Source: Moraxellaceae bacterium REDSEA-S32_B1
Lineage (GTDB): Bacteria > Pseudomonadota > Gammaproteobacteria > Pseudomonadales > Moraxellaceae
Reading direction: 5' to 3'
Assembly: GCA_001626925.1 (NCBI GenBank)
Contig: LUOR01000005.1
Coordinates: forward strand, 1 to 64,000
DNA length: 64,000 nt
The translations under genes were made by a program, and so were the position numbers. Below are positions 1-64,000 of this stretch, one piece after another (the stretch's first letter is position 1; each line of letters opens with the position of its first letter). Below the pieces are notes generated by a model. That model saw only the letters and a list, made by a program, of their open reading frames with translations, was not told the DNA's origin and did no database searches.

Positions 1-67
1 GAATTGGAAAGCTGCCATGAATCGCTTTAGTATCATGTTTGAAGAGCGTGTAACCAAGTATTTTTAA
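1..67 (+). pseudogene. C-terminal end of an IS transposase (probably IS256/Mutator type), truncated by the window edge
   Basis: Frame 2 reads NWKAAMNRFSIMFEERVTKYF*, resembling IS256-family C-termini; gene start lies outside the window. Confidence 0.5.
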
Positions 68-99
68 ATCTGCATTTACACAGAATTATTTACACACTC
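1..99 (+). mobile_element. Right end of an IS (IS256-like), with probable terminal IR gcatttacacagaattatttacacactc
   Basis: Transposase end followed by an IR-like sequence (about 72-99); directly afterwards the sequence becomes homologous to the GNAT gene at 1582 onward. Confidence 0.45.
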
Positions 100-101
100 C
101 A

Positions 102-316
102 AATATGTTGTCCTCGTGTTTCGAGTGACACATATCGGTCATCTAAATAGCAGTAATTTGTTTCAGCCCATGTTGAGCGATGAATGACATAATGTACACA
201 GCCAAGATCCTCAATACTTTGTTAAGCCAGCCAACCCCCATATGCCCCACCAATCTCAAACGAGCTAATATTGGCAGTAGTAGCAACAAAACTAGTTAAA
301 GGGCTTCCTGACTATT
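102..316 (-). pseudogene. Decayed mosaic copy of the GNAT gene (1582-1703) fused to the BenE-transporter 3' region (2136-2234)
   Basis: Direct base-level similarity to both regions in the same orientation with the intervening ~430 bp missing. Confidence 0.85.
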
Positions 317-358
317 AACGTCATTCGATTTTTCTCACTTTACCTGTTGAGCATTTAA

Positions 359-616
359 TTACGATTCATTGTCTAATAGATCTAAAGGGCAAGGAGTATA
401 AATATTATTAGTTCCTAATAATTGAATAGTGTCGCCTTTGTGCATGAGGAACCTGGTATCTTCTATGACCTTTTGAAGTTCAAAGGCAAGTTCATCGTGG
501 GGCTGCAAATAGTTTAGAAAGATTTTCAGATCACGAAGTGGTTGTGTTGAATTTGCCTGAAAATGTCCCAGTAGTTTTCCATGTCGGTGTATAGTTAATT
601 GGTAACCTTGGCTCAT
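359..616 (-). CDS. Hypothetical 85-aa protein downstream of the yggS-like gene
   Basis: ORF; its start lies 3 bp past the yggS-like stop codon, so likely cotranscribed. Confidence 0.55.
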   Translation of the reverse strand: MSQGYQLTIHRHGKLLGHFQANSTQPLRDLKIFLNYLQPHDELAFELQKVIEDTRFLMHKGDTIQLLGTNNIYTPCPLDLLDNES

Positions 617-619
617 ATT

Positions 620-1345
620 TTATTTCTCCGACCAGTAGTGGTTATCTGGTAATGCTCTTGCCCCAAAAATAGCCTGTCCAATTCGAATGTCTGTTGCCCC
701 TTCCTCAATAGCAGTTTCAAAGTCCCCAGACATGCCCATTGATAGGCGTTGTACTTCTGGATAAACTTTTTGAATGCTGTCTCGTAAGTTTCGTAAGGTG
801 CGAAAGCAACGTCTAACCTCGACTAAATCTTGGCTATGTATGGCGAGAGTCATTAGACCAACGATGTTGATTTGTGAAAATTGCTGACACTGCTCAATGA
901 GGGACAAAGCTTGTTCAGGTTTAACTCCGAATTTGCTTTGTTCATTAGATGTATTTACTTGAACAAAAACAGGGATTTTTCTTTGTTCTAAAGTTAAGTA
1001 ATGATTCAATTTTTCAGCAAGTTTTAAGCTATCCAGAGCATGGAATTCGTCAATAAACTTTGCCACGAATTTTACCTTATTGCTTTGAAGGTGCCCAATT
1101 AACATCCAACGAATAGGTAAGTGTTTCAGTAACATATATTTATCATGCGCTTCTAACACTTTGTTCTCACCAAAGCATTGAAAACCAAGCTGGTACGCTT
1201 GTTCGACACGTTCTGCTGTCAAAGTTTTCGTCACAGGAAGTAGGCGAATCTCATTGGGGCTTCGACCTATCCTTTGACATGTAGCACTTATTTGTTGCTG
1301 AACATTTTGAAAACTCTGATGTAATTCTATCAATTTAATAGTCAT
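620..1345 (-). CDS. YggS/PLPBP (YBL036C-type) family pyridoxal-phosphate homeostasis protein
   Basis: Motifs LLPVTKT, FGENKVLEA, WMLIGHLQSNK, LSMGMSGDFETAIEEGATDIRIGQAIFG; internal start MTIKL preferred. Confidence 0.9.
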   Translation of the reverse strand: MTIKLIELHQSFQNVQQQISATCQRIGRSPNEIRLLPVTKTLTAERVEQAYQLGFQCFGENKVLEAHDKYMLLKHLPIRWMLIGHLQSNKVKFVAKFIDEFHALDSLKLAEKLNHYLTLEQRKIPVFVQVNTSNEQSKFGVKPEQALSLIEQCQQFSQINIVGLMTLAIHSQDLVEVRRCFRTLRNLRDSIQKVYPEVQRLSMGMSGDFETAIEEGATDIRIGQAIFGARALPDNHYWSEK

Positions 1346-1421
1346 ATCATTATAGATCCAAAGTAAACTCACTCAGGATCTGTAATCTGCAGCGAGAATG
1401 GAGTGCGGTTCAAAAGTAATT

Positions 1422-1877
1422 TTAGTTTAGAGGCATGCGGTACTCAATAATCCCTGGTTTATCAGCAATCCAGTTATAAAGTTTCTGGGCTGTGTGGTTC
1501 GTTTCTTGTGTATGCCAATACAAGCGGTCGCAACGTTGGGCAATCGCTTGTTTTTGTACATATTCAATTAGGCGTTTACCGATATGTTGTCCTCGTGTTT
1601 CGGGTGACACATATAGGTCTTCTAAATAGCAGTAATTCGTTTCAGCCCATGTTGAGCGATGAATGACATAATGTACAAAGCCAAGAACCTCTATACCTTG
1701 TTTGGCAACCGCACAGTAAACAGGTTCAGCTTCTTCAAAAAAACGTTGCCATGTTGATTCAGTCACTTTATTGGATAAACTTACTTGGTAAAAATCCTGA
1801 TAGGCCAACCAGTAAGGTAACCATTGTTGATAATCCTGTTGTTGTACAGGAATGACCTGAATGTCTTGGTTCTGCAA
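1422..1877 (-). CDS. GNAT family N-acetyltransferase
   Basis: LEDLYVSPETRGQHIGKRLIEYV acetyl-CoA binding motif. Confidence 0.9.
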   Translation of the reverse strand: MQNQDIQVIPVQQQDYQQWLPYWLAYQDFYQVSLSNKVTESTWQRFFEEAEPVYCAVAKQGIEVLGFVHYVIHRSTWAETNYCYLEDLYVSPETRGQHIGKRLIEYVQKQAIAQRCDRLYWHTQETNHTAQKLYNWIADKPGIIEYRMPLN

Positions 1878-1950
1878 GGTGATACTCCCATTATTTTTAA
1901 TATTTAAAAAAAGATGGGAGAATCATAATATTGATAGAGAGTAGCTCTAA

Positions 1951-1983
1951 GGTACAGTTTTAATTTTTTTTATAGTACCAGTT
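1951..1983. promoter_or_regulatory. 33-bp operator-like element upstream of GNAT (GGTACAGTTT-N13-AGTACCAGTT)
   Basis: 27/33 identical to the element at 3344-3376, same length, direct half-sites GTACAGTTT/GTACCAGTT. Confidence 0.6.
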
Positions 1984-2017
1984 TACTCGAACTATTTTAT
2001 TTCTGATCTTAAAGGAA

Positions 2018-2041
2018 AACAGTATATCTAATATACTGTTT
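2018..2041. terminator. Hairpin aacagtatat-cta-atatactgtt downstream of the BenE-family gene
   Basis: Inverted repeat in the gap between the benE-like stop and the GNAT upstream region. Confidence 0.4.
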
Positions 2042-2073
2042 ATCGGATGCCCTTTATAAAAAATTAATGAATG

Positions 2074-3276
2074 TCAGCGAATAGTATAAGTTTTGAAGTT
2101 ACCATTTAAAATGAGATAAGTCAGCAAGCCCAATACCAACCCCCAGAATGCTCCACCAATCCCAAACAAGCTAATATTGGCAGCAGTGGCAACAAAGGTA
2201 ACTAAAGCGGCTTCCCTACTATCAACTTCACTCATGGCATTCGCAAGGCTCCCTGCAATCGTGCCTAATAAGGCAAGCCCTGCCAGTGTGCTAATAAATG
2301 CAGTTGGAAACGCTGTAAACACTGCTGCCAGTGTGACTCCAAAAATCCCGACTAAAATATAAAATATTCCTGCGGCTATCCCTGCGACCCAGCGTTTTGA
2401 TGGATCTTCATGAGACTCCTTGCCTGTACAGATTGCAGCAGTAATTGCAGCTAAATTAAATGCATGTGAACCAAAAGGTGCCATTAACAGAGAACCCAAA
2501 CCTGTTACAGTAAGAATTGGCTTGGCATTGGTTTTAAAGCCATCATTTTTTAAGATCAATAAACCTGGCATATATTGCCCTGTTAAGGTAATAAGGAATA
2601 AAGGTAAGGCAATACTTAATATTGAGTTAATTGAAAACTCAGGAGCAGTGAAAATCGGTGATGCTAACTTCAGCTCTAACCCAGCAAAGTCAATTCGTGA
2701 TTGCAAAACCAAGAAAACAAAGCCGAATACTAATACACTGACAATCGCATAACGTGCTGAAAACCGCTTGGTGATGAGATAAACAAAAAATAATGAAATC
2801 GCCAGAAATGGGTCAACGGTCATATTGGTAAAAGTAGCAATCCCAAACTGTAGTAGGATTCCTGCTAATAAACCTGAAGCAATTCCAATCGGAATCAGGC
2901 GAATTATTTTTTCAAAATAACCTGTAATCCCTAAAATGACAAAGGCTAAGGCAGAAAGTAAATATGCTCCAATCGCTTCGGCATAAGGTACGGTCACCAG
3001 AGCAGTAATGAGAAAAGCTGCTGCAGGAGTAGACCATGCAGTAATAATTGGTTCCTTTGTATACCAGCTTAATAATATCCCAGTAATACCGACACCAATC
3101 GAAATCGACCATACCCATGAGGCGGTCAGCTCAGGACTAAGTCTTGCCATCTGTGCAGCTTGAAAAATTAAAATAAATGTACCGCCATAATTAACAATGA
3201 CTGAGATTAAACCTGCCATAATTGGGGGTAGCAAATCATTGGAATAGCGCTGAAAAGATGAGTATCGACCTGACAT
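2074..3276 (-). CDS. BenE family (benzoate/H+ symporter-like) transporter
   Basis: 400-aa polytopic membrane protein; GGTFILIFQAAQMARLSPE, WSTPAAAFL, PFGSHAFNLAAITAAICTGKE. Confidence 0.85.
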   Translation of the reverse strand: MSGRYSSFQRYSNDLLPPIMAGLISVIVNYGGTFILIFQAAQMARLSPELTASWVWSISIGVGITGILLSWYTKEPIITAWSTPAAAFLITALVTVPYAEAIGAYLLSALAFVILGITGYFEKIIRLIPIGIASGLLAGILLQFGIATFTNMTVDPFLAISLFFVYLITKRFSARYAIVSVLVFGFVFLVLQSRIDFAGLELKLASPIFTAPEFSINSILSIALPLFLITLTGQYMPGLLILKNDGFKTNAKPILTVTGLGSLLMAPFGSHAFNLAAITAAICTGKESHEDPSKRWVAGIAAGIFYILVGIFGVTLAAVFTAFPTAFISTLAGLALLGTIAGSLANAMSEVDSREAALVTFVATAANISLFGIGGAFWGLVLGLLTYLILNGNFKTYTIR

Positions 3277-3343
3277 AACCCAACCCCTAAAAATTTAAAA
3301 AATTAAGTAGCAGAGTGTATTTTTAATGATGGTATTGTCATAA

Positions 3344-3376
3344 GATACAGTTTGGTTATTTTTTAAAGTACCAGTT
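3344..3376. promoter_or_regulatory. 33-bp operator-like element in the divergent MocR/BenE intergenic region
   Basis: gatacagtttggttattttttaaagtaccagtt; matches 1951-1983. Confidence 0.6.
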
Positions 3377-3381
3377 AAATT

Positions 3382-4869
3382 ATGGCTACATCACCTTCGG
3401 CTTATTTTCCACACTTGATTTTGCCCAAAGGAAAGCAAATTAAAGACGGTTTGTATTGTATTTTGCGTGATGCGATTTTAGAGGGGCACCTATCTGCAGG
3501 TACAAAATTACCCTCAAGCCGTGCTTTGGCAGAGATGATGTCAATTTCTCGTAATTCAGTTTTGGCAGCGTTAGAGCGTTTGCTTGAGGAGGGTTATTTA
3601 GTCACAAAACCAAGCTCAGGCACGTATGTTGCCGATATTGTTCCAGACCAACTAGTTCAAATTCAAAATGATAGCCAACAAACTGTATATCAGTCCACGC
3701 AAACACTCAACATTAATCCCCATATAGCCAATTTACTACCACATTGGCATGAACAGAGTTTTTCTAACCAAGAAAAGAAAATGTTCCATATTGGTGTGGG
3801 CTGTGTGGATTTATTCCCTCATCAACTTTGGGGAAAGTTATTAGGTCGAGCGTGGCGACAATCCTACTATCAACTCGGACAATTCCATGACCCGCGAGGA
3901 TATTTGCCCTTACGTCAGGCAATTTGCCAGTACGTCCAATCGACACGAGGCTTAAACTGTAATGATGAACAAATTCTGATTGTGAATGGTACACAACAAG
4001 CTATTCATCTAGCTGCTTATGCCTTGCTACAGCCACACGATCAAGCATGTTTGGATGAACCAGGTTACGACTCGGCTCTTCATATATTTCGTAGCTTTGG
4101 CGTAACTGTACAGCCGATTGAAAGTGATGATGAGGGCATGAAAGTCCCAGAGATTATTCAGCACCATGCAGACAGTAAGCTAGTATACACAGCACCCTCG
4201 CATCAGTTTCCACTTGGTGGCACATTAAGTCTTGCGCGACGTTTTGTCTTATTGGATTGGGCGGCCCAACAGCAAAAATGGATTTTTGAAGATGATTACA
4301 ATAGCGAGTTTCGTTATGGCACACACCCCATTCAGGCATTGCAGGGTTTAGACCAACAGCAACGGGTGATTTATGCAGGCACATTTTCCAAAATGATGTT
4401 TCCTGAATTTCGCTTGGGTTTTATGGTCGTCCCTAAAGCCTTAATTGATACATTCAGTTTGGCAAAATACTATACTGATACGCGCAGTTCTTATCTGGAA
4501 CAAGTAGCACTGGCTGAATTTATAAAAGATGGTCATTATGCTCGGCATGTGAGAAAGGTACGTAAAGCCTGTTATGAACGACAGCAGGCTTTAATTGCTG
4601 CAATTCAACATTACCTGTCGGATGTATTGGATGTACAATCTACTGATTCGGGGATACATTTAGTGTGCTGGCTAAAAGGGCATTGGACGGAGCAGGGTTT
4701 TATTGCCCAATGTTTAAAAGTTGGTTTATCAGTCCAGCCATTATCTCGATATTGTCAGACTTCACCACAGGAAAAGGCAGTACTGTTTGGTTATGCGGCA
4801 CATACACCAAATGACATCAAAGAGCATATAGGGAAACTGGCAAAACAAATTCAAAAAGAGAAGATCTAA
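3382..4869 (+). CDS. MocR/PdxR-type regulator (GntR wHTH fused to class I aminotransferase-like PLP domain)
   Basis: N-terminal LPSSRALAEMMSISRNSVLAALERLLEEGYL; C-terminal aminotransferase fold with YAGTFSKMMFPEFRLGF lysine motif. Confidence 0.93.
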   Translation: MATSPSAYFPHLILPKGKQIKDGLYCILRDAILEGHLSAGTKLPSSRALAEMMSISRNSVLAALERLLEEGYLVTKPSSGTYVADIVPDQLVQIQNDSQQTVYQSTQTLNINPHIANLLPHWHEQSFSNQEKKMFHIGVGCVDLFPHQLWGKLLGRAWRQSYYQLGQFHDPRGYLPLRQAICQYVQSTRGLNCNDEQILIVNGTQQAIHLAAYALLQPHDQACLDEPGYDSALHIFRSFGVTVQPIESDDEGMKVPEIIQHHADSKLVYTAPSHQFPLGGTLSLARRFVLLDWAAQQQKWIFEDDYNSEFRYGTHPIQALQGLDQQQRVIYAGTFSKMMFPEFRLGFMVVPKALIDTFSLAKYYTDTRSSYLEQVALAEFIKDGHYARHVRKVRKACYERQQALIAAIQHYLSDVLDVQSTDSGIHLVCWLKGHWTEQGFIAQCLKVGLSVQPLSRYCQTSPQEKAVLFGYAAHTPNDIKEHIGKLAKQIQKEKI

Positions 4870-6368
4870 GGAATTAGAAAATTTAAAAAAGAATTGGCTT
4901 CGTAGGTAAGTCGTTCCTCACTTAGACCCGATAATCTTAATACACGCCATCGATGGCTATTTTGATGCTCAAGACTCAGTTTAATCAGTGTTCTACTGAT
5001 ACGCCGAATCTGATAGAAGCTTATGCTTTCACTATATTTTTGTAGAAATAATTGTGTAATGGGTAAAAGAGAAAGGTTCTTCTCAATGGTTGAATTGTTT
5101 GAGGTTTGTTTCATCCACCATTTTGCTGAACGTCTAGGACTATCCAAATCCCAGAGTAAATCATTGTTGAGTTTAATCAACTGTTTTACAAAGGACAAAT
5201 CACGGTTATGCCAATCCATTTTAGTACCTTGAGGGATATATTTCTGGTGAACCCCCCGATTGGTCTCTAATAACCAATGTTTATCGTTCCGGTATAACCA
5301 AGCATATAAAGCAGCATTTAAATCCCGAGCAGGCTTTATACCATTTTGTTTGATCAATCTCAGCCATTTTTCTCGCTGTTCTATTGTGAGATCAGTAATA
5401 CAGCTACTATTGACATCTATGTGATTATGTTTATTTATTTTACGGAAAGAGCGGACTTGGTTGAGAGTATCCACAAATGACCACTCTCTATTGATTAAAG
5501 CCTCAATCGCAATAATATGCTCCAAATAACTAAAGCTTTTGCGATGTTTTCTGAAAATATTATGTAACCAAGAGGTCTCGGAAGTTAAATCGGCTAAACA
5601 ATACTGCTCTAAAAATTTCTTTGACCAACGTGCTGTCATTTTTTCAAAAATTGATTCATGAGAAATCTGCTGTTGCCCCCGACTACAATCATTCTGCCGA
5701 GCCAATTCATAATAAAACATGGTCCATTGTTCATAGCTGGGTGATTCAGATGGCTGTAAGGACAATAACTCTAATAACTTGGACGTAATAAAAATGTGGT
5801 CAGGATTAGCGATGTTTTGTTTTGTTTTAGGACATGATTGATGAGATGGAACTAAAAAATTATGCCGATGCAATGATCTTAAATCCAAATCTGAGTCAAT
5901 GAGTTGACCGTGCTGGGGACAGCAAGCTCCCTGTATTTGCCATAACCGAAACCAATAATATTCACCATATTTCTTTAATTGTTCTGCTAAACATTGTGGG
6001 CAATAACGTAATTTATGAATGGGTGGAATACGTGAGGCATTAATTCCCAAAGCCAGATGAATCGAGCCTCGAGAAAGATCAGTCATCCACATTAAGCATT
6101 GTTGTCGTCTGTTTTCGGGAACAAAAGGGGCATAGATTGGAAACAGCGTATGCTGATAGGCAATATCCTGAACGGTAAATTGATGGTTCGGAAATTGGTA
6201 AATAATCGCGTTTAAGTGACAAGGCAAATCTACAGTTGCAATCACCTTACGGTTTTCAAAGACTTCATCCAGTAATTGTTTGGGACTGTCCAAAGCCAAA
6301 CGAGTCCCTGCCCGAGCCACAGTACTGTAAATCAGCTCGTGTTGGTAAGGCATGGGAAAGTTTAGCAT
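4866..6368 (-). CDS. tnsD: TnsD (TniQ family) target-selection protein
   Basis: NFPMPYQHELIYSTVARAG, SPKQLLDEVFENRKVIATVDLPCHL, RYCPQCLAEQLKKYGEYYWFRLWQ zinc finger, SESISFYQIRRISR; close in length and motif order to Tn7 TnsD. Confidence 0.93.
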   Translation of the reverse strand: MLNFPMPYQHELIYSTVARAGTRLALDSPKQLLDEVFENRKVIATVDLPCHLNAIIYQFPNHQFTVQDIAYQHTLFPIYAPFVPENRRQQCLMWMTDLSRGSIHLALGINASRIPPIHKLRYCPQCLAEQLKKYGEYYWFRLWQIQGACCPQHGQLIDSDLDLRSLHRHNFLVPSHQSCPKTKQNIANPDHIFITSKLLELLSLQPSESPSYEQWTMFYYELARQNDCSRGQQQISHESIFEKMTARWSKKFLEQYCLADLTSETSWLHNIFRKHRKSFSYLEHIIAIEALINREWSFVDTLNQVRSFRKINKHNHIDVNSSCITDLTIEQREKWLRLIKQNGIKPARDLNAALYAWLYRNDKHWLLETNRGVHQKYIPQGTKMDWHNRDLSFVKQLIKLNNDLLWDLDSPRRSAKWWMKQTSNNSTIEKNLSLLPITQLFLQKYSESISFYQIRRISRTLIKLSLEHQNSHRWRVLRLSGLSEERLTYEANSFLNFLIP

Positions 6369-6370
6369 GG

Positions 6371-8065
6371 CTAACTGACCTGTTTGAGCCAGTGGTTAAT
6401 ATCAAAAACTACATTAGTTTGAGCTTTTAAATGTTCATAAAAGCTATGTTCACTTTCTTTTTGTGAGAACTGAAAACGTAAGTCCGCTGTATCTAATGTT
6501 TGCCATTGATCAGTTTTGGTACTTTTACCTTTACTTTGTGATGATTTTGGTTTTAATGATTGTGAACTAGGCTTTTGTGGGATATCTTGATTTAGCCAAT
6601 GCATAATAATAGGGAATAGCTCATTTAATTTTCGATCTGAATGTTCTTTAAATGCCCTTTTAACAAGGGGAATTAAAAGCTGGGAATCATAACCAAGTTC
6701 AAGCAATAGATTATGCAAGCGTATGGATTCAGCATGACCCCGATATTCCGCCAATTGGTCATTTTGATCTAGACTACTTTCTTCAATTCGGGAGATCAGT
6801 TTTAATAACTGCCGATCTATTTCAGGTGTAATCAAGTCGGAATATTCTGCAATTCGTCTTGCATCACCAGAACGTAAAACATCTATAATTTTATGAATCG
6901 GTTTAAAATCTTCCTGAAATGTGGTTTTAAGCAGCTTAACGGTAATACGTTCCAAACCCGATTCAATTGCTCGTATCTGTGCCAGAACGAACAGTTTGAC
7001 TACAATGTCTAGAATACCCTGACTCAGATCAAACCAGCATTGGCGTAATTCTTCAGACAATACAGGATCCGATTTTCTCAACCATTGATACTTCCAGAGT
7101 GAATCAGTAAATGTCATCCATTCGGATTTTCTGACTTTTCCATCTGGAGTGGTGATTGCAGGCTCATTTTTCATCGGTTCCCAATGAATTGAACCCAAAC
7201 CTACCGCTCGACGTGATGAACGGAGATCCTGCTCAAAGATTTGAATTGCTTTAGGTGTCCCGACCATGACGATGGGGAGACTATAAACATTGACTAAAGT
7301 GACAAAGAAATTAAGCATTTCATCCGAATTTTTGGAGCGATTTGCCAGTAAATGTTGAATTTCATCAATGACTAATAAGCCAATGGCATGAAGATGGGCA
7401 ATATGCCCCATAAGCTGTAACAGCTTTTGTTCATTATGGCGTTTCTGCGTATATTGTTTTTCGTAAGTTGTTCCCAATGCACGATCTACGGCACTAAAGA
7501 AATTTAAATATAAAGACTTAAGTGAACCATTATAAGGACAGTCGATTTTTAAATAGACAAGTTGGGTGAAGTTATGCTCAGGGTGGTAAATCTTTTGTTT
7601 GTAATTTCTTAAAATTCGGTTCAGTGTTGTGGTTTTCCCACTGCCAGAAAAACCAATAAAGGTAAGGCTCTGTGCTGTAGAACGTACATCATTAGAGGGT
7701 GTTGGTTCAAAATTGTTGGATAAAGCAACTTGATGGCTACGGTTTAGAATTCGATTAAAGTCGCCAGTCACAATATTCCTCCCCACATAGCCTTTCCTCA
7801 GCATGATGGAGATTTTCTGCTCTAATTCTAAGTGTCTGCGGATAGGATGAAAAAAGTTATTAAATAACTGTGAAATAATATGGGCACGAGTATTATTCGG
7901 TAACTGTCGATCAGATTGTTTAAATTCGATTGAACCTTTTATGGCTTGAATCGTGTCCTGGGCCTCAAAAATAGGTGGCAAAGCCTCAATAAAAGGATTT
8001 CCCTGATAATCCGAAACTGGGCTAGGTGTATATACTGCATAATCATTTTGATTTGTCATAAACAT
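6371..8065 (-). CDS. tnsC: TnsC AAA+ transposition regulator
   Basis: Walker A GFSGSGKTTTLNRIL; Walker B LLVIDEIQHL; position in operon. Confidence 0.93.
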   Translation of the reverse strand: MFMTNQNDYAVYTPSPVSDYQGNPFIEALPPIFEAQDTIQAIKGSIEFKQSDRQLPNNTRAHIISQLFNNFFHPIRRHLELEQKISIMLRKGYVGRNIVTGDFNRILNRSHQVALSNNFEPTPSNDVRSTAQSLTFIGFSGSGKTTTLNRILRNYKQKIYHPEHNFTQLVYLKIDCPYNGSLKSLYLNFFSAVDRALGTTYEKQYTQKRHNEQKLLQLMGHIAHLHAIGLLVIDEIQHLLANRSKNSDEMLNFFVTLVNVYSLPIVMVGTPKAIQIFEQDLRSSRRAVGLGSIHWEPMKNEPAITTPDGKVRKSEWMTFTDSLWKYQWLRKSDPVLSEELRQCWFDLSQGILDIVVKLFVLAQIRAIESGLERITVKLLKTTFQEDFKPIHKIIDVLRSGDARRIAEYSDLITPEIDRQLLKLISRIEESSLDQNDQLAEYRGHAESIRLHNLLLELGYDSQLLIPLVKRAFKEHSDRKLNELFPIIMHWLNQDIPQKPSSQSLKPKSSQSKGKSTKTDQWQTLDTADLRFQFSQKESEHSFYEHLKAQTNVVFDINHWLKQVS

Positions 8066-8088
8066 ATCCTAGAGTAGAGTTGGATGTA

Positions 8089-10233
8089 TTAATCCTCATC
8101 ATCTGAGTGATCAATATCTTCCAGCAAGTCCTGATAAATACCAAAAGTAAGTTGGTAATCCTCATCATGTTCCAGCTTCTGTTTGGACTTAGGCATCTGA
8201 ATAATGTTATTTATTGATTCAGATACAGTTTCAGTTGATCGTTCAGGAGGTGAATTTTTCAGGTAATCTACTTTCCTCGCCAAACGTTCATGATTCTTTT
8301 CCCGTTGACGGTTTTCCCTAATGCCTGTAACACGTTGTTTTTTGCTTGATGTTGTCTTTGGTTTTTGAGCATTGGCCTGAGCAATAATAAACTCTATATG
8401 CTCTTCAAGAGCAGCTTTAGATTTATTGGTTTCTAGTTCTTGAATTGCTTGGGTTTGCTTCTGTTCCTGTTGAACGTGCCAAACCTCCCAGAAACTACAA
8501 CCTACAAATTCTCTTGATCTTGGTGCAAGTACAGCTTCCCAATAGTGCAGGCTATCTTCCTGATAAAACACATAAATCATCTCAGCATTACTTGGGTCAT
8601 AAGCGACTTGTAAAGTATCTGGTCTTGAGATTGATTTTTTACGGTGCATCCAGCCTTGTTGATGAATTTCCGCACAATAATAGAATACGCCAAAAACTTT
8701 GAGCCCAAGATCAGATAAAGTTGCTTTCGTTTTAGGAAGCAGTGCAACACGTAATGCCTTTTCGGAAACCTGTTTTAATCTCCCAACTCGGTTTTGTATA
8801 CCCCAGTTCCAAAGATGAATCGGAACTAACGGTAAATCCGTTGGCATATCAATATCTCGGTCATACTTTTTTAATTGGTGTGTCAGGTTGTAGGTGAGGA
8901 TTGAACCAATAATAATTTGCTTGAAATCATGAATTGTTAACGTAGCATCTAGACGATAATCTGAGCCACCTCGTTTTTTTTCTTTAAACGGCTGAACTAC
9001 CCCCTGAGCAAAAGGCTTAAATTCTGCCTGAGCAGTTCTGAAATAACGTTCTACAATAGGTTTTAAATCCCCGCGATATGGCGCAGTATTTTCAATCCGA
9101 ATTGAAAAACTAAGTTCAAGTGCCTCAATTTGATGACCTAATAATTCTCCACGATCCGCTAAAATAGCATCAGGTAATCCAATACAAGGCCACTCACCAC
9201 TAGTAATTTCATAATCATATTGTTTGCATAACTCAACTTTATCAGTCATGGCGACTTGTAGAGCTTGCATTGCGGTTACATATGAAGCATTCTCAAAACC
9301 AATATAAAAACCGACCACCATTCGGCTAAATACATCAGCAATGAAATAAATAGTTGGTCTTCCTACAATACAGGCACGATCAGAATCTGAAACAAGATAA
9401 ATATCGGCAATAGTTGCATCAATCTCATAACGTGATCCTGGTCCTAAGACTTGGGTATTCACTGTCGAGTGAAGTGCCCGAATGTCCTTGTTATAGAGAA
9501 TGGGATTACTACGGGCAGTAAGTTGGGCAATTTTAGGAAATTCACGTTCATAAAAATGTTTAAACTGCCATATAGAGGGAATCTCAGTATCCTGAACATC
9601 AGGAAATAATGAATGATACATTGTATAGAACTTACGATAGGCATAACCTAAGGAATGTTTATCCTTGGTTAACATGTACTTATTGATGTTAACTCTAAAT
9701 AATCGCTCTATGTTTACATCAATAAGTGCCCCTGCGCCTGGCGTAAACTTTCTCGGTCGTCCCAGCTTTTTATCTTTGGCAATTCGTTTACTGCCTTTAG
9801 CACCAGAGTTTTGGTAACTTGGAATAAGTGCATTAGGCATTTGACCTCGTTGCCAATACCTGCGGGCAAGCCTGTAAATCGTCTGGTGAGTAGATTTCTG
9901 TTGCTCTAATATGCGTTTAACTAAATCAAAACGGATAGACGGAACATAGAACTGATCATGTGTAATGAGCGGTTTGATTAACTCCATTCCAGCATCACGC
10001 TTTTGCTGCTGGATACTTCCCTCAATGACTTTCAACAATGCGATATCTGCGAAAGGGTCTTCAATCAATTCTGCTTCATTTGATTCTATAGATTGAATCA
10101 ACTCATTCTTTTCGATCAGAAAGGGGTTGGCACTTGGACTATCAATATCAATCCATGCGATGTGAAAAGGTGTTATTTTAAGGATACGAAAAGATTTATC
10201 TTGCTGTTTATAAACATCATTGATTCGAAACAT
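8089..10233 (-). CDS. tnsB: TnsB DDE transposase
   Basis: DDE integrase core (RYEIDATIADIYLV; LADRGELLGHQIEAL; ENTAPYRGDLKPIVERYFRTAQ); start MFRINDV preferred, overlapping tnsA. Confidence 0.93.
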   Translation of the reverse strand: MFRINDVYKQQDKSFRILKITPFHIAWIDIDSPSANPFLIEKNELIQSIESNEAELIEDPFADIALLKVIEGSIQQQKRDAGMELIKPLITHDQFYVPSIRFDLVKRILEQQKSTHQTIYRLARRYWQRGQMPNALIPSYQNSGAKGSKRIAKDKKLGRPRKFTPGAGALIDVNIERLFRVNINKYMLTKDKHSLGYAYRKFYTMYHSLFPDVQDTEIPSIWQFKHFYEREFPKIAQLTARSNPILYNKDIRALHSTVNTQVLGPGSRYEIDATIADIYLVSDSDRACIVGRPTIYFIADVFSRMVVGFYIGFENASYVTAMQALQVAMTDKVELCKQYDYEITSGEWPCIGLPDAILADRGELLGHQIEALELSFSIRIENTAPYRGDLKPIVERYFRTAQAEFKPFAQGVVQPFKEKKRGGSDYRLDATLTIHDFKQIIIGSILTYNLTHQLKKYDRDIDMPTDLPLVPIHLWNWGIQNRVGRLKQVSEKALRVALLPKTKATLSDLGLKVFGVFYYCAEIHQQGWMHRKKSISRPDTLQVAYDPSNAEMIYVFYQEDSLHYWEAVLAPRSREFVGCSFWEVWHVQQEQKQTQAIQELETNKSKAALEEHIEFIIAQANAQKPKTTSSKKQRVTGIRENRQREKNHERLARKVDYLKNSPPERSTETVSESINNIIQMPKSKQKLEHDEDYQLTFGIYQDLLEDIDHSDDED

Positions 10234-11020
10234 GGCGAATGTCCTCCCACACTTCAATATCACCTAATGTAATTTCAGATAATTTGAGCTTTTTATAGTC
10301 CTTGGTGATATCAAAAATAAAATAACGTTGAGCAAGAAGCTCTCGAATTTCTGATAGCGATGAACCCAGTTCTAAATCATAGGCCTGATCTACTTTTTTA
10401 CTTAATTCGATTAATGTGAGATGAGGGTATTGAGCAAATTTTTGCATATAGTCATCAAGCTTTTCATAAACAGGAAGAGAAGATTCCCTCATAGCAGGAT
10501 AGAGCCATTTGATATTGTGAAGTACAGTCGCAGGAATATCTTTTTCTGTAAGAATGTACCAAGGTATCTTTGTGCTTTCCCAATATCTTCGTTCTAGCTC
10601 AAGCTTTTCAATGGTTCTGATATCCTCCAAATCTGTTACGTACTTGGTTTGGAGAACAAAATTGGGTTGCATGGAATCTTTACGATCTACATAAAAATCT
10701 GAACTCATAATTTGTAAGGTATTGCGCACTCTGGGATGAGTAATTTGAGCTTGTTCTGCAATTTGAGTTGTGGCTTGAAGTGGTAAAGGAAATTGTTCTC
10801 GAATATCAGTAACTGATGGATTCCAGTCTAAAAGTAGAAAGGTTGCAAGTTCTAAATCAGACAATAAGTGATGTGTACGTTTAGTTGTGTGCCCATATAC
10901 CCGATGTGAGCGACCTTTTGAACCAAAATCACGAACAGTCACCCAAGGCTTATAACTCTTTAAGTAGCCCTGACCACGACCTTCTTTAATCCAATTGCCT
11001 TGTTGTTTTTCAGTCGCCAT
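10217..11020 (-). CDS. tnsA: TnsA endonuclease
   Basis: IKEGRGQGYLKSYKPWVTVRDFGSKGRSHRVYGHTTKRTHHLLSDLELATFLLLDW and LELERRYWESTKIPWYILTEKDI align by eye with Tn7 TnsA. Confidence 0.95.
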   Translation of the reverse strand: MATEKQQGNWIKEGRGQGYLKSYKPWVTVRDFGSKGRSHRVYGHTTKRTHHLLSDLELATFLLLDWNPSVTDIREQFPLPLQATTQIAEQAQITHPRVRNTLQIMSSDFYVDRKDSMQPNFVLQTKYVTDLEDIRTIEKLELERRYWESTKIPWYILTEKDIPATVLHNIKWLYPAMRESSLPVYEKLDDYMQKFAQYPHLTLIELSKKVDQAYDLELGSSLSEIRELLAQRYFIFDITKDYKKLKLSEITLGDIEVWEDIRHVSNQ

Positions 11021-11024
11021 AGCA

Positions 11025-11066
11025 AATCGCCTGCTACTCTCATTAATTTAAGAATAGCAGGCGATT
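11025..11066 (-). promoter_or_regulatory. 12-bp perfect inverted repeat (AATCGCCTGCTA-N18-TAGCAGGCGATT) overlapping the tnsA RBS region and putative -10
   Basis: Arms 11025-11036 and 11055-11066, 4 bp upstream of the tnsA ATG. Confidence 0.75.
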
Positions 11067-11079
11067 GTTGTTTGAGCAA
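11051..11079 (-). promoter_or_regulatory. Candidate tnsA promoter TTGCTC-17-TATTCT
   Basis: Minus strand -35-like (11074-11079), 17-bp spacer, -10-like (11051-11056). Confidence 0.45.
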
Positions 11080-11080
11080 T

Positions 11081-11140
11081 ATAAGATGATACTTTATTAC
11101 CTAAGATGATACTTTATTACTTAGGGTGATACTTTATTAC
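11081..11140 (-). repeat. Three tandem 20-bp repeats (nnaagatgatactttattac), TnsB-binding-site-like, transposon right end
   Basis: 11081-11100, 11101-11120 and 11121-11140; the last 12 bases (gatactttatta+c core) identical in all three. Confidence 0.85.
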
Positions 11141-11173
11141 CATAATACAGCTCGGCTTTATGGGTTGAGAAAA

Positions 11174-13012
11174 TTACTCCACGGTTACGCTTTTGGCGAG
11201 ATTTCGAGGTTGATCGACATCGGTTCCACGCAGTACCGCAACATGATATGACAGCAGTTGTACAGGTATACTATAGATGATCGGTGCAAGCCATTGGGAA
11301 ATTTGAGGGATGTGCACCACATGCTGGCGGTCCTTTTTGTGGATACCGCTATTTTCATCCGCAAAGACGAACAACTCGCCACCACGGGCTTGTACTTCTT
11401 CCATATTCGATTTCAGCTTATCAAGCATGTCATCTTGTGGCGCCAAGATCACTACAGGCATATCATTATCGACCAGTGCCAAAGGTCCATGTTTAAGCTC
11501 ACCAGCCGCATAGCCCTCGGCATGGATATAGGAAATTTCCTTGAGCTTCAATGCGCCTTCCAATGCAATTGGATAATGCGTGCCACGACCTAAGAATAAG
11601 CAGTGTGCCTTTTCAACAAATAGCTCAGACAGGCTGAGAATCTTGGCATCATGTTTAAGCGTTTCATTCAGCACTTTTGGACAATGCCAGAGTGCTTGGA
11701 TCAATTCTAATTTTAATTCAGTGGCAATCGATTGCTTCACTTCACCGATTTTTAAGATCAAAAGCATCAGCGCAGCTAGCTGAGTGGTAAAGGCTTTGGT
11801 CGATGCCACGCCAATCTCAGGTCCTGCAAGGGTAAGCAAATGAAAATTGGTTTCACGAATCATTGATGAAGTCGATACATTACAAATCGCCATAGTGTAA
11901 ATCGGCGTATTGCTTGCTTTGGCACGTTTTTGAATATCGCGTAACGCTGCCAAAGTATCTGCGGTTTCACCTGATTGCGAGATACATAGATACAAGGTAT
12001 TGGCAATAATTACAGGATGACGATAGCGGAATTCACTGGCGATTTCGATCTGACATGGCAAGCCGATGATTTGCTCAAACCAATATTTCGCCACCAGTCC
12101 TGCATGATAACTGGTACCACAGGCAATGATCTGCACATGCTGGACTTGCGTCAATGCAGGATTGGCATGTTCTAAGAAGTTTTCTTTTAAGGCATTACCA
12201 TCAAGCGCTTGGGCAATGGTTTGTTGCACAGCGTTGGGTTGTTCAAAAACTTCCTTGAGCATAAAGTGACGATATTCACCTTTGCTACTGCTCATGACGG
12301 TGGCATCTAGCTCAGTTACTGGGCGCTCGATGGCTTGACCGTGGGCAAAGATCGCCACGCTATCCCGCTTCAAACGTACCGTATCGCCTTCTTCGAGATA
12401 GATAAAACGATTGGTCACAGGTAGCAATGCCAACTGATCGGAGCTGATAAAATATTCACCAATACCCACTCCGATGACCAATGGCGAACCTTCACGTACC
12501 GCAATCAGTTCATCAGGTTGATTGGCATCGATAATGCCGAGCGCATACGCACCTTTGAGTTTCGGAATGATGGATTGCACAGCAAGCAATAAATCGGCTT
12601 GATTTTTCAGCGCATGATGTACCAGATGCGCCACCACTTCAGTATCTGTTTCAGACGTAAACTGATAGCCAAGCGCTTGTAACTCGGTTTTTAATTCTTG
12701 GTAATTTTCAATAATGCCGTTATGTACCACAGCAATATTGTGTGAGGTATGCGGATGGGCATTATGCTGTGACGGCTTGCCATGCGTCGCCCAGCGAGTG
12801 TGTGCGATACCGACATTGCCATGAATACCACTTTGTTCTGCGGCGTGCAAAAGATTGTCAACCTTGCCGACTTCACGCTCACGGCTAAGCTGACCCGATG
12901 CGATCAGTGCCAAACCTGCGGAGTCATAACCACGATATTCCAGACGTTTCAGTCCTTCGAGCAAGACCCCTGAAATATTACGCTCAGCGATACCACCAAC
13001 AATTCCGCACAT
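11174..13012 (-). CDS. glmS: Glutamine-fructose-6-phosphate aminotransferase (attTn7 host gene)
   Basis: MCGIVGGIAERN N-terminus, SIS domains, C-terminus LRGTDVDQPRNLAKSVTVE. Confidence 0.98.
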   Translation of the reverse strand: MCGIVGGIAERNISGVLLEGLKRLEYRGYDSAGLALIASGQLSREREVGKVDNLLHAAEQSGIHGNVGIAHTRWATHGKPSQHNAHPHTSHNIAVVHNGIIENYQELKTELQALGYQFTSETDTEVVAHLVHHALKNQADLLLAVQSIIPKLKGAYALGIIDANQPDELIAVREGSPLVIGVGIGEYFISSDQLALLPVTNRFIYLEEGDTVRLKRDSVAIFAHGQAIERPVTELDATVMSSSKGEYRHFMLKEVFEQPNAVQQTIAQALDGNALKENFLEHANPALTQVQHVQIIACGTSYHAGLVAKYWFEQIIGLPCQIEIASEFRYRHPVIIANTLYLCISQSGETADTLAALRDIQKRAKASNTPIYTMAICNVSTSSMIRETNFHLLTLAGPEIGVASTKAFTTQLAALMLLILKIGEVKQSIATELKLELIQALWHCPKVLNETLKHDAKILSLSELFVEKAHCLFLGRGTHYPIALEGALKLKEISYIHAEGYAAGELKHGPLALVDNDMPVVILAPQDDMLDKLKSNMEEVQARGGELFVFADENSGIHKKDRQHVVHIPQISQWLAPIIYSIPVQLLSYHVAVLRGTDVDQPRNLAKSVTVE

Positions 13013-13070
13013 ACTGATTTACCTCAAAAAAACGTTTACGACTGTGTATTTTCGTTCAATGATTTCGCAT

Positions 13071-14429
13071 TTACTTTTGCTTTTGTGGACGTTGATAATT
13101 GCTCTTCTGCAATTGTTTGCCGCGTTCAACAGCCAAAGCATTGTCGTCGATATCTCGGGTAATCACAGAACCTGCTCCGACTGTTGCACCATTGCCAATT
13201 GTTACTGGCGCAACCAGTGAACTATTTGAACCAATAAAAGCGCGATCGCCAATCGTAGTTTTAAACTTATTAGCACCATCATAGTTACAGGTAATGGTGC
13301 CTGCGCCAATATTGCTATCTTGTCCCACTGAAGCATCACCAAGATAAGTGAAATGATTCGCCTTACTGCGTAGACCGACCGTGGTATTTTTCACTTCGAC
13401 AAAATTACCGATATGTACCTCATCAGCGAGCCTAGCATTCGGACGTAATCGGGCAAAAGGACCGATTTGATTATTTTCGCCAACGATGGCTTGATCAAAA
13501 ACACTATACGGCTGAATCACGGTGCCTGAAGCAATCGTACTGTCTTTGATGACACAGCCTGCGCCAATTTTGACATTATCACCAATGGTACAATCACCTT
13601 CGATGATGACATTAATATCAATCTCGACATCTTGACCAACAGTGAGTGTACCACGTAAGTCAAAACGTGACGGATCAATCAAATGCACGCCTTGGCACAT
13701 CAATTGTTCTGCCTGATAACGTTGCCATTCACGTTCGAGATTTGCCAATTGTAAACGGTCATTCGCGCCTTCGACTTCAAACGCATATTCAGGTGCGATC
13801 GAAGCAATTTCCAAGCCATCTTGTACCGCCATTGCAACAATATCGGTCAGGTAATATTCGCCTTGCGCATTGTTATTGGAGAGTTTTGGCAACCATTGAT
13901 GCAATTTTTCATTGCTGACACAGTAGATTCCCGTATTGATTTCGGTGATTTGTTTTTGTGCATCGCTGGCATCTTTATGCTCTACAATGGCTTGAATCAA
14001 CCCATTTTCACGAACGATACGCCCATAGCCTGTTGGGTCAGCCACCTCAAGCGTAATCATGCCAATGCCTGAGGTTTTTGATGAATCCAATAAACGTTGT
14101 AATGTAGCTTTAGACACTAATGGTACATCGCCATACAGAATCAAGGCAAAACCAAATTTGCCAAGCACAGGCAAGGTCATTTGTACCGCATGCCCTGTCC
14201 CCAATTGCTCGGCTTGTTCCACCCATTCGATCTGCTCACTAGCAAAGCGCTGTTTGACCGCATCGCCACCATGCCCATAAATGGTAATAATGCGTTCAGC
14301 GTGCAGTTGTTTTGCGGTATGGATGACGTGGGCGAGTAAAGGTTGTTTTGCCAAAGGTTGTAGCACCTTTGGTAAAGCCGACTTCATTCGTGTGCCTTTT
14401 CCTGCCGCTAAAATCACCACATCAATCAT
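13071..14429 (-). CDS. glmU: Bifunctional UDP-GlcNAc pyrophosphorylase / GlcN-1-P acetyltransferase
   Basis: [20 protein letters not shown] and C-terminal left-handed beta-helix hexapeptides. Confidence 0.98.
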
Positions 14430-14441
14430 TGATAACGCCTT

Positions 14442-14948
14442 TTAAGTCAATACGATATACAGAATTACTGCCAAGCTAAACATCGCCATCAAGCCTGCCA
14501 GTAGATCATCAAGCATAATGCCAAAACCACCATGCACTTTGCGATCCGCAAACCCGATTGGAAATGGCTTCCACACGTCAAATAAACGGAATAATGCAAA
14601 AGCAATCACGACCCACCAATGTGGCAGATTTGCCAAATAAATCAAGGGGATTAATGTGATTGATTGTCCTGCAAACTCATCCCAAACAATACGGGGATCA
14701 TCATGCGTGTGCATGATTTCTGCGCTACGTCCACAAATATAAATTCCAACCAATGACATCATGACGATGGCAATGATCGTGGCAATCCAACCGATCGAGA
14801 GCCATACAGGATAAAGCACCAAGATCAATAGTGAACCGACCGTACCTGGTGCAACAGGAGATAATCCTGTACCCAAGCCTACACCTAAAAACCATGTCAA
14901 ACGGTCGTGAAATGGAATATTGTCGAGATTGATCGGCGTCTTAGGCAA
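14442..14948 (-). CDS. pgpA: Phosphatidylglycerophosphatase A
   Basis: GTGLSPVAPGTVGSL, GIMLDDLLAG; adjacent to thiL. Confidence 0.92.
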   Translation of the reverse strand: MPKTPINLDNIPFHDRLTWFLGVGLGTGLSPVAPGTVGSLLILVLYPVWLSIGWIATIIAIVMMSLVGIYICGRSAEIMHTHDDPRIVWDEFAGQSITLIPLIYLANLPHWWVVIAFALFRLFDVWKPFPIGFADRKVHGGFGIMLDDLLAGLMAMFSLAVILYIVLT

Positions 14949-15900
14949 AGTGTTGGTATCCTGATTTTTCTGGTGTAAATTTTTGATTTTGATAAAAGTA
15001 ATGGCTAGCCATATCTTGATGTATCTGCCCGATAACGGTTATAGGTGTAACGTAATTTTCAGCATGCTGTGCTTGCCAACGCTGAAAATGATCAGGGCTG
15101 ATGGTAAAGCATAGTTGATAATCATCACCGCCTGCAAGCACATCGTTAAAACGTTGCTCAATGGATAATTGTGCAAGTTCATCGGCAATCGGAATCTGCT
15201 CTAGCTGAATCTCAGCACCAACTTGACTGGCGTGTAGAATATGCCCTAAATCTTGTGTTAAACCATCCGAAATATCGATCATACTTGATGCAAAACCGAC
15301 TAAAGATTGTCCTAGTTCTAGTTGTGGTTTTGGATAATCTAAAATCGCTTGTAAGGTGCTGTTCGGGTGACGCAACGCATACGCTGCACTACCGATTTCA
15401 CCACTGACCACAATCAAATCATCAACCTGTGCGCCACTGCGTAAAATTGCCTGTCCTGTTTTAATCCATCCTAATGCGGTGATGGAAATGGCTAATGTCG
15501 GGCTTTGCGTGGTATCACCGCCGATGAGTTGCACATTGTAGGTTTTACAGCATTCAGCAACACCACGACTAAATTCAGCCAGCCAAGCGTCTTCAATTTT
15601 CGGCAAACTTAAAGCCAGTAAAATGCTGTGCGCCGTTGCACCCATCGCTGCCAAATCCGATAAATTCACCGCCACACTTTTCCAACCAATGGCATGCGCA
15701 GATGTATCTAGGGGGAAATGTCGTCCAGCGACCAAAGTATCAACGCAACTGACCAGTTGCATATCATGTGGTGGTGTAGTGACGGCACAATCATCGCCAA
15801 TCCCGACATCTTTCGCATGTTGTGATGTCAAGGATTGCGATGCTAAGGATTGCGATGTCAGCGACTGAAAATATTGACGGATGATTGAGAATTCAGCCAT
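14941..15900 (-). CDS. thiL: Thiamine-monophosphate kinase
   Basis: GIGDDCAVTTPP, DTLVAGRHFPLDTSAHAIGWKSVAVNLSDLAAMGA. Confidence 0.95.
   Translation of the reverse strand: MAEFSIIRQYFQSLTSQSLASQSLTSQHAKDVGIGDDCAVTTPPHDMQLVSCVDTLVAGRHFPLDTSAHAIGWKSVAVNLSDLAAMGATAHSILLALSLPKIEDAWLAEFSRGVAECCKTYNVQLIGGDTTQSPTLAISITALGWIKTGQAILRSGAQVDDLIVVSGEIGSAAYALRHPNSTLQAILDYPKPQLELGQSLVGFASSMIDISDGLTQDLGHILHASQVGAEIQLEQIPIADELAQLSIEQRFNDVLAGGDDYQLCFTISPDHFQRWQAQHAENYVTPITVIGQIHQDMASHYFYQNQKFTPEKSGYQHFA
15823..15867 (-). repeat. 15-bp tandem repeat in thiL N-terminus (pentapeptide SQSL[A/T])
   Basis: gatgtcaaggattgc gatgctaaggattgc gatgtcagcgactga. Confidence 0.7.
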
Positions 15901-15926
15901 GGGCGAATGCCAGTAGATGGAATTGG

Positions 15927-16370
15927 TTAAAGTTGTTTTTCATCTGGGCGCAGTTGTGTTGCAACACGATCCAGTACGCCATTGATATATTTATGGCTAT
16001 CTGCTCCGCCAAAGTGCTTTGCCAGCTCAATCGACTCATCTAAAACCACTTTGTATGGAATTTCCATATGGTTTAATAGCTCATAGACACCTAGACGCAA
16101 GGTTGCCAATTCCACGCCATCAAGTGCTGATACTGGGCGATCTAATGCAGGCAATAGGTATTCATCCAGTGTTTCATGGCTTGCGACCACTTGGCTGAGC
16201 AACTCGTGATAGTAGCTAATATCGACTTTGTGCATGGCATTGTCGGCACGGGTACGTGCTTCGATCTCGTGCACGGCATTGCCACTCATTTGCCATTCAT
16301 AAACGCCTTGTACTGCAAAACGACGTGCTTTGCGTTTTGCCGCATAGGTTGTTGGATAACTTTGATTCAT
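15927..16370 (-). CDS. nusB: Transcription antitermination factor NusB
   Basis: [50 protein letters not shown]. Confidence 0.95.
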
Positions 16371-16389
16371 GCTTTTAATTGCCTTTCGC

Positions 16390-16860
16390 TTAAATCGCTT
16401 TTAACAGATTAACCATTTCGATCGCAGTTACCGCAGCTTCAGCGCCTTTGTTACCTGCTTTGGTGCCTGAACGCTCAATCGCTTGTTCAATGCTGTCAGT
16501 AGTCAATACGCCATTGATCACAGGCAAAGTACTGTCTAGACCAACCACGCCAAGACCTTTTGCGCATTCGCCTGCAACAAAATCAAAGTGTGGCGTGCTA
16601 CCACGAATCACCGCACCAAGAGCAATGATCGCATCATATTTTCCTGTAGATGCAAACTTCTTGGCAACAACTGGTAGCTCCCATGCACCAGGTGCATACG
16701 CCACGGTAATTTGTTCTTCTGCTACACCATGACGTTTTAGTGCATCAATCGCACCTTCGAGCAAGTGTTCAACGACAAAGCTGTTAAAGCGACCAACGAC
16801 AATGGCATATTGCCCTTCACTTGCTAGATGTAAAACACCTTCAATTTTACGAATTGCCAT
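16390..16860 (-). CDS. ribH: 6,7-dimethyl-8-ribityllumazine synthase
   Basis: [43 protein letters not shown]. Confidence 0.97.
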
Positions 16861-16945
16861 GACTTTATTCCTCTAATTTCTCTTTAGCTCAATAGAGCGA
16901 TCAATACGATACAAAATGGTTTATTTCAAAACTGACTGAATGGGC

Positions 16946-18064
16946 TTACTGTCCACACTGCGCAGGACTCACATACTCTTCCACTTCGAGATCAAAACCT
17001 GATAACGCATTAAAGCGCAGCGGTGAACTGAGTAGACGCATCTTTTTCACACCCACATCACGTAAGATTTGCGCACCGACACCAATGGTTTGATATTGCT
17101 GTGACAGTGCCGCATTGGATTTGCCTTGACGAGGCTCAGCTTGTTGTACCAGTGCAGGCCCGAGATCTGGCAATTGGTTTTGACCAATCCAAACCAATAC
17201 GCCACGCTCATTTTTAGCGATTTCTTGCAGTGCTGAATCAATATTCCACGCACTTGTGCCATCGGCTTTTTTCTGCTTGAGTAAGTCACGTATAGGGTTA
17301 AAGCCGTGTACACGTACTGTCGTCACACCGTCGCTTGGATCACCTTTGACCAATGCAAGATGTACCGCAGGATTGCCTGCTTCTTGATAGCGGAACAGTT
17401 GAAATTCACCATATTCTGTTTGAATGGTGCTCGACTCAATACGCTCAACGGTTTGCTCATTGGTCATGCGGTAATGAATCAAATCCGCAATGGTGCCCAT
17501 CTTAATGCCATGCTTTTCCGCAAATACTTCAAGGTCAGGGCGACGTGCCATTTCACCATCTTCATTGATGATTTCACAAATCACCGATGCAGGCTCTAGC
17601 CCTGCAAGACGTGCCAAGTCACAACCTGCTTCGGTATGTCCTGCACGATGTAATACGCCACCTGGTTGTGCCATTAATGGGAAAATGTGTCCCGGTTGAA
17701 CAATATCACTTGGCTTAGCATGTGCAGCCACCGCAGTGCGTACAGTATGTGCACGCTCTTTGGCAGAAATCCCTGTGGAGATACCTTCGGCTGCTTCAAT
17801 TGATAAGGTAAAATTGGTGCCGTGTTGCGCACCATTGAGATTGACCATCAGTGGTAGATTGAGCTGTTCGCAACGTGCTTTGCTCAGCGTCAAGCAGACG
17901 AGACCACGTGCATGGGTGATCATAAAGTTGATATCTTCAGGCCGCACATGCGTCGCTGCGATGATCAAATCACCTTCATTTTCACGATCTTCGTCATCCA
18001 TCAGAATGACCATTTTGCCTTCACGAATATCGGCAACCAGTTCTTCAATGCGACTTAATTGCAT
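16946..18064 (-). CDS. ribB: 3,4-dihydroxy-2-butanone-4-phosphate synthase with degenerate GTP cyclohydrolase II-like C-terminal domain
   Basis: RibB motifs MDDEDRENEGDL, HARGLVCL, RAGHTEAGCDL; C-terminal domain lacks the GCHII zinc cysteine cluster. Confidence 0.92.
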   Translation of the reverse strand: MQLSRIEELVADIREGKMVILMDDEDRENEGDLIIAATHVRPEDINFMITHARGLVCLTLSKARCEQLNLPLMVNLNGAQHGTNFTLSIEAAEGISTGISAKERAHTVRTAVAAHAKPSDIVQPGHIFPLMAQPGGVLHRAGHTEAGCDLARLAGLEPASVICEIINEDGEMARRPDLEVFAEKHGIKMGTIADLIHYRMTNEQTVERIESSTIQTEYGEFQLFRYQEAGNPAVHLALVKGDPSDGVTTVRVHGFNPIRDLLKQKKADGTSAWNIDSALQEIAKNERGVLVWIGQNQLPDLGPALVQQAEPRQGKSNAALSQQYQTIGVGAQILRDVGVKKMRLLSSPLRFNALSGFDLEVEEYVSPAQCGQ

Positions 18065-18287
18065 TACAGCTACACCTGTCTAGCGATGGGGATGTTTAAA
18101 AACATTTGAATTTCAGCACAAGCGAAATTCAATGAAACAAACAAAATAGAATAAATGCGCCATATTCTAACGGTTTTTGCAATAAATTGCTGTACTTTCG
18201 ATGACTGCGGAAAACTCTGTGATTCAGCGATTTTGAATCACAGTCAATCTTGGAGTTTAATTTTTGAGCATTGTCACTCAACTCAAA

Positions 18288-19583
18288 CTAGGCTTGATCA
18301 GCACGAGGCACGATTGATTCATCATGCGCATTGGCTTTTGGACCAAGCAAAATCTCTGCACGCATCTTCTGTGCAGTTTGCGCACAGTCATTATTCATAC
18401 CTTGCAAAAGTACCGCATCACGAGTCAGTGCATTAGACGGATTCGGAAGATTTAAAAACTCGTAGCAATGACGGACATCTTTAAAACTTGGACGGGTTAA
18501 ATAAATCGCTGTTTCTTTGGCATGAAGATATTGTGCCAAACGAATCGCAGACTTATCTGCGGACAATTGCATACTCGGTAAAGCTTCTGCAATCGCACAG
18601 CGGGTTTGTAAGATAAAGCGTTTTTCATCTCGCATACGCTTATACACTGCTTCAAATATCAGCTGAAAAACAACCGAAACCTGAATAATGGCAGGAATCG
18701 CATTCATCGCTTTTTTATTAACACGCACCAATGCGCCATCGTCATAAAACGGCTGAATAATTTCTAAATCCGTTTCACTCAATTGATAATGCTTTTGACA
18801 TAGCGCAACGGTTTTATTTAAAAACACTTGTGACAAATTAAAATAAGATTGCGCTGTATGTTGATTGACCGTGCCTAAAAGTTGTTTTGGATCATAATGT
18901 TGCACGCTCAGATAAATATGTTCTGAATCTTGCGTGGTCTGTAAAGGATCTTTGACGTTTAACTCGGCATGGGGACGTTGATACAGTTGCTGTGCTTTGG
19001 CAATGGCAAGACTGGCTTGATGTTTTTCATGCTCAACTGCTTCTGCAAGACGTTGAATCTCATGCTTTAATAAAGCTTCACGTTTCATCTTATTTAGAAA
19101 TTCTGAACGTGTTGGGCGGGCAATGGTGCGGTAACCAACCCATAAGCTAAAATGTAAAATCAGTGAAATCAGTAGCGGTAACCATTGATTGCGAAGCAAC
19201 TCACCAATACTTGGCTTAATTAAAGTCACTTCGATACGACCAACTTTTTGCTCATTGACCATCGCATCACGAACAAAGACATCACCTTGACGGGTTTTAT
19301 TTGCACCTGCGGTCGCCAAGACACGATCATCATGATCCAGCACACGTAATGAGGCAATACTCGGATTGGTCGCATATCGAGAGGCCAGCAGTGCCAATGC
19401 CACAGTATTTGGCGGTGCAAGCTCACTCATGCTGTCGGCAACCAACTGACGAGTCAATAGCTCGCCTTGAATTGCACGATTATCCTTTAAAAAATAATTG
19501 GTTGCGACCACGATAAGAATACCGTGCAAAACAAAACTCAGGATCAGTAGGCTTGCAAAAAGCCCTTGTCGAGGTGCATTCAA
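18288..19583 (-). CDS. AhpA/YtjB-like membrane protein, divergent from serB
   Basis: N-terminal TM, periplasmic segment, second TM; neighbourhood matches the ytjB-serB arrangement. Confidence 0.55.
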   Translation of the reverse strand: MNAPRQGLFASLLILSFVLHGILIVVATNYFLKDNRAIQGELLTRQLVADSMSELAPPNTVALALLASRYATNPSIASLRVLDHDDRVLATAGANKTRQGDVFVRDAMVNEQKVGRIEVTLIKPSIGELLRNQWLPLLISLILHFSLWVGYRTIARPTRSEFLNKMKREALLKHEIQRLAEAVEHEKHQASLAIAKAQQLYQRPHAELNVKDPLQTTQDSEHIYLSVQHYDPKQLLGTVNQHTAQSYFNLSQVFLNKTVALCQKHYQLSETDLEIIQPFYDDGALVRVNKKAMNAIPAIIQVSVVFQLIFEAVYKRMRDEKRFILQTRCAIAEALPSMQLSADKSAIRLAQYLHAKETAIYLTRPSFKDVRHCYEFLNLPNPSNALTRDAVLLQGMNNDCAQTAQKMRAEILLGPKANAHDESIVPRADQA

Positions 19584-19668
19584 GTTAAAACTTCCAAAGC
19601 AATTCGTTGCAATTTAGATTATCATTCTAGCCAGTGAATCGAATATTAGCCCAATTTAGCAAAAGCAC

Positions 19669-20901
19669 ATGCAAGAAATCATTCTTATATCCTTTTTAGG
19701 ATCTGACCAACCTAATCAGTTTACCCGACTTATGCAAGTGTTGTCTGTACATCGTTTGCAGATTCTTGATGTAGGGCAAGCAGTTATTCATAACCAATTG
19801 ACCTTAGGCATCGTGGTCAGCTCAGATGATCAGACCGCAACTGCTTTGGCGATGCGTGAAATTTTAATTCTCGCGCAAGATATAGGCTTAACTGTTCGTT
19901 TTAAACCAATCCCTGCCAATGAATATCAACAGTGGGTTGCCGACGGTGGTCGCACCAAATATATCGTGACCGCACTGGCGCCAGAGTTGACTGCTTCACA
20001 TCTGCAATCGGTGACTAAAATTGTATCAGATCAAGGCTTTAATATCGAAACGGTAACACGCCTGTCAGGTCGATTAGAACTTGAAGCGAATAATGTAGAA
20101 CAGCAATCGCATGAAAATGTCGCCTGTATTCAATTTGGTTTAAGCGGTCAAATGCTTGATGCACAAGCGATGCGTTCGGCATGTATGCTGATGAGTGCAC
20201 AGCACAATATGGACATTGCGGTACAAGAGGACAATGTTTACCGCCGTAATCGTCGCCTTGTTTGCTTTGATATGGACTCGACTCTGATCACCCAAGAAGT
20301 GATTGATGAATTGGCACTAGAAGCAGGTGTCGGTGAGCAAGTTGCAGAGATTACTGAACGTGCTATGCAAGGTGAACTCGATTTTCAGCAAAGCTTCCGT
20401 GCTCGTGTGGCATTACTGAAAGGTCTAGATGCCAGTGTATTACCTCAAATCGCTGAGCGCCTGACCATTACTGATGGTGCAGAACGCCTAATTTCTACTT
20501 TAAAATCACTGGGCTACAAAACGGCAATTTTGTCTGGTGGTTTTCAATATTTTGCAGAATATTTACAACAAAAACTCGGCATTGATGAAGTCCACGCCAA
20601 TATTCTTGATGTGGAAAATGGTGTCGTGACAGGTGTCGTCAAAGGCGATATCGTTGATGGCGCTCGCAAAGCATTGTTACTGCAACAGCTCTCTGAAAAG
20701 TTCGGCATTTCAACGGAACAAGTGATCGCTGTAGGTGATGGCGCAAATGACTTGCCGATGCTTTCACTTGCAGGTTTGGGCGTGGCATTTCGTGCAAAAC
20801 CATTGGTGCGTGAAAATGCAAATCAAGCGATTTCTAGCGTTGGATTGGACGGAATTCTCTATCTTTTGGGCTTACATGACAAAGATTTGTACCGTGCCTA
20901 A
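19669..20901 (+). CDS. serB: Phosphoserine phosphatase with N-terminal ACT domains
   Basis: CFDMDSTLITQEVIDELA, ILSGGFQYFAEYL, VGDGANDLPML. Confidence 0.96.
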   Translation: MQEIILISFLGSDQPNQFTRLMQVLSVHRLQILDVGQAVIHNQLTLGIVVSSDDQTATALAMREILILAQDIGLTVRFKPIPANEYQQWVADGGRTKYIVTALAPELTASHLQSVTKIVSDQGFNIETVTRLSGRLELEANNVEQQSHENVACIQFGLSGQMLDAQAMRSACMLMSAQHNMDIAVQEDNVYRRNRRLVCFDMDSTLITQEVIDELALEAGVGEQVAEITERAMQGELDFQQSFRARVALLKGLDASVLPQIAERLTITDGAERLISTLKSLGYKTAILSGGFQYFAEYLQQKLGIDEVHANILDVENGVVTGVVKGDIVDGARKALLLQQLSEKFGISTEQVIAVGDGANDLPMLSLAGLGVAFRAKPLVRENANQAISSVGLDGILYLLGLHDKDLYRA

Positions 20902-20913
20902 AAATCATATAAC

Positions 20914-20929
20914 CTACTATATGTTGTGT
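20914..20929 (+). promoter_or_regulatory. NrdR-box-like sequence ctactatatgttgtgt
   Basis: Close to consensus acaCwAtATaTwGtgt; inverted relative to 21103-21118. Confidence 0.35.
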
Positions 20930-21102
20930 GTGGAGTTTATAAAATAAGCTCTGCATATCTGATGTATTACTTTTGTAATTACAACGTGATTTAAATAAAA
21001 TATTCATAAAAAACAATAATTTAAATATGACAATCTTGTCATGAAAAAAAACTTGAATAGGCGATAAGTGGCGATAAAGCACACGACTTATATGAAAAAC
21101 CC

Positions 21103-21118
21103 ACACAACATATAGTGT
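21103..21118 (-). promoter_or_regulatory. NrdR-box-like sequence (minus strand acactatatgttgtgt)
   Basis: Differs at one position from the degenerate NrdR consensus. Confidence 0.4.
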
Positions 21119-21346
21119 TTGCTAGGGTTAGCTAAAAACGATAAATTGCTGAGAAAACATACGGCGACACTCTGTGTCGCAAAGCATAATTTTAGGGCTT
21201 TTTTTCAGAGAAAAAACTTGCATAATCAATCTAAGCACAAAAAGGTTTGTGCATAAAAAATGATCTGTGTGTCAGTAGCAAGATTGCCAAGATAAAACAA
21301 AGGCAAGGCTTGCATAGCGTAGGATCTATTTTGTAGGAGAGTTTTA

Positions 21347-21658
21347 ATGTTTACATTAAATTTAGCCACAATCATCGGGGGATCATTGGTTGGCTTGGCT
21401 GTATTACTCATCGCATTTTCACAATACCGTCATTGGTTAGTGTTTATGTGTGCAGGGATGGTGTTTTGGGGTGGACTTGAACTATTACGTGCTGGTATTC
21501 AAAGCGTAGTAGATATGCCACTACTTTACGGTTATGTAAGCGCAATGATGGTGTGTTTATTTGCTTTCACCGTAGCCATTGCATTGAATGACCGTCGCTT
21601 GGCACGACAAGACACCAAAGTCAAATATATTGAGCATACGCCAGTATACGATGACTAA
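21347..21658 (+). CDS. Small membrane protein (103 aa), unknown function
   Basis: Several hydrophobic segments; plausible start. Confidence 0.7.
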   Translation: MFTLNLATIIGGSLVGLAVLLIAFSQYRHWLVFMCAGMVFWGGLELLRAGIQSVVDMPLLYGYVSAMMVCLFAFTVAIALNDRRLARQDTKVKYIEHTPVYDD

Positions 21659-21862
21659 GTCCGCAATATTTTCTACGCCAATGTGAGTTCATTTGCGTAC
21701 GAGGGCAGTGTTGAGTTTAATTTTACAGTCATTTTCTCTGACCCTATATTTATTCATATTGACTAAATCGCAACAACGATAATCTCGAAAAGTCATCTAT
21801 TTTTTGCATTGAATATGCTAGCATCGACACAACTACAATATGTCGTAAAAAAGATTAGGAAC

Positions 21863-22348
21863 ATGTCGATGAAATTGTCATCTTTACCTGTAATTAAACT
21901 CCCTGTAGTTGATGTCACTACAGATCCACTTGATTTGCTGATCACGGGTCTTGTACTTCGTATGAAACAATTGGCGCGTACTAGCCCTCAGTTTATTGAA
22001 CTGATTTATGATCGTAGCTTCCGTATTGAGATCGGTACTGTGCAAGGTGTCGCTCGTCAGATCATCATTGATCAAGGCAAAGTATCAACTGCTGCGAGTG
22101 TGACGCAATCAGCAGATTTTAAAATCCAATTTGTTGACAGTGAATATGCGGTAAAAACCTTAATGAAAGGTGATCCAACCGCATTCATGACAGGTATGCA
22201 GTCTGGCAATATCAAAATGGAAGGTGATTTTTCATTATTGGTGTGGTTTAACCAAGTGGCAAAATTGGTTGTGCCGAAGATTCCGAAGCCTATAAAGCAG
22301 CGCATCAAACAAGCACGTCAATTCTTAAAAGACAAAACTGGACGTTAA
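21863..22348 (+). CDS. SCP2 sterol-binding-domain-like protein
   Basis: FRIEIGTVQGVARQIIIDQG..ADFKIQFVDSEYAVKTLMKGDPTAFMTGMQSGNIKMEGDFSLLVWFNQVAKL. Confidence 0.75.
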   Translation: MSMKLSSLPVIKLPVVDVTTDPLDLLITGLVLRMKQLARTSPQFIELIYDRSFRIEIGTVQGVARQIIIDQGKVSTAASVTQSADFKIQFVDSEYAVKTLMKGDPTAFMTGMQSGNIKMEGDFSLLVWFNQVAKLVVPKIPKPIKQRIKQARQFLKDKTGR

Positions 22349-22357
22349 ATCCTTCAA

Positions 22358-22387
22358 AATCCTCCTTTATTCAGGGGGATTTTTTTA
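22358..22387 (+). terminator. Rho-independent terminator
   Basis: aatcctcctttattcagggggattttttt. Confidence 0.7.
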
Positions 22388-22407
22388 CCCTGCAATTTGT
22401 CGAGATT

Positions 22408-22848
22408 TTATTCCACTTCAAGCATAAAGCTGACAGGGCCATCATTAATCAGATGCACCTGCATATCTGCGCCAAAAACGCCTGAAGCAACATGTTCATA
22501 TTGACTACGCAGATAGTCTAATAAGTCATCATATAACGCTTTCGCTTCCACTGGTGGCATCGAAGGTGCAAAGTCTGGGCGCAGTCCTTTTTGGGTATTG
22601 GCGTATAGTGTAAATTGTGAAATCAATAAAACGCCACCATTCGCTTGGGCGACATTCCAACCCATTTTGCCATTTTCATCATCGAAGACACGATATTTCA
22701 AGACTTTATCAATGAGCTTTTTGCCTTTGTCTAATGTATCTTCACTTCCAATACCAAGTAGCACGACTAAGCCTTGATCAATTTGCCCAACAATTTTGTT
22801 ATCGACGCTGACATGTGCAGACTTGGAACGCTGAATAAATGCACGCAA
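22408..22848 (-). CDS. dtd: D-aminoacyl-tRNA deacylase, probable TTG start
   Basis: RAFIQRSKSAHVSVDNKIVGQI; GWNVAQANGGVLLISQFTLYA; first family-conserved residue is at a TTG codon. Confidence 0.92.
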   Translation of the reverse strand: MRAFIQRSKSAHVSVDNKIVGQIDQGLVVLLGIGSEDTLDKGKKLIDKVLKYRVFDDENGKMGWNVAQANGGVLLISQFTLYANTQKGLRPDFAPSMPPVEAKALYDDLLDYLRSQYEHVASGVFGADMQVHLINDGPVSFMLEVE

Positions 22849-22929
22849 AATAAAACGCCTCAATGAATGATTGAAGCGAATTGTAAGATGCTCGGTATTG
22901 ATCTGCAACAAGACAGATCCATTCAGACC

Positions 22930-23487
22930 TTAAGAAGCCAATTTAGACTCGACTTCTGTACGCAGATGATTATAACGATTGATATAGTTCTGCTGCATAC
23001 TCTTATAGCGATCTAGTCGGCTATTCACAGCATTTGGATTATCCACCAAAGCTACGATTTGCATGGTGCTATAGTTCAGTTGCATCACTGCATTACGTAG
23101 TCTAGCCACTTCTGGCGTGTGCACATGCAATTGTTTAAATTGCTGATTTTGACTATCTAAAGTGCCTGCAAGATCACGTAGTTCTTGACGGACTTTGCTG
23201 TTGGTGGTTTGCTTGCTTGATGCAAGATCAAGCTGATCATCGAACTGCATAAATAAAGAGTTTTGCTGTGTACGAATCTGATCAAAGGCTTTTAAGTCTT
23301 TAATCAATTTCGCTTGGTAAGCTTCATCAGGACGTTCTTCTTGCGTCATGCCTGTCAGTTGCTCAAGCGTGTCTTTACAACCCACTTGCGTCAGTGCAAT
23401 GGCAAAAATACATGCTGTCATGACAGCTTTTGACGCCTTACCCCTAAGAGCGTCATTCAACGTATTCAACGCGGGAAATATTTGCAT
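22930..23487 (-). CDS. Hypothetical protein with lipobox-like ALTQVGC
   Basis: Signal-like N-terminus MTACIFAIALTQVGCKD. Confidence 0.65.
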   Translation of the reverse strand: MQIFPALNTLNDALRGKASKAVMTACIFAIALTQVGCKDTLEQLTGMTQEERPDEAYQAKLIKDLKAFDQIRTQQNSLFMQFDDQLDLASSKQTTNSKVRQELRDLAGTLDSQNQQFKQLHVHTPEVARLRNAVMQLNYSTMQIVALVDNPNAVNSRLDRYKSMQQNYINRYNHLRTEVESKLAS

Positions 23488-23589
23488 TGTTGTTCCCTTT
23501 TTCAAAGTTTTGTTAGTTTATCATCAAAATTACCGAAGCTTTTATACACAATGCTTAAATATTAATCAAGTATTATATACAAATGTACA

Positions 23590-24948
23590 TCAAATTAGGC
23601 GATGGATGGTTTTTCGCTTCCAAACAAATTGATAGTACAAGCCCTGAAAAATAAATAAAAAGACAAATGCCGTGGCATAGCCATACCAAATGCCTTCAAG
23701 CCCCCACCAACGACTAAATAAATAGGCGAGAGGCACTTCGATCAACAAAATACAAGCGACATTAATCAGCATCGGTTGGATGACATGACCACTGGCTCGC
23801 ATGATCGCTACGAAGACTCCACTTGCACCAAAAAATAGAATCGACCACAGCACGATAAAGAGCAATTGCTGACCGAGTTCAATGACATGCGGTTCAGTGA
23901 TAAATAGCGCCATTAAATATTTCGATGCCAAATAGCCGATAAGAATCAATGAGCCTGTGAGTGCAATATTCATTGCTAGTGCTGTACGAGTCACCCGAGT
24001 GACGGCATCAGCGTGATTTGAGCCGATGGCTTGGGCGGCAAAGATCGAGGCTGCGATAGAAATCGAAATTGCAGGGAATTGTATATAGTTTAAAACTTGG
24101 TTGACTGCACCATAAGCGGCGGTGGCTTCTGAGCCAAAGCGGTTGACTAAGCCGACGATGACTAACCCTGCGATCGAAGTTGTAACCATTTGAATGCCAG
24201 TTGGCACGCTGAGCCGAAGTATGAGTTTGCTCATCTTTGGCTGATGGCGAATCTGTTTCAAAATTTCCATATCAACTTTGAGCGGATGATTTTTCACCTT
24301 CATATAGAAAAATAGGAAAATTAAAACCAGTAAATAGCCAAGAATCGTGGCAATCGCAGGAGCGATGATTCCTAATTGTGGAAAACCAAAATAACCTTTG
24401 ATCAGCGTTGGTGTGACGATCAACCCGACGATGCTTGTGAGTCCCAAGGCGATCATTGGTGTAACACTATCACCGACACCACGAATGATTGAGGTGTAGA
24501 TAATATATAGAAAAATCAGTGGACTACCTGCAAGCATCCATTGTACGAAAGGTAAAGACAAGTGCATGATCTCATCATCTGTACCTAATAATCGGAGCAA
24601 CTCTTCGGCAAAATAGACACCAAAAATGGCAATTAGCGTGCCACCGATCAAGGTCATAAACAGCGTTGAACCGATGATGCGTTGTAATTTGTCATGATCT
24701 CGTGCACCCCAAGCTTGCCCGATTAATACGGTACAACCCGCGGACAAACCGATAATAAATGCAAGTAAGGTAAACAAAATCGGGAAGAAAACCGCAACTG
24801 CAGCGATTGCATCGACGCCCATCATCTGCCCGACGAAAACAGTATTAATCGTGCCTGATAAGCTTTGTAAAATATTGGTGGCGATCAGAGGAAGAAGAAA
24901 AAATAAAAATCGTTTCCAAAACGCTGACGAGGGTTGAGCAACTTCCAT
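23590..24948 (-). CDS. MATE family efflux transporter
   Basis: 452-aa polytopic protein with MATE-type N-terminus (LLPLIATNILQSLSGTINTVFVGQMMGVDAIAAVAV). Confidence 0.92.
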   Translation of the reverse strand: MEVAQPSSAFWKRFLFFLLPLIATNILQSLSGTINTVFVGQMMGVDAIAAVAVFFPILFTLLAFIIGLSAGCTVLIGQAWGARDHDKLQRIIGSTLFMTLIGGTLIAIFGVYFAEELLRLLGTDDEIMHLSLPFVQWMLAGSPLIFLYIIYTSIIRGVGDSVTPMIALGLTSIVGLIVTPTLIKGYFGFPQLGIIAPAIATILGYLLVLIFLFFYMKVKNHPLKVDMEILKQIRHQPKMSKLILRLSVPTGIQMVTTSIAGLVIVGLVNRFGSEATAAYGAVNQVLNYIQFPAISISIAASIFAAQAIGSNHADAVTRVTRTALAMNIALTGSLILIGYLASKYLMALFITEPHVIELGQQLLFIVLWSILFFGASGVFVAIMRASGHVIQPMLINVACILLIEVPLAYLFSRWWGLEGIWYGYATAFVFLFIFQGLYYQFVWKRKTIHRLI

Positions 24949-25079
24949 GTGAAAATCTTATTTTGATAGTGCAATTTAAGCACTCATTCTACGCTGATTC
25001 GACGTGAAAACTAGCACGGATTTGTAGCGAGCCGTTTTCGCAACCTAGATGTTTTTAGTGAATTGATTGTCGGTGAAAA

Positions 25080-26090
25080 CTATTTAGGCGCAATGGGTAA
25101 ATGTTGTTTTCGCCATTGCTGTGGTGTGTGCTTCGTCCACAGTTTAAAAGCACGTTGAAAAGCACTTTGTTCGGAATAACCGAGTAACAGCGCAATCTCG
25201 TGCAAACTCAAATGTGGATCTTGCAAATATTTAAAAGCAAGCATTTGGCGAATGGCCTGTACACGCTCTTGAAAAGTGGTGTTTTGACTTTGCAAATGGC
25301 GCTGAAGCTGTCTGACTGAGGTGTGCAGTTGTACTGCAATATATTCAATATTGAGTTGTTGCTTTTGCAGTTGTTTTAAAATCGCCTGTTGCAATCGCTC
25401 ATCAAGTTGCGTGGTATGTGGCAATTCTTTGAGCAATGTCTGCGCTTGCGCAGTGAGTAAATCTTGCAAGGTTTGATCGGCATGACGAATCGGCTTACTT
25501 AAGATATGACTTGGTAAAACGATCTGCGCAGTAGGCTGTGAAAATAGCACAGGACAACCGAAATAGCGTTGATAAATCATCGTATCTTTTGGTGCAGCGT
25601 GCATGAAATCCACTTGGATCAGCTCGACATCATCAATGTGCAAAAAATGCCGAAAAAACTGATACATAATCGCAATGGCAATCTCATTGGTGATCTGTGT
25701 GGTAAATACTTTGGGGACATCCCAACCGATGATGAGATGATCTTGATCTTGCTGAAAGATCAATGGACTGCCGTCATAAATCAGCCGATAAAAATCATGG
25801 TAACGTAATAATGCCTCGCCAAGATGTTCGCAACTTTGAGCCAAATAACCAAGTACGCCAAGATGTTTGAGCTCGACATATTTGGCAATTTCTAAGCCGA
25901 GTGCAGGTTGATCTAGCTGTTGACCCAGTTCATTGAGCAATAGATACCAGACTTGATAATCAAATCGCTCTAGGTTCTGTACCTGTAGTAGTTGTGCAGG
26001 CATCGTGATTTGATTGGCTTGGCAATATTTAAATAATAAATCGCCCAAACCACCGTATACCGAGCCTTGATAGCTTGTGATCTGTTGCAT
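25080..26090 (-). CDS. AraC family transcriptional regulator
   Basis: C-terminal HTH: HLSLHEIALLLGYSEQSAFQRAFKLWTKHTPQQWRK. Confidence 0.93.
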   Translation of the reverse strand: MQQITSYQGSVYGGLGDLLFKYCQANQITMPAQLLQVQNLERFDYQVWYLLLNELGQQLDQPALGLEIAKYVELKHLGVLGYLAQSCEHLGEALLRYHDFYRLIYDGSPLIFQQDQDHLIIGWDVPKVFTTQITNEIAIAIMYQFFRHFLHIDDVELIQVDFMHAAPKDTMIYQRYFGCPVLFSQPTAQIVLPSHILSKPIRHADQTLQDLLTAQAQTLLKELPHTTQLDERLQQAILKQLQKQQLNIEYIAVQLHTSVRQLQRHLQSQNTTFQERVQAIRQMLAFKYLQDPHLSLHEIALLLGYSEQSAFQRAFKLWTKHTPQQWRKQHLPIAPK

Positions 26091-26206
26091 CCTTGCACCA
26101 TTTTTTAAATAAAGTGAGCAATAAAATGGTTATAAATCTTCTGTCGTAATTTGTCAATCAAACGCCGATGAAGTGTCAATACGCTACCTTTTCCTCGCTC
26201 TACACT

Positions 26207-26474
26207 AGGGTCTGTTGACGTTTCAGACATGCATTGTGTTATCAGCTAAAACTACAGAAACGAGGCATGAAACGAAGGGAATGGTCACTCCCTTGCCAAG
26301 TTTCATAACGAAGTTTATGGCAGTTTTAGCGATAACCCTTCGGGACTAGGATGTTTTTTGCCGCTACGTCGTTAGGAAAGAGTCATTTAGAATGACTAAA
26401 TTTCCTCATTCCTGCCTAGTATCGTCTAAAAAACATCCATAGTCGCAAGCATCTGTGAAATGTCAACAGACCCT
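26207..26474. mobile_element. MITE-like non-autonomous element, ~268 bp, TIR GGGTCTGTTGAC(G/A)TTTCA, probable TA target duplication
   Basis: Ends agggtctgttgacgtttcagacatgc and gcatctgtgaaatgtcaacagaccct are near-perfect inverted repeats; no ORF inside; TA on both sides. Confidence 0.8.
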
Positions 26475-26502
26475 AAATATAGAAAATAAATAGGTAGTTT
26501 TT

Positions 26503-27159
26503 ATGATTAAGGGATTTGTTGCAGGATTGATCGTTGCTAATGCCTTTGAATGGGTAGCACATAAATATATTTTGCATGGTACACACCGAGCAGGTAAGCC
26601 GAGATTTAGTCCTGTGCCACGCAGTATGAAGTCGCATTGGGAGCATCATCGTGAAGTGCGTAAGCAAGAATTTGAAGATGATGGCTATGTACAAGGTCTG
26701 AGCAACTGGCGTACCAAAAATGAAGTGGTGTCACTAGGAATCGTTGCGGTAACGACAAGTGCTATGTTTTATCCATTCTCAAAAGGCATGGCAGCTGCGG
26801 CATGGTATAGCGCATTCAACTATTATTATATCCATCGCCGTGCGCACCTTGAACCTGATTGGGCGAAAGCAAAAATTCCGTGGCACTATGACCATCACAT
26901 GAATGCCAATCAAGATGCCAATTGGTGTGTGACCAAGCCGTGGTTTGACTATGTGATGGGCACACGTGTGGTGTCGTCAGCAGATTTGCAAGAGCGCAAT
27001 CCACTGGGCGTCAATTTGCCAAAATTTATTGAAACGCCATTGAAACAACTGGTGAAACAATATTTCCCTGCCAAATATGTGCAAAAATCGGTGTCAAAGA
27101 AAAGCTCAGAAAATCAATCGAAAGATGCTGAAGCGCAAGACGTACTTTCAATTGCATAA
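26503..27159 (+). CDS. Fatty acid hydroxylase/sterol desaturase superfamily protein
   Basis: His-rich motifs HKYILH, HWEHH, HRRAH, HYDHH. Confidence 0.82.
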   Translation: MIKGFVAGLIVANAFEWVAHKYILHGTHRAGKPRFSPVPRSMKSHWEHHREVRKQEFEDDGYVQGLSNWRTKNEVVSLGIVAVTTSAMFYPFSKGMAAAAWYSAFNYYYIHRRAHLEPDWAKAKIPWHYDHHMNANQDANWCVTKPWFDYVMGTRVVSSADLQERNPLGVNLPKFIETPLKQLVKQYFPAKYVQKSVSKKSSENQSKDAEAQDVLSIA

Positions 27160-27315
27160 ATCTGTGTCTAAAACTTAAAACAAAACACTCAGCTTTATCA
27201 AAGCAGTTTTCATCAAAGCAATCCATAGTTTAGGATTGCTTATTTTTTTCGACCGCTATATTCTTAAAAACATAATGAAACTTAACACATCAATTTCCCT
27301 TTTGAGAAAACTCCC

Positions 27316-28116
27316 ATGACTCATTCCAACAGCTATCGTGCGATTAAAAAATTATTTAAAACGATGAGCATCATTGCTTTGACTGGATTTTCCATGATGA
27401 GTTATGCCGAAGGATCAACCACCGTCTTTGCGGCCGCAAGTCTGACCAATGCCATGCAAGACATCGAAAAGCTCTATGAGCAAACTTATAAAACCGATGT
27501 GAAAACCTCATTTGCAGGCTCATCGACTTTGGCAAAGCAGATCAAAGCAGGCGCACCAGTGGATATTTACATGTCTGCGGATTTGCAATGGATGGATTAT
27601 TTGCAAAAACAAGGACAGGTGAATCCAAAAAATCGAGTGAATTTACTCGGTAATTCGCTCGTTTGGATTGCGCCGAAACAGCAAAAAACAAAACTCGATG
27701 TGAAACAAGGCGCAGTACCAGACCTTGTAAAAAATAGCCGAATCTGTACAGGCGATACCAGTAGCGTGCCTGTGGGTAAATATGCCAAAGCGGCACTCAC
27801 TTCACTGGATTGGTGGACGGCGGTACAACCAAAACTTGTAGAAACTGAAGACGTGCGTGGTGCACTGACTTTTGTGGAACGTGGTGAATGTCAGCTCGGG
27901 ATTGTCTATGCTACCGATGCTGCGATTAGCGATAAAGTCAAAGTCGTTGGCACATTCCCTGTAGGAAGCTATCCTGCGGTGGTGTATCCTGTGGCGAAAC
28001 TTGATCAATCCACAGAAACACAACGTATGTATCAGTTTATCCAAAGTAAAAAAGCAGAACCGATCTTTAAAAAATATGGCTTCATTCCGCTTCATCCAAC
28101 TGCAAAACGTAAATAA
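27316..28116 (+). CDS. modA: Molybdate ABC transporter substrate-binding protein
   Basis: FAAASLTNAMQDI, FAGSSTLAKQIKAGAPVDIYMSAD. Confidence 0.95.
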   Translation: MTHSNSYRAIKKLFKTMSIIALTGFSMMSYAEGSTTVFAAASLTNAMQDIEKLYEQTYKTDVKTSFAGSSTLAKQIKAGAPVDIYMSADLQWMDYLQKQGQVNPKNRVNLLGNSLVWIAPKQQKTKLDVKQGAVPDLVKNSRICTGDTSSVPVGKYAKAALTSLDWWTAVQPKLVETEDVRGALTFVERGECQLGIVYATDAAISDKVKVVGTFPVGSYPAVVYPVAKLDQSTETQRMYQFIQSKKAEPIFKKYGFIPLHPTAKRK

Positions 28117-28808
28117 TGCTTGTGTTAAGTCCTGAAGAAATCAATCTACTGCAACTGTCCTGTAAGGTCGCATTAGGCTGTCTTTTGCTGAATATTATTC
28201 CTGCATTATTCTTTGGTTGGCTATTGGCACGTAAAGAATTTTGGGGTAAATCCTTACTCGAAACCTTAATATTTCTTCCATTGGTGCTTCCGCCCGTTGT
28301 GCCAGGTTATTTGTTGCTACAGCTATTTGGCAATAACGGTGTGATCGGTAAATATTTTCACTATTTTGGGTTTGAGCTCGCTTTTAATTGGAAAGGAGCA
28401 GTGCTCGCTTCGGCGGTGATGGGCTTTCCGCTGTTGGTACAGTCAATTCGCCTCGCCATTGAATTGGTCGATCGTCGTTTAGAAATCGCTGCAATGACTT
28501 TGGGTGCATCACGACTTGCTGTCTTTCGGCAGATCACCTTGCCATTGGCGAGTAGTGGCATTCTGGTCGGGTTAATATTGTGTTTTTGTCGCAGCTTAGG
28601 CGAGTTCGGTGCAACTATTAGCTTTGTCGGCAATATCGCCGAAGAAACGCGTACCTTACCGCTTGCCATGTATAGCTTGATGCAACAGCCGAATAGCGAA
28701 GATGCATTAAATCGTTTAATTATCATTTCCTTAGCGATCGCATTTTTGGCTTTGTGGTTTGCACAATGGTTCCAACGCCGGCAAAAACGCCTTCGAGGTG
28801 TGTTATGA
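28116..28808 (+). CDS. modB: Molybdate ABC transporter permease
   Basis: LPPVVPGYLLL, RSLGEFGATISFVGNI. Confidence 0.95.
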   Translation: MLVLSPEEINLLQLSCKVALGCLLLNIIPALFFGWLLARKEFWGKSLLETLIFLPLVLPPVVPGYLLLQLFGNNGVIGKYFHYFGFELAFNWKGAVLASAVMGFPLLVQSIRLAIELVDRRLEIAAMTLGASRLAVFRQITLPLASSGILVGLILCFCRSLGEFGATISFVGNIAEETRTLPLAMYSLMQQPNSEDALNRLIIISLAIAFLALWFAQWFQRRQKRLRGVL

Positions 28809-29455
28809 CTGACACGATGAATCAGGAAAAGTCGTCCGTGATAGACATTGATATTGCATTATCTTTGGGACAATTTCAGCTTGAAGCAAAATACCAGACC
28901 GATCAACAAGTGTTGGGCTTGTTTGGCGCATCAGGTACAGGGAAAACCTCAATTTTGCATAGTGTTGCGGGTATCGTAATCCCACAAAAAGGTAAAATTT
29001 ATATTCAAAAGCAGTGTTTTTTTGATGCGAGTAAAAAGATTAATCAGTTGGTGCAACAACGCCGTGTCGGTTTGGTTTTTCAAGATGCACAGCTCTTTCC
29101 GCATTTTTCAGTAAAGAAGAATTTATTGTTTGGTTTTCAGTGTATTTCCGCTTCACAAAGACATTTTCAATTGGATCAAGTGGTCGATTTACTTAAATTA
29201 GAGCATCTGCTAGAGCGTATGCCGATAAAGCTCTCAGGCGGTGAAAAGCAACGAGTTGCACTGGGTCGTGCGTTATTGTATTCGCCGAATATTTTGCTAC
29301 TCGATGAGCCATTGTCTGCATTAGATACAGCGCATAAGCAGGAGATTATTCCTTTTTTTCAGCAGATACGAGATCAGACCAATATTCCGATGCTCTATGT
29401 CAGTCATGATATTGATGAAATCAAGCAACTGACTGATGAGGTGTGGAGTTTATAA
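28805..29455 (+). CDS. modC: Molybdate ABC transporter ATP-binding protein
   Basis: GASGTGKTSIL, LSGGEKQRVALGRAL, LLDEPLSALD; ATGA overlap with modB. Confidence 0.93.
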   Translation: MTDTMNQEKSSVIDIDIALSLGQFQLEAKYQTDQQVLGLFGASGTGKTSILHSVAGIVIPQKGKIYIQKQCFFDASKKINQLVQQRRVGLVFQDAQLFPHFSVKKNLLFGFQCISASQRHFQLDQVVDLLKLEHLLERMPIKLSGGEKQRVALGRALLYSPNILLLDEPLSALDTAHKQEIIPFFQQIRDQTNIPMLYVSHDIDEIKQLTDEVWSL

Positions 29456-29522
29456 ATTCAAGGTAAAAATAATGAAAAACGCATATAACAGTGCAATTTT
29501 AATTGAAATTTGTTTATAATAG

Positions 29523-31016
<1,494 letters not shown>

Positions 31017-31042
31017 TTTGAATATTCTTTACGATAAAACTA

Positions 31043-31072
31043 AACAGCCATCTCTCCGATGGCTGTTTTTTT
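31043..31072 (+). terminator. guaB rho-independent terminator
   Basis: acagccatctctccgatggctgttttttt. Confidence 0.85.
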
Positions 31073-31119
31073 AATGTAAAATAAATATTTATATAAATAA
31101 TGATACATATGAGGCTTAA

Positions 31120-32463
31120 ATGAGCTATTTTGGTACAGATGGTATTCGTGGTCAATTTGGGATATCACCAATTACACCTGAGTTTGCATTAAGATTAGGC
31201 TTTGCCACTGGAGCAGTTTTAAAAAGAGCTTTTCCGAAGAAAAAGCCGATTGTAGTCATGGGGAAAGATACACGACTTTCGGGTTATATTTTAGAGTCAG
31301 CACTGCAAGCAGGATTAAATTCGGCGGGCGTATACGTGCATTTGCTTGGTCCATTACCAACACCTGCGATTGCCCACCTTACTCGTGCGTTACATGCCAA
31401 TGCAGGAATTGTGATTTCAGCATCGCACAATCCGTATTTTGATAATGGTATTAAATTTTTTTCAAGCGATGGCAAAAAGCTCGCAGACGACCTACAAGAA
31501 CAAATCAATCAAGAGCTTGAAAAAGACATCATCATTCAAGAGCTGAATCAACTCGGGAAAAGCTTTCGTGTCGATGATGCACAAGGGCGTTATATCGAGT
31601 TCTGTAAATCAACCTTCCCATATCATCTGAATTTGCAAGACTTTACCATTGTCATGGATTGCGCCAATGGTGCGGCTTATAGTGTGGGGCCTGCTGTGTT
31701 TCGTGAGCTTGGTGCAAAAGTCATTAGCATTTTCGATCAACCGAATGGCACCAATATTAATGAGCAGTGTGGTTCGACCCACCCTGATAATTTACAACAG
31801 GCTGTGATTAAGCATCGTGCTGATTTGGGCATTGCTTTCGATGGTGATGCAGATCGAGTGATGTTAGTCGATCGCAATGGTCAGCTTATAGATGGTGATC
31901 ATATTTTATATATTCTTGCCACGAAAGGTAAAAAAACACCACGAGGTATCGTCGGCACAGTGATGAGTAACATGGCACTTGAGCTTGCCTTAAACAAAGC
32001 GGAGATACCATTTATTCGTGCCAAAGTTGGTGATCGTTATGTGCTTCAATCTTTGGAAGAAAATGACTGGTTTATTGGTGGAGAGCCATCAGGACATATT
32101 TTGACTTTAGATCGAAGCACCACTGGCGATGCGATTATTGCTGCATTACAAGTGATGCGTGTTTTGGTTGAGCAAGAAACGAGCTTAGATGAATTGGTTA
32201 AAGATTTTAAACTCTTTCCTCAAGTCTTAGAAAATGTGCGTCTTGCACAAATGATCGACCTATTTGCTGATCCAGTACTAGAGGCTGAGTTTGAAAAAGC
32301 AGAGCAACAGCTCAAAGGGCGAGGGCGTCTGCTGATTCGTAAATCAGGTACAGAACCTGTGATTCGAGTGATGGTCGAAGGTGATAATTTAGATGAAGTC
32401 AGTCAATTGGCGAAGCATCTTGCGGATCAAATACGTAAACAAGCCAATATTCATGAAGAATAA
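31120..32463 (+). CDS. glmM: Phosphoglucosamine mutase
   Basis: [40 protein letters not shown]. Confidence 0.98.
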
Positions 32464-32533
32464 AACACGGTATTAATAGACTTCATTCGAAAAATTGGCG
32501 TTTTCATAGGTTGAAAAAAGGATAGACCAAGCA

Positions 32534-33208
32534 ATGACGACTGATCATCAAAGTGCAAGTCATATCAAAGACTTGAGCGAGTTGCGTTTAAATTACCAGC
32601 GTGGCGAGTTGCATGAAGAACACGTGGCTCAAACGCCACACGAACAATTTTTACTATGGTTCAATGCGGCGTTGACTGGCAATCTACATGAACCCTATGC
32701 CATGTACTTGGCCACAGCCAATGCGCAAGCTGTACCGCATGTGCGTACGGTGTTATTGCGTGGCGCAACCAATCGAGGCTATGATTTTTATAGTAATTAC
32801 GACAGTAAAAAAGGACTCGACTTAGCAGAAAACCCACAAGCACAGATTCTTTTTTATTGGGCAGAGCTTGAGCAACAGGTGCGGATTTCAGGTCAAATTG
32901 AGCGTATTTCCGAAATTGAATCGACTGATTATTATCACAAACGCCCTCGTGATAGCCAAATTGCAGCACATGTCAGTACACCACAAAGTGGTGTGATTGA
33001 AAGCCGAGAAGCACTGCAACACCGCTTTGATGCTGCGGTACAGCAGTTTGAAAATATGGAACAACTCGATAAACCGAATTTTTGGGGAGGTTACCGCCTC
33101 GTGCCTGATTATTATGAATTTTGGCAGGGCAGACCAAATCGTTTGCATGATCGAATTTGTTATCAAAAGCAGGATGAAGATTGGTTGATTCAACGCTTAA
33201 TGCCCTAA
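32534..33208 (+). CDS. pdxH: Pyridoxamine 5'-phosphate oxidase
   Basis: VRTVLLRG..GYDFYSNYDSKKG, C-terminal FWQGRPNRLHDRICY. Confidence 0.95.
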   Translation: MTTDHQSASHIKDLSELRLNYQRGELHEEHVAQTPHEQFLLWFNAALTGNLHEPYAMYLATANAQAVPHVRTVLLRGATNRGYDFYSNYDSKKGLDLAENPQAQILFYWAELEQQVRISGQIERISEIESTDYYHKRPRDSQIAAHVSTPQSGVIESREALQHRFDAAVQQFENMEQLDKPNFWGGYRLVPDYYEFWQGRPNRLHDRICYQKQDEDWLIQRLMP

Positions 33209-33256
33209 CGGTTATCGTTATTATCTCATATTCAAAAATTACAATTTTTAGAACCT

Positions 33257-34966
33257 ATGCAGTCAATCCAACTCGATCAACGCCCCTTACAACAACCTTT
33301 ACAGCAATATGAATATCTTGGCTCAGACACGTTGGCACGAATTTTATCAGCACGTGACACGACAGCTGATCAGCTTGATTTACAATTAAAACATCTATTA
33401 CAACCCGACTTAATGGGTCTAGACAAAGCAGTACAAATTTTAGATCAAGCGATTGATGAACAACAAAAAATACTCATCGTCGGTGATTATGATGCTGACG
33501 GTGCAACCAGTACCGCACTTGCTATTTTAGCCTTACAGGCGATGGGTGCGACGGTGAATTATATCGTGCCTGACCGTTTTAAATATGGTTACGGCTTAAC
33601 ACCTGCGATTGCTGAACTTGCTTATGAATGCTTCCAACCCGATGTGTTGATGACGGTGGATAATGGTATTTCTAGTCATGCAGGTGTAGAGCGTTGTCAT
33701 GCGCTCGGGATGCAAGTCATTATTACCGATCACCATCTCACGACGAAAGCGACGCCAAAAGCCGAAGCTGTGGTGAATCCCAATCAATTGGGTTGTACTT
33801 TTGCCAGTAAGTCTTTGGCAGGCGTTGGCGTGGCGTTTTATCTTTTGGCTCGATTTGCTACGCATCGACAAAAGCTCGGTAAATCGAGCGTGCGCATGAC
33901 GCAGTTTCTCGATTTAGTCGCATTGGGTACGGTTGCCGATGTGGCAAAGCTTGATTTTAATAATCGCATTTTGGTACAGGCAGGGCTAGAGCGCATCAGA
34001 CAAGGACAGTGTCGTGCAGGAATTTTGGCATTGATCGAAATTGCAGGTAAAAATGCAGCACAACTACAAGCCAGTGATTTTGGTTTTGTACTTGGTCCTC
34101 GGATCAATGCGGCAGGGCGTATGGACAGTATGCAGATCGGTATTGAATGTTTACTTGCGCCCGATCTGAACAGTGCTTATCCATACGCTTATCAGCTTGA
34201 TCGCTTGAATATTGAGCGTCGCCAAGTCGAGCAGGGGATGCGTGAACAAGCCTTTGATTATCTGCAACAAATCCATATCGAACAAGATCAGCTTCCTGAG
34301 GCGTTGGTACTCTTTGAGCCTGAATGGCATCAAGGCGTGATCGGTATTGTCGCTGGGCGTTTAAAAGAGCATTTCCACCGTCCAAGTATTGTATTTGCAC
34401 TTGATGAAGATGGAGAACATCTGAAAGGTTCTGCACGTTCAATCGCCGGGATTCATATCCGTGATGCCATCGAAGCGGTAGCAGAACAGCATCCGCGGTT
34501 GGTGAAATTCTTTGGTGGGCATGCTATGGCAGCAGGTTTAACCATCCAAAAAGAAAATTTTGATGCATTTCGACAGGCGCTTATAGAGGTAGTTGCCGAA
34601 GTTAATCCTGAAGTATTTCAAGCAAAAATTTATACAGATGGTACACTCAAAAAAGATGAGCTGAATGTTAATTTTTTACAACGCTTAGAGCAACTTGGGC
34701 CGTGGGGACAGGGCTTTGAATCGCCAATATTTGAAGGGATATTTAAGGTTGCCGATTATCAATGGCTTAAGGAAAAGCACTTAAAACTAAAATTACAAAT
34801 TGATGTAAATCATCGTGTTGATGCGATTGGTTTTAACTTTATTGAAAAAATTGACAATGCTGAAATCGCAAAAAAAGTCAGAATTGCTTATAGCTTGGAA
34901 AGAAATGAATTTCGTGGGCAAATAAGTTTGCAACTGCGATTGATACATTGTGAAAATGTCCTTTAG
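33257..34966 (+). CDS. recJ: Single-stranded-DNA-specific exonuclease RecJ
   Basis: VGDYDADGATSTA, DHH motif (IITDHHLTTK), GGHAMAAGLTI. Confidence 0.96.
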   Translation: MQSIQLDQRPLQQPLQQYEYLGSDTLARILSARDTTADQLDLQLKHLLQPDLMGLDKAVQILDQAIDEQQKILIVGDYDADGATSTALAILALQAMGATVNYIVPDRFKYGYGLTPAIAELAYECFQPDVLMTVDNGISSHAGVERCHALGMQVIITDHHLTTKATPKAEAVVNPNQLGCTFASKSLAGVGVAFYLLARFATHRQKLGKSSVRMTQFLDLVALGTVADVAKLDFNNRILVQAGLERIRQGQCRAGILALIEIAGKNAAQLQASDFGFVLGPRINAAGRMDSMQIGIECLLAPDLNSAYPYAYQLDRLNIERRQVEQGMREQAFDYLQQIHIEQDQLPEALVLFEPEWHQGVIGIVAGRLKEHFHRPSIVFALDEDGEHLKGSARSIAGIHIRDAIEAVAEQHPRLVKFFGGHAMAAGLTIQKENFDAFRQALIEVVAEVNPEVFQAKIYTDGTLKKDELNVNFLQRLEQLGPWGQGFESPIFEGIFKVADYQWLKEKHLKLKLQIDVNHRVDAIGFNFIEKIDNAEIAKKVRIAYSLERNEFRGQISLQLRLIHCENVL

Positions 34967-34991
34967 AAAAATTCACAGCGATGTAAGCCAC

Positions 34992-35020
34992 AAAAAAATC
35001 GCCCAATTGGGCGATTTTTT
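34992..35020. terminator. Bidirectional terminator recJ/porin
   Basis: aaaaaaatcgcccaattgggcgatttttt. Confidence 0.9.
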
Positions 35021-35041
35021 AATTTCATCAGCGATGTGGAA

Positions 35042-35845
35042 TTAGAAGCGGAAAGTTCCGTTAATACCAACAGAATCAACGTCATCCGCTGTGGTGTATG
35101 CCACACCAACACCGATTTGTGGTGTAAAGAATTTTTTCGCATTGATGCCGAAGATAGTTTCTGATTCATCTACCGTAGAATCGGCAAAAGACGCACCAAC
35201 ACTTAATGTTGGATCAAGATACAGGTCACCACCAAGTTTATAAGCTGTTTCGTCACCAAAATAGACGACACCTTCAAAGTTGGTGTAAAAGCCACCGATC
35301 TGAGTCACGTACTTGCCACGAGTGCTGACAGTTGTATCTTCACCTACAGCATCTACATAACCTAAAGATGTAACGAAACCATTCTCTGCAACAAGTACAG
35401 GATCTAAACTTTCTTTAGATACGCCTAATGCAAGTAGTAAGCCGTTTACTGGTAAGTAACCTGCTTCAACGGTATAACCTGTATTGTCTTCGCCACCAAG
35501 ATCAACTTGATTTAAAGATCCACTGAAATAAAATTGTGAGTTTGGAATAAAGAATTCACCCGAAACTCCATAGACATCAATATCTTCGTCACCATCGCCA
35601 CTCGCATTAACATAGCCCAAGCCAATGTTACTTCCACGATTTAGAAATGCTGCTTCAGCAAGTGGTGAAGATTTGGTTTGAACTGCATTCAAATAATACT
35701 TACCTGAAGCAGACCAAGTATCAAGATCACCCAAATCTTCGATATCAGTATTTTCATAACCGACATTGACTTCATACTGATAAGCATTTGCACCCATGGC
35801 AAATAGTGAAGTGATTAGTGCTGTAGCAAGACTCAATTTTTTCAT
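35042..35845 (-). CDS. Putative outer-membrane porin
   Basis: Signal peptide, alternating beta-strand pattern, terminal aromatic (FRF). Confidence 0.75.
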   Translation of the reverse strand: MKKLSLATALITSLFAMGANAYQYEVNVGYENTDIEDLGDLDTWSASGKYYLNAVQTKSSPLAEAAFLNRGSNIGLGYVNASGDGDEDIDVYGVSGEFFIPNSQFYFSGSLNQVDLGGEDNTGYTVEAGYLPVNGLLLALGVSKESLDPVLVAENGFVTSLGYVDAVGEDTTVSTRGKYVTQIGGFYTNFEGVVYFGDETAYKLGGDLYLDPTLSVGASFADSTVDESETIFGINAKKFFTPQIGVGVAYTTADDVDSVGINGTFRF

Positions 35846-35994
35846 GGTTATTCCCCATTAACGTTGTAAAAATTGTTAAAATATTATGTTACATATTACA
35901 GTTTAGTGAAATTTGTTGTTTCGTCAATAGCACTTTATCACTTTTTCTTGACCAGTTATCCTATGTGCAAATACAACATATTTGGAAATTGATG

Positions 35995-36342
35995 ATGAAA
36001 ATTTATGGCATTAAAAATTGCAATACCATGAAAAAAGCATTTATTGCACTTGATGAGCAAGGTATTGATTATACGTTTCACGACTATAAAAAGCAGGGTA
36101 TTGATCAAGCGACGTTACAGCAGTGGCTTAAGCAGAAAGATCAAGACGTGATCTTAAATAAAAAAGGCACCACGTGGAGAAAACTTTCACCACAACAACA
36201 AGACTATGCGCTTGAAAATAAAGAACAGTTCATCGAAACATTGATCACCAATCCAAGCATGATTAAACGACCTGTGTTGGATATCGGTTCAACGATTGTC
36301 GTGGGTTTTGATGAAGCAGAATATGCCAATTTGGCGAAATGA
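35995..36342 (+). CDS. ArsC/Spx-family (YffB-like) protein
   Basis: KIYGIKNCNTMKKAF..; NKKGTTWRKL; IKRPVLD. Confidence 0.88.
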   Translation: MKIYGIKNCNTMKKAFIALDEQGIDYTFHDYKKQGIDQATLQQWLKQKDQDVILNKKGTTWRKLSPQQQDYALENKEQFIETLITNPSMIKRPVLDIGSTIVVGFDEAEYANLAK

Positions 36343-36349
36343 TAGACAT

Positions 36350-36380
36350 AAAAAAGCTTGCGAAGTCGCAAGCTTTTTTG
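36350..36380. terminator. Bidirectional terminator
   Basis: aaaaaagcttgcgaagtcgcaagcttttttg. Confidence 0.88.
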
Positions 36381-36417
36381 ATTGAGTAAATTTTGCTTAG
36401 CAATGATTTTACAAATG

Positions 36418-36852
36418 TTATTTCACACGGTACCACGTTTGGTTGCGACCAAGTGCAGCGATGCCGATGTAGCCACGCACTTTAAGGGTTTTACCATTTG
36501 AAGCCATTTCAGCGTTCATTTTGTAAGTTTTACCTGACTTTGGATCAAGGATTGTTCCGCCGTCATACTTATTACCTTTGTCTAGTTTCAGGTTTTGAAC
36601 AATATCTAAACCTTCCATCGGTTTGTTTTTTTGACTTCCAGAGCATTCGGTGCAAACTGTTTTAGCTTTTGGATCAAGTAGTTTCTTGATTGTAGCAGTA
36701 TAAGTACCATTTGAACTTTTAGAGAATTCGACCAAAGCTTTCGCTTTGCCTGTTTCATCATCAACGGTTCTCCACTGCGTATTGTTTAAGTCTGCAGCAA
36801 ACGCTGAAGTTGCCAGTACACTGCTAAGCGCAACAAATGCGAATTTTTTCAT
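36418..36852 (-). CDS. DUF2147-like secreted protein
   Basis: Signal peptide; W(R)TVDDETGKAKALVEF, LDPKSGKTYKMNAEM. Confidence 0.75.
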   Translation of the reverse strand: MKKFAFVALSSVLATSAFAADLNNTQWRTVDDETGKAKALVEFSKSSNGTYTATIKKLLDPKAKTVCTECSGSQKNKPMEGLDIVQNLKLDKGNKYDGGTILDPKSGKTYKMNAEMASNGKTLKVRGYIGIAALGRNQTWYRVK

Positions 36853-36990
36853 TTTTGGTTTCCTTGCGAAGGTTTTCCTGAGTTCATCAACGATAAGTCA
36901 TAAACGAATTTCTATTATGATTTTTTCGTTTATACTTGTAATTTTATAAGCTTATTTTGTGAATAGCTAGTCAAATTATGGAAAAATTAT

Positions 36991-37902
36991 ATGCCTGCAT
37001 CTAATCCATTGAAAACATTTGCACTCGAAAAATTTTTAAGAATGTGTGTGCATTTTCCAAGTCGTCAAGGGCTTTCGCCATTCGTATTACGTCGCATGAT
37101 GGATAAAGCAGGTTTCTTTTTTCCAGTCGATAAGCGACTCGCATTTAGACAGTTAGAGCTTGCAGGTATGCAATGTGAGGAAATCCGACATAAACGAGAC
37201 CCTGCGACACAGCTGATTTTTCATATTCATGGTGGTGCTTTTTTCTTGGGCGGATTGGAGAGTCATCGTGGATTGATGTGTGACTTAGTCCGTGCCACAG
37301 GTGCGCAAGTGATTCATTTAAACTATCCACTTGCACCAGAACAGGTCTTTCCTTCGGCATTAAATACTTTGCAAGCGGCATATCTCGAAGCACTGGAGCA
37401 GGGCATTGCACCAAAAAATATTACGCTATCAGGTGATTCATGTGGTGGTAATCTCGCTTTGGCATTGTGTTTAAAGTTGCGAGATGAAAATTTACCATTG
37501 CCGAACGGTTTGATATTACTGTCGCCTTGGCTTGACTTATCTCTCAGTGGCGCGTCAATTCGACGCAATGCAAAGCATGATGCCTTGTTGTCTGAACAGT
37601 TACTGCGAGATGGTGTGAAGTATTACTTGAATGACAATGCCAGTGTTGATGAGCCTTATGTTTCGCCATTATTTGCCAACCTCAAAGGATTGCCTGAGAT
37701 ATTGATTCATGTCGGCAGTAAAGAAATTTTACTTGATGATGCGAAAAGATTTAAAGAAGCCGCTGACCGTGCCGATGTCGATTGCACATTGACGATTTAT
37801 TCAGGCATGTGGCACAACTTCCACATGTTCAATCACTGGATTGCACCAGCCAAAAAGGCACTGAGAGACATCACCAAGTTTGTTGATCGTATGGATCGCT
37901 AA
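36991..37902 (+). CDS. Alpha/beta hydrolase, HSL-like esterase/lipase
   Basis: HGGAFFLG, GDSCGGNLALAL, WHNFHMF. Confidence 0.92.
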   Translation: MPASNPLKTFALEKFLRMCVHFPSRQGLSPFVLRRMMDKAGFFFPVDKRLAFRQLELAGMQCEEIRHKRDPATQLIFHIHGGAFFLGGLESHRGLMCDLVRATGAQVIHLNYPLAPEQVFPSALNTLQAAYLEALEQGIAPKNITLSGDSCGGNLALALCLKLRDENLPLPNGLILLSPWLDLSLSGASIRRNAKHDALLSEQLLRDGVKYYLNDNASVDEPYVSPLFANLKGLPEILIHVGSKEILLDDAKRFKEAADRADVDCTLTIYSGMWHNFHMFNHWIAPAKKALRDITKFVDRMDR

Positions 37903-37928
37903 TTTGAATTTCGATTGGATAGAATTAA

Positions 37929-37944
37929 TGTTCCACGTGGAACG
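37929..37944. promoter_or_regulatory. parS-like centromere site tGTTCCACGTGGAACg
   Basis: 14-bp perfect palindrome GTTCCACGTGGAAC, as in Pseudomonas-type parS. Confidence 0.8.
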
Positions 37945-38438
37945 CTAATTAAGCCATTTATACATGACTAAGGCATCAACAAGACCTTGTTTGGGGTGGC
38001 TGAAGGCTTTTGGCAAGCGACCAACGATATCAAAACCTAGTATTTGCCAAAGTCGAATTGCACCATCATTAGTTTCCACGACAAAGTTAAATTGCATCGC
38101 AAGATAACCGAGTTCACGTGCGACCTGTTGAGAGTTCTCACACATTTTGGCAGCGACGCCTTGAGCTCGTGCGGATTCGGAGACCATATAGCCACAGTTG
38201 CTGACATGCGATCCGCCACCACTTTGATTGGTTTTGAGATAGTATGAACCTATAATTTCTCCGTCTTTTCATAAACATAAGTTCGGTTGGGCAAAGTCAT
38301 CCAAATGTCAAAAGCCTTGTCTTTCGTCACCTCACGATCAAAAGCATAGGTTTCGCCTGCCTCAGCGATAGGTTTAAAGAAGCGCCAAATTTGCTCAAAG
38401 TCGCCAGTTGTCGCTATGCGAATCATCATCATGCTCAT
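37945..38438 (-). pseudogene. GNAT family acetyltransferase interrupted by a -1 frameshift
   Basis: ORFs 38250..38438 and 37945..38187 join as ...YVYEKDGEIIGSYYLKTNQSGGGSHVSNCGYMVSESARAQG... if one T is added to the T4 run at 38266-38269. Confidence 0.9.
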
Positions 38439-38520
38439 TGAAAAAACAAGTCAGATTATAGGTGAATACACCCTTGAAAAGCTGTAATACAAAAGTGTGA
38501 ACTATAAAAAAAAACATAAA

Positions 38521-38546
38521 AAAACTGCCCTGAGAGGCAGTTTTTG
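38521..38546. terminator. Terminator-like hairpin
   Basis: aaaaactgccctgagaggcagtttttg. Confidence 0.7.
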
Positions 38547-38570
38547 AAAAGATAAAATCTTCTGTGTGAA

Positions 38571-39569
38571 TTATTCACCAGCGAGTGAACATTCAAAGTT
38601 TGACTTATCAACGCTACAACGTGCTTTTTTCAACACTGACATCATTGATTTGTCATAAACGCCTTGCTTGGTCAAAGCAATACGTGATTCACGCATCATT
38701 TTTTGATAACCAATCTTGTCGTCAGCTGGAATATTCATTTTGTATTTCGCAGGAATACCCGCTTCAAGCTTAGAAATCGTGCTAAATGCTTTAGGCAATT
38801 GCTTCACGAACCAATCACGTGACTTTTGACCAAAGCCAGCAGGGAATTTGCTTGGATTGATCACAACATTCGCTGTGACGTGAAGAATTGGGAAGTTAAC
38901 CATCGCACCTTTTGAACCCAAGCCTTTGTGAAGCTCAAGTGGTTTGAATGCATATGCAGGCGCACCAATGATATCAACCTGACCGTTGTTAAACTTCGAT
39001 GCGAAATTGGTTACGTCAGATGAAACAGGTTGTGCACCGATTTGTTGAACCATTTTCTTTTGTGCAGAATCATAGTCTAGAACGGCAATTTTCTTACCTG
39101 CCGCTTTTGCAACAGAGTTGATGTTGCGATCGTTGACGAATAAGTAAGCAGAACCCAATGGGGCGATACCGACGACTTCATATTTTTTGTTCGAGCTAAC
39201 CATTTTGCCAGCATTACGAGAGTTCAAAGTGAAGCTGATTGCACTTTGCGCAACTTTATTGTTTGGTACTGCACCAATAGAATCAATAGAACCTACGAAT
39301 TTATTGAATTCACGAGCACGCATTGCGGTGAGGCTAACGCCATCACATTTGCCTGCTTTGAAATCTTCATTGGCAACACGCTCATCGGTGTAAGCCTTTA
39401 ACTGAACATCTGCACCCCAAGATTTCGCTTGTAACGCCCAGCCTTTCATTTGCTGATAAGCTTCACCTGAAGCACCAAGTAAGTCAAATACACACATTGT
39501 TGCTGCTTGAGTGTTAGACATTGCACCCATAGCGGAAGTTGCCACGATGGCTAGCGCAAGTTTTTTCAT
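38571..39569 (-). CDS. Putative periplasmic solute-binding protein (copy A)
   Basis: Signal peptide; paralogous to 42779..43798 (CVFDLxGxxGxxY, KAYTDERV, KKIAVLDYDxAQKKMVQQ). Confidence 0.75.
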   Translation of the reverse strand: MKKLALAIVATSAMGAMSNTQAATMCVFDLLGASGEAYQQMKGWALQAKSWGADVQLKAYTDERVANEDFKAGKCDGVSLTAMRAREFNKFVGSIDSIGAVPNNKVAQSAISFTLNSRNAGKMVSSNKKYEVVGIAPLGSAYLFVNDRNINSVAKAAGKKIAVLDYDSAQKKMVQQIGAQPVSSDVTNFASKFNNGQVDIIGAPAYAFKPLELHKGLGSKGAMVNFPILHVTANVVINPSKFPAGFGQKSRDWFVKQLPKAFSTISKLEAGIPAKYKMNIPADDKIGYQKMMRESRIALTKQGVYDKSMMSVLKKARCSVDKSNFECSLAGE

Positions 39570-39847
39570 CTTTGCCTCATCCTTTCAATTGTTGTTTTTG
39601 GCGGGACTCATTCCCAATCCAACTTGAGCAGAATAATATCGTGCTTACACTTAAATTAATAGAGTAATTGCTCCAAATTCCAGGGTATTTTGTGTGAATT
39701 TGTTCACAATAAGTAAAAATGTGCATAAAAAATGAACGTCAAATCAGTCTAAATAAACCCCACATTAGGGTGTCTAAACTAGACTATGGACGACTTCTAA
39801 AATTGTTTACAATAGCGATCCTCAACACAGTGAAACGATGATGACAG

Positions 39848-41830
39848 ATGATCCAACTTGAAAATTTTAGCATCCGACGAGGCGTTCGAGCGTTATTCCA
39901 AAATGCTACGATGCAAATCCATCCAGGTTGGAAAGTGGGTTTAACTGGTGTCAATGGTGCAGGGAAGTCATCTTTATTTGCTGCGCTATTAGGAGAGCTC
40001 GGTGCAGATGAAGGACAACTGACGCGTCCTCAGAGCTGGGTCGTGGCACATATGGCGCAAGAGATCGAAGCGCTGGATGTGCCTGCGCTGGATTTTGTGT
40101 TGTCGGGGGATGCAGAGTATTGGCAAATCCAAAATAAACTCGAAAATAGCGATCAACTCAGTGATACAGAACTTGGGGAGCTTCATGCTCGCTTTGATGA
40201 AATTCATGGTTATGTTGCACCTGCTAAAGCAGCGCAATTGCTGGCAGGTTTAGGCTTTTTTGAATTTCAGATTCGTCAGCCTGTACAAAGTTTTTCCGGT
40301 GGTTGGCGTATGCGTCTGAATTTGGCTCGCACATTGATGAGCCGTTCAGACTTATTATTACTCGATGAGCCGACCAACCATTTGGATTTAGATGCGATTT
40401 TGTGGTTAGAAGATTGGCTAAAAAGCTATGCGGGCACGCTGGTCTTGATTTCGCATGATCGGGACTTTTTGGATGCGGTAACCGATCATATTCTACATAT
40501 TGAAAATGCAGAATTAACGCTCTATTCAGGCAATTATTCGAGCTTTGAAACCATTCGTAGTGAACGCTTGTCACAACAACAGCAAGCTTATGAGAAACAG
40601 CAAGAAACACGAGCACATCTGCAAAAGTTTATTGATCGTTTCAAAGCCAAAGCCACCAAAGCCCGCCAAGCGCAGAGCCGTATCAAACAACTTGAACGTA
40701 TGCAGAATCTTGCGCCTGCGCATGTGGATACGCCGTTCACCTTTAGCTTCCGTGAACCGACTAAGATGAGTTCGCCATTACTGAGCCTAGACGATGCAAC
40801 GATTGGTTATAGTGCAGACAAAATCATCGCTTCAAAAGTAAAATTGCAGATCACGCCGACGACTCGCTTAGGGTTACTCGGCATGAACGGTGCAGGGAAA
40901 TCGACACTGATTAAATCATTGGTCGGTCAGTTACCTTTACTTTCGGGTGAGCGGCAGGCTTCAGAATTACTGAATATCGGGTACTTTGCACAGCATCAGA
41001 TGGATGCACTAGATGATCAAGCCAGTCCGATGTTACAGCTTGCTCGGATCGCAGATAAATCCATCAGTGAAGCGAGTTTGCGTTCATTTTTAGGCAGTTT
41101 TGGCTTTAGTGGCGAGCGCATGGATACACCTTGTCAGCGCTTCTCTGGCGGTGAGCGTGCTCGCTTGGCATTGGCATTGATCGTGTGGCAACGTCCGAAT
41201 GTATTGATTTTGGATGAACCGACCAACCATTTGGATTTGGATATGCGTCATGCGCTGACGATGGCACTACAAGACTTCGAAGGAGCGGTGGTGTTGGTAT
41301 CGCATGAGCGTCAATTGATTGCTACCGTGTGCGATGAGTTATTGCTCGTTCATGATGGGCGAGTGACGGACTTTGACGGTGATTTGCAAGAATACAGTCA
41401 ATGGTTGCGTCAAGCACGTCAGCAGATGTTGCAAAAGCAACAAGATGAGATGTCTACGACAGTCGGTACAAAAACGACAACCGAAAAAGCAGTAGACAGT
41501 ACGACAAGTCATACAACATCTACATCTGCGAGCGTTAAAGTTGATAAAGAAGCACAGCGTAAAGAAAATGCACGGCGCCGTGAGCAAACTCGTCCACTTC
41601 GTAAGAAAATGGAACAATTAGAAGAGTCGATCGAAAAGGCGCAAAGACTGTTGACAACCATTGAAAATCAATTGGCGGATAGCGCAATCTATGAAGCTGA
41701 TCGTAAAACCGAGTTATTGCAATTAATGGATCAGCAGACCGCACAGAAAGCGACATTGGCGCAAGATGAAGAGCAACTGCTTGAATTGATGATGTCGCTT
41801 GAAGAGCTTGAAGCAAGTTTTGAAAGTTAA
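39848..41830 (+). CDS. ABC-F family ATPase (YheS/Uup-like)
   Basis: Two ABC domains (GVNGAGKSSLF, GMNGAGKSTLI; FSGGWRMRLNLAR, FSGGERARLALAL), linker and coiled-coil C-terminus. Confidence 0.95.
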   Translation: MIQLENFSIRRGVRALFQNATMQIHPGWKVGLTGVNGAGKSSLFAALLGELGADEGQLTRPQSWVVAHMAQEIEALDVPALDFVLSGDAEYWQIQNKLENSDQLSDTELGELHARFDEIHGYVAPAKAAQLLAGLGFFEFQIRQPVQSFSGGWRMRLNLARTLMSRSDLLLLDEPTNHLDLDAILWLEDWLKSYAGTLVLISHDRDFLDAVTDHILHIENAELTLYSGNYSSFETIRSERLSQQQQAYEKQQETRAHLQKFIDRFKAKATKARQAQSRIKQLERMQNLAPAHVDTPFTFSFREPTKMSSPLLSLDDATIGYSADKIIASKVKLQITPTTRLGLLGMNGAGKSTLIKSLVGQLPLLSGERQASELLNIGYFAQHQMDALDDQASPMLQLARIADKSISEASLRSFLGSFGFSGERMDTPCQRFSGGERARLALALIVWQRPNVLILDEPTNHLDLDMRHALTMALQDFEGAVVLVSHERQLIATVCDELLLVHDGRVTDFDGDLQEYSQWLRQARQQMLQKQQDEMSTTVGTKTTTEKAVDSTTSHTTSTSASVKVDKEAQRKENARRREQTRPLRKKMEQLEESIEKAQRLLTTIENQLADSAIYEADRKTELLQLMDQQTAQKATLAQDEEQLLELMMSLEELEASFES

Positions 41831-41974
41831 ACTAAAAAGCGCTTTGTTAACTTATGTGACAAAAATAATGGGTGAGTTCATGTAAACATTCGCCAAAATA
41901 TCGTCTTGGTAGGATTTTAACGACTAAAAATGAGTGGCTTAGCGAGATATTGAGACTTTTTAACTGAATCGGGC

Positions 41975-42168
41975 TAGGTACATATTGCGTGTATTCTTTA
42001 CATACTGCTTAACATTGGCAACTTTCGCTAAACAGTGTTAATGATTGCAGATCGGCATAATGCAGTTATTGAATCGATCGCATGAGACACGATCAACCCT
42101 CAAGGATGCGTAAAAACATCCTTCTTCTCAAAGCCTAGGCTCTCCCCAGACCTAGGCTTCTTTTTTTG
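41975..42168 (+). ncRNA. Candidate small RNA with three stem-loops ending in a rho-independent terminator
   Basis: Stem 42009-42017/42033-42041, stem 42102-42108/42117-42123, terminator 42131-42167; no ORF; 524-bp intergenic gap; 5' end approximate. Confidence 0.5.
42131..42167 (+). terminator. Rho-independent terminator with C-rich loop
   Basis: aagcctagg-ctctccccaga-cctaggctt-cttttttt. Confidence 0.85.
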
Positions 42169-42308
42169 CCTATAATCAGCGAACTTAAATCCTGCTACAG
42201 CATTACCCTCGCTCGCAGTACTACGTGTACACCTTCGCTCAGTTGCCTTGTATCAGAAATTAACTTCTTCGACTATATAAATACATTTCTTAAAAAATAG
42301 GCAAAATA

Positions 42309-42333
42309 AAACCGAACATCAATGTTCGGTTTA
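42309..42333. terminator. erpA-side terminator-like hairpin
   Basis: aaccgaacatcaatgttcggttt. Confidence 0.6.
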
Positions 42334-42354
42334 TATACTTCAAGAATAATAAAC

Positions 42355-42690
42355 TTAGATCGAAAATGATGATCCACAACCACAAGTTGTTGTTGCATTT
42401 GGATTTTTCACGATAAATCGTGAGCCTTCTAGGCCTTGTACATAATCAACTTCTGAGCCTAAAAGATATTGATAGCTAAGTGAATCCACGACCATTTTGA
42501 CATCGCCATTTTCAAACTCGGCATCGTCATCATTGACACTTTCTGCAAAGTTAAAGCCATAGGAAAAGCCAGAACATCCGCCACCTGTCACATAGACACG
42601 AAGCATCAAATCCGCATTGCCTTCACTATCACGCAGTTGGCGTACTTTGTCGGCAGCATTATTTGTTAAAACTAAGGCTTGGGCAGTCAT
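42355..42690 (-). CDS. erpA: Iron-sulfur cluster insertion protein ErpA
   Basis: [31 protein letters not shown]. Confidence 0.93.
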
Positions 42691-42778
42691 GATGATTTCC
42701 ACCAATAAATCAGAACACAGTTATTTTACCATATCTGTGCGAATTTGTGATTTACAAGTGGAAATCAAATCAGTGGGC

Positions 42779-43798
42779 TTATTTTTTTGAATATTGCTCA
42801 TCTTTGAGTGAACATTCAAAGTTTTGACGATCTTGGGCACAGCGAGCACGCCACAGCAGCTCCATCATTTTCTTATCATAAATGCCTTCTTTGGTGAGCT
42901 GAATGCGGGCTTCACGCATCATTTTTTGATAACCCAATTTGTCACCCTCAGGGATTTGCATCCAATATTTGGCAGGAATGTCATCTTTCATTTTACCAAG
43001 AATAGTGAAGGCACGAGGCAATTGTCCTTTGATCCACGTTCTTGATTTTTGACCAAATCCCGCAGGGAATTTTGCACTGTGAATGATCAGGTTGCCTGAT
43101 ACTTGCAGTAGTGGATAGTTGGCAATCGCACCTTTTGAACCAAGTCCTTTATAAAGCTCTAAAGGACGAAACACTGCAGCAGGTGCGCCAATGATATCGA
43201 CTTCACCATTGTTAAATTTTGAACCAAAATTGGTAACATCGGCGGAAACGGCTTGTGCGCCAACTTGTTGCACCATTTTTTTCTGCGCTTGATCGTAGTC
43301 TAACACCGCAATTTTCTTTCCTGCTGCCTTGGCGATGGTATTGATATTTCGATCATTTAAAAATAAATACGCATCACCGACTGGAACAATGCCGACGATT
43401 TCATATTTTCCTTGTTTCATGTCTTTGGCAAAGCGAGGATCAGCCAAGGTTTGCATAACTTTCACCGCCAGTTTTAAGCTTGGAATTGAACCAATCGAGT
43501 CGATCGAACCAGTGAAACTATTGAACTGACGACCACGCATCCCTGTGATACTTGCACCGTCACACTTACCAGCTTTAAAGTCTTCGGTTAGCACGCGCTC
43601 ATCGGTGTAGGCTTTCAGTTCGATATTTGCACCCCATTTTTTTGAAGCAAGTTGATAGTCTTTCATCAAGGCATAGACATCGCCTTGCGTACCAACAAGA
43701 TCAAATACACAGAAAGTTTGCTTAGCTTGCGCAGTATTCATGGCGAATGCGCTCATAGCGATCGTAGTCAGACCGAAAAGTTGAGTGATTTTTTTCAT
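42779..43798 (-). CDS. Putative periplasmic solute-binding protein (copy B)
   Basis: Paralogue of 38571..39569. Confidence 0.75.
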   Translation of the reverse strand: MKKITQLFGLTTIAMSAFAMNTAQAKQTFCVFDLVGTQGDVYALMKDYQLASKKWGANIELKAYTDERVLTEDFKAGKCDGASITGMRGRQFNSFTGSIDSIGSIPSLKLAVKVMQTLADPRFAKDMKQGKYEIVGIVPVGDAYLFLNDRNINTIAKAAGKKIAVLDYDQAQKKMVQQVGAQAVSADVTNFGSKFNNGEVDIIGAPAAVFRPLELYKGLGSKGAIANYPLLQVSGNLIIHSAKFPAGFGQKSRTWIKGQLPRAFTILGKMKDDIPAKYWMQIPEGDKLGYQKMMREARIQLTKEGIYDKKMMELLWRARCAQDRQNFECSLKDEQYSKK

Positions 43799-43964
43799 TG
43801 ATATTTCCTTATTGAGTTGCATTCGTGGAGTCATTCCGTGACTGCATTTTTGTTTTTCAAAGCGATTGGATCAAGTATATGCGCTGAAATGCTGACCTAC
43901 ATTGGTCAAAATGACATGCGCTTACATGTCATTCGCAATGCTTGTCTTCAATATTAGTCGATTT

Positions 43965-44510
43965 TTATTGGCTCAGTTTTTGGTTTAATGCGATCAGTTG
44001 GTTTGCCAAATCATTGAGGACATTGTGTTCAGTTTCATTTCCTTCAAACGGGTTTGATTTTGTGCGTGCGAAAATATCACGAATGAGCAAGCTGATGTTG
44101 CTATCAATCATACCTAATGCGGTGGTGACCTGACGGATTTGTGCAATTGAACGTGCGCCATTGACTGAACCATAGCTGACAAAACCGACAGGTTTGCCAC
44201 TCCACTCCGCACCAAGATAATCTAAGGCATTTTTGAGTGCAGGAGAATAACCATTGTTGTATTCAGGGGAAATGAGGAAATAGGCATCACCTTCAGTGAT
44301 TTTTTCAGACCATTTTTTCTGTAATGGATCACTATAATTGCCTTTTAATGACATCGGCGGCGCACCACTATACATGGGTAAATTCCACGTTTTTAGGTCA
44401 ACAATTTCCACCTCGGCATCGATGTTATGCAAGGCATTTTGCATCCATTCGGCGACATGAATTGCCACACGATTTTCACGAACACTGCCGACGATAATTT
44501 GAATCTTCAT
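43965..44510 (-). CDS. NADPH-dependent FMN reductase family protein
   Basis: GSVRENRVAIHVAEW, SPEYNNGYSPALKNALDYLG, KPVGFVSYG. Confidence 0.92.
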   Translation of the reverse strand: MKIQIIVGSVRENRVAIHVAEWMQNALHNIDAEVEIVDLKTWNLPMYSGAPPMSLKGNYSDPLQKKWSEKITEGDAYFLISPEYNNGYSPALKNALDYLGAEWSGKPVGFVSYGSVNGARSIAQIRQVTTALGMIDSNISLLIRDIFARTKSNPFEGNETEHNVLNDLANQLIALNQKLSQ

Positions 44511-44575
44511 TGTATTTGTCCTGTGCTTGTTTTATGTTTAGCTTAGCAAGAAATTGGTCATGGAAAAGTTACCGT

Positions 44576-44935
44576 ATGTCAAATTTGCAAGACCCACGTG
44601 TTTTACTGGCTTTGGAGCGCACTGTTTTGGCGTGGAATCGCAGTAGTTTGGCGCTGATTGCATTTGGATTTATCATTGAAAAATCAGCATTTATTGCGCA
44701 GTTAGTTGATCCTGTGAAGTACGCCGACAAGATTGCATTTAGCAAATGGGTTGGTATCGGTGTAATTGTTTTGGGAATGATCGTTTGCTTGATCTCAATG
44801 CAACAGTATCGAATTGCGCTACGCTCAATCACAGACGCAGAAATGATGGAGGGCTATAAAACCAATCAGCCGATGCTTTTGGCAGGATTTAGTATCTTGG
44901 TTGGGATGTTATTGATTATTTCGTTTTGGGTTTAG
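44576..44935 (+). CDS. DUF202 (YidH-like) membrane protein
   Basis: LALERTVLAWNRSSLALIAFGF. Confidence 0.85.
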   Translation: MSNLQDPRVLLALERTVLAWNRSSLALIAFGFIIEKSAFIAQLVDPVKYADKIAFSKWVGIGVIVLGMIVCLISMQQYRIALRSITDAEMMEGYKTNQPMLLAGFSILVGMLLIISFWV

Positions 44936-44963
44936 TCAGCAGTATAGTAGTAATTCCAGCTCT

Positions 44964-44999
44964 AAAAAATGACCACACAATGCGGGTGGTCATTTTTTA
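44964..44999. terminator. Bidirectional terminator
   Basis: aaaaaatgaccacacaatgcgggtggtcatttttta. Confidence 0.85.
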
Positions 45000-45021
45000 T
45001 TTAATCAACTACATTTGCACA

Positions 45022-45504
45022 TTACATTAACCGAATACCTTGCTGACCTTGTGGTGTGACTTTAAAAATCTCCACCGCAAAAGTAATGTTTTTCCCTGCA
45101 AGTGGATGATTAAAGTCAATCTCAGTAATGTCATCCGCCACAGTCATCACCACGCCAAATAGACTGGCTTTGGCTTTATCTTCAAACTCGATCATATGAC
45201 CGACTTCAGGACGTTGTTCAAACTTCACTGTGTCAAAGCGTTGCACATTCTCAGGATTCCACTCACCGAAGGCATCTTCAGGCGGTAGGCTCACAGTACG
45301 GCGATCGCCTGCACGTAAACCAAACAAGGCTTTCTCAAAACCTGGCAAGAGATTACCATCGCCGATGACTAAAGATACTGGCTCATCTCGGCTACGGGTA
45401 TTGTCGATTTCCACGCCATTTTCGATCGCCACAGAAAAGTGCAATTGCACTTTTGAACCATCTTCGATGCGGGTTTCGTCATTTGGATTGATAATTTCAG
45501 ACAT
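45022..45504 (-). CDS. fkpB: FKBP-type peptidyl-prolyl isomerase (SlpA/FkpB-like)
   Basis: LVIGDGNLLPGFEKALFGLRAGDRRTVSLPPEDAFGEWNPENVQ; next to lspA-ileS. Confidence 0.92.
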   Translation of the reverse strand: MSEIINPNDETRIEDGSKVQLHFSVAIENGVEIDNTRSRDEPVSLVIGDGNLLPGFEKALFGLRAGDRRTVSLPPEDAFGEWNPENVQRFDTVKFEQRPEVGHMIEFEDKAKASLFGVVMTVADDITEIDFNHPLAGKNITFAVEIFKVTPQGQQGIRLM

Positions 45505-45556
45505 AATTTTAACTGTGATTCACAATAATTTTTAGGCGTTTTCGCCACGGAAATGA

Positions 45557-46114
45557 TTAAGCAGACGACGCATGATGACGTTTTTTCTCAAGGAAAAAAG
45601 TGTCGATTAATAACAAAATCGTCCCTAAAGTAATCGCACAATCGGCAAGATTAAATACAGGGAAGTTCCACGTTTGATAATGCACATGCAAAAAGTCGAT
45701 CACCACGCCATGTACCTGTTCACCACGATAATTGACCAGTTGCGTGGTCAAGCGGTCAATCAAGTTGCCGACTGCACCACCCAAAATCAACGCAATCGAA
45801 GCAGGCAAAACTTTTAAAGTTTTTGGCATGCGCAGTAACCACACCACAAAAAACACCGACATCACACTCGCCAACCCTGTAAAGAAGTAACGTTGCCAAC
45901 CGCCTGCATCGGAGAGAAAGCTAAAAGCCGCACCAGGATTGTATGCCAAAGTCCAACTGAAGACTGGCAGGACATTGACACTATTGCCTTCAAAGACCAA
46001 TTTATCGAGGGCGATTTGTTTGGTGATTTGATCCAAAATGATGGTCAAGATACTGAGTCCTAACCACCAAAAATTCACTGCGTTAAAGCGCAACCAATCT
46101 GCTTGCTTAGGCAT
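45557..46114 (-). CDS. lspA: Lipoprotein signal peptidase II
   Basis: YNPGAAFSFLSDAGGWQRYFF, GGAVGNLIDR, FNLADCAITLG. Confidence 0.95.
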   Translation of the reverse strand: MPKQADWLRFNAVNFWWLGLSILTIILDQITKQIALDKLVFEGNSVNVLPVFSWTLAYNPGAAFSFLSDAGGWQRYFFTGLASVMSVFFVVWLLRMPKTLKVLPASIALILGGAVGNLIDRLTTQLVNYRGEQVHGVVIDFLHVHYQTWNFPVFNLADCAITLGTILLLIDTFFLEKKRHHASSA

Positions 46115-48953
46115 ATTTTCTCTCTTCACCAGTGCCAGATGGCAAGTTGATGATACAACGTGAACATAATCCCTCATGACCTGCATGGGTGTTCACATCA
46201 GGGAGCACATGCCAACAACGCACACATTTCTCACCTTCTGCGCTGGATACCGCAACACGTAAGCCGCCGATGTCCGTTGCTTCACCTTTTGATTCATCAA
46301 AGGTGTGTACAGCAACTTGCGAAGTGATGAGTACAAAGCGTAATTCATTTTCCAAGCGGTCAAGAATGGCTTTTAATGTCTCATCCGCCCAAATATCAAC
46401 TTTGGCAGAGAGATTTGAACCGACCAATTTGGCATTACGTGCCGCTTCGATTTGCCTATTCACCGCAGATTTGACTTGGATCAGACTTTGCCAATCGGAC
46501 TCGCTGATTAAGTTTTGTTGATTTGATTTTGGTAAATCATACCACTCGGCAGTAAATACATATTTTTCTGTTTGCTCAGGAATCAGTTCCCACGCCTCTT
46601 GTGCGGTAAAGCTCAAGATCGGACTCATCCAACGCACAAAGGCTTGCACCAAATGATACAACGCCGTTTGTGCCGAGTGACGTGCTTGTGAGTCGGCTTT
46701 GCTGGTGTACTGACGATCTTTGATGATGTCGAGATAGAAACCGCCCAAGTCATTAATACAGAAATTCGTGAGCGCATTGGTCACAACATGGAAATTCATT
46801 TCGTCGTAGGCTTTGCGAATTGTTGCTTGCACTTCGCTAGAACGTTGAATGATGTATTGATCTAATGCAATCAACTCATCCATCGGTAGTGCATCACGAC
46901 TTGGCACAAAACCGTTCAAATTTGCCAGCATAAAACGCAAAGTATTACGAATACGGCGGTAGCTGTCCGATACCCGATTGAAAATTTCTTTCGATGCGGC
47001 GATTTCATAGCGATAATCGCTCGAAGCCACGTACAGGCGTAGACCGTCTGCACCGAGTTGCTTGATAATTTCTTCTAATGGAATGTAATTGCCCAAAGAT
47101 TTTGACAATTTTCGACCATTTTCATCGACGGTAAAACCGTGCGTCAGCAATGACTTATACGGCGCATGACCACGCACACCGATACTGGCAAGCAAAGAGG
47201 TTTGGAACCAGCCACGATGTTGATCCGACCCTTCGAGATACAAATCAGCAGGGCTTTGTAAGTCGGTACGTTGATCAAGCACGGCAAAATGCGTTGTACC
47301 CGAATCAAACCATACGTCTAAAGTGTCACGCACACAGTTGTATTGTTCCGCATCTTCTTCAGACAAGAAGTCTTTGCCGTCACGGTTAAACCATGCGTCA
47401 ACACCTTCTTGTTCGATGAGTTTGGCGACTTCTTCGATCAGCTCAGGCGTGCGTGGATGCAGTTCATTGCTGTCTTTATGCACGAAAAATGGAATCGGAA
47501 CGCCCCACGTGCGTTGACGAGAGATACACCAATCTGGACGACCATCGACCATGGATTGCATCCGATTTTTACCCCAGTCAGGAATAAATTCGATGTTGTT
47601 TTCAATCTCATTTAAAGCCGTTTCACGCATTCCACATTGTTCCATGTTGATAAACCATTGTGGTGTTGCACGGAAGATGATTGGTGTTTTATGGCGCCAG
47701 CAGTGTGGATAGCTGTGCGTGATTTTTTTATGCGCCCATAAACGACCCGTTGCACCGAGTTTTTCAATGATTTGCGGATTGGCTTTATAAATGTGCTCAC
47801 CTGCGAAGATCGGTGCAGTCGGGAGATAGACACCATTTGCGCCAACAGGATTGTCCACGGCAAGGCGATATTGTAAACCGACTTTATAATCGTCCACACC
47901 ATGACCTGGTGCAGTATGTACCGCACCTGTACCACTATCTGCGGTGACGTGTTCACCTAAAATCACAGGCACTTGGCGTTCAGCGATCAAGGGATGTTGT
48001 AATAATAAACCTTCGAGTTTGTCCCCTGTAAAATTCGCCAAAATTTTTGGATTTTCCAGTTGATAACGCTCACATGCCGAAGCGACCAATTCTTTCGCTA
48101 AAATTAAATTATGTGTTCCACGATCTGATTGCAATTCAACCAATTGATATTCAATTTCAGCATGTAAAGCGATTGCTTGGTTGGCAGGCAAGGTCCATGG
48201 TGTGGTCGTCCAGATCACAATATCGGTTGCTGTGCTGACAGATACACCGAGCTTCGCTGACAAATCCGCAAGATCAACGACACCAAATCCAACATCAATG
48301 GCATCAGACTTTTTATCTTCATATTCTACTTCGGCTTCAGCCAGCGCAGAACCACAGTCCAAGCACCAATTGACTGGTTTTAGACCCGATTGGATGTGAC
48401 CATTTTTCTGAATTGCTGCAAGTGAACGAACAATATCCGCTTCTTGCTTAAAGTTCATGGTCAGATATGGATTGTCCCAATCGCCAAAGACGCCTAGACG
48501 TTTAAAATCTTTTTTCTGCAACTCTACTTGGCTTAGTGCATATTCACGGCAGGCTTGACGGAACGTCGTTGCGTCGACTTTGACGCCAACTTTACCGATT
48601 TTTTCTTCGACTTTCAGCTCGATCGGCAGACCATGACAGTCCCAACCCGGTACATACGGCGCATCCATGCCGTCCATGACACGGCTTTTTACGATAATAT
48701 CTTTTAACACTTTATTCACCGCATGACCAAGGTGAATACTGCCGTTGGCGTATGGAGGACCATCATGCAGAATGTATTTTTTCTTGCCCATTCGAGATGC
48801 ACGAATCTGCTGATAAATGTCGTCGGCGTACCAGTCGTCTAACCATTTTGCTTCACGTACCGCCAAGTTGGCTTTCATGGCAAAATCAGTCTGTGGCAAG
48901 TTGAGTGTGGCTTTATAATCCACGACATTTTCAGAAGGTTGCTTATCGCTCAT
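46107..48953 (-). CDS. ileS: Isoleucyl-tRNA synthetase
   Basis: DGPPYANGSIHLGHAVNK, GRKLSKSLGN, C-terminal zinc cysteines CVRCWH..CSRC. Confidence 0.97.
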   Translation of the reverse strand: MSDKQPSENVVDYKATLNLPQTDFAMKANLAVREAKWLDDWYADDIYQQIRASRMGKKKYILHDGPPYANGSIHLGHAVNKVLKDIIVKSRVMDGMDAPYVPGWDCHGLPIELKVEEKIGKVGVKVDATTFRQACREYALSQVELQKKDFKRLGVFGDWDNPYLTMNFKQEADIVRSLAAIQKNGHIQSGLKPVNWCLDCGSALAEAEVEYEDKKSDAIDVGFGVVDLADLSAKLGVSVSTATDIVIWTTTPWTLPANQAIALHAEIEYQLVELQSDRGTHNLILAKELVASACERYQLENPKILANFTGDKLEGLLLQHPLIAERQVPVILGEHVTADSGTGAVHTAPGHGVDDYKVGLQYRLAVDNPVGANGVYLPTAPIFAGEHIYKANPQIIEKLGATGRLWAHKKITHSYPHCWRHKTPIIFRATPQWFINMEQCGMRETALNEIENNIEFIPDWGKNRMQSMVDGRPDWCISRQRTWGVPIPFFVHKDSNELHPRTPELIEEVAKLIEQEGVDAWFNRDGKDFLSEEDAEQYNCVRDTLDVWFDSGTTHFAVLDQRTDLQSPADLYLEGSDQHRGWFQTSLLASIGVRGHAPYKSLLTHGFTVDENGRKLSKSLGNYIPLEEIIKQLGADGLRLYVASSDYRYEIAASKEIFNRVSDSYRRIRNTLRFMLANLNGFVPSRDALPMDELIALDQYIIQRSSEVQATIRKAYDEMNFHVVTNALTNFCINDLGGFYLDIIKDRQYTSKADSQARHSAQTALYHLVQAFVRWMSPILSFTAQEAWELIPEQTEKYVFTAEWYDLPKSNQQNLISESDWQSLIQVKSAVNRQIEAARNAKLVGSNLSAKVDIWADETLKAILDRLENELRFVLITSQVAVHTFDESKGEATDIGGLRVAVSSAEGEKCVRCWHVLPDVNTHAGHEGLCSRCIINLPSGTGEERKYA

Positions 48954-49023
48954 GCATCTGTCTTCCAGTTGGGTTGTCAAATCAGTATCACTGATCGTTA
49001 AAGATAAAATAAGATCAATGGTG

Positions 49024-50034
49024 TCAGCGGTTTAAAAAATCAATCGAGTCGTTGTCGTCTCGAAATTTTTTCAATTGCATCACATCATCATCAATACCAT
49101 CTTGCAAGGCCTGCAACGATGAATAATTTTTTTCGCCGTGTAAATAGTGCAGAAAGGTCACTCGCACCAGCAAACCGTACAGATTAGCAGAAAGTTCAGG
49201 GAAATGAACCTCCAATCGCCACTCAGGCGTATCTTGCTCGATCGCAGGACGTGTACCGACATGACCTGCACCATACAGGCTTTCATGTAAATAACCTTTA
49301 ATACCAATTTGATCTGTATTTTGCGTTGCTAAAACTTGTGAAAACGGTTTTTCCAAGCTCTGTACATCGACTGCATAAATGCCACTTAGACATGGTTTAT
49401 GACGATGCAAAGCGACATTAATGGTGGGGAAATTGATGGTGCGACCAATCTGATCGCCATACACCACACGCCCAGTAATGCTGTACGGACGACCCAGAAG
49501 CTGTGCAGCAAGGGCAAAATCACCTTGTTGCAATACTTCACGAATGCGAGTTGAGCTGACACGATCAGCGTCGTGGTTGACGGTATGTAAATTGGTCACG
49601 TCAAAGCCTTGCTGACGGAGAAAATCACTGTCGCCACTACGATTTTTACCAAAATGGAAATCATCGCCGAGCACGAGGCTTTTGGCATTGAGTTGAAGTT
49701 TTAATAATTTTGCAAACTCAAGTGCACTCATACCACGAAAGGCATCATCAAATTTGGCAACGGCAACATAGTCCACCCCAAGCTCAGCCAGTAATTCGAC
49801 TTTCTCACGTAATGATGAAATACGAGGTGGTGCATCGCTACCTTGAAAAAATTCTAAAGGTTGCGGTTCAAAGATCATCACCAAGCTGTGTAATTGTTGT
49901 GCTTCGGCGACTTTTTTTAGCTCAGCAATCATCGCCTGATGCCCAAGGTGGACACCGTCAAAGTTGCCAATGGTGACAACGGTCGGAGGTAACTGATGAT
50001 GAGGAGTCAGCGCATGCAAACGAAGCAGCTTCAT
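49024..50034 (-). CDS. ribF: Bifunctional riboflavin kinase/FAD synthetase
   Basis: TIGNFDGVHLGHQAMI, GRPYSITGRVVYGDQIGRTINFPTINV. Confidence 0.96.
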   Translation of the reverse strand: MKLLRLHALTPHHQLPPTVVTIGNFDGVHLGHQAMIAELKKVAEAQQLHSLVMIFEPQPLEFFQGSDAPPRISSLREKVELLAELGVDYVAVAKFDDAFRGMSALEFAKLLKLQLNAKSLVLGDDFHFGKNRSGDSDFLRQQGFDVTNLHTVNHDADRVSSTRIREVLQQGDFALAAQLLGRPYSITGRVVYGDQIGRTINFPTINVALHRHKPCLSGIYAVDVQSLEKPFSQVLATQNTDQIGIKGYLHESLYGAGHVGTRPAIEQDTPEWRLEVHFPELSANLYGLLVRVTFLHYLHGEKNYSSLQALQDGIDDDVMQLKKFRDDNDSIDFLNR

Positions 50035-50124
50035 AGCCAAAGTGAAATCTGAACAATTTAAAGGCGACTATTGTGCCATAAATTGATTGAAAATGTTATG
50101 TATCAAAACACACAACAAAATAGA

Positions 50125-50613
50125 TTATTTTTCGAGGCGATAATAAGAGTATTCAACGTTTTTATCTCGATATACATCGTAGCTACGTTGTTTAAAGTCG
50201 GACACCCAACTGTTGCCACTATAACCTGCGATATGACCGTATTTATGTTTTTGCGTACGGTGGATAATATAGATATCACCATCTTGTGGATTGTCAAAAG
50301 ACGGTTTGATTTGACGATAGCCGATCGTCTTCAATGTATCGCCCCAGTCTGCGGCTGCTACAGGATGCGACTGAAATTTTGCGCCAGCAGATTGAAATGC
50401 AAGACGAATGCTACGTGCGCATCGACTGGTACTGGTCTGACGCGTGATGCTTTTTAATTTATTGGTAAAAGAATCTAAATTGAAAAATTTCGCACTCAAA
50501 CCACGCGCACCATCAAAAGGTCCCAAATGCTTCTGTGAAGACTCGGCGATCACTTGGACTTGAGGTTGGGTATTGAAATTTGCAGGATCCGTTGCAACAT
50601 TATCGTAAATCAT
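50125..50613 (-). CDS. CHAP/NlpC-P60-like putative amidase, no signal peptide
   Basis: SRCARSIRLAF (Cys), DIYIIHRTQKHKYGHIAGYSG (His), SDFKQ; start MIYDNV preferred. Confidence 0.65.
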   Translation of the reverse strand: MIYDNVATDPANFNTQPQVQVIAESSQKHLGPFDGARGLSAKFFNLDSFTNKLKSITRQTSTSRCARSIRLAFQSAGAKFQSHPVAAADWGDTLKTIGYRQIKPSFDNPQDGDIYIIHRTQKHKYGHIAGYSGNSWVSDFKQRSYDVYRDKNVEYSYYRLEK

Positions 50614-50671
50614 ACTGACATCATAAAACAGAAGGCGGCGTATAAATAACACACATTTTTAAGAAATGGGA

Positions 50672-50704
50672 GTAATGTAATAATTTGAAATATTATTACA
50701 TTAC
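50672..50704. promoter_or_regulatory. 13-bp perfect inverted repeat upstream of the CHAP-like gene
   Basis: gtaatgtaataat-ttgaaat-attattacattac, no T tract. Confidence 0.6.
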
Positions 50705-50806
50705 GCACTTGGCATAAAAATTTGCAAAGTGTGATTTTCTTCAAAATATTTCTTCAAATATTCATCGCTATATAGCGGTTTTGTTTATATCTAATGAATA
50801 TATGTT

Positions 50807-51940
50807 TTAAATATGTGTGATTGAACCTAATACACGAAAGCCATTTGCGCCTGTGACCGCAGGCAGATTTCCAGCCTGACCTTCACAAAAGCGCATTGCA
50901 AGCCAAGCAAAAGCGGTTGCTTCCACCCAAGTCGGTGCTAGTCCCAGTGCTTCGGTGGTTTGCACAGACCAATTGTGCTTGCGCAATCGCCAGCGCAGCT
51001 GTTCGAGCAATGTACCGTTGAACGCACCGCCACCACAGACATAGATTTCACCTGTCGGCATACTGTCTTTACTACGATAAATCGCTTTTTTAATCGCTCG
51101 GGTGGTGAGTTTCATTAAGGTAGCTTGCACATTTTCAGGCTGATCTTCGAGTTCGTCATAGTCAAGATCGTTGCGCCAATCGGCGAGTTGATCATCGAGC
51201 CAGTCGATATTGAAATCTTCTCGCCCTGTGCTTTTTGGCGGTTCTTTGGAAAAATAATCGTGCGCTTGCAGACGGTCGAGCAGGGAGCGAATCGGATGAC
51301 CGTATGCCGCCCAATTACCATTTTCATCATAAGGCTGACCTGTGTAGCGGTCGCACCACGCATCCATGAGAATATTGGCAGGCCCAGTATCGAAACCGAA
51401 AATTTGCTCGGGCTGACCCGCAGGCAACATGGTGACATTGGCAATACCGCCCAAGTTTAAAATCACCCGATGGATACTGTCGTGCTGAAATAACACTTGA
51501 TGAAACGCAGGAACCAGTGGCGCACCTTGACCATTTGCTGCCAAATCACGACTGCGAAAATCGTAAACCACAGGAAGATTGGTGAGTTCGGTAATGATGT
51601 GCGCATCACCAATTTGTAAGCTAAAACCACTTTCTGGACGATGGCGAATGGTCTGACCATGTGAGCCGATGGCTCGGATTTGACTACGATCCAGTTGGTT
51701 GTCTTCGATCAGCTGATTGACACCGTTGCCAATCATTTTACCCAGTGACACGTGCGCAACCGCCATGCGGTCAATTTCATTATCATCAGGTAGTGACAAT
51801 GCCATGAGCTGATCACGCAAATCTTCTTCGAATTTTAAAGTCAAAGTGGCGTGGATTTTCAACGGATCAAAAGATGCAGCAACGAGGTCTAAGCCGTCCA
51901 TGCTCGTCCCTGTCATCACACCAATATATATTGCACTCAT
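50807..51940 (-). CDS. anmK: Anhydro-N-acetylmuramic acid kinase
   Basis: GVMTGTSMDGLDL, GSHGQTIRHRP, FDTGPANILMDAW. Confidence 0.96.
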   Translation of the reverse strand: MSAIYIGVMTGTSMDGLDLVAASFDPLKIHATLTLKFEEDLRDQLMALSLPDDNEIDRMAVAHVSLGKMIGNGVNQLIEDNQLDRSQIRAIGSHGQTIRHRPESGFSLQIGDAHIITELTNLPVVYDFRSRDLAANGQGAPLVPAFHQVLFQHDSIHRVILNLGGIANVTMLPAGQPEQIFGFDTGPANILMDAWCDRYTGQPYDENGNWAAYGHPIRSLLDRLQAHDYFSKEPPKSTGREDFNIDWLDDQLADWRNDLDYDELEDQPENVQATLMKLTTRAIKKAIYRSKDSMPTGEIYVCGGGAFNGTLLEQLRWRLRKHNWSVQTTEALGLAPTWVEATAFAWLAMRFCEGQAGNLPAVTGANGFRVLGSITHI

Positions 51941-52019
51941 GCCGATCTTTGCCTGCATTTTTCTGAAAAAATGTTAGTATATCGCACAATTTGAAAGTTA
52001 GAACGATTAGGTTTTGCTG

Positions 52020-53234
52020 ATGAGCACTTTTCTACCTGCTGAAGAGCAGTTGGCGTTAATCCAACGTGGCACACATGAGATCATTTCCCAAGATGATTTA
52101 TTGAAAAAATTGAAACAAAATCGACCGCTACGCATCAAAGCAGGTTTTGATCCAACTGCGCCTGATTTGCATCTCGGTCATACCGTGCTCATTAATAAAC
52201 TGAAAGTATTCCAAGATCTTGGGCATGAAGTGCTATTTTTGATCGGCGACTATACCGCCATGATCGGCGATCCAACTGGGAAAAGTGCGACACGTCCGCC
52301 ATTGACTCGTGAGCAAGTCGAAGCCAATGCCAAAACTTATCAAGAACAAGTGTTTAAAATCCTTGATCCTGCCAAAACCAAAGTGGTATTTAACTCAGAA
52401 TGGTTTTCAAAACGCTCTGCTGCGGATTTGATTCAATTGGCAAGTCAGCAAACTGTTGCTCGTATGCTAGAGCGTGATGACTTTTCAAAACGCTATCAAA
52501 GCGAGCAACCGATTGCCATTCATGAATTTTTGTATCCATTGGTACAAGGCTATGATTCGATCGCAATGGAAGCGGATGTCGAACTTGGCGGGACAGATCA
52601 AACCTTTAACTTGTTGATGGGACGTACCTTACAAGGGCGTTATGGACAAGAATCGCAAGTCTGCATTACCGTGCCGATCTTAGAAGGTTTGGACGGTGTC
52701 AAGAAAATGTCCAAATCGCTTGGCAACTATATTGGTGTATTTGATGCACCGGGTGCGATGTATCAAAAAATCTTGTCGATGCCTGACAGCTTGATTGAGC
52801 GTTATTTTGAATTACTCAGCTTTAAATCAATGGATGAAATCGAAACCTTGCTCAAAGAGATGGCAGACGGACGTAATCCACAAGAGATCAAACGCATTTT
52901 GGCATTAGAAATTGTGGAACGTTTCCATGACCAAGAAGCGGCTGAAAATGCGCATAAAAGCGCAGGGAACCGTATTGTCGATGGTGAAGTACCTGAAGAT
53001 ACCCCTGAAGTGGATATTTCACTGTCTGAAAATGGTGGAGAAATCTTTATTGGCTCGATCGTGCGTCTTGCAGGATTGACGAAGAATGCAGCTCAAGCCA
53101 AAGATGCAGTCGCTCGTGGCGCAGTCAAAGTAGACAATGAAGTGGTTAATGCTTCGTTTTCAATCAATGCTCCAAAAACTGTGGTGATCCAAGCAGGGAA
53201 AAAAGCCATCGCTCGAGTTAAGTTTATCGACTAA
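52020..53234 (+). CDS. tyrS: Tyrosyl-tRNA synthetase
   Basis: [28 protein letters not shown]-terminal S4 domain. Confidence 0.97.
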
Positions 53235-53264
53235 ATCAAAGTCAATATTTAATTAGACTAAATA

Positions 53265-53292
53265 AGCGTCACCATCACGGTGGCGTTTTTTA
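53265..53292 (+). terminator. tyrS terminator
   Basis: gcgtcaccatcacggtggcgtttttt. Confidence 0.8.
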
Positions 53293-53487
53293 TGCTTAGT
53301 GAATATATAAAGAAAAACATAAAAAATCATAAACTGTTGAAAGCCTGATCAAAAGTGAATTCCAACTAAAAAAGGTTTAGTTTATATATAGGATAACTGT
53401 AACTAAATTAAAAATTTGTTGTAAAAACAAGTAGTACTATTATCATAAAAAAATAAATGCATCACATATTGTGTGGAGATTGTGAAA

Positions 53488-56400
53488 ATGAATAAAATAT
53501 ATCGTGTAATTTGGAATGCTTCACAGGGCGTGTGGGTCGCAGTCTCTGAAATTGCAAAAGCCAAAGGCAAAACAAAATCGATCAAAAAAGCGACCGCTAT
53601 CGGTGTATTAACAATAGTCACTTCGACGGGTGCAATAGCAGCTCAAACGATTGATGATGATTTGATTGTTAATGGAGACATTACTGTTTCTGGCACGGTG
53701 GATGGTGTCGATGTTTCTGATTTGGCGACCACTGTTGCAGATAAAGCAGATCAAACCGCTTTAGACGGTTTAGCTACGACTGTGAACTCGAAAGCAGATC
53801 AAACCGCTTTAGACAGTCTAACCACGACTGTAAATACCAAAGCAGATCAGACCGATTTAGATACATTATCAAACCAAGTGAATGACGCAACCACTGGTTT
53901 AGATACTAAAGCTTCGCAAACAGACTTGGATGACTTATCTGATGTGGTTGATACCAAAGCAGATCAAACAGATTTAGATAGTTTAACAACAACAGTAAAC
54001 AGCAAAGCGAATCAAACTGATCTAGACACATTATCCAGTCAAGTCAATGACGCAACCACTGGTTTAGATACCAAAGCCTCGCAAACAGACTTGGACGACT
54101 TGTCTGATGTGGTTGATACCAAAGCAGATCAAACCGATTTAGACAGTCTAACCACGACTGTAAATACCAAAGCAGATCAGACGGACTTAGACACATTATC
54201 AAACCAAGTGAATGACACAACCACTGGTTTAGATACTAAAGCTTCACAAACAGACTTGGATGACTTATCTGATGTTGTTGATACCAAAGCAGATCAAACC
54301 GATTTAGATAGTCTAACAACAACAGTAAACAGCAAAGCGGATCAAACTGATCTAGACACATTATCCAATCAAGTCAATGATCCCACTACTGGCTTAGCGA
54401 CCAAGGCGAGCCTCGCTCAAGTCGCAGCAGCCAAAACCGAAGTGGTAGCAGGCGATAATATTGCAGTAACCACGAGCACAGGCTCCGATGGACAGACGGT
54501 TTATAACGTCGCAACAACGGATGATGTCAACTTTAACCAAGTGACAATTGGTGATACAGCTGGGGACAATACCGTATTGACCAGCACATCAGCTGGTTTA
54601 GATGTAGGTACTGACAAAATCACCAATCTTAGCAATGGGGATGTATCAGACGGCTCATCTGATGCGATCACTGGTGATCAGCTATACGACCTGAGAACAG
54701 AGTTGTTTGGTGATAGTGCCACGCCTGCGAGTGGCATTAAATATTTTAGAGCGAATTCGACATTAGATGATGCTGCGGCGATAGGTACCGATTCGGTAGC
54801 GATAGGTCCTGAGGCACAGGCACAAGGCACATCCAGTATTGCGATGGGGCAAGCGGCAACCGCATTGGATAGTAGCGGTATTGCGATCGGTGCCGAAAGT
54901 CAAGCATTAGGCGGTAATAGCACAGCGATTGGTTCGGCAGCGACGAGTCGAACCATTAGTGTTGAGTATGAGTCTGCAACTTCGACCACTGTAATCGCAA
55001 TCAATGGCATTCCAGTGGAGGCAACCAGTAGTACAGCAGGTAGTCAGGATATTAACAATCTGACGATTACATCGATCAATGGTGTCGATGTAAGTACCAA
55101 TGCACCACTTTACACTCAATTTCTAAGTGCACTGCAAAGTGGTGCAAGTGTCGCACTTGGTGAGAATAGCTTTGCAGCAGGCACGTCTACGCTTGCAGTG
55201 GGTGACTCAAGTGTTGCGCTAGGTGATAGTGCGGTTGCAGGTGCGAATAACTCCACGGCAATCGGTCATGCTGCCAGCTCGTCAGGTAGTGCATCTGCTG
55301 CACTCGGTAACAGTGCCAGTGCCACAGGCAGTGCCTCGACATCGTTGGGGAGTAGCTCTACAGCCAGTGGCTCTGACAGTGTCGCAGTGGGTAGTGGTGC
55401 ACAAGCCTTAACACAAAGCTCTGTATCTATTGGTGATGGCGCTGGTGTTGGCACTGTGGGTACAAAAATTGGTTCTGGCGCAACCACAGATCGTATTGAG
55501 CATATCGCTATCGGTGCTAACTCAGGTCAAAATGTGGTGGGTAACCAAAATATTGCCTTAGGTAGCGGGGCGGGTTCAAACTTATCTGTTGGTGATACCA
55601 CCAGTTCAGATCAAAACATTGCCATTGGTGTCAATGCAGGGAGTGGGCATAATGGTGATAGCAATATCTCTATTGGTGAAAATGCCAACAGAAATGTGAG
55701 CAATAAAAACTTAAGTAAATCTGTAGCGATTGGCTCACAGGCACAATCGGGTAATCAGGCTGTCGTCCTTGGTGCGGATGCTGAAGCGAAGCGTAATAAT
55801 GCACTAGCAGCAGGCTATAGTGCAGAAGTCACAGGTGCTTCTGGTACAGCACTAGGTGCCAATACCACAGCTGGGGCAAGTAATGTTGCGCTTGGTGCAA
55901 ATAGCATTGCATCAACCAATTCAACAACAGCATCATATTTGGTGACAGACACTGTACCGACAGCTGGCTTTAATGTAGTGTCTGTTGGTGGTGGATCAGG
56001 GAGTAATGTGGTCACTCGTCGCATCACCAATGTAGCAGCAGGTGGTGATGCGACCGATGCGGTCAATGTATCGCAACTAAGACAGTTAAACGAAGATGTC
56101 GCTGAGAAACTATTTGGCACATCCGTGACCAATGTGTCCAGCGGGGTGATCACTGATGGTTCAGGCAATAACTATACCAGCTTCTTGGATGCGATTCAAA
56201 ATTTAACTGCAGGTACAGGCACGCCTGCTTCTAGCGATGCGGTTTTGTATAATGTTGGGGATACTACAAAAGTACAACTCACAGGTGCGGGTGGTACAAC
56301 GATTAGCAATGTCAAAACTGATGAAACAGATGGTACTTCAGCTGCCAATGTGGATTATGTCAATAATGCAGTAAAAGATGCTTCAGTCAAGTATGTATCG

Positions 56401-59400
56401 ATTAACAGCACTGAAAGCGAAAACGAAAACAGTCAAGAAGCACATGCTATTGACTCAATGGCGATTGGTTCTGATGTTGCAACAACAAGCGCTGCGACTG
56501 ATAGTGTGGCAATCGGATTTGCGGGTGTAACTGCAGAAAATACCAATACTGTTGCGATTGGTAGCAACACAACTAGTGCCAAAGGTGCATCTTCGATAGC
56601 GATAGGTGATGATGCAGAAGCTTCAAATATCAATAATATTGCAATGGGTACAGATGCAATCGCTGCAGGTATTGATAGTATTGCGATCGGACATAACACT
56701 CAGGTTGATAAAACAGGTGGGCAGTCTGATTATGCAGTGGTGATCGGAAGTAGTGCAGAATCACAAAATGCTGACAATGCTACAGCGATCGGTCATACAG
56801 CCGTTGTGCAAGGTGACCAAGGCATCGCTATTGGTAATATCTCTAAAGCAGTCGGTCGAAACAGTATTGCGATGGGGGATAATGCACTTGCGACAGGTGA
56901 AGATGCTGTGGCAATTGGTGAAAAAAGTAATGCCGTTGGGCGAGAGTCTGTGGCAGTGGGTGATAGTAATAATACCTATGCTACAGAGAGTATTGCGGTC
57001 GGTAAGGGTAACAATGTCGGATTATCCACTGTATTGTCCGGCCAATCACAAACATCGCTCTCCGGTGTTCTCGGTAATGGAAACAATGTCAGAGCGAGTA
57101 ATAGCTTTGCAATTGGTAATGCGAATGACGTAGTCAACGCATCATCCGACACTTTTATTTTAGGCAGTAATGTCACCAATACCACCAATGATTCCGTGTT
57201 CTTAGGCAATGAATCAGGTTTTGTAGCGAGCAATACGACGACTCGAGGCAAAGCAACCTATAACACCGAAACAGTGGATGGTATCGCCTATAACTATGCA
57301 GGTGGTACGGCGACAGGAGTCGTGTCTGTTGGCAATGCGTCAGAGAAACGTCGTATCCAAAATGTCGCTGCGGGTCTCGTCAGTGCGAGCAGTACCGATG
57401 CCATCAATGGTAGTCAGCTCTATAGCACTAATGTTGCCTTAAGTAATTTACAAAAGTCTACGGCGACAAATTTGGGTGGAGGTGCTACAGTCAATAGTGA
57501 TGGTTCAGTGAATGCACCAACGTATACTGTCATTACCAATCCAAGTAGCAATACAAGCACTACCTATAATAATGTTGGTGATGCGCTAACAGGATTGAGT
57601 ACCGCAGTAAATCGACCAATTACATTTACTGGCGATAGCGGTTCTACGCAAAGAAAATTGGGTAGTACCTTAATCATTAAAGGTGGTAAAACTACTGGAC
57701 TCACTGAAAATAATATTGGTGTGATTACTACTGACTCTACCATGACGGTGAAGTTAGCAGAAGATATTGATTTGGGTGCCAATGGTAGCGTCAAAATGGG
57801 TGATACATCCATTGATACGGACGGATTGGTGATCGCAAATACAGACCCAACAAAAGTGGTCAGTATTAAAGATACAGGGATTAGTGCGGGTAGTAATAAA
57901 ATCACCAATGTAGCAGCTGGAGATGTAACAAGCACATCGACTGATGCGGTGAATGGCAGTCAGCTTTATGCGACCAATCAGAATGTCACCAATGCTCAAA
58001 ATACAGCAAATACTGCATTAAGCACTGCCAATAAAGGCTTGAATTTTGCCCTGAACAATGTCAATCCTGACAATCTTGCGCTGGGTGATACGGTTAGCTT
58101 TAATAATGGCACCAACACTACAGCAACTTATGATGGTACCACCAATACTTATCAATATAATCTAAATGACAGGATTACACTCACCAATGCTGGTGGTATT
58201 AGCATTCTTAATACTGCTGGGACAGGAAGCGCCGTTGCGATAGATCAAAGTGGTGTTCAAGCAGGTAATGTTAAACTCAATACCTCTACAGGTAAGATTA
58301 CGGGTCTGACCGCAGGTACAGTGAGTGGCACAAGTACAGAAGGCATTAACGGAACTCAGCTCTTCAACAATGCCAGCTCTGTATCGACTGCACTAGGTGG
58401 TGGTTCAAATGTGAGTTCAACTGGAACAGTTATTGCACCAAGCTACACAGTGACCACGAATCCATCGACTGGTGCAAGCACGACAGCAAACAATGTGGGT
58501 GATGCGTTGAGTGGATTGAACACTGCAGTGAATCAACCATTGACCTTTGCAGGCGATACAGGTGCAGACGTTACACGTCAACTGGGTAGTATATTGAATG
58601 TCGAAGGTGGCGCATCAGGTACATTGACTGATAATAACATTGGTGTAGTTGCGAATGGCACAGACACCTTGACGGTGAAATTGGCAGAAGACATTGATCT
58701 AGGTGCAACAGGTAGCGTGACTACAGGTAATACTGTGGTGAACACTAACGGATTGACCATCACGAATCCGACAGATAGCACGAAGACAGTCAGTGTGACC
58801 TCAGGCGGTATCAATGCGGGTGGCAACGTCATTAGCAATGTTGCAGCAGGCAGTGCAGCGACAGATGCAGTGAATGTATCACAATTGGAAGATGCACAAG
58901 CTGCAGCGACAACCGAAGTTGTTGAAGGCAAAAATATCTCTGTGAGTAGCTCGATTGGTACAGATGGACAAACGATCTATACGGTAGCGACGGATGAAGA
59001 TGTTAACTTTAACCAAGTGACCATTGGCAGTACGACGGGTAATAACACTATATTGACCAGTACAGCAGATGGCTTAAGTGTTGGAGGAGACAAGATCACC
59101 AATGTAGCGGCTGGCACGATCAGTGACACCAGTACCGATGCAGTGAATGGTAGTCAGTTGTATGACACTAACCAACAAGTTTCAAGCAACACCACCAACA
59201 TCGCAAATAATACTGCGGATATTGCAGACAATACTGCAGAGATTGCCAAAGGGCTTAACTTTGGTGATGGCGCAACTAGCAATAATTACGCCTTAGGTGA
59301 CACCATTAATGTGACCGAAGCGGACAGTAACATCGAAACCACGACTACCTCGACGGGTGTATCAGTTGGTTTGGCGGATGATATCAGTGTAGAAAGTGTG

Positions 59401-61536
59401 ACTGTGGGTGATAGTACTAATAGTACCGTTTTAACCAGCACAGCGAATGGTTTAAGTGTCAATAATGACAAGATTACCAATGTAGCGGCTGGCACGATCA
59501 GTGACACCAGTACCGATGCTGTAAATGGTAGTCAGTTGTATGACACTAACCAACAAGTAGCAGGGAATACCAGTGCTTTGGGTGGTGGTGCAAACTATGA
59601 TCCAGCAACGAATACCTATACTGCACCAACGTATAACATCAATGGCACCGACTACAGCGATGTTGGCAGTGCTCTCGCAGCGAGCAAAACAGAAGTAAAA
59701 GATGGCAAAAACATTACTGTGACCAGTACAACAGGCACAGATGGACAAATGGTCTATACGGTCGCAACTGATGACGAAGTTGAATTTGACAAAGTGACTG
59801 TGGGTAATGTTGTGGTTGATGCTACAACGAATGACATTACAGGCTTATCGAACACCGCATTGGGTGGCACTGATTTTGCGCAAAGTGGACGTGCAGCGAC
59901 AGAAGAGCAATTGAATGAAACACAAGATAACCTTGTGACCTTGATTGGCGGTAATGCAAGCAATCAAGGCGGAACGGTCACGACTACGGACATTGGTGGC
60001 ACAGGTGCAGACAATGTTAATGATGCAATCGAAACCGTAAATAACACAGCGAAAGCATCGAAAACTGAAGTTAAAAAAGGTCAGAACATCTCTGTAACCA
60101 GTACGACTGGGTCTGATGGACAAACGATCTATACGGTCGCAACTGATGATGACGTGAACTTTAACAGTGTAACCATTGGTGATACAGCTGGCGATAACAC
60201 CGTATTGACTAGCACAACAGATGGCTTAGATGTTGGTGGAGACAAGATCACCAATGTAGCGGCTGGAACGATCAGTGATGGTAGTACCGATGCTGTAAAT
60301 GGTAGTCAACTCTATGGCTTGGGTAATAATGTTACCAATCTCTTTGGTGGTAATGCGACCTATGATGGTGATGTGATTAATTGGACTGATATTGGTGGTA
60401 CAGGTGAAAACACCATTGATGATGCGATTGCTTCGATCAAAGACTCTGCGGATAATGCCAATCAAGGCTGGAATATCTCGACGAATGGTGGCACTGCAAC
60501 CAATGTGAAACCTGCAGATACTGTTGATTTCCAAGGTGATGGCAATGTTGTCGTCAGCAATACAGGTACGGAAGTGACCGTTGGCTTGGCTGATCAAGTC
60601 ACCATTGGTACAGGTGATACTGCCGTATCGATTGATGGTGATACAGGTACGATTACCACTGGTGATGTCACTATTGATGGTTCAACAGGTATTATTACTG
60701 CTGGACAAGTCACTGTTGATGGTGATCAAGGTACAGTGAATGGACTCAGCAATACGACTTGGGATGCAGACAATATTACGTCTGGTCAAGCAGCAACTGA
60801 GGATCAGTTGAAACAAGTTGCAGCCGATGCAGCAAGTAATACGGCTAAGTCGAAATCGACAGTCACTGCTGGTGATAACATTGAAGTCACCACATCAGAA
60901 AATACCGATGGGTCTACCAATTATGAAGTTGCGACAGCGAAAGATGTCACATTTGAAACAGTGACCTCAGACACTGTAACCGCTGGAACGGTGACAGCCG
61001 ATACAGTCAATGTCGGTGATGTGTCGATTACGTCATCAGGGATCCATGCTGGCAACCAAAAAGTCACAAATTTGGCGGCGGGTACAGTGAGTTCAGACTC
61101 AACTGATGCAGTCAATGGTAGTCAGCTCTATGGTCATGCTCAAGCAGTGCAAAACATTATCGGTGGATCAACCACTTATAATGCAGATACTGGCACTTAT
61201 ACCAATAATAATATTGGTGGTACAGGTCAAAGCACCATTGATGCAGCGATTGGTGCAGTCAACAATAATGTGACTTATCTCAATCAACGTGTGAATGATT
61301 TGGAAGATGATCTATCTTCTGGTATTGCTGCGACAGCAGCACTTGAGAACGCACCATTTATTCCTGGTAAATGGACTTATGCGGCAGGTGCATCTTATTA
61401 CAACGATCAAAGTGCAATTGGTGCGACATTAAGACGTACCGCGGATAACGGTCGTTGGTCATTCACTGGTGGTGTTGCTGGAGGTACGAATGGTTCACCA
61501 ATCGTTCGCTTCGGTGTCAGTGGTGTGATTGACTAA
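53488..61536 (+). CDS. Trimeric autotransporter adhesin, Ata/AtaA type (~2680 aa)
   Basis: ESPR signal MNKIYRVIWNASQGVWVAVSEIAKAKGK, YadA-like head repeats, repeated neck/stalk motifs KITNVAAGxxSxxSTDAVNGSQLY, C-terminal YadA anchor. Confidence 0.96.
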   Translation: MNKIYRVIWNASQGVWVAVSEIAKAKGKTKSIKKATAIGVLTIVTSTGAIAAQTIDDDLIVNGDITVSGTVDGVDVSDLATTVADKADQTALDGLATTVNSKADQTALDSLTTTVNTKADQTDLDTLSNQVNDATTGLDTKASQTDLDDLSDVVDTKADQTDLDSLTTTVNSKANQTDLDTLSSQVNDATTGLDTKASQTDLDDLSDVVDTKADQTDLDSLTTTVNTKADQTDLDTLSNQVNDTTTGLDTKASQTDLDDLSDVVDTKADQTDLDSLTTTVNSKADQTDLDTLSNQVNDPTTGLATKASLAQVAAAKTEVVAGDNIAVTTSTGSDGQTVYNVATTDDVNFNQVTIGDTAGDNTVLTSTSAGLDVGTDKITNLSNGDVSDGSSDAITGDQLYDLRTELFGDSATPASGIKYFRANSTLDDAAAIGTDSVAIGPEAQAQGTSSIAMGQAATALDSSGIAIGAESQALGGNSTAIGSAATSRTISVEYESATSTTVIAINGIPVEATSSTAGSQDINNLTITSINGVDVSTNAPLYTQFLSALQSGASVALGENSFAAGTSTLAVGDSSVALGDSAVAGANNSTAIGHAASSSGSASAALGNSASATGSASTSLGSSSTASGSDSVAVGSGAQALTQSSVSIGDGAGVGTVGTKIGSGATTDRIEHIAIGANSGQNVVGNQNIALGSGAGSNLSVGDTTSSDQNIAIGVNAGSGHNGDSNISIGENANRNVSNKNLSKSVAIGSQAQSGNQAVVLGADAEAKRNNALAAGYSAEVTGASGTALGANTTAGASNVALGANSIASTNSTTASYLVTDTVPTAGFNVVSVGGGSGSNVVTRRITNVAAGGDATDAVNVSQLRQLNEDVAEKLFGTSVTNVSSGVITDGSGNNYTSFLDAIQNLTAGTGTPASSDAVLYNVGDTTKVQLTGAGGTTISNVKTDETDGTSAANVDYVNNAVKDASVKYVSINSTESENENSQEAHAIDSMAIGSDVATTSAATDSVAIGFAGVTAENTNTVAIGSNTTSAKGASSIAIGDDAEASNINNIAMGTDAIAAGIDSIAIGHNTQVDKTGGQSDYAVVIGSSAESQNADNATAIGHTAVVQGDQGIAIGNISKAVGRNSIAMGDNALATGEDAVAIGEKSNAVGRESVAVGDSNNTYATESIAVGKGNNVGLSTVLSGQSQTSLSGVLGNGNNVRASNSFAIGNANDVVNASSDTFILGSNVTNTTNDSVFLGNESGFVASNTTTRGKATYNTETVDGIAYNYAGGTATGVVSVGNASEKRRIQNVAAGLVSASSTDAINGSQLYSTNVALSNLQKSTATNLGGGATVNSDGSVNAPTYTVITNPSSNTSTTYNNVGDALTGLSTAVNRPITFTGDSGSTQRKLGSTLIIKGGKTTGLTENNIGVITTDSTMTVKLAEDIDLGANGSVKMGDTSIDTDGLVIANTDPTKVVSIKDTGISAGSNKITNVAAGDVTSTSTDAVNGSQLYATNQNVTNAQNTANTALSTANKGLNFALNNVNPDNLALGDTVSFNNGTNTTATYDGTTNTYQYNLNDRITLTNAGGISILNTAGTGSAVAIDQSGVQAGNVKLNTSTGKITGLTAGTVSGTSTEGINGTQLFNNASSVSTALGGGSNVSSTGTVIAPSYTVTTNPSTGASTTANNVGDALSGLNTAVNQPLTFAGDTGADVTRQLGSILNVEGGASGTLTDNNIGVVANGTDTLTVKLAEDIDLGATGSVTTGNTVVNTNGLTITNPTDSTKTVSVTSGGINAGGNVISNVAAGSAATDAVNVSQLEDAQAAATTEVVEGKNISVSSSIGTDGQTIYTVATDEDVNFNQVTIGSTTGNNTILTSTADGLSVGGDKITNVAAGTISDTSTDAVNGSQLYDTNQQVSSNTTNIANNTADIADNTAEIAKGLNFGDGATSNNYALGDTINVTEADSNIETTTTSTGVSVGLADDISVESVTVGDSTNSTVLTSTANGLSVNNDKITNVAAGTISDTSTDAVNGSQLYDTNQQVAGNTSALGGGANYDPATNTYTAPTYNINGTDYSDVGSALAASKTEVKDGKNITVTSTTGTDGQMVYTVATDDEVEFDKVTVGNVVVDATTNDITGLSNTALGGTDFAQSGRAATEEQLNETQDNLVTLIGGNASNQGGTVTTTDIGGTGADNVNDAIETVNNTAKASKTEVKKGQNISVTSTTGSDGQTIYTVATDDDVNFNSVTIGDTAGDNTVLTSTTDGLDVGGDKITNVAAGTISDGSTDAVNGSQLYGLGNNVTNLFGGNATYDGDVINWTDIGGTGENTIDDAIASIKDSADNANQGWNISTNGGTATNVKPADTVDFQGDGNVVVSNTGTEVTVGLADQVTIGTGDTAVSIDGDTGTITTGDVTIDGSTGIITAGQVTVDGDQGTVNGLSNTTWDADNITSGQAATEDQLKQVAADAASNTAKSKSTVTAGDNIEVTTSENTDGSTNYEVATAKDVTFETVTSDTVTAGTVTADTVNVGDVSITSSGIHAGNQKVTNLAAGTVSSDSTDAVNGSQLYGHAQAVQNIIGGSTTYNADTGTYTNNNIGGTGQSTIDAAIGAVNNNVTYLNQRVNDLEDDLSSGIAATAALENAPFIPGKWTYAAGASYYNDQSAIGATLRRTADNGRWSFTGGVAGGTNGSPIVRFGVSGVID
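53725..54405 (+). repeat. Coding tandem repeats: 165-bp (55-aa) unit arranged as a 330-bp A-B-A'-B' array
   Basis: accacgactgtaaataccaaagcagatcag at 53821 and 54151 (exactly 330 bp apart); unit TKADQTDLDTLSNQVNDATTGLDTKASQTDLDDLSDVVD. Confidence 0.9.
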
Positions 61537-61549
61537 ATTGCTAAATCGT

Positions 61550-61579
61550 AGATTGAAGATGTTGCGGCATCTTCAATCT
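61550..61579 (+). promoter_or_regulatory. Intercistronic 12-bp stem-loop without U tract between adhesin and tpgA-like genes
   Basis: agattgaagatg-ttgcgg-catcttcaatct. Confidence 0.7.
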
Positions 61580-61606
61580 CTCAGAAGCCCCAATTGAGAG
61601 AATGAT

Positions 61607-62407
61607 ATGAATACATTAAAAAATTTATTGGTTTTGAGTATATTTAGCAGTTTGCCGATTGCCATGGCTGTACATGCTGAGGAGCTGAATACTCAATCAA
61701 GTTCAGAAGAAGTGGTTCAATTTCCTGAAGTGAAAGACAGCTATTTGAAGCAAATCAAGCGTTATGAATATGACGATGTTGCTCGAATAGAAACTGGACT
61801 GAATAAAGACCAGTTTCGTCACTTACTCGGCAACCCTCAGTTCAATGAAGGTGTGTTTGTCAATCGTACGTGGAATTATGTTTTAGATATCCGAATTCCA
61901 AATACACAAGAATACAAACGCTGTCAGTTAAGAATTGATTTTGATCGCAAAAATATTTCGCAAGAATTGTATTGGAAAGGAGAGCAATGTCAGGAAATTG
62001 GTGTTGCATCTTCAAACCAAGTGGCAGTCATTCCTGCGCCGATTGTTCAAGCACAACCACATGAAGCGATTTACAACTTTGAATTTGATAAATTCCAAGT
62101 GAGTGAAATCACCGAAAGTACCGCACCATTACCAGAAGTGGCGGCGCAAATCAAAGCGGATAAGCCACAAGCGGTAAATATTTCAGGTTATACCGATCGC
62201 TTTGGTAGTTTTGAATATAATCAAAGACTATCTTCACAACGTGTTGCGAGTATTTCCAATGCGTTGATTCAATATGGTGTCGATCCAAGTATTATTCGTA
62301 CCGAAGCCAATGGTGCGACATCAACTTTTCAGCACTGTAATGGATCAAAAACAGAACAAACCATTGATTGTCTAACGCCAAACCGCCGTGTCAATGTGCA
62401 ATGGTAG
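61607..62407 (+). CDS. tpgA: TpgA-like protein: BamE/SmpA-like N-terminal domain plus OmpA-like peptidoglycan-binding C-terminal domain
   Basis: [36 protein letters not shown] (BamE-like); [36 protein letters not shown] (OmpA-like); directly downstream of the adhesin. Confidence 0.85.
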
Positions 62408-62435
62408 GTGCATTAGTTCCGACTTAAACCTGTTC

Positions 62436-62463
62436 AAAAAGCACTCATGATGAGTGCTTTTTG
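62436..62463 (+). terminator. tpgA-side terminator
   Basis: aaaaagcactcatgatgagtgctttttg. Confidence 0.8.
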
Positions 62464-62673
62464 CGTTTGAAGAAGAATGTCTATCTGAACAAGCGATGCA
62501 TAATGACTTGATCGATGCGCATCGAATTGCTATAAACAAATGAAAAAATGGATAGAACATACTGCGCATTTTCACGCATAATGCGAACAGATTTCGTTTA
62601 ATTGGTATCAACTTTTAAAAAATTGTTGAGCCACATCTTTTTTTAACATTGATTGCATTCGAGGTAAAAAGCA

Positions 62674-64000
62674 ATGTCCCTGATCCGACGGTGGTTTGAT
62701 CCGATCCGATCGAAATGGTATTTCGATCGTCCGCATCGTCAAGCCGAATTGCCGATTGATCAAGGGATTAGTGCCTATCTGCGCTTGGATGATGTTTATA
62801 GCTATCTTGCGGTTCAACAACTAATACAGCTCGAAGAAATTCTCATCGAAGAGATTCGACCATTAAAAATTGTCATTTCTACGCAAACTGCTCCACCACC
62901 GCAAGGTATGTCGGTCGAAGCATGGCAACACTATACTTTGAATGATGCCAAAATCTTGGCAATGCAACATCGTTTCGCCTTTGATGATGTGCCAGAGATG
63001 CCGACACAGCAGGCTTTGGATCAGGCGCACACCATTCTTGAGCGCACACCGCTGACAGGTCGGGACTTTTTATATTTGCTTGAAGATATTTTCCATATGT
63101 TGTGGAATAAGCAATATGGCAAGTTAAAAATGCTGTATATGATGGCGAAAAATTACCGTCAGCCGAGCGAAGATGCGCAGTTTCGTTTTGATGATACGCC
63201 CATTCTGACGGCATTTTTTAGCTTTGGCGGACGAGAATACCAAGCGGTAGACGATTTACTGCGTTTGACACGTCGTTTACAACAACAGAAATTACTCACT
63301 TCATCGCCAATTTTCCTGATTAATCATATCGAATGGCGTGAGCATCTGATTCAAGATGCCGAAGAGCTGACTGATATACAAGCCATGCAACCTGAGCTTG
63401 ATTTGTATTTCACCTTAGAAAATCCAATTTCATGGTTATTGCTTGCCTATATCAAAGAAGAATTGGCGAATCTCTACAACATCCACATCAATATTTATCC
63501 GCTACCGTATCAAGGGCGTGATTTTTTTGATTGGAGTTTGGCGATGCGACTGTCGAAACGCACCGATGTGGCATTTACGCCATTTTGTCGTCCTGATCAA
63601 AATACCGTTATGGCGATGGCGAAGCTATTTTATCAAGTTGAACCTGAGCAACGTGTTGATGCGGTCTTGGAAATGTTGCGACTGACATGGACAAAGGGCA
63701 AAGATTTAAGCTTGGCGAGCCATCAGCGCAGTGTGTTGATGAGTCATCAGTTTGTCCAAGAAAAAGTGTCTAATGACGAAGTTCATCAAGCTTTACAGCG
63801 TAACCAACAACACTGTGATGCACTACAACAGCCGAATCAACCTGTGATGGTATTGCGCATTGCCGAACAAGAATTTGTCTTCAATAGCTTGTATCGAGTG
63901 TGGATGATTGAAAGTATTTTTTCTAATATTTTGCAAAAGAAATATGAAGCAGAATCTGTATCGAATGAGTCAGACTTAGTTGAAAAAGACTTGGAAATTG
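62674..64000 (+). CDS. Large ORF running off the window; possible tandem DsbA/HCCA-isomerase-like thioredoxin folds
   Basis: ATG at 62674 (MSLIRRWFDPIRSKWYFDRPHRQ...) stays open to the edge; not in the ORF track because no stop is reached; segments PELDLYFTLENPISWLLLAYIKEEL and RTPLTGRDFLYLLEDIFHMLWN. Confidence 0.7.
   Translation, partial: MSLIRRWFDPIRSKWYFDRPHRQAELPIDQGISAYLRLDDVYSYLAVQQLIQLEEILIEEIRPLKIVISTQTAPPPQGMSVEAWQHYTLNDAKILAMQHRFAFDDVPEMPTQQALDQAHTILERTPLTGRDFLYLLEDIFHMLWNKQYGKLKMLYMMAKNYRQPSEDAQFRFDDTPILTAFFSFGGREYQAVDDLLRLTRRLQQQKLLTSSPIFLINHIEWREHLIQDAEELTDIQAMQPELDLYFTLENPISWLLLAYIKEELANLYNIHINIYPLPYQGRDFFDWSLAMRLSKRTDVAFTPFCRPDQNTVMAMAKLFYQVEPEQRVDAVLEMLRLTWTKGKDLSLASHQRSVLMSHQFVQEKVSNDEVHQALQRNQQHCDALQQPNQPVMVLRIAEQEFVFNSLYRVWMIESIFSNILQKKYEAESVSNESDLVEKDLEI

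What the first reader, a model, noticed from the sequence alone, without database searches (positions are those of the whole stretch)
37929..37944. parS-like chromosome partition site next to a pseudogene
Seen: tGTTCCACGTGGAACg, a 14-bp perfect palindrome and the only full match I found in the window. Established: Pseudomonas-type parS is TGTTCCACGTGGAAC(A/C), bound by ParB and usually near oriC. Inference: the window lies in the origin-proximal ParB region, and the site overlaps the 3' end of the decayed GNAT gene.
Basis: partly seen in the sequence, partly recalled or inferred. Interest (0 to 1): 0.6.

Follow-up and report, generated by a model that had tools for sequence, protein, structure and literature searches.

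The report
Origin-proximal parS site in Acinetobacter
The 14-letter DNA palindrome is a genuine chromosome-partition (parS) site near the replication origin of an Acinetobacter species, an ordinary kind of site; less expected is that the genes for the proteins predicted to act on it lie in the opposite half of the chromosome in every closed genome checked in this bacterial family.

Summary
Confirmed. GTTCCACGTGGAAC (37930-37943) is the window's only exact copy; about 0.001 Y/R-type 14-mers are expected by chance. The window comes from a draft Acinetobacter genome with seven GTTYCACGTGRAAC sites (about 0.04 expected), all on three contigs; four of them surround dnaA. All seven recur in the relative A. 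sedimenti. There the equivalent of this site lies 37 kb from dnaA and carries a substitution that keeps it within the parS consensus. The spacer before the site is not detectably conserved. The genome encodes one TIGR00180-type ParB with parS-type, not Noc-type, specificity residues. Best reading: a typical auxiliary parS of a chromosomal ParABS system. ParB binding was not tested.

The window is origin-proximal but does not contain parAB.

Unexpected by-product: in 18 of 18 closed Moraxellaceae chromosomes, all 104 located parS sites lie within 10% of chromosome length of dnaA, yet parB lies 30-49% away, against the usual ori-proximal parAB. I found no report of this in the searchable open-access literature.

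The parts
37930..37943 (.). parS core GTTCCACGTGGAAC, perfect palindrome
37929..37944 (.). 16-bp parS as usually written, TGTTCCACGTGGAACG (last base departs from the palindrome)
   Evidence: compared with P. aeruginosa parS1-4 in PMC4368675
36991..37902 (+). alpha/beta-hydrolase (Abhydrolase_3 esterase) gene upstream of the site; its 3' end is the landmark after which the site recurs in three relatives
37945..38440 (-). decayed GNAT acetyltransferase, convergent with the esterase; N-terminal part in another frame than the C-terminal part; stop codon 1 bp from parS

Best explanation
This is one of seven parS centromere-like sites of the chromosomal ParABS system of an Acinetobacter species. 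It lies in the short gap between two convergent genes in the origin region. ParB is expected to load on it as a CTP-dependent clamp and spread onto the neighbouring DNA. Together with the sites around dnaA, the complex would be moved by ParA so that newly replicated origins separate first, and it may also load condensin. Shown here: the sequence, its rarity, the clustering near dnaA, its conservation in position with consensus-preserving change, and the presence of one ParA/ParB pair with parS-type specificity residues. Inferred from the family: ParB binding, spreading, ParA-driven movement and condensin loading. Because a single origin-proximal parS suffices in Pseudomonas, this site is probably redundant with the four next to dnaA.
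For: Exact palindrome, chance expectation 0.0012 per window and 0.04 per genome, 7 sites found. All 7 lie on three contigs totalling 186 kb of 2.38 Mb, four of them flanking dnaA. All 119 genomes sampled from the genus carry the motif; the reversed control was zero in all but one genome. In closed Moraxellaceae genomes 104 of 104 located sites lie within 10% of chromosome length of dnaA. All seven sites recur in A. sedimenti; this one is GTTCCACGTGAAAC there and 37 kb from dnaA. The site also recurs after the esterase in two other genomes, one of them with a different downstream gene. The spacer between esterase and parS is not detectably conserved: its alignment score is reached by 58 of 500 shuffles. 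ParB over the TIGR00180 cut-off and ParA are present; R173 and G201 are kept and there is no Lys at 179 or 184 (PMC7383237).
Against: No binding data. The site is absent after the esterase orthologue in A. populi, A. puyangensis and 12 more distant species, so this particular copy is lineage-specific. Contig breaks prevent measuring its distance to dnaA in this genome itself. Two parS-contacting positions of Caulobacter ParB differ here (Q162 to H, S172 to A).
Confidence: 0.95

Rival explanations
1. The palindrome is a former parS that no longer matters: an origin-region copy that still matches but gives no measurable ParB enrichment or segregation benefit because the dnaA-flanking sites suffice.
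For: The site is missing at this place in more distant species. One parS is enough in P. aeruginosa (PMC5098823, PMC4368675).
Against: It is kept in three relatives although the upstream spacer has diverged, and the one change in A. sedimenti stays within the Y/R consensus. A perfect core predicts high affinity in P. aeruginosa (PMC4368675).
Confidence: 0.1
2. An operator of a local regulator or a transcription terminator between the convergent genes.
For: Palindrome placed between two convergent genes.
Against: The same 14-mer family recurs genome-wide only on origin-region contigs, including inside a coding sequence at C45:70341. In one relative it follows the esterase next to a different gene. 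There is no T tract after it.
Confidence: 0.02
3. Chance match.
For: None beyond the shortness of the motif.
Against: About 0.001 expected per window, conservation in position, and genomic clustering.
Confidence: 0.01

Closest known systems
Pseudomonas aeruginosa parS1-parS4
   Same: Core GTTCCACGTGGAAC identical to all four; cluster close to oriC; TGTTCCACGTGGAAC(A/C) (PMC4368675, PMC5098823)
   Different: Last base G here; in P. aeruginosa parAB is about 7-8 kb from oriC (PMC4368675, PMC2895232), whereas here parAB is on a contig that corresponds to the terminus half in relatives
Bacillus subtilis / general parS TGTTNCACGTGAAACA
   Same: Same CACGTG core and half-site; other sites of this genome are of the GTTTCACGTGAAAC or mixed type
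   Different: This site is the fully CC/GG (Pseudomonas) variant
Noc binding site (NBS) of Firmicutes
   Same: Related ParB/Noc recognition
   Different: Different half-site; the ParB here keeps R173 and G201 and lacks the permissive lysines, so it is not Noc-like (PMC7383237)

Membership tests
chromosomal parS | 16-bp palindrome TGTTYCACGTGRAACA or near match | tested here: met
   14/14 core, 15/16 overall
chromosomal parS | Clustered near oriC/dnaA | tested here: met
   37 kb from dnaA in A. sedimenti; four sites flank dnaA on contig C42 of this genome. The exact distance in this genome cannot be measured because of contig breaks
chromosomal parS | Genome encodes a chromosomal ParB and ParA | tested here: met
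   ParB E=1.5e-59 at C44:18126-18665, ParA immediately upstream on the same strand
chromosomal parS | Conserved in position under selection | tested here: met
   Kept in three relatives with consensus-preserving changes; absent in others
chromosomal parS | Bound by ParB in vitro and in vivo | not testable with these tools
   Needs ChIP-seq or a binding assay
canonical origin-proximal ParABS locus | parAB operon inside the ori domain (20% of chromosome around oriC) | tested here: not met
   parB 30-49% of chromosome length from dnaA in 18 of 18 closed Moraxellaceae chromosomes; own parAB contig is collinear with the G047 locus at 45%. Not measurable directly in the fragmented own genome

The most novel reading that the evidence does not exclude
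In Moraxellaceae the ParABS system is physically split. The parS centromeres stay at the origin, while the rsmG-parA-parB operon sits in the terminus half of the chromosome and lies away from the origin in every closed genome checked. This would uncouple ParAB gene dosage from parS dosage during fast growth, so that partition strength falls as origin number rises. The genomic fact is well supported here; the functional consequence is untested.
Probability: 0.35. Interest if true: 0.5.

Novelty: new member of a known kind. Interest (0 to 1): 0.33.

Why it matters
The site itself is a routine but solid annotation: a map of seven parS sites for an Acinetobacter lineage whose partition system I could not find described in the open-access library. 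The by-product is more useful. The common statement that chromosomal par operons lie next to oriC does not hold for the sampled Moraxellaceae, which include Acinetobacter. That makes the family a natural test of whether linkage of parAB to the origin matters for segregation or only parS position does.

Tried and rejected
Looking for the site at the esterase orthologue in distant species found none. Looking for parS beside parAB found no site with 2 or fewer mismatches on contig C44. In G047 there was one single-mismatch candidate, GTTCCAAGTGAAAC about 34 kb from parB, with a broken core. Rfam and tRNA scans of the window gave nothing. Literature searches for Acinetobacter chromosomal parS or displaced parAB found nothing relevant. 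The operator/terminator and chance readings were rejected on genomic distribution. No in-session outgroup control for parAB position could be run because genome searches were exhausted; Pseudomonas values come from papers.

Full report
OBSERVATION. The sequence GTTCCACGTGGAAC is at 37930-37943, exact and palindromic, the only copy in the window; the next best match has three mismatches, as chance predicts. A dinucleotide model gives 0.00015 expected exact copies in 64 kb, 0.0012 for the four-member family GTTYCACGTGRAAC, and 0.04 for that family in the whole 2.38-Mb draft genome. The site lies 27 bp after the stop of an Abhydrolase_3 esterase (36991-37902, +) and 1 bp from the stop codon of a convergent GNAT acetyltransferase remnant (37945-37947, -), so it abuts but does not overlap the GNAT frame.

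GENOME-WIDE DISTRIBUTION. The window is bases 1-64000 of a 76-kb contig (C45) in a draft of 80 contigs. The genome has seven GTTYCACGTGRAAC sites: C45:37930, C45:70341 (inside a ferredoxin-reductase-like gene), C42:26422, 32429, 46340 and 50229, and C77:28918. dnaA is at C42:34236-35618, between four of them. All 119 genomes sampled from the genus have the motif, 1-10 copies each; the reversed pattern was zero in all but one genome, which had one.

ORIGIN PROXIMITY. Most genes of C45 that find a match in the sampled origin-region stretches of closed genome G047 map within about 190 kb of dnaA, although shuffled in order (only the stretches were searched, so this does not exclude better matches elsewhere). 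In the close relative A. sedimenti (L051 = G145), one contig carries the equivalent of this site at 10655 and dnaA at 47404-48771, 37 kb apart. Relative to A. sedimenti, the window shows rearrangement breakpoints near 29.5 kb and 44.95 kb, compatible with an inversion spanning dnaA, so the distance in this genome may be larger; contig ends prevent a measurement.

CONSERVATION. All seven sites recur in A. sedimenti; in the uncultured Acinetobacter genome G172 (L050) seven sites are also present, and the positions that could be aligned coincide. At the window position A. sedimenti has GTTCCACGTGAAAC and G172 has GTTCCACGTGGAAC. A third, more distant genome (L054 = G031) has GTTTCACGTGGAAC after the esterase, next to a different downstream gene. 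The spacer between esterase and parS is not detectably conserved between the window and G172: its alignment score is reached by 58 of 500 shuffles. Keeping the 14-mer while the spacer changes, with substitutions only at the Y/R positions, is what a ParB-bound site should show. A. populi, A. puyangensis and 12 other species lack it there, so copies are gained and lost while the cluster persists.

PARTNER PROTEINS. The genome encodes one TIGR00180 ParB (E=1.5e-59) preceded by ParA and rsmG/gidB-like genes on contig C44. Its closest solved relatives are ParB/Spo0J chains, among them Caulobacter ParB 6t1f. At the positions that separate ParB from Noc specificity (PMC7383237) it has R at 173 and G at 201 and no lysine at 179 or 184, so parS, not NBS, is the expected target; contacts G170, K171, N178 and R204 are kept, while 162 and 172 differ from Caulobacter.

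MECHANISM. By analogy with established ParABS systems, ParB loads at parS, spreads, and is moved by ParA so that origins separate first; in P. aeruginosa one origin-proximal parS suffices and parS works only within a region of about 650 kb around oriC (PMC5098823, PMC4368675). The present site probably falls in a comparable zone. That part is inferred, not shown here.

UNEXPECTED: SPLIT OF parS AND parAB. The par operon is normally in the ori domain (PMC7022226), about 7-8 kb from oriC in P. aeruginosa (PMC4368675, PMC2895232). In 18 closed Moraxellaceae chromosomes (11 Acinetobacter, 7 from three other genera) all 104 located parS sites were within 10% of chromosome length of dnaA (median 0.6%), but parB was 30-49% away in every one (for G064 only 3 of 5 sites were listed). 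Contig C44 of the own genome is collinear with the G047 parB neighbourhood, at 45% from dnaA; from the translated starts I read the shared order as rsmG-parA-parB-exbB-exbD-msbA-lpxK-kdsB, gene names other than parA/parB being my reading rather than a family search. No parS with 2 or fewer mismatches lies on C44. One ancestral relocation explains this; the genomes are related, so it is not 18 independent events. I found no paper stating it in the open-access library, but subscription literature was not searchable and it may be known.

PSEUDOGENE. The GNAT gene is split by a frameshift in a short T run; A. sedimenti has an open frame, and the other relative (L050) has two internal stops. It is a decaying gene in this lineage, though a single-base assembly error in the window copy cannot be excluded. 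It has no visible bearing on parS function.

VERDICT. Interest is modest, raised somewhat by the family-wide separation of parAB from its centromeres.

Noticed in passing
Own contig C44 (L048:17886-19582, minus strand) and 18 closed Moraxellaceae genomes: parA-parB lies 30-49% of chromosome length from dnaA in all closed genomes checked, while all located parS sites are origin-proximal.
   Followed up: partly
window 29476 and 44936-45021: Synteny breakpoints against A. sedimenti, compatible with an inversion spanning dnaA plus inserted DNA in window 1-29400.
   Followed up: partly
window 37945-38440 (-): GNAT acetyltransferase gene frameshifted here, with internal stops in relative L050, and open in A. 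sedimenti (L051): repeated decay.
   Followed up: partly
window 38571-39569 and 42779-43834 (-): Two AdeT1/2-type solute-binding protein paralogues (PF19582) flank an ABC-F-like ATPase gene and an iron-sulphur-assembly-like gene.
   Followed up: no
window 53473-61536 (+): Very long open frame (about 2,690 codons), with no counterpart in the sampled regions of closed genome G047 and outside the aligned blocks of the A. sedimenti contig.
   Followed up: no
L010:5790-6845, site at 6341 (contig C45:70341): A second perfect parS lies inside a ferredoxin-reductase-like coding sequence and is kept in both close relatives.
   Followed up: partly
G185:C1:892181-907839: Another Moraxellaceae genus has 14 exact parS sites, eleven of them within 16 kb at dnaA, some less than 70 bp apart.
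   Followed up: no
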